A DNA stretch of 14,108 nt. Source: Candidatus Zhuqueibacterota bacterium (GTDB lineage: Bacteria > SM23-31). Positions 1 through 14,108 of this stretch are shown here, piece after piece. Both the position numbers and the translations under genes were made by a program. How positions within the stretch are numbered: position 1 is the first letter of the stretch; each line of letters starts with the position of its first letter. A model generated the notes under the pieces. That model had not been told where the DNA came from. It saw only the letters and a program-made list of their open reading frames with translations, and searched no databases. Location: assembly GCA_022562855.1 (NCBI GenBank), contig JADFON010000011.1, positions 1 to 14,108 of the forward strand, written 5' to 3'.

Positions 1-343
1 TCAAAGCTCATTCAAACAACTTTTTAGACAAAAGTCTTAGATTAACTTTTGGATTGAGTTTCATGATGCCCCTTTTCGTTTTTTATACTATAAAGAACAA
101 AAGCAAAAATCGTACCAGTGAAAGATATAGTGCCGTAATCCCTGTAATAACAGGTATTTGACTTTAATGGATTGCCGATTTTGGAATGCTTTTATTGCAG
201 GTTTGCATATAATTTTCTCAAAACTGCAATTAAAAATAAAAAGAAAAATAAAATGGGAGAATGAGGATTAGTTTCACTACGTTTACAAAAAAGGAGATTA
301 CCGCAGGTTTGATTGGGGTCTTATTTTTAGGAACGGTAAAACA
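1..343. other. Non-coding left edge, nothing assignable
   Basis: AT-rich stretch downstream of the minus-strand beta-propeller gene. I see no convincing gene, RNA or terminator. A short inverted repeat, CCTGT-aata-ACAGG at 141-154, has too short a stem and no T-run, so it is not called a terminator. An 18-codon minus-strand reading frame (64 down to 8) has an AAGGGG ribosome-binding-like sequence but no recognisable product. A plus-strand frame starting at 261 runs antisense into the neighbouring gene and looks spurious. Confidence 0.5.
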
Positions 344-1537
344 CTACATGATAATTCTATACTGCCGGATTATCATTTCTCTGAAGGAATCGATTAAATA
401 CAATCTGTCACCAAAAATCCTGAAATTATCGACAAAAGTATCGAGTTGAATCGTGGTGAGATGTATTCCCTCATTGTCATAAATTGTTAACTCATAAAGG
501 TCTGTATTAATTGCTTCCGATTTCGATATGATATTCACTGAGAAATCGCCCCCTTCATTCACAACGATATCACCTACTTCGGTTTTCTCATCGTCCCTCT
601 CGAGCCGTGTATAACTGATAAGCCAGATAGTGTTTTCCGGACCGGTTTGAATTGCTTTTGATACGGGAGTTGCTTCAGGAATCTCAACATCTATACTTTG
701 ACCGCCGACATTAACAGTCATCGAACGGGTTTTTACTCCCAGTTCATAATTCAGGGTCCTGTCGGAAGTAAATTGCAGTTGACCGTCAATTGAATATTTT
801 TCAAGTTTGTTTTGAAACAAGAAAGTTAGGTAAACAAAATTTTCATCAACGGCAAACAGCGCTACGTTTGCGGTAAAATTTAACATCGGATTATCATACT
901 TTGTAAATTCGCCGAATTCACTCACTTTTTTGCCGTCGGCATTATATACACTGACAACGTTGCCTTCAATATCTGTCGGCTGCGTCCCCGGTCTGATTCC
1001 CAAACTGCTATATATCATAGTACTGTCTTCTAAATGATAAAAATCGGTTGTGACCAAATCGGGTTTGATAAAATCAATTTCTTTTCCCTCCGGGTTAAAT
1101 AATTTTATTCCGGTTGAGAGTCCAACCATCGATGCAACGTATATATTGCCGTTATCCTCCACCTGCATACGTTGTGGAAGTTTGAATTCTCCCGGTCCTT
1201 CACCTTCGCGCCCGATTGTTTGCAGATATTTTCCGTCGCTCGTGTATTTTTGAATACGTATGTTTCCGGAATCAAGAATGTACACGTTACTATCCCCGTC
1301 AACACCCACATCGGTTGGGCGGAATAGTTGATAATTATCATCGTTTTCTTGGTCCCAGTCTCCGAAATTCCGGACGTGTTCGAGCGTGATTTTTTGATCG
1401 TTACCCCATTGCAGTCCCCTATTGTGGATGTTCTTTACACCTTCAACGATCTCTATAGTATATGTTTCTTCTTGGGATCCGCAAAAGATAAAACCTGCGA
1501 TCACCATAACCATTAATAGAAAGCAATATTTTTTCAT
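344..1537 (-). CDS. Secreted six-bladed beta-propeller / NHL-repeat protein, probable lipoprotein
   Basis: The product is a 397-residue exported protein of the 6-bladed beta-propeller (NHL-like) family common in Bacteroidota and relatives. Its molecular role is generally unknown; such propellers are usually periplasmic or surface binding scaffolds. The start is placed at the ATG at 1537, not the in-frame ATG at 1576, because the signal peptide (MKKYCFLLMVMVIAGFIFC) begins there and an AAAAGG sequence lies about 10 nt upstream. Cys19 followed by G-S could be the lipidated residue, but the lipobox (F-I-F-C) is poor, so lipidation is uncertain. NHL-type blades are visible at about residues 70-118 (RPTDVGVD, NVYILDSGN, IQKYTSDGKY, EGEGPGEF) and 119-160 (LPQRMQVEDNGNIYVAS). 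Later blades are more diverged. It ends with TAG. It is divergent from the DUF2911 gene and shares a 372-bp intergenic region with it. Confidence 0.85.
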   Translation of the reverse strand: MKKYCFLLMVMVIAGFIFCGSQEETYTIEIVEGVKNIHNRGLQWGNDQKITLEHVRNFGDWDQENDDNYQLFRPTDVGVDGDSNVYILDSGNIRIQKYTSDGKYLQTIGREGEGPGEFKLPQRMQVEDNGNIYVASMVGLSTGIKLFNPEGKEIDFIKPDLVTTDFYHLEDSTMIYSSLGIRPGTQPTDIEGNVVSVYNADGKKVSEFGEFTKYDNPMLNFTANVALFAVDENFVYLTFLFQNKLEKYSIDGQLQFTSDRTLNYELGVKTRSMTVNVGGQSIDVEIPEATPVSKAIQTGPENTIWLISYTRLERDDEKTEVGDIVVNEGGDFSVNIISKSEAINTDLYELTIYDNEGIHLTTIQLDTFVDNFRIFGDRLYLIDSFREMIIRQYRIIM

Positions 1538-1844
1538 GATAGTAATACCTTTTCCGTTTTTTTTGGCAAAAACCACTTTAACCTTAGCATTAAATTCTCA
1601 ATTATGGTGTGAATCAATAAATGTATCAATTCAAAAATAAAGATACAATGGATTTTATGAACAGTTATGGGAACATTATGCCCACTTTAATTGTTGTATC
1701 AATATTAAATTGTGCACTCTGTTTGTTGAAATTAAAGGATAAATAGGAAATTCTTTTCTTATATTGCATCAAATAGAGCAACAGGCGCGTATAAATCTCT
1801 TGATATTCTGCTTCATTTAATCTATTTTCAAATTCATTTCCATA

Positions 1845-1869
1845 TTTATAGAAAATTAAATTCTATAAA
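1845..1869 (+). promoter_or_regulatory. 9-bp inverted repeat in the leader of the DUF2911 gene
   Basis: TTTATAGAA (1845-1853) and TTCTATAAA (1861-1869) form a perfect 9-bp inverted repeat with a 7-nt AT-only spacer, 41 bp before the start codon. It could be an operator or a weak leader hairpin, or chance in AT-rich DNA. The rest of the 372-bp divergent intergenic region (1538-1909) must hold promoters for both flanking genes, but I cannot assign -10/-35 or Bacteroidota-type promoter boxes with confidence. Confidence 0.3.
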
Positions 1870-1896
1870 CATAATCCAAATAATACTTAAAATAAT

Positions 1897-1902
1897 GGAG
1901 GA
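1897..1902 (+). promoter_or_regulatory. Ribosome-binding site that fixes the DUF2911 start
   Basis: GGAGGA lies 7 nt before the ATG at 1910. An in-frame ATG at 1895 overlaps this sequence, has no RBS of its own, and would add MEEEP in front of the signal peptide. The Shine-Dalgarno placement therefore selects 1910. Confidence 0.85.
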
Positions 1903-1909
1903 AGAACCA

Positions 1910-2473
1910 ATGATCAATAAATTAACTAAAGCACTTTTAGTGTTTGCAGTAGTAGTTTCATTCCTGTCATCAACGGAGGCTTATTCCTGGCAGCAAGCCC
2001 TTCCAAGTCCTAAAGCTTCGGTAATGCAGATAATCAAAACAACGGAGATTACCGTTGTATACCACCGTCCGTCTGTTACTCCACCGCCGGGTTCGCAAAG
2101 AACATCGAGTGTAATCTGGGGTGAAGGCGTTCCTTACAGTAAGGTATGGCGCGCAGGTGCAAATAATGCAACAACAATTGAATTCGGCAAGGATGTTACC
2201 ATTCAGGGAGAAGATTTAGCTGCAGGTTTGTATAGTTTCTGGGTTATACCGGAACGGGATGAATGGACTTTGATTTTTAGCAGCGAGCCTGATGTATGGG
2301 GCTTAGCTTATCCTGGAATAGACAATGATGTCTTGCGGGTAAAAACCAAACCGGAAACAGCCGAACACCTGGAGAGACTGGCTTATTACTTTTCTGAAGT
2401 GCTTTCAGATTCAGGAGTTCTTTATCTGCATTGGGAAAAAATAAGAGTTCCGATCAATATTAAAGTTAAATAG
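1910..2473 (+). CDS. DUF2911 family exported protein
   Basis: The product is a 187-residue protein with a Sec signal peptide (about residues 1-24: K5/K8 n-region, LLVFAVVVSFLSS core, probable cleavage after S-T-E-A). It is recognised as DUF2911 from the core order: YHRPSV at 51-56, I-W-G-E-G-VPYSKVWRAGAN at 69-85, ATTIEFGKDVTIQGEDLAAG at 87-106, and LYSFWVIPERDEWTLIFS at 107-124. The family is widespread in Bacteroidota and allied phyla, is extracytoplasmic, and has no established biochemical function. Length is typical for the single-domain form. The gene stands alone on the plus strand with a strong GGAGGA ribosome-binding site. The nearest plus-strand intrinsic terminator is 260 nt past the stop. 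Confidence 0.88.
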   Translation: MINKLTKALLVFAVVVSFLSSTEAYSWQQALPSPKASVMQIIKTTEITVVYHRPSVTPPPGSQRTSSVIWGEGVPYSKVWRAGANNATTIEFGKDVTIQGEDLAAGLYSFWVIPERDEWTLIFSSEPDVWGLAYPGIDNDVLRVKTKPETAEHLERLAYYFSEVLSDSGVLYLHWEKIRVPINIKVK

Positions 2474-2539
2474 CAGTTCGATGTCAAATTTTAGGATTTA
2501 AGACGTTATAATCAACGCCCAAAAACCCCCCACATGAAG

Positions 2540-2602
2540 GCGCAACAGAGCGGCAGCGGGTGCCGCCCATGCCTTATTGCGCATCAATCTCTAATAGCAT
2601 AA
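2540..2602. other. GC-rich nested-hairpin island of unknown function
   Basis: Within AT-rich flanks, GCGGCA (2550-2555) and TGCCGC (2561-2566) form a 6-bp hairpin with a GCGGG loop. It is nested inside GCGCAA (2540-2545) pairing with TTGCGC (2577-2582). A further CGCAT (2580-2584) / ATGCG (2598-2602) repeat lies to the right. Composition and structure differ from the surroundings. It could be a REP-like extragenic palindrome, a structured RNA, or a remnant of a mobile element; no family is recognised. Confidence 0.4.
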
Positions 2603-2733
2603 TGCGTAACAACTAAAAGTTAAGTGAAAAGCAGCGTGATTGGAACGGAAAGAAAAATTTATTTTTCAGGTAAATTGCAAATACTTTATACGAGTATAGC
2701 GTCTTAAATTATTCTAAATTCGAATGAGATTTT

Positions 2734-2767
2734 AAGGGGCAAATAATCAATTATTTGCCCCTTTTTT
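2734..2767 (+). terminator. Rho-independent terminator
   Basis: The arms at 2734-2746 and 2751-2763 (AAGGGGCAAATAA / TTATTTGCCCCTT) form a perfect 13-bp stem with a 4-nt TCAA loop. The T-run continues through 2767. Orientation fits plus-strand transcripts, so it ends either the DUF2911 message or a short transcript from the 2474-2733 region. It insulates the kinase gene downstream. Confidence 0.88.
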
Positions 2768-3013
2768 ATACCATTCATTATAACCGTATTTTAAAGGATT
2801 GAATGAGTGGGAATCCGCAATTTGCTACGTAAAAAACCTCTTAAACGTTGTGCTTAAAACATAATTTAATAGCAGATTAGGTCGTGGCTTGGTTTTTGCA
2901 AGAAGTTGCAGAGTAATTATGTTGGCAAGCATTACCGCATATATAGGGTCGCAAAAAAAGCGCGCAGTCACACTTAAACCGATAATCCTCTTTTTACAAT
3001 AGTAGAATTTACA

Positions 3014-5611
3014 ATGTCAATATCTGAACAATCGATTAATGATATAAAGAACGACGAAAAGGTTCGATGTAAGATGTATGAATCGGATCGAAAACTGTCA
3101 TTCTCATGCCTTGTAAAAATTGCCGGATACTCATTAGCCCTGGTATCTACCCAGATCAACGCTTTTGTGGATTTAATAGTCAAACCTGAAATGTCCTATT
3201 TTGATATTAGTCATCTGATAGTCGGTGGTGCATCCGGAATCATCATTTATGTTGCAACATATTTATTTGCCAACCATATTTGTAATATCGAGAATAAAAG
3301 AAAACTGACTCAAAGCGCAATTAATTCCTTACTGAGGTCTATTTCCGCCTTAACCGGGAACGATTATTTAATTGAGCTTACGAGGCAAGTATCTAAAATA
3401 TTTAATACAAATTATACATTTATTACGAAAGTTTGTGAAAACGGAAACTTTCGGACCATAGCTTTTTTGAAAGATAACGAACTACGGGAAAACTTTGAAT
3501 ATGAATTAAAAGATACACCTTGTGAATTTGTGAATGAAAAAGGTCCACAATTCTTTGGTGAAAACATTCAGGGATTATTCCCGAAAGATAAATGGCTTCA
3601 GGACGAAGGGATAGAGAGCTATTACGCCGTTCCATTTTTTGATTTATCGGGAAAAGTATCCGGACATATGGGTGTGATGGATTCAAAGCGATTAATGAAA
3701 AATGATTCCCTGTTTTCACTTTTAGAGACCCTGGCAAAGACCGCCGGGATCGAGATTGACCGGATGAAATCTGAACAAGCCCTCAGGGACAGTGAAAATC
3801 AATTTCGAACGCTTTTTGAGCACGCCAGTGAAGCGCTTTTCTTAATAAACTCCGAAGGAAGATTCGTAGATGTAAACCAAAGGGCATGCAATAGTTTAAA
3901 TTACTCAAGAAAAAAACTTCTTTCAATGTTTATACCGGACGTGGACTCGATGCACACAATCGAGTTCTTCAAAAAAACATTCAAAGAACTCAAAAATCAA
4001 CCACCCGTAACAATAGTAAGCAAGCATAGAAGAAAAGATGGGTCATTGTTCCCTGTTGAAATCCGTTCCGGATGTATAGAGATGAAGGGGATACCACATA
4101 TTTTTTCAATGGTGCGCGATATATCCTACCGGGAAAAATCTGAGGAAGAATTGAAAAAACTCTCAACCGCGGTAGAGCAGACGGCAGATAATGTTATTAT
4201 TACCGATATAAACGGTGTTATAGAATATGTAAATCCCGCCTTCGAAACTCTGACGGGATACAGAGCGAAGGAGGTTATTGGTAAAACCCCCAGAGTTCTT
4301 AGATCAGGAGGTCATGATAAAAAATATTATAAAAACCTGTGGAATACTATTTTAAACGGAAAAGTTTTTAGAGGAATACTGATTAACAAGAAAAAAGACG
4401 GCAAGCTATTTTACGAAGAAAAAACAATAACACCTTTGAAAGACAAAGAAGGAAATATAACCCATTTTCTTTCCACCGGTAAAGATATTACAGAGCGGAA
4501 GTCATCCGAAATAGCATTAAAAGAAAGTGAAGAACATCTTTCGAGCATTTACAATTCAGTCAGTGACGCTATTTTTGTCATTGATCCAAAAAAACAGTGT
4601 ATAGTTGAGTCAAACAAGCAAGCCTCCAAAATTACGGGATATAGTTTAAACGAATTAGTCGGTATGAAAGTAAAGGATTTGCATCCAGACGACATGAATA
4701 TTATATCAGAAGTTTTTGAAGTTGTATTGGGGAAAGGTTCAGCGCGCAGCAACCAATTCTCCTGCCGCAAAAAAAACGGAGATACTATTCCGATGGAGTT
4801 GTCGTGCGCCCGTTTAATTATCAAAGACAAAGTATTTATTTTAGCCTCAGCACGGGATATTTCCGAAAGACAGATAGCGGAGAAGAAGCGTGCGGAAGCG
4901 ATTCTCATGACGGAAAAGGCTGCCCGGCTTTCTTCACTCGGGACAATGGCTGCAGGGATTTCCCATGAAATAAATCAACCGCTCACAGCCTTAAAAATTA
5001 GAGTAGATGGAATGCTGATGTGGGATATGTCTAAGAAAAAGATTGAAATTGACAATCTCAGGAATAATCTACAATTCGTTTCCGATCAGGTCGATCGAAT
5101 CGATGATATTATCAAACAGATGCGCGTTTTAGCAAGTAACAAAAAAGCCGAAACAGGAGAAAATGTTAACATCAATATGGTTATTAGAAACAGCCTTTCT
5201 TTGATTCGGCAAAAAATCTCTTCGAAGGGTATAATGGTAGATCTTGTGCTTGCAGAAGATTTACCGGATTTTAACGGACGTTTAACCTCCATGCAGCAGG
5301 TTGTTATAAATCTCGCCTTTAATGCTATAGACGCAATGGATTCAATTAATAATAATAATAAAAAGATTACGTTCGCAACAAATTTTGAAAATGATAAATG
5401 CCTGTTAAAAATCCGCGACAACGGTCCGGGAATAAGTGAAGAAGATTTAGACCAGATATTTGACCCTTTTTTTTCAAATAAAAGCAATGGTGACGGAATG
5501 GGGATAGGTCTTTCGGTAACACAGCAAATCGTAATTTCACTGGGGGGTACCATAAAGGCGGAAAACAATAAAGAAGGCGGCGCCTGTTTTACAGTTGCCA
5601 TTCCTGTTTAG
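3014..5611 (+). CDS. Membrane-anchored GAF/PAS sensor histidine kinase (orphan)
   Basis: The product is an 865-residue kinase predicted to autophosphorylate on histidine and pass the phosphate to an unknown response regulator. Order of domains: a short cytosolic N-terminus; two hydrophobic segments (about 31-55 and 67-90) with only a few residues between; a GAF-like domain (about 105-250); and three PAS domains (about 262-373, 383-495, 506-620). A short coiled linker and HisKA follow, with the H-box SLGTMAAGISHEINQPLTAL (phosphoacceptor His651), then HATPase_c. The ATPase domain has N-box NLAFNAIDAM (764-775), G1 DNGPGI (802-807), F-box DPFF (817-820) and G2 GDGMGIGL (826-833). All catalytic boxes are intact. 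There is no receiver domain and no neighbouring regulator gene. The HEINQPL H-box resembles DctB/FixL-type kinases. With almost no periplasmic loop, sensing is probably cytosolic or in the membrane via GAF/PAS. No clear Shine-Dalgarno precedes the ATG at 3014; Met21 is an alternative start. Confidence 0.92.
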   Translation: MSISEQSINDIKNDEKVRCKMYESDRKLSFSCLVKIAGYSLALVSTQINAFVDLIVKPEMSYFDISHLIVGGASGIIIYVATYLFANHICNIENKRKLTQSAINSLLRSISALTGNDYLIELTRQVSKIFNTNYTFITKVCENGNFRTIAFLKDNELRENFEYELKDTPCEFVNEKGPQFFGENIQGLFPKDKWLQDEGIESYYAVPFFDLSGKVSGHMGVMDSKRLMKNDSLFSLLETLAKTAGIEIDRMKSEQALRDSENQFRTLFEHASEALFLINSEGRFVDVNQRACNSLNYSRKKLLSMFIPDVDSMHTIEFFKKTFKELKNQPPVTIVSKHRRKDGSLFPVEIRSGCIEMKGIPHIFSMVRDISYREKSEEELKKLSTAVEQTADNVIITDINGVIEYVNPAFETLTGYRAKEVIGKTPRVLRSGGHDKKYYKNLWNTILNGKVFRGILINKKKDGKLFYEEKTITPLKDKEGNITHFLSTGKDITERKSSEIALKESEEHLSSIYNSVSDAIFVIDPKKQCIVESNKQASKITGYSLNELVGMKVKDLHPDDMNIISEVFEVVLGKGSARSNQFSCRKKNGDTIPMELSCARLIIKDKVFILASARDISERQIAEKKRAEAILMTEKAARLSSLGTMAAGISHEINQPLTALKIRVDGMLMWDMSKKKIEIDNLRNNLQFVSDQVDRIDDIIKQMRVLASNKKAETGENVNINMVIRNSLSLIRQKISSKGIMVDLVLAEDLPDFNGRLTSMQQVVINLAFNAIDAMDSINNNNKKITFATNFENDKCLLKIRDNGPGISEEDLDQIFDPFFSNKSNGDGMGIGLSVTQQIVISLGGTIKAENNKEGGACFTVAIPV

Positions 5612-5918
5612 ATTTATTGTATTCCTAACCTAATTCTCCGGAGTATATATTGCAGATATTAATACACATCAACAATTAGGGCAATCCTTCAACGTACATC
5701 CTTTTCTATATAGGTAAAAGTAACTCCTCCTCAACAATAAAACAAAATTTTTTAATTACCTCTCCAGCTTCAATGTAATATTTCTTCGCAGATAGTCCGC
5801 TGTTTAGACTGCGAATCATATGCAAAGAAAATTTGTCCAAATTCTTATTCAGAGTTTGACATTATGGGATTTTACCTTTACATTTCGCAATCTTTATATC
5901 GAAATGTTATTAATTGAT

Positions 5919-6169
5919 ACCCGTTGTGCTAATTAATATTTGAAGGAATATATGCGTTTTTGCTTTTTTTAAGGCAAACTTTTTACGTCATTTCGACCGT
6001 AGTCCTGATTTTATTGTGAAAAATCAGGACGAAGTGGAGAAATCTCGCCATAAAGATGTCTCGACTACGCTCGACATGACAACATCGTTAAAACTTAAGT
6101 ATATGTTGTTTAAACAGTTATGGTGTCAATGTCCCTGGATTACAGAAATACACTAAATGCACAACGGGT
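5919..6169. repeat. MITE-like element bounded by 11-bp inverted repeats
   Basis: ACCCGTTGTGC at 5919-5929 and GCACAACGGGT at 6159-6169 are perfect inverted repeats 251 bp end to end. They enclose the 94-bp palindromic repeat at 5987-6080. There is no reading frame inside. No target-site duplication is visible directly outside the ends, so mobility is not shown. The pairing could be chance or the trace of an older insertion. Confidence 0.4.
5987..6080. repeat. Dispersed palindromic CATTTCGA-type repeat
   Basis: The arms GTCATTTCGACCGTAGTC (5987-6004) and GACTACGCTCGACATGAC (6063-6080) are complementary at 16 of 18 positions. Inside is a perfect 11-bp hairpin GTCCTGATTTT / AAAATCAGGAC (6002-6012 / 6020-6030, 7-nt loop), then a GAGA-AA-TCTC palindrome at 6037-6046. 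This wording ('CATTTCGACCG...GTGGAGAAATCTC...CTCGACATGAC') is, from memory, a multi-copy extragenic repeat in many FCB-group genomes. Copy number in this genome cannot be seen from one window. As RNA it would fold into a long hairpin between the convergent gene ends and might protect or terminate messages. Confidence 0.7.
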
Positions 6170-6197
6170 TAGACATAATAAAATATAACTGAAGAAG

Positions 6198-6785
6198 CTA
6201 ATCTGACGGAAAGAGTTCTCTTTCGATTATGTCACATATAATGTGCCCTATAGTGATGTGGCATTCCTGGATACGGGCGGTGGTGGTATTTGGAATGATG
6301 ATGTCTATATCTGCTTTGCCTTTCATTTTGCCGCCCGGGCTTCCGAGAAAAGCAACGGTATGTATGTCGAGAGATTTCGCGGATTCGAGAGCCTTGATTA
6401 CATTGCCGGAGTTACCCGAAGTACTGATACACACGAGGAGGTCTCCCGGCTTGCCAAGCGCTTCAACCTGCCTCGAAAAAATCGTGTCAAAACCGTAGTC
6501 GTTACCTCCTGCTGTCAAAACTGAAGAATTCGCGGTAAGCGCGAGGGCTGCTAACGGTTTCCGGTCAAAACGGGAAGATAGCCTTATAACAAGTTCGGCG
6601 ACAATATGCTGAGCATCGGAGGCGCTTCCCCCGTTTCCACAAAGCATTAACTTTCCGCCGCTGCGGAGTACGTCGGCACACAATATTCCGGCTTTTTCAA
6701 TATCAACTGCACATTTGTCGGAGGTTTCCTTTTTTGCCGAAGCGCTTTCGTTAAATGTGTTCCGTATTACTTCTGAATATTTCAT
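6198..6785 (-). CDS. gmhA: Sedoheptulose-7-phosphate isomerase (SIS domain)
   Basis: The 195-residue product is predicted to isomerise D-sedoheptulose 7-phosphate to D-glycero-D-manno-heptose 7-phosphate. This is the first step of the ADP- or GDP-heptose pathway for lipopolysaccharide or surface glycans, in the cytosol. The single SIS domain shows the phosphosugar loop CGNGGSASDAQH (49-60) with the following E64, the second loop STSGNSGNV (121-129), and the C-terminal signature TARIQECHITIGHIICD (169-185) holding the conserved histidines. Length matches GmhA (about 190-195). It is the last gene of the recX-alaS-pcrB-gmhA operon, 33 bp after pcrB. Only a weak AAGAG-type RBS precedes the ATG. 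DiaA-like SIS proteins are related, but the loop motifs favour GmhA. Other heptose-pathway genes are not in the window. Confidence 0.88.
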   Translation of the reverse strand: MKYSEVIRNTFNESASAKKETSDKCAVDIEKAGILCADVLRSGGKLMLCGNGGSASDAQHIVAELVIRLSSRFDRKPLAALALTANSSVLTAGGNDYGFDTIFSRQVEALGKPGDLLVCISTSGNSGNVIKALESAKSLDIHTVAFLGSPGGKMKGKADIDIIIPNTTTARIQECHITIGHIICDIIERELFPSD

Positions 6786-6818
6786 TGACTCTTGGCAGTA
6801 AAAAAGTAAATGCTCAAA

Positions 6819-7559
6819 TTAGTTGTGGATTGCCTTGGCGTATTCCAAAATTAAATTGTCTTTCCAATTGTTTTCAAGGGAATTGCCGACTACGATAATA
6901 TCGGCTCCCGCCGCGACCTTTGCCCTCGCCTGGTCAGGGGTCGTTATACCACCGCCAACAATCAAAGGGAGGCTGCAAATCTGATTTACTGCCCTTATCA
7001 TCTCGTCAGGTACGGTTTGCGGCGCTCCCGAACCGGCTTCAAGGTATATTAGTTTCAAGCCGATATACTCTGCCGCCAATGCATGGGCGGCGGCAATATC
7101 CGGTTTGTTTCGCGGTATCGGACGTGTATTGGAAATAAATTCTGTCGTCGATACACTGCTTGATTCTACCAGCATATATCCCGTCGCAATAGGCTCGATT
7201 TTGTTTTCCCTGATCGATGGCGCTGCAATCACGTGGTCGCCAAAAAGAAAATTGGGATTCCTGCCGCTTATGAGCGATAAAAACAAAATTGCATCCGCAT
7301 ACTGCGATACTTGCTTTGGACTGCCGGGAAAAAGTATCACAGGTATCTCGGAATGAGATTTTATCTGTTGTACCATTTTGTCGAAAGAATCATTAAGGAG
7401 CAAACTCGAACCGACAAATATCGCGTCTACATTCAGGTCCTTGCTCTTTTTTACAAAACCTTCAAGGCCCTGATATGGCGTCTTGTCCGGATCGATAAGG
7501 ACACAAAAAACGGCTCCTCGCTTTTTGATCGTATCTATTAGATAATTGAAGATATTCAC
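6819..7559 (-). CDS. pcrB: Geranylgeranylglyceryl-phosphate synthase family (PcrB/GGGPS, group II)
   Basis: The 246-residue TIM-barrel prenyltransferase joins a polyprenyl diphosphate to sn-glycerol-1-phosphate by an ether bond, the committed step of archaeal-type lipids. Visible motifs: FCVLIDPDK (18-26, Mg/diphosphate-binding Asp), LFLSLISGRNP (92-102), IYLEAGSGAP (171-180), LIVGGGITTP (199-208) and GADIIVVGNSLE (218-229), the last two forming the glycerol-phosphate site. The SGRNP and YLEAGSGA motifs resemble group-II enzymes from Bacteroidota and some archaea more than Bacillus PcrB; this family placement is from memory. Prenyl chain length cannot be read from sequence alone. It starts with GTG; an AAGG about 10 nt upstream is the likely RBS. 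It lies 75 bp after alaS and 33 bp before gmhA. Confidence 0.9.
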   Translation of the reverse strand: MNIFNYLIDTIKKRGAVFCVLIDPDKTPYQGLEGFVKKSKDLNVDAIFVGSSLLLNDSFDKMVQQIKSHSEIPVILFPGSPKQVSQYADAILFLSLISGRNPNFLFGDHVIAAPSIRENKIEPIATGYMLVESSSVSTTEFISNTRPIPRNKPDIAAAHALAAEYIGLKLIYLEAGSGAPQTVPDEMIRAVNQICSLPLIVGGGITTPDQARAKVAAGADIIVVGNSLENNWKDNLILEYAKAIHN

Positions 7560-7634
7560 GGTATCTTACCTTGGATTTGCGGCAGTGAGTGGCGGAATCC
7601 GGTAAATAATACGCTTCTTCCGGAAAATACCGGG

Positions 7635-10286
7635 TCAATTGCTCACATTAGTACTGCCATACAATAGCTCAGTTACATTCTTGAACACGTCAAAAACGTC
7701 ATTTATTTTGCTTAGCCCTTTGATTCCTGCGGTTGCCATATGTTTTCTGCCTCCGCCTCCACCACCGACCGATTTTGTTAATTCAGAAATGATAGCGTTT
7801 GCGTCCCACATTTTCTCCTTTAGAAGCTCGTCTCCGACAATGCACACCAATAGAACTTTACCGTTAGATTCTGTTCCGATTAGTGCAACTCCTTCCGGCA
7901 TCTTTTTCCTGATGAAATCTCCATACTCCTTTAACTCATCCATCGTGGAACTTTGAAATTGTTTTGTTATTAGTGATGAATTTTCTTTTCTTGCTTTGTT
8001 TATAATGGTTTCCAGTTCCGAATTAACCGAGCTTCTTCGCAGTTCTCTTAGATTTTTTTCGAGCTCTTTGTGCTCACTCAACAAATGTTCTAATTTCTCT
8101 ATTATATCCTCATCCTGTGCATTGAGTTTTTCTTTGATGTGTTTTAACCGGTTTCTCTCTTGTTTTATTCTTTCGTATGTATAATTACCGGTTTCCGCTT
8201 CAATTCGTCTTATCCCCGCTGCCGATGCGCTTTCACTTGTAATTCTGAACTCACCGATAAGCCCGGTAGATTCTATATGCGTTCCACCGCATAGCTCAAT
8301 ACTGTAGCCGGCAATACTGACAGTGCGGACACGGTCACCGTATTTCTCACCAAAAAGCGCCATTGCGCCCTTTTTCTTTGCTTCATCCAGGGCTACATTA
8401 TCATCTATAACTACAGGAAAGTTTTTTCTAATGGCGTCATTGACCGATTTCTCCACTTTTGCAATTTCCTCATCCGACAATTTGTGAAAATGGTTGAAAT
8501 CAAACCTCAGATGAGTCGGCGCCACGAGAGAACCTGCCTGCTTCACGTGAGTTCCAAGAACTTCACGTAACACCGTGTGAAGAAGGTGTGTAGCTGTATG
8601 ATTTCGTTTAATGTCAAGTCTTCTCTGCGAGTCTATTGCTGCATTTACGGTTATCCCCGGTTTTAATGTACTGTTTATTACCTTAGCATAATGATAAATA
8701 GAAGATACTTCCGATTTTTGGGTATCGTAAATTTCCGCCAGAAGTTTGCCGTCGGGCGTTTCAAGTCTGCCCGTATCGCCCACCTGACCGCCGGATTCGG
8801 AATAAAAAGGTGTTTCTCCGTCAAGCAGGATGGTTACTTCCTGACCGGATACTGCGGAATCTGTTTTTTTACCGTTGCTGTCGAATATCCCGGCAATTTT
8901 CGTAGAGATCGACTCTTTGTTATAATTAAAGACCGTGACCACGTCGGATTTCTCAAAGGTTTTTACGGAGACGCCTGACTTCTTGACGGATGAACGTTCT
9001 CTTTGACCTGCCATATCGGAATCGAACTCGTCAACGTTAACATCGAGATTGAGGTCGCGTGCCATCAATTGGGTGAGATCCAGGGGAAATCCATAGGTAT
9101 CATATAACGTAAAGGCGTCATGACCGGGAATTGTTTTTAAGCCTGATTTTTGTACATTTTCGGCTATTTTTCGGAAAATTTCTATCCCCCGGTCAAGGGT
9201 CTTTCCAAATCCCACTTCCTCGGATTGAATCACATTCCTGATGTATTCTTCCCGCTCCACAATTTCCGGGTAATCAGCGCCCATCGTCTCAATCAGCGGT
9301 TTTACAAGCCGGAACATGAATGGATCGTGTATGTCTAAATCCCTGCTGTATCGGGCAGCCCTGCGCAGAATTCTGCGCAGAACGTATCCCCTTCCTTCGT
9401 TTGACGGGGCTGCTCCATCGGCAAGCGCAAATGTCAATGCCCGGATATGGTCGCAGATTACTCTGAATGCCACACCGACGTCGTTTTCCTCGGTATACGA
9501 CAGACCTGTTATTTCACTTATCGAATCGATAAGGCGTTCGAACAAGTCGGTATCGTAATTAGAACGTTTACCTTGTAGAATTGCAGTTATTCGTTCAAAA
9601 CCCATTCCGGTGTCAACGTGCTTGGCAGGAAGTTCGGTCAGTTTCCCGTCGTTTTCCCGGTTGAACTGAATAAACACAAGATTCCACAGTTCCTGGTACC
9701 TGCCGCATTCACATCCGAATGAACATTTTGAGCCGCACGAATACTCCGCGCCAAGGTCGTAGTGGATCTCGGAACAGGGACCGCAGGGACCCGTTTCGCC
9801 CATTTCCCAAAAATTCTCGCTTTTGCCGAACTTGTAAACCCGTCCCTGCTCAATATTTGTCATTTCATACCATAATTTTTCGGATTCGTCATCTTCAAGA
9901 TAGACAGTCGCATACAATTTATCCGCATCGAGTTTCCATACTTCTGTGAATAACTCCCATGCCCATTGTATTGCTTCCCTCTTATAATAATCCCCGAAAG
10001 ACCAGTTTCCAAGCATTTCAAAAAAAGTATGGTGATAAGTATCGACTCCCACTTCTTCCAAATCGTTGTGCTTTCCGCTGACTCGAATGCATTTTTGAGA
10101 ATTCACCGCCCTGTTATATTCCCGCTTACCGGCGCCAATAAATATATCTTTAAATTGATTCATTCCCGCATTGGTAAACAAAAGCGTGGGGTCCTGCTGA
10201 GGGATTACCGGCGCGCTGTGGAGTATTTTATGTCCTTTTTTCCCGAAGAAATCCAGAAAGCTATTTCTTACCTCACGCGAATGCAT
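7635..10286 (-). CDS. alaS: Alanyl-tRNA synthetase
   Basis: The full-length 883-residue class II synthetase charges tRNA-Ala and edits Ser/Gly mischarging. The catalytic core (about 1-250) shows DPTLLFTNAGMNQFKD (32-47), the motif 2 region TYHHTFFEMLGNWSFGDYY (83-101) and GPCGPCSEIHYD (166-177). A cysteine-rich insertion (C184, C188, C192, C194) before RYQELWNLVF is a common variant in bacterial AlaRS. The tRNA-recognition region includes GRGYVLRRILRRAARY. The editing domain carries the zinc-type HTATH (H563, H567) and CGGTH (C666, H670) motifs. The C-terminal Gly-rich GGGGGGRKHMATAGIKG belongs to the C-Ala/DHHA1 domain. The ATG at 10286 has AGGAGA 5 nt upstream. Its first 14 bp overlap the end of recX, implying translational coupling. 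It stops with TGA, 75 bp before pcrB. Confidence 0.98.
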   Translation of the reverse strand: MHSREVRNSFLDFFGKKGHKILHSAPVIPQQDPTLLFTNAGMNQFKDIFIGAGKREYNRAVNSQKCIRVSGKHNDLEEVGVDTYHHTFFEMLGNWSFGDYYKREAIQWAWELFTEVWKLDADKLYATVYLEDDESEKLWYEMTNIEQGRVYKFGKSENFWEMGETGPCGPCSEIHYDLGAEYSCGSKCSFGCECGRYQELWNLVFIQFNRENDGKLTELPAKHVDTGMGFERITAILQGKRSNYDTDLFERLIDSISEITGLSYTEENDVGVAFRVICDHIRALTFALADGAAPSNEGRGYVLRRILRRAARYSRDLDIHDPFMFRLVKPLIETMGADYPEIVEREEYIRNVIQSEEVGFGKTLDRGIEIFRKIAENVQKSGLKTIPGHDAFTLYDTYGFPLDLTQLMARDLNLDVNVDEFDSDMAGQRERSSVKKSGVSVKTFEKSDVVTVFNYNKESISTKIAGIFDSNGKKTDSAVSGQEVTILLDGETPFYSESGGQVGDTGRLETPDGKLLAEIYDTQKSEVSSIYHYAKVINSTLKPGITVNAAIDSQRRLDIKRNHTATHLLHTVLREVLGTHVKQAGSLVAPTHLRFDFNHFHKLSDEEIAKVEKSVNDAIRKNFPVVIDDNVALDEAKKKGAMALFGEKYGDRVRTVSIAGYSIELCGGTHIESTGLIGEFRITSESASAAGIRRIEAETGNYTYERIKQERNRLKHIKEKLNAQDEDIIEKLEHLLSEHKELEKNLRELRRSSVNSELETIINKARKENSSLITKQFQSSTMDELKEYGDFIRKKMPEGVALIGTESNGKVLLVCIVGDELLKEKMWDANAIISELTKSVGGGGGGRKHMATAGIKGLSKINDVFDVFKNVTELLYGSTNVSN

Positions 10287-10971
10287 TACTATCTCCTATT
10301 ACTTGCTCGATAGTCGACCATGTAAAACCTCTTTGATAGAGAAATTTGGCAATTTTCTTGTGCCGTTCCACAGATCCTGCCGGACCAGACCCGGGATGAC
10401 GGGACAACCACTGCTGCATCCCTTTTTGCGCTAATTCAACCTGGTTGACCTCATTAAATTCTTGATCGATCACTTTATCGATGATGTCTGCTGCAATTCC
10501 TTTTTTCTGCAATTCCGACCGGATAAGAAATTCACCCGAGGGTTTTCGCTGAACCAGGTCATGTACAAATATTTTGGCAAATTGTTCATCATCAACGAGA
10601 TTCAGCCGTTTCAAGTCGGCTATAATTGCATGAGAGGTCTCCGTATTCACGCCCGACCTTTGAAGTCTCTGCTTTAGTTCTGTTTCACTGCGTGAGCGGT
10701 AAGATAGAAAATTCAATAACTGTTCTTTCCCGCGGGCAATCTCCGAATCGGTTTTGAGTTTTTCAAACTGACTTTCCGATATATGCATCCCCGTGAAAAG
10801 CGCCTCTCGCAAAACAGTTTCTTCCGGGATTTTTAGAGATTCACCCGAATCGAATGAGCATATTCTCCACAACGGACTTTTCCTCATCCCGCTTGACTTC
10901 ACAGCATTTGCTTTGCCGGTATGTTCCAGTTTTACAATTACCCGGTCACCGGCAGGTCTGAAGGATTTCAT
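10273..10971 (-). CDS. recX: Regulatory protein RecX
   Basis: The 232-residue RecX-family protein is a modulator (usually inhibitor) of RecA filaments in recombination and the SOS response. The three-helix repeats are recognisable: LNFLSYRSRSETELKQRLQR (about 86-105), followed by LKRLNLVDDEQFAKIFVHDL (about 123-142), LIRSELQKKGIAADIIDKVI (about 151-170) and the closing repeat KIAKFLYQRGFTWSTIEQVI. An N-terminal 60-70 residue extension rich in K/R and G is typical of longer RecX proteins in this group. The gene is first in the operon and ends with TGA 14 bp inside alaS (ATGCATTCGCGTGA). recX-alaS adjacency also occurs in other bacteria. recA is not in the window. There is no strong RBS before the ATG at 10971. 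Confidence 0.88.
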   Translation of the reverse strand: MKSFRPAGDRVIVKLEHTGKANAVKSSGMRKSPLWRICSFDSGESLKIPEETVLREALFTGMHISESQFEKLKTDSEIARGKEQLLNFLSYRSRSETELKQRLQRSGVNTETSHAIIADLKRLNLVDDEQFAKIFVHDLVQRKPSGEFLIRSELQKKGIAADIIDKVIDQEFNEVNQVELAQKGMQQWLSRHPGSGPAGSVERHKKIAKFLYQRGFTWSTIEQVIGDSNAFA

Positions 10972-11297
10972 TATTGGTCTATTGTACGATTGTCAGAAAA
11001 CAATGTATTGAAAAATTAAAATGAATTCAATAAATTTTTTCCAGACTCATTTCCATATTGAGCATATAAAAAAGCAGGGATAACCGTCCCTGCTTTATAA
11101 AATAAAACCAATATGTGTCCAATTTCTTATCTGATTATCAATCTGCGCTGTCAATCAGGATCAGATGTCCGGAAAACCGAAATTCACTGCAAAAACATAC
11201 ACTACGGTAAACTAAGTAAGTTATAACCATTTAAAATACAAGAAATAATTTTAATTTGTTAAAAATTTGGTTTGGCGGTTTCTCCTGCATTTCCGTT
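10972..11297. other. 326-bp gap: selD terminator and recX-operon promoter region
   Basis: There is no coding sequence. The stretch between the selD stop (11298) and the hairpin (11096) is AT-rich. It has one minor inverted repeat ATCTGAT / ATCAGAT (11129-11135 / 11160-11166) with a 24-nt loop. The 93 bp between the terminator and recX should carry the promoter of the recX-alaS-pcrB-gmhA operon; no clear boxes were recognised. Confidence 0.5.
11065..11096 (-). terminator. Rho-independent terminator downstream of selD
   Basis: AAAGCAGGGA (11071-11080) and TCCCTGCTTT (11087-11096) form a perfect 10-bp stem with a 6-nt loop. Read on the minus strand the stem is followed by a T-run (TTTTTATAT, down to about 11065). 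It therefore ends transcripts arriving from selD, about 200 nt after its stop, and separates them from the recX operon. Confidence 0.85.
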
Positions 11298-12353
11298 CTA
11301 TTTTCTCACGACCATCTGTCCGGCGGCTCCGGCGGTCACTTCGCCAATGATCGAGGCATCTTGAACTTCCTCTTTCAACAGCCGGGAAAGGAGTTCTTCG
11401 GCTTTATCCCTGTGAATCGATATGAGCAGTCCTCCGGAAGTTTGCGGATCGTACAGCACGAGCTGTTCGGATTCTGTAATACTGCTGTCGAACGAGACTT
11501 TATCATCCAGGTACTCTTTGTTCGTATACGCTCCTCCGGGAATATTTCCTTTTATACAATATTCTTGAGTATCTTTGAGAAGCGGAACTTTTGACGATTG
11601 AATTTCAATGGAAACGCTGCTTGCCGCCGCCATTTCATGCGCGTGACCGAGAAGACCATACCCTGTAATGTCGGTGCAAGCGTGGGCGCCGAATTCCTGC
11701 ATGAGCACTGAAGGGATCTTATTGAGCGTGGTCATGCATTCGCAAATCATGTCTTCTACTTCGGGAGAAGCCTTTCCAAATTTTATCGCCGTCGCAAGAA
11801 TCCCGGTGCCTATGGGTTTTGTCAGTATAAGTTTATCACCGGGTTGTGCGCCGGCGTTTGTTATAATCTTTTCCGGGTGTACGACTCCCGTCACCGCAAG
11901 TCCGTATTTGACTTCGGGGTCCATAATGGAGTGCCCGCCCAGTATCACTGTCCCGGCTTCATTTGCCTTGTCGGCGCCTCCTTTAAGAATCTCGATAACC
12001 GTTTCAATCTCAAGATGCTTTTTCGGATAACCGATAAAATTCAGCGCTGTCAGAGGTTTTCCGCCCATCGCATAAATGTCGCTTATGGCGTTTGCCGCAG
12101 CTATTTGTCCGAACTTATAGGGATCGTCCACCAACGGGGTGAATATATCAATCGTCTGGATGATCGCCAATTCATCGGTCAGTTTATACACGCCGGCGTC
12201 GTCAGCGTGGGACGTACCTACAAGCACATTTTCGTGATCCTGTTTCGGCAGGTGCTCTAATATCTTGCTTAACTCCGTTAAGCTCAGCTTAGACGCTCAA
12301 CCGGCGCATTCGACGAGTTCGGTAAGCCTTTTTCTTTTGTCAAAAAGCTTCAA
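11298..12353 (-). CDS. selD: Selenide, water dikinase (selenophosphate synthetase), itself a selenoprotein
   Basis: The enzyme makes selenophosphate from selenide and ATP, the selenium donor for selenocysteine (Sec) and selenouridine. The uninterrupted frame begins at an internal GTG (12227, residue 43). The conserved N-terminus continues upstream in frame: RLTELVECAG, then TGA (12297-12299), then ASKLSLTELSKILEHLP. This matches the SelD pattern AG-[C/U]-x-x-K, so TGA is read as Sec19, with catalytic Lys22. The start is the TTG at 12353, with GAGGAG 9 nt upstream. The resulting 351 residues match the family (E. coli 347). Further motifs: SHADDAGVYKL (48-58; D51), TIDIFTP (67-73; D69), AAANAISDIYAMGGKPL (85-101; D92), LGGHSIMDPEVKYG, TDITGYGLLGHAHEM and DPQTSGGLL. 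It is 52 bp downstream of the TauE/SafE gene and probably cotranscribed with it. A GTG-initiated version would lack the catalytic site and make no functional sense. Confidence 0.93.
12257..12299 (-). promoter_or_regulatory. Bacterial SECIS element with the recoded TGA of selD
   Basis: On the minus strand, TGA (12299-12297) is followed 13 nt later by GCTTAAC-GGA-GTTAAGC (12283-12267). This is a perfect 7-bp stem with a GGA triloop. A lower stem CTAA (12292-12289) / TTAG (12260-12257) extends it across an internal loop. The apical loop begins 20 nt after the TGA and has G in its first position. Both match the usual bacterial SECIS rules (loop roughly 16-37 nt after the UGA, small loop with an early G, where SelB binds). 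The hairpin is inside the coding sequence. Confidence 0.85.
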
Positions 12354-12362
12354 ATCTTCGGT

Positions 12363-12368
12363 CTCCTC
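12363..12368 (-). promoter_or_regulatory. Ribosome-binding site supporting the TTG start of selD
   Basis: GAGGAG on the minus strand lies 9 nt before the TTG at 12353. No in-frame ATG or GTG exists between the upstream stop TAA (12380-12378) and the recoded TGA, so TTG is the best start. Confidence 0.75.
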
Positions 12369-12405
12369 TTTACTACATTAATATAGAACGATTTTTCACG
12401 GTTTT

Positions 12406-13209
12406 TTAAATGAATCCGAATCCTAATAGAACCGCGAAAACTAAAAGCAATGTGCCAACTATTAAATGAACGGTTCTGACCGTTACTTTCTTCATCAGGC
12501 GCGACCCGGCAAACGAACCGAGAAACGCCGCCGCCGTTGCCGCCACGAGTACCGACAAACTGTTACTTTCTTCTATTTCGCCCAGGTTTGCAAGCTGCGA
12601 AAAAAATGCAAATCCGTAAACCGTTATCCGTGTTATATCGACAACAATCGCAGATATCACGGAAGTTCCGATAAAACTTTCTTTGTCTAATCCGGTCCTG
12701 ATGAGAAACGCTGCCCTTAATGCCCCCTGGTGACCGGATATCCCCCCAAAGAAACCGGAAATTGCACCACCGGCTGAGATATATCTTTGACTGAAAATTG
12801 TTGAATACCTATTCCGGTCGAGGCTTACCATTTCAATAAGACCAAATATAAGCATCAGAACCGCGATGATAGCTTTTACCGGAGTAATATCCATATTATT
12901 CCCGAAAAGCATATACTCGTAATGAAACGGTACGCGTGATAATTTTGTCAGTAGCAGCGCACCGAATATAGAGCAAATTCCGGCAGGAAGCGCAAACCGC
13001 ACAACTACATTCCAATCCGCATGTTTACCGACAAGAAAGAACTTGAATATATTATTCAGTAAATGAACTACCGCTGTGGATGCTACAGCGATGTTCGCCG
13101 GAAAATAAATCATAAAAGCGGGCAGCAGGAGTGTTCCAAGTCCAAAACCGGACAAAAGCGTCAATGCGGCAACAACAAGGGCGGCTCCACATATTATGAG
13201 GTACGGCAT
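12406..13209 (-). CDS. TauE/SafE family membrane transporter
   Basis: The 267-residue integral membrane protein belongs to the TauE/SafE (former DUF81) family. Members move sulfur compounds such as sulfite or sulfoacetate, or other organic anions, across the inner membrane; many remain uncharacterised. Seven to eight hydrophobic segments are visible (about 3-26, 28-52, 68-89, 109-130, 145-170, 179-206, 217-238, 245-267). The family's paired repeats show as LLSGFGLGTLLLPAFMIY (18-35) and ISGFFGGISGHQGALRAAFL (150-169), the second carrying the G-x-x-G-G hallmark. The sequence is complete and typical in length. There is no clear RBS. It is 52 bp upstream of selD on the same strand, which raises the possibility of a selenium or sulfur oxyanion substrate. 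That is context, not evidence of substrate. Confidence 0.85.
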   Translation of the reverse strand: MPYLIICGAALVVAALTLLSGFGLGTLLLPAFMIYFPANIAVASTAVVHLLNNIFKFFLVGKHADWNVVVRFALPAGICSIFGALLLTKLSRVPFHYEYMLFGNNMDITPVKAIIAVLMLIFGLIEMVSLDRNRYSTIFSQRYISAGGAISGFFGGISGHQGALRAAFLIRTGLDKESFIGTSVISAIVVDITRITVYGFAFFSQLANLGEIEESNSLSVLVAATAAAFLGSFAGSRLMKKVTVRTVHLIVGTLLLVFAVLLGFGFI

Positions 13210-13373
13210 AGAGTATTCGGTTAAAACCCTCTACGAAAAAAAACCTGAATCCTTTCGAATTGATTGCGGTGTTTTACGCCACCAATATACAAATTTTTGC
13301 TAAAACTGCAATAGAATTTTAGAGATAATAAAAGGCTGGAATTGTTCTCAGAGAAGGTTTGCTCTGTTTTCTC

Positions 13374-14018
13374 TCATTTTCCCGGAGGTTCGGGCAACAT
13401 GGGGTGGCAGTAGAGACACTGGTCGAAATCTTCTACGCTTACCAAAGTCTTATCGAACCGTTCGATATGTTCCCCGTTGTGACATTTTCCGCAGTCGTTG
13501 TACATGAGGGGCCAATTGGTGGTATAAGTGCCGACGTCTGCAGGGTCTATATGAACTATGCCCCTGTGGCAGTCCACACAGTTCATGTTATTTTGCTCTA
13601 TGTGGACCCGGTGAGCCATTCGTAAGCCCAAAGTTTCCAGCAATGTTTCCGGAAGATCGTCAAAACCTAATTCATTAAAGTAGAATATCGCAGAATGGCA
13701 GCTCTTGCAGTTTGCGGTTGCGATTGGTATCGGGTCTTCGTGAGGTTCGATATTGACGCCCCAATCGGTTACCGTTGCAAACCACCACCGCAGGACTTTG
13801 CCCTGTCCGTCAATATTTCCTGCAAGACCCGGGTTAAGATGGCACTCGGTACAGTCGACCGATTTATGTGTCGACTCGACCCACCTCGCATGTTCAGGCG
13901 TGTGACACGTTCCACAGGCGAAGTTTGTCTGAGAGACTTTGATCGTGGCGGCGTACAGTACAACGACTGCTCCGCCAAAAATCAATAGACCCGTGCGGCT
14001 CAGGTTTTTTAGTTTCAT
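13374..14018 (-). CDS. Membrane-anchored six-heme c-type cytochrome (NapC/NirT/NrfH-like)
   Basis: The 214-residue protein has one N-terminal signal-anchor (about residues 9-27) and six CXXCH heme-binding motifs: CGTCH (35), CTECH (56), CKSCH (104), CVDCH (147), CGKCH (176) and CLYCH (201). The first two with their spacing (THKSVDCTECHLNPG) resemble the NapC/NirT family of quinol dehydrogenases. These pass electrons from the quinol pool to periplasmic reductases; six motifs exceed the four or five usual in NapC/NrfH. Extra histidines (H43, H51, H93, H136, H139, H156, H184) could be distal ligands. No reductase partner is visible; it could be encoded beyond the right edge. It lies 164 bp upstream of the TauE/SafE gene on the same strand, perhaps as a separate unit. 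Heme attachment needs a cytochrome c maturation system elsewhere. Confidence 0.85.
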   Translation of the reverse strand: MKLKNLSRTGLLIFGGAVVVLYAATIKVSQTNFACGTCHTPEHARWVESTHKSVDCTECHLNPGLAGNIDGQGKVLRWWFATVTDWGVNIEPHEDPIPIATANCKSCHSAIFYFNELGFDDLPETLLETLGLRMAHRVHIEQNNMNCVDCHRGIVHIDPADVGTYTTNWPLMYNDCGKCHNGEHIERFDKTLVSVEDFDQCLYCHPMLPEPPGK

Positions 14019-14044
14019 GCTTGCTGATATAACAAAGTATAATA

Positions 14045-14087
14045 ATTAAAAAATATAGGGAAAGCCGGATCAGCATTCCCTATATTT
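14045..14087 (-). terminator. Rho-independent terminator of a gene beyond the right edge
   Basis: AAATATAGGGAA (14051-14062) and TTCCCTATATTT (14076-14087) form a perfect 12-bp stem with a 13-nt loop. On the minus strand the stem runs into a T-rich tail (TTTTTTAATTATT). It therefore closes a minus-strand transcript entering from the right, 33 bp upstream of the cytochrome start. The cytochrome must then have its own promoter in the short gap 14019-14050 or depend on read-through. Confidence 0.8.
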
Positions 14088-14108
14088 GATCTCCTATTGA
14101 GCCGGACC

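Follow-up and report, generated by a model that had tools for sequence, protein, structure and literature searches.

A probable selenocysteine codon in selD

The selD gene of the window, which is the 14,108-nucleotide stretch of DNA analyzed here, appears to be a selenoprotein gene, in which SelB and Sec-tRNA-Sec would insert selenocysteine (Sec) as residue 19 and the resulting full-length enzyme would make selenophosphate, the product upon which its own synthesis would depend. We place the probability of this reading at about 0.96, based upon sequence comparisons, and the in-frame TGA of the gene is very probably read as Sec by this bacterium. The gene occupies positions 11298 to 12353 of the minus strand and encodes a selenide water dikinase of 351 aa when TGA is read as Sec, with AIRS and AIRS_C domains. 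Its frame runs from TTG 12353 to TAG 11298, and the sole interruption is the TGA at 12299-12297. In a family model search the protein scored 397 bits against TIGR00476, for which the curated cut-off is 125, and its closest solved relative is E. coli SelD (3u0o; E = 1.7e-67), with the whole protein covered. The TTG at 12351-12353 is the only ATG, GTG, or TTG codon between the TGA and an in-frame TAA located 5' of the gene at 12380-12378, in the alignment it occupies exactly the same columns as the ATG that begins each of the selD orthologues in genomes G001 and G004, and it is preceded, 9 nt upstream, by a Shine-Dalgarno-like GAGGAG (12363-12368, minus strand). The gene is a genuine selenophosphate synthetase gene, and the earlier proposal that its frame extends upstream through the TGA to a TTG preceded by GAGGAG is borne out in both coordinates and sequence.

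The TGA (12297-12299, minus strand) is found at the catalytic position. In an alignment with E. coli SelD (3u0o) and Aquifex aeolicus SelD (2yye), the corresponding residue, U19, falls upon the catalytic Cys, and the Lys found three residues beyond the Cys/Sec is present as K22. This agrees with the suggestion of the earlier note that the TGA stands in for the catalytic Cys. Across 47 SelD loci, with the window counted, this codon is TGA in 40 and TGC or TGT in seven. TGA is likewise retained at the same codon in close relatives, namely G001, which is from the same family, and G003 and G004, which are from the same class. Three SelD proteins with Cys (L026, L029, and L034) are located within long open frames of ~745 aa and are probably fusions to another upstream domain. 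Separate TGA-type SelD genes are also carried by G050 and G035.

A conserved hairpin downstream of the TGA

Downstream of the TGA is a 17-nt hairpin (GCUUAAC-GGA-GUUAAGC; 12267-12283, minus strand) consisting of a perfect 7-bp stem and a GGA loop (12276-12274) that begins 20 nt past the UGA. A published model of the bacterial Sec insertion element (bSECIS) specifies a loop of 3-9 nt and a stem of 4-16 bp located 16-37 nt from the UGA, together with a G as the first or second nucleotide of the loop and an energy of ≤ -7.5 kcal/mol (PMC13188914). With its 3-nt GGA loop, 7 bp, 20-nt distance, and energy of -10.3 to -12.5 kcal/mol, the hairpin lies within every one of these limits, just as had been surmised from its perfect stem, loop, and spacing. 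A Watson-Crick stem of this length arose at a permitted place in 0.5% of synonymous-codon shuffles that used the codon usage of the window, and shuffles based upon the codon usage of the gene itself yielded z = 3.8 (P = 0.002). Since such a hairpin follows 6 of the 503 TGA triplets in the window, that of selD included, the hairpin by itself constitutes weak evidence. An Rfam search of the window yielded no match, which is to be expected given how variable bSECIS elements are.

It is the conservation of the hairpin, rather than the hairpin alone, that argues decisively for a bSECIS in this sequence. The SelD proteins of the window, G001, and G004, which represent three genera, are 56-71% identical, and the G001 sequence in this comparison was joined across two contigs with a 40-nt overlap. 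The longest nucleotide-identical run among the three genes is the 17-nt hairpin, followed by a run of 8 nt. Of the 171 residues that are identical in all three proteins, only 33 (19%) are specified by the same codon, whereas all five codons inside the hairpin are identical while the flanking codons vary. Such identity reflects selection upon the RNA and not upon the protein. Among six homologues in which the loop is likewise at 20 nt, compensatory changes occur in six of the seven stem pairs and the GG of the loop is invariant. The covariation score was 0.96 compared with 0.40 in shuffles, and none of 500 shuffles reached 0.96. When the hairpins of homologues were compared with synonymous shuffles, the mean z was 2.2 for the TGA-type genes and 0.1 for the Cys-type genes (Mann-Whitney P ~1e-4, a value that is indicative only, as the homologues are related). 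The distance of the hairpin from the TGA varies by lineage and is mostly ~16-21 or 33 nt.

Sec machinery and additional probable selenoprotein genes

The earlier note had also held that the organism decodes Sec and had pointed to selA, selB, and tRNA-Sec as the genes to look for, and all three are present in the same assembly. selA (530 bits) and selB (377 bits) adjoin each other on contig C464, while a tRNA-Sec with a UCA anticodon (69 bits) is found on C435. The encoded SelB carries both of the SECIS-binding winged-helix domains (PF09106 and PF09107). It should be noted that the assembly is a metagenome bin of 491 contigs with 79.6% completeness and 2.5% contamination, and that selA/selB and tRNA-Sec are located on contigs other than that of the window. 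Contamination is nonetheless an unlikely source of the machinery, because the GC contents of the window (0.414), C464 (0.412), and C435 (0.432) are alike and because selA and selB are close (64% and 57% identical, respectively) to one of the two sel lineages of G001, referred to here as lineage I. Together, the aligned U19, the bSECIS, the presence of selA, selB, and tRNA-Sec, and the retention of TGA in relatives support Sec decoding by this organism.

Three more genes with an in-frame TGA were identified in the assembly, all of the AhpC/TSA type (thioredoxin fold), and these are probable further selenoprotein genes. L084 (G000:C234) encodes WASWUVC, in which UxC takes the place of the usual CxxC; L088 (G000:C199) encodes the deiodinase-like GACTUPPY and matches PF00837 with 42 bits; and L098 (G000:C350:6-137) is a contig-end fragment encoding NNTPGUN. 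No convincing bSECIS was found for L088. Other selenoproteins were looked for in selected families, and none were found among FlpD and the molybdopterin oxidoreductases. MnmH, searched for in the assembly as a potential user of SelD in the selenouridine pathway, was not found either.

Alternative explanations for the TGA

Three other accounts of the TGA were weighed. Given that the sequence comes from a metagenome assembly and that automatic gene calling would place the start of selD at GTG 12227, the triplet could be imagined as a sequencing or assembly error or as the true stop of a selD pseudogene. However, the frame is otherwise unbroken and conserved, the hairpin is under selection, and TGA occupies the same codon in the same-class and same-family relatives and in most homologues. 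Sequencing error is ruled out because G001, G003, and G004 all retain the TGA, and we consider both the error and the pseudogene refuted by its conservation in independent genomes, with a residual probability that is negligible. Just as improbable is a functional protein that begins at GTG 12227, downstream of the TGA and lacking the catalytic loop. That ORF does appear in the mechanical ORF list, but its product would lose the catalytic Cys/Sec, the Lys, and the conserved N-terminus, and both G001 and G004 conserve, in frame, the codons further upstream as well as the start.

Slightly less improbable, though still very much so, is that the TGA is read as another amino acid (Trp or Cys), whether through an altered genetic code or through some tRNA besides tRNA-Sec. 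Some homologues do have Cys at this codon position, which would accord with such a reading; however, with table 11 the other genes of the window translate without interruption to a normal stop, dedicated tRNA-Sec, SelA, and SelB are present, and the hairpin would be needless.

If the TGA is read as Sec, ribosomes would start at TTG 12353 and then encounter the UGA at 12299, where SelB carrying Sec-tRNA-Sec would bind the hairpin at 12283-12267, such that Sec is placed as residue 19. Sec19 would be the catalytic residue within a mobile N-terminal loop, acting together with K22, and the 351-aa enzyme would convert selenide and ATP to selenophosphate. SelA would use this selenophosphate to produce Sec-tRNA-Sec, and because SelA needs selenophosphate for that step, SelD synthesis would depend upon the product of SelD itself. 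We infer insertion in vivo, catalysis, and this feedback from knowledge of the family. To our knowledge, the same dependence applies to all Sec-SelD proteins.

Comparison with known SelD systems

Sec-SelD is a long-known, widespread, and well-described selenoprotein, and the arrangement in the window is ordinary, already established biology rather than something new. Compared with bacterial Sec-SelD proteins such as that of A. aeolicus, the fold family and Sec position are alike, the bSECIS again falls within the coding region, and the genome again contains selA, selB, and selC; the window differs only by its sequence divergence, its TTG start, and the orphan location of the gene next to a TauE/SafE gene. 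E. coli SelD (3u0o) belongs to the same enzyme family, but has Cys at the catalytic position where the window has Sec.

The adjacent gene (12406-13209, minus strand) encodes a TauE/SafE-family permease (PF01925, 86 bits), is located 52 nt upstream of selD, and is possibly cotranscribed with it. A phmmer search with one query sequence found no TauE/SafE gene near selD in any of the other loci scanned, many of which were represented by 1.5 kb flanks only, and on this basis we set aside a role for the permease in selenium uptake. Upstream of the permease gene is a multiheme c-type cytochrome (13374-14018), while downstream of selD is a hairpin resembling an intrinsic terminator (11071-11096, minus strand), in which a T tract follows a stem of 10 pairs. 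Elsewhere in the window (6819-7559), there is a gene of the geranylgeranylglyceryl phosphate synthase family (289 bits), here in a bacterial genome.

Two sel lineages in related genomes

G001 has two sel systems, and each includes a separate tRNA-Sec gene with a UCA anticodon (L090, L091, and L092). Lineage I is arranged as selA-selB-selC on C62, and lineage II as selA-selB-selD-selC across C164 and C18. G002, which like G001 is a relative from the same family, similarly has a complete lineage I with selC adjoining and a second selB, of lineage II, that is truncated by the contig (L093 and L094). The SelB proteins of the two lineages are ~35-41% identical in these genomes. SelB scored above the cut-off in 44 of the 98 genomes scanned, with two such proteins in G001 and G002 alone. 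Photobacterium profundum 3TCK provides a precedent, as its genome has been reported to contain two complete sel operons (PMC5330540). The SelD of the window clusters with its lineage II counterparts from G001 and G004 (support 97/83), and its 17-nt SECIS is identical to those within their selA-selB-selD-selC clusters. Unlike in those clusters, however, the window selD is located outside of a sel cluster, and the selA, selB, and tRNA-Sec identified in the same assembly look like those of the other lineage, lineage I. No lineage II selA or selB was found in the assembly, which is ~80% complete. One tentative and rather doubtful scenario is that the family once had two divergent Sec-decoding systems, of which this organism kept only the lineage II selD, such that its lineage II SECIS would be decoded by the SelB and tRNA-Sec of lineage I. 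The other lineage II genes may just as well be located in the fifth of the genome that the assembly lacks.

These results correct the annotation of selD, which automatic calling would truncate or begin too late, and they indicate Sec decoding in a poorly sampled bacterial lineage. The two sel systems of the sister genomes are more unusual than Sec-SelD.
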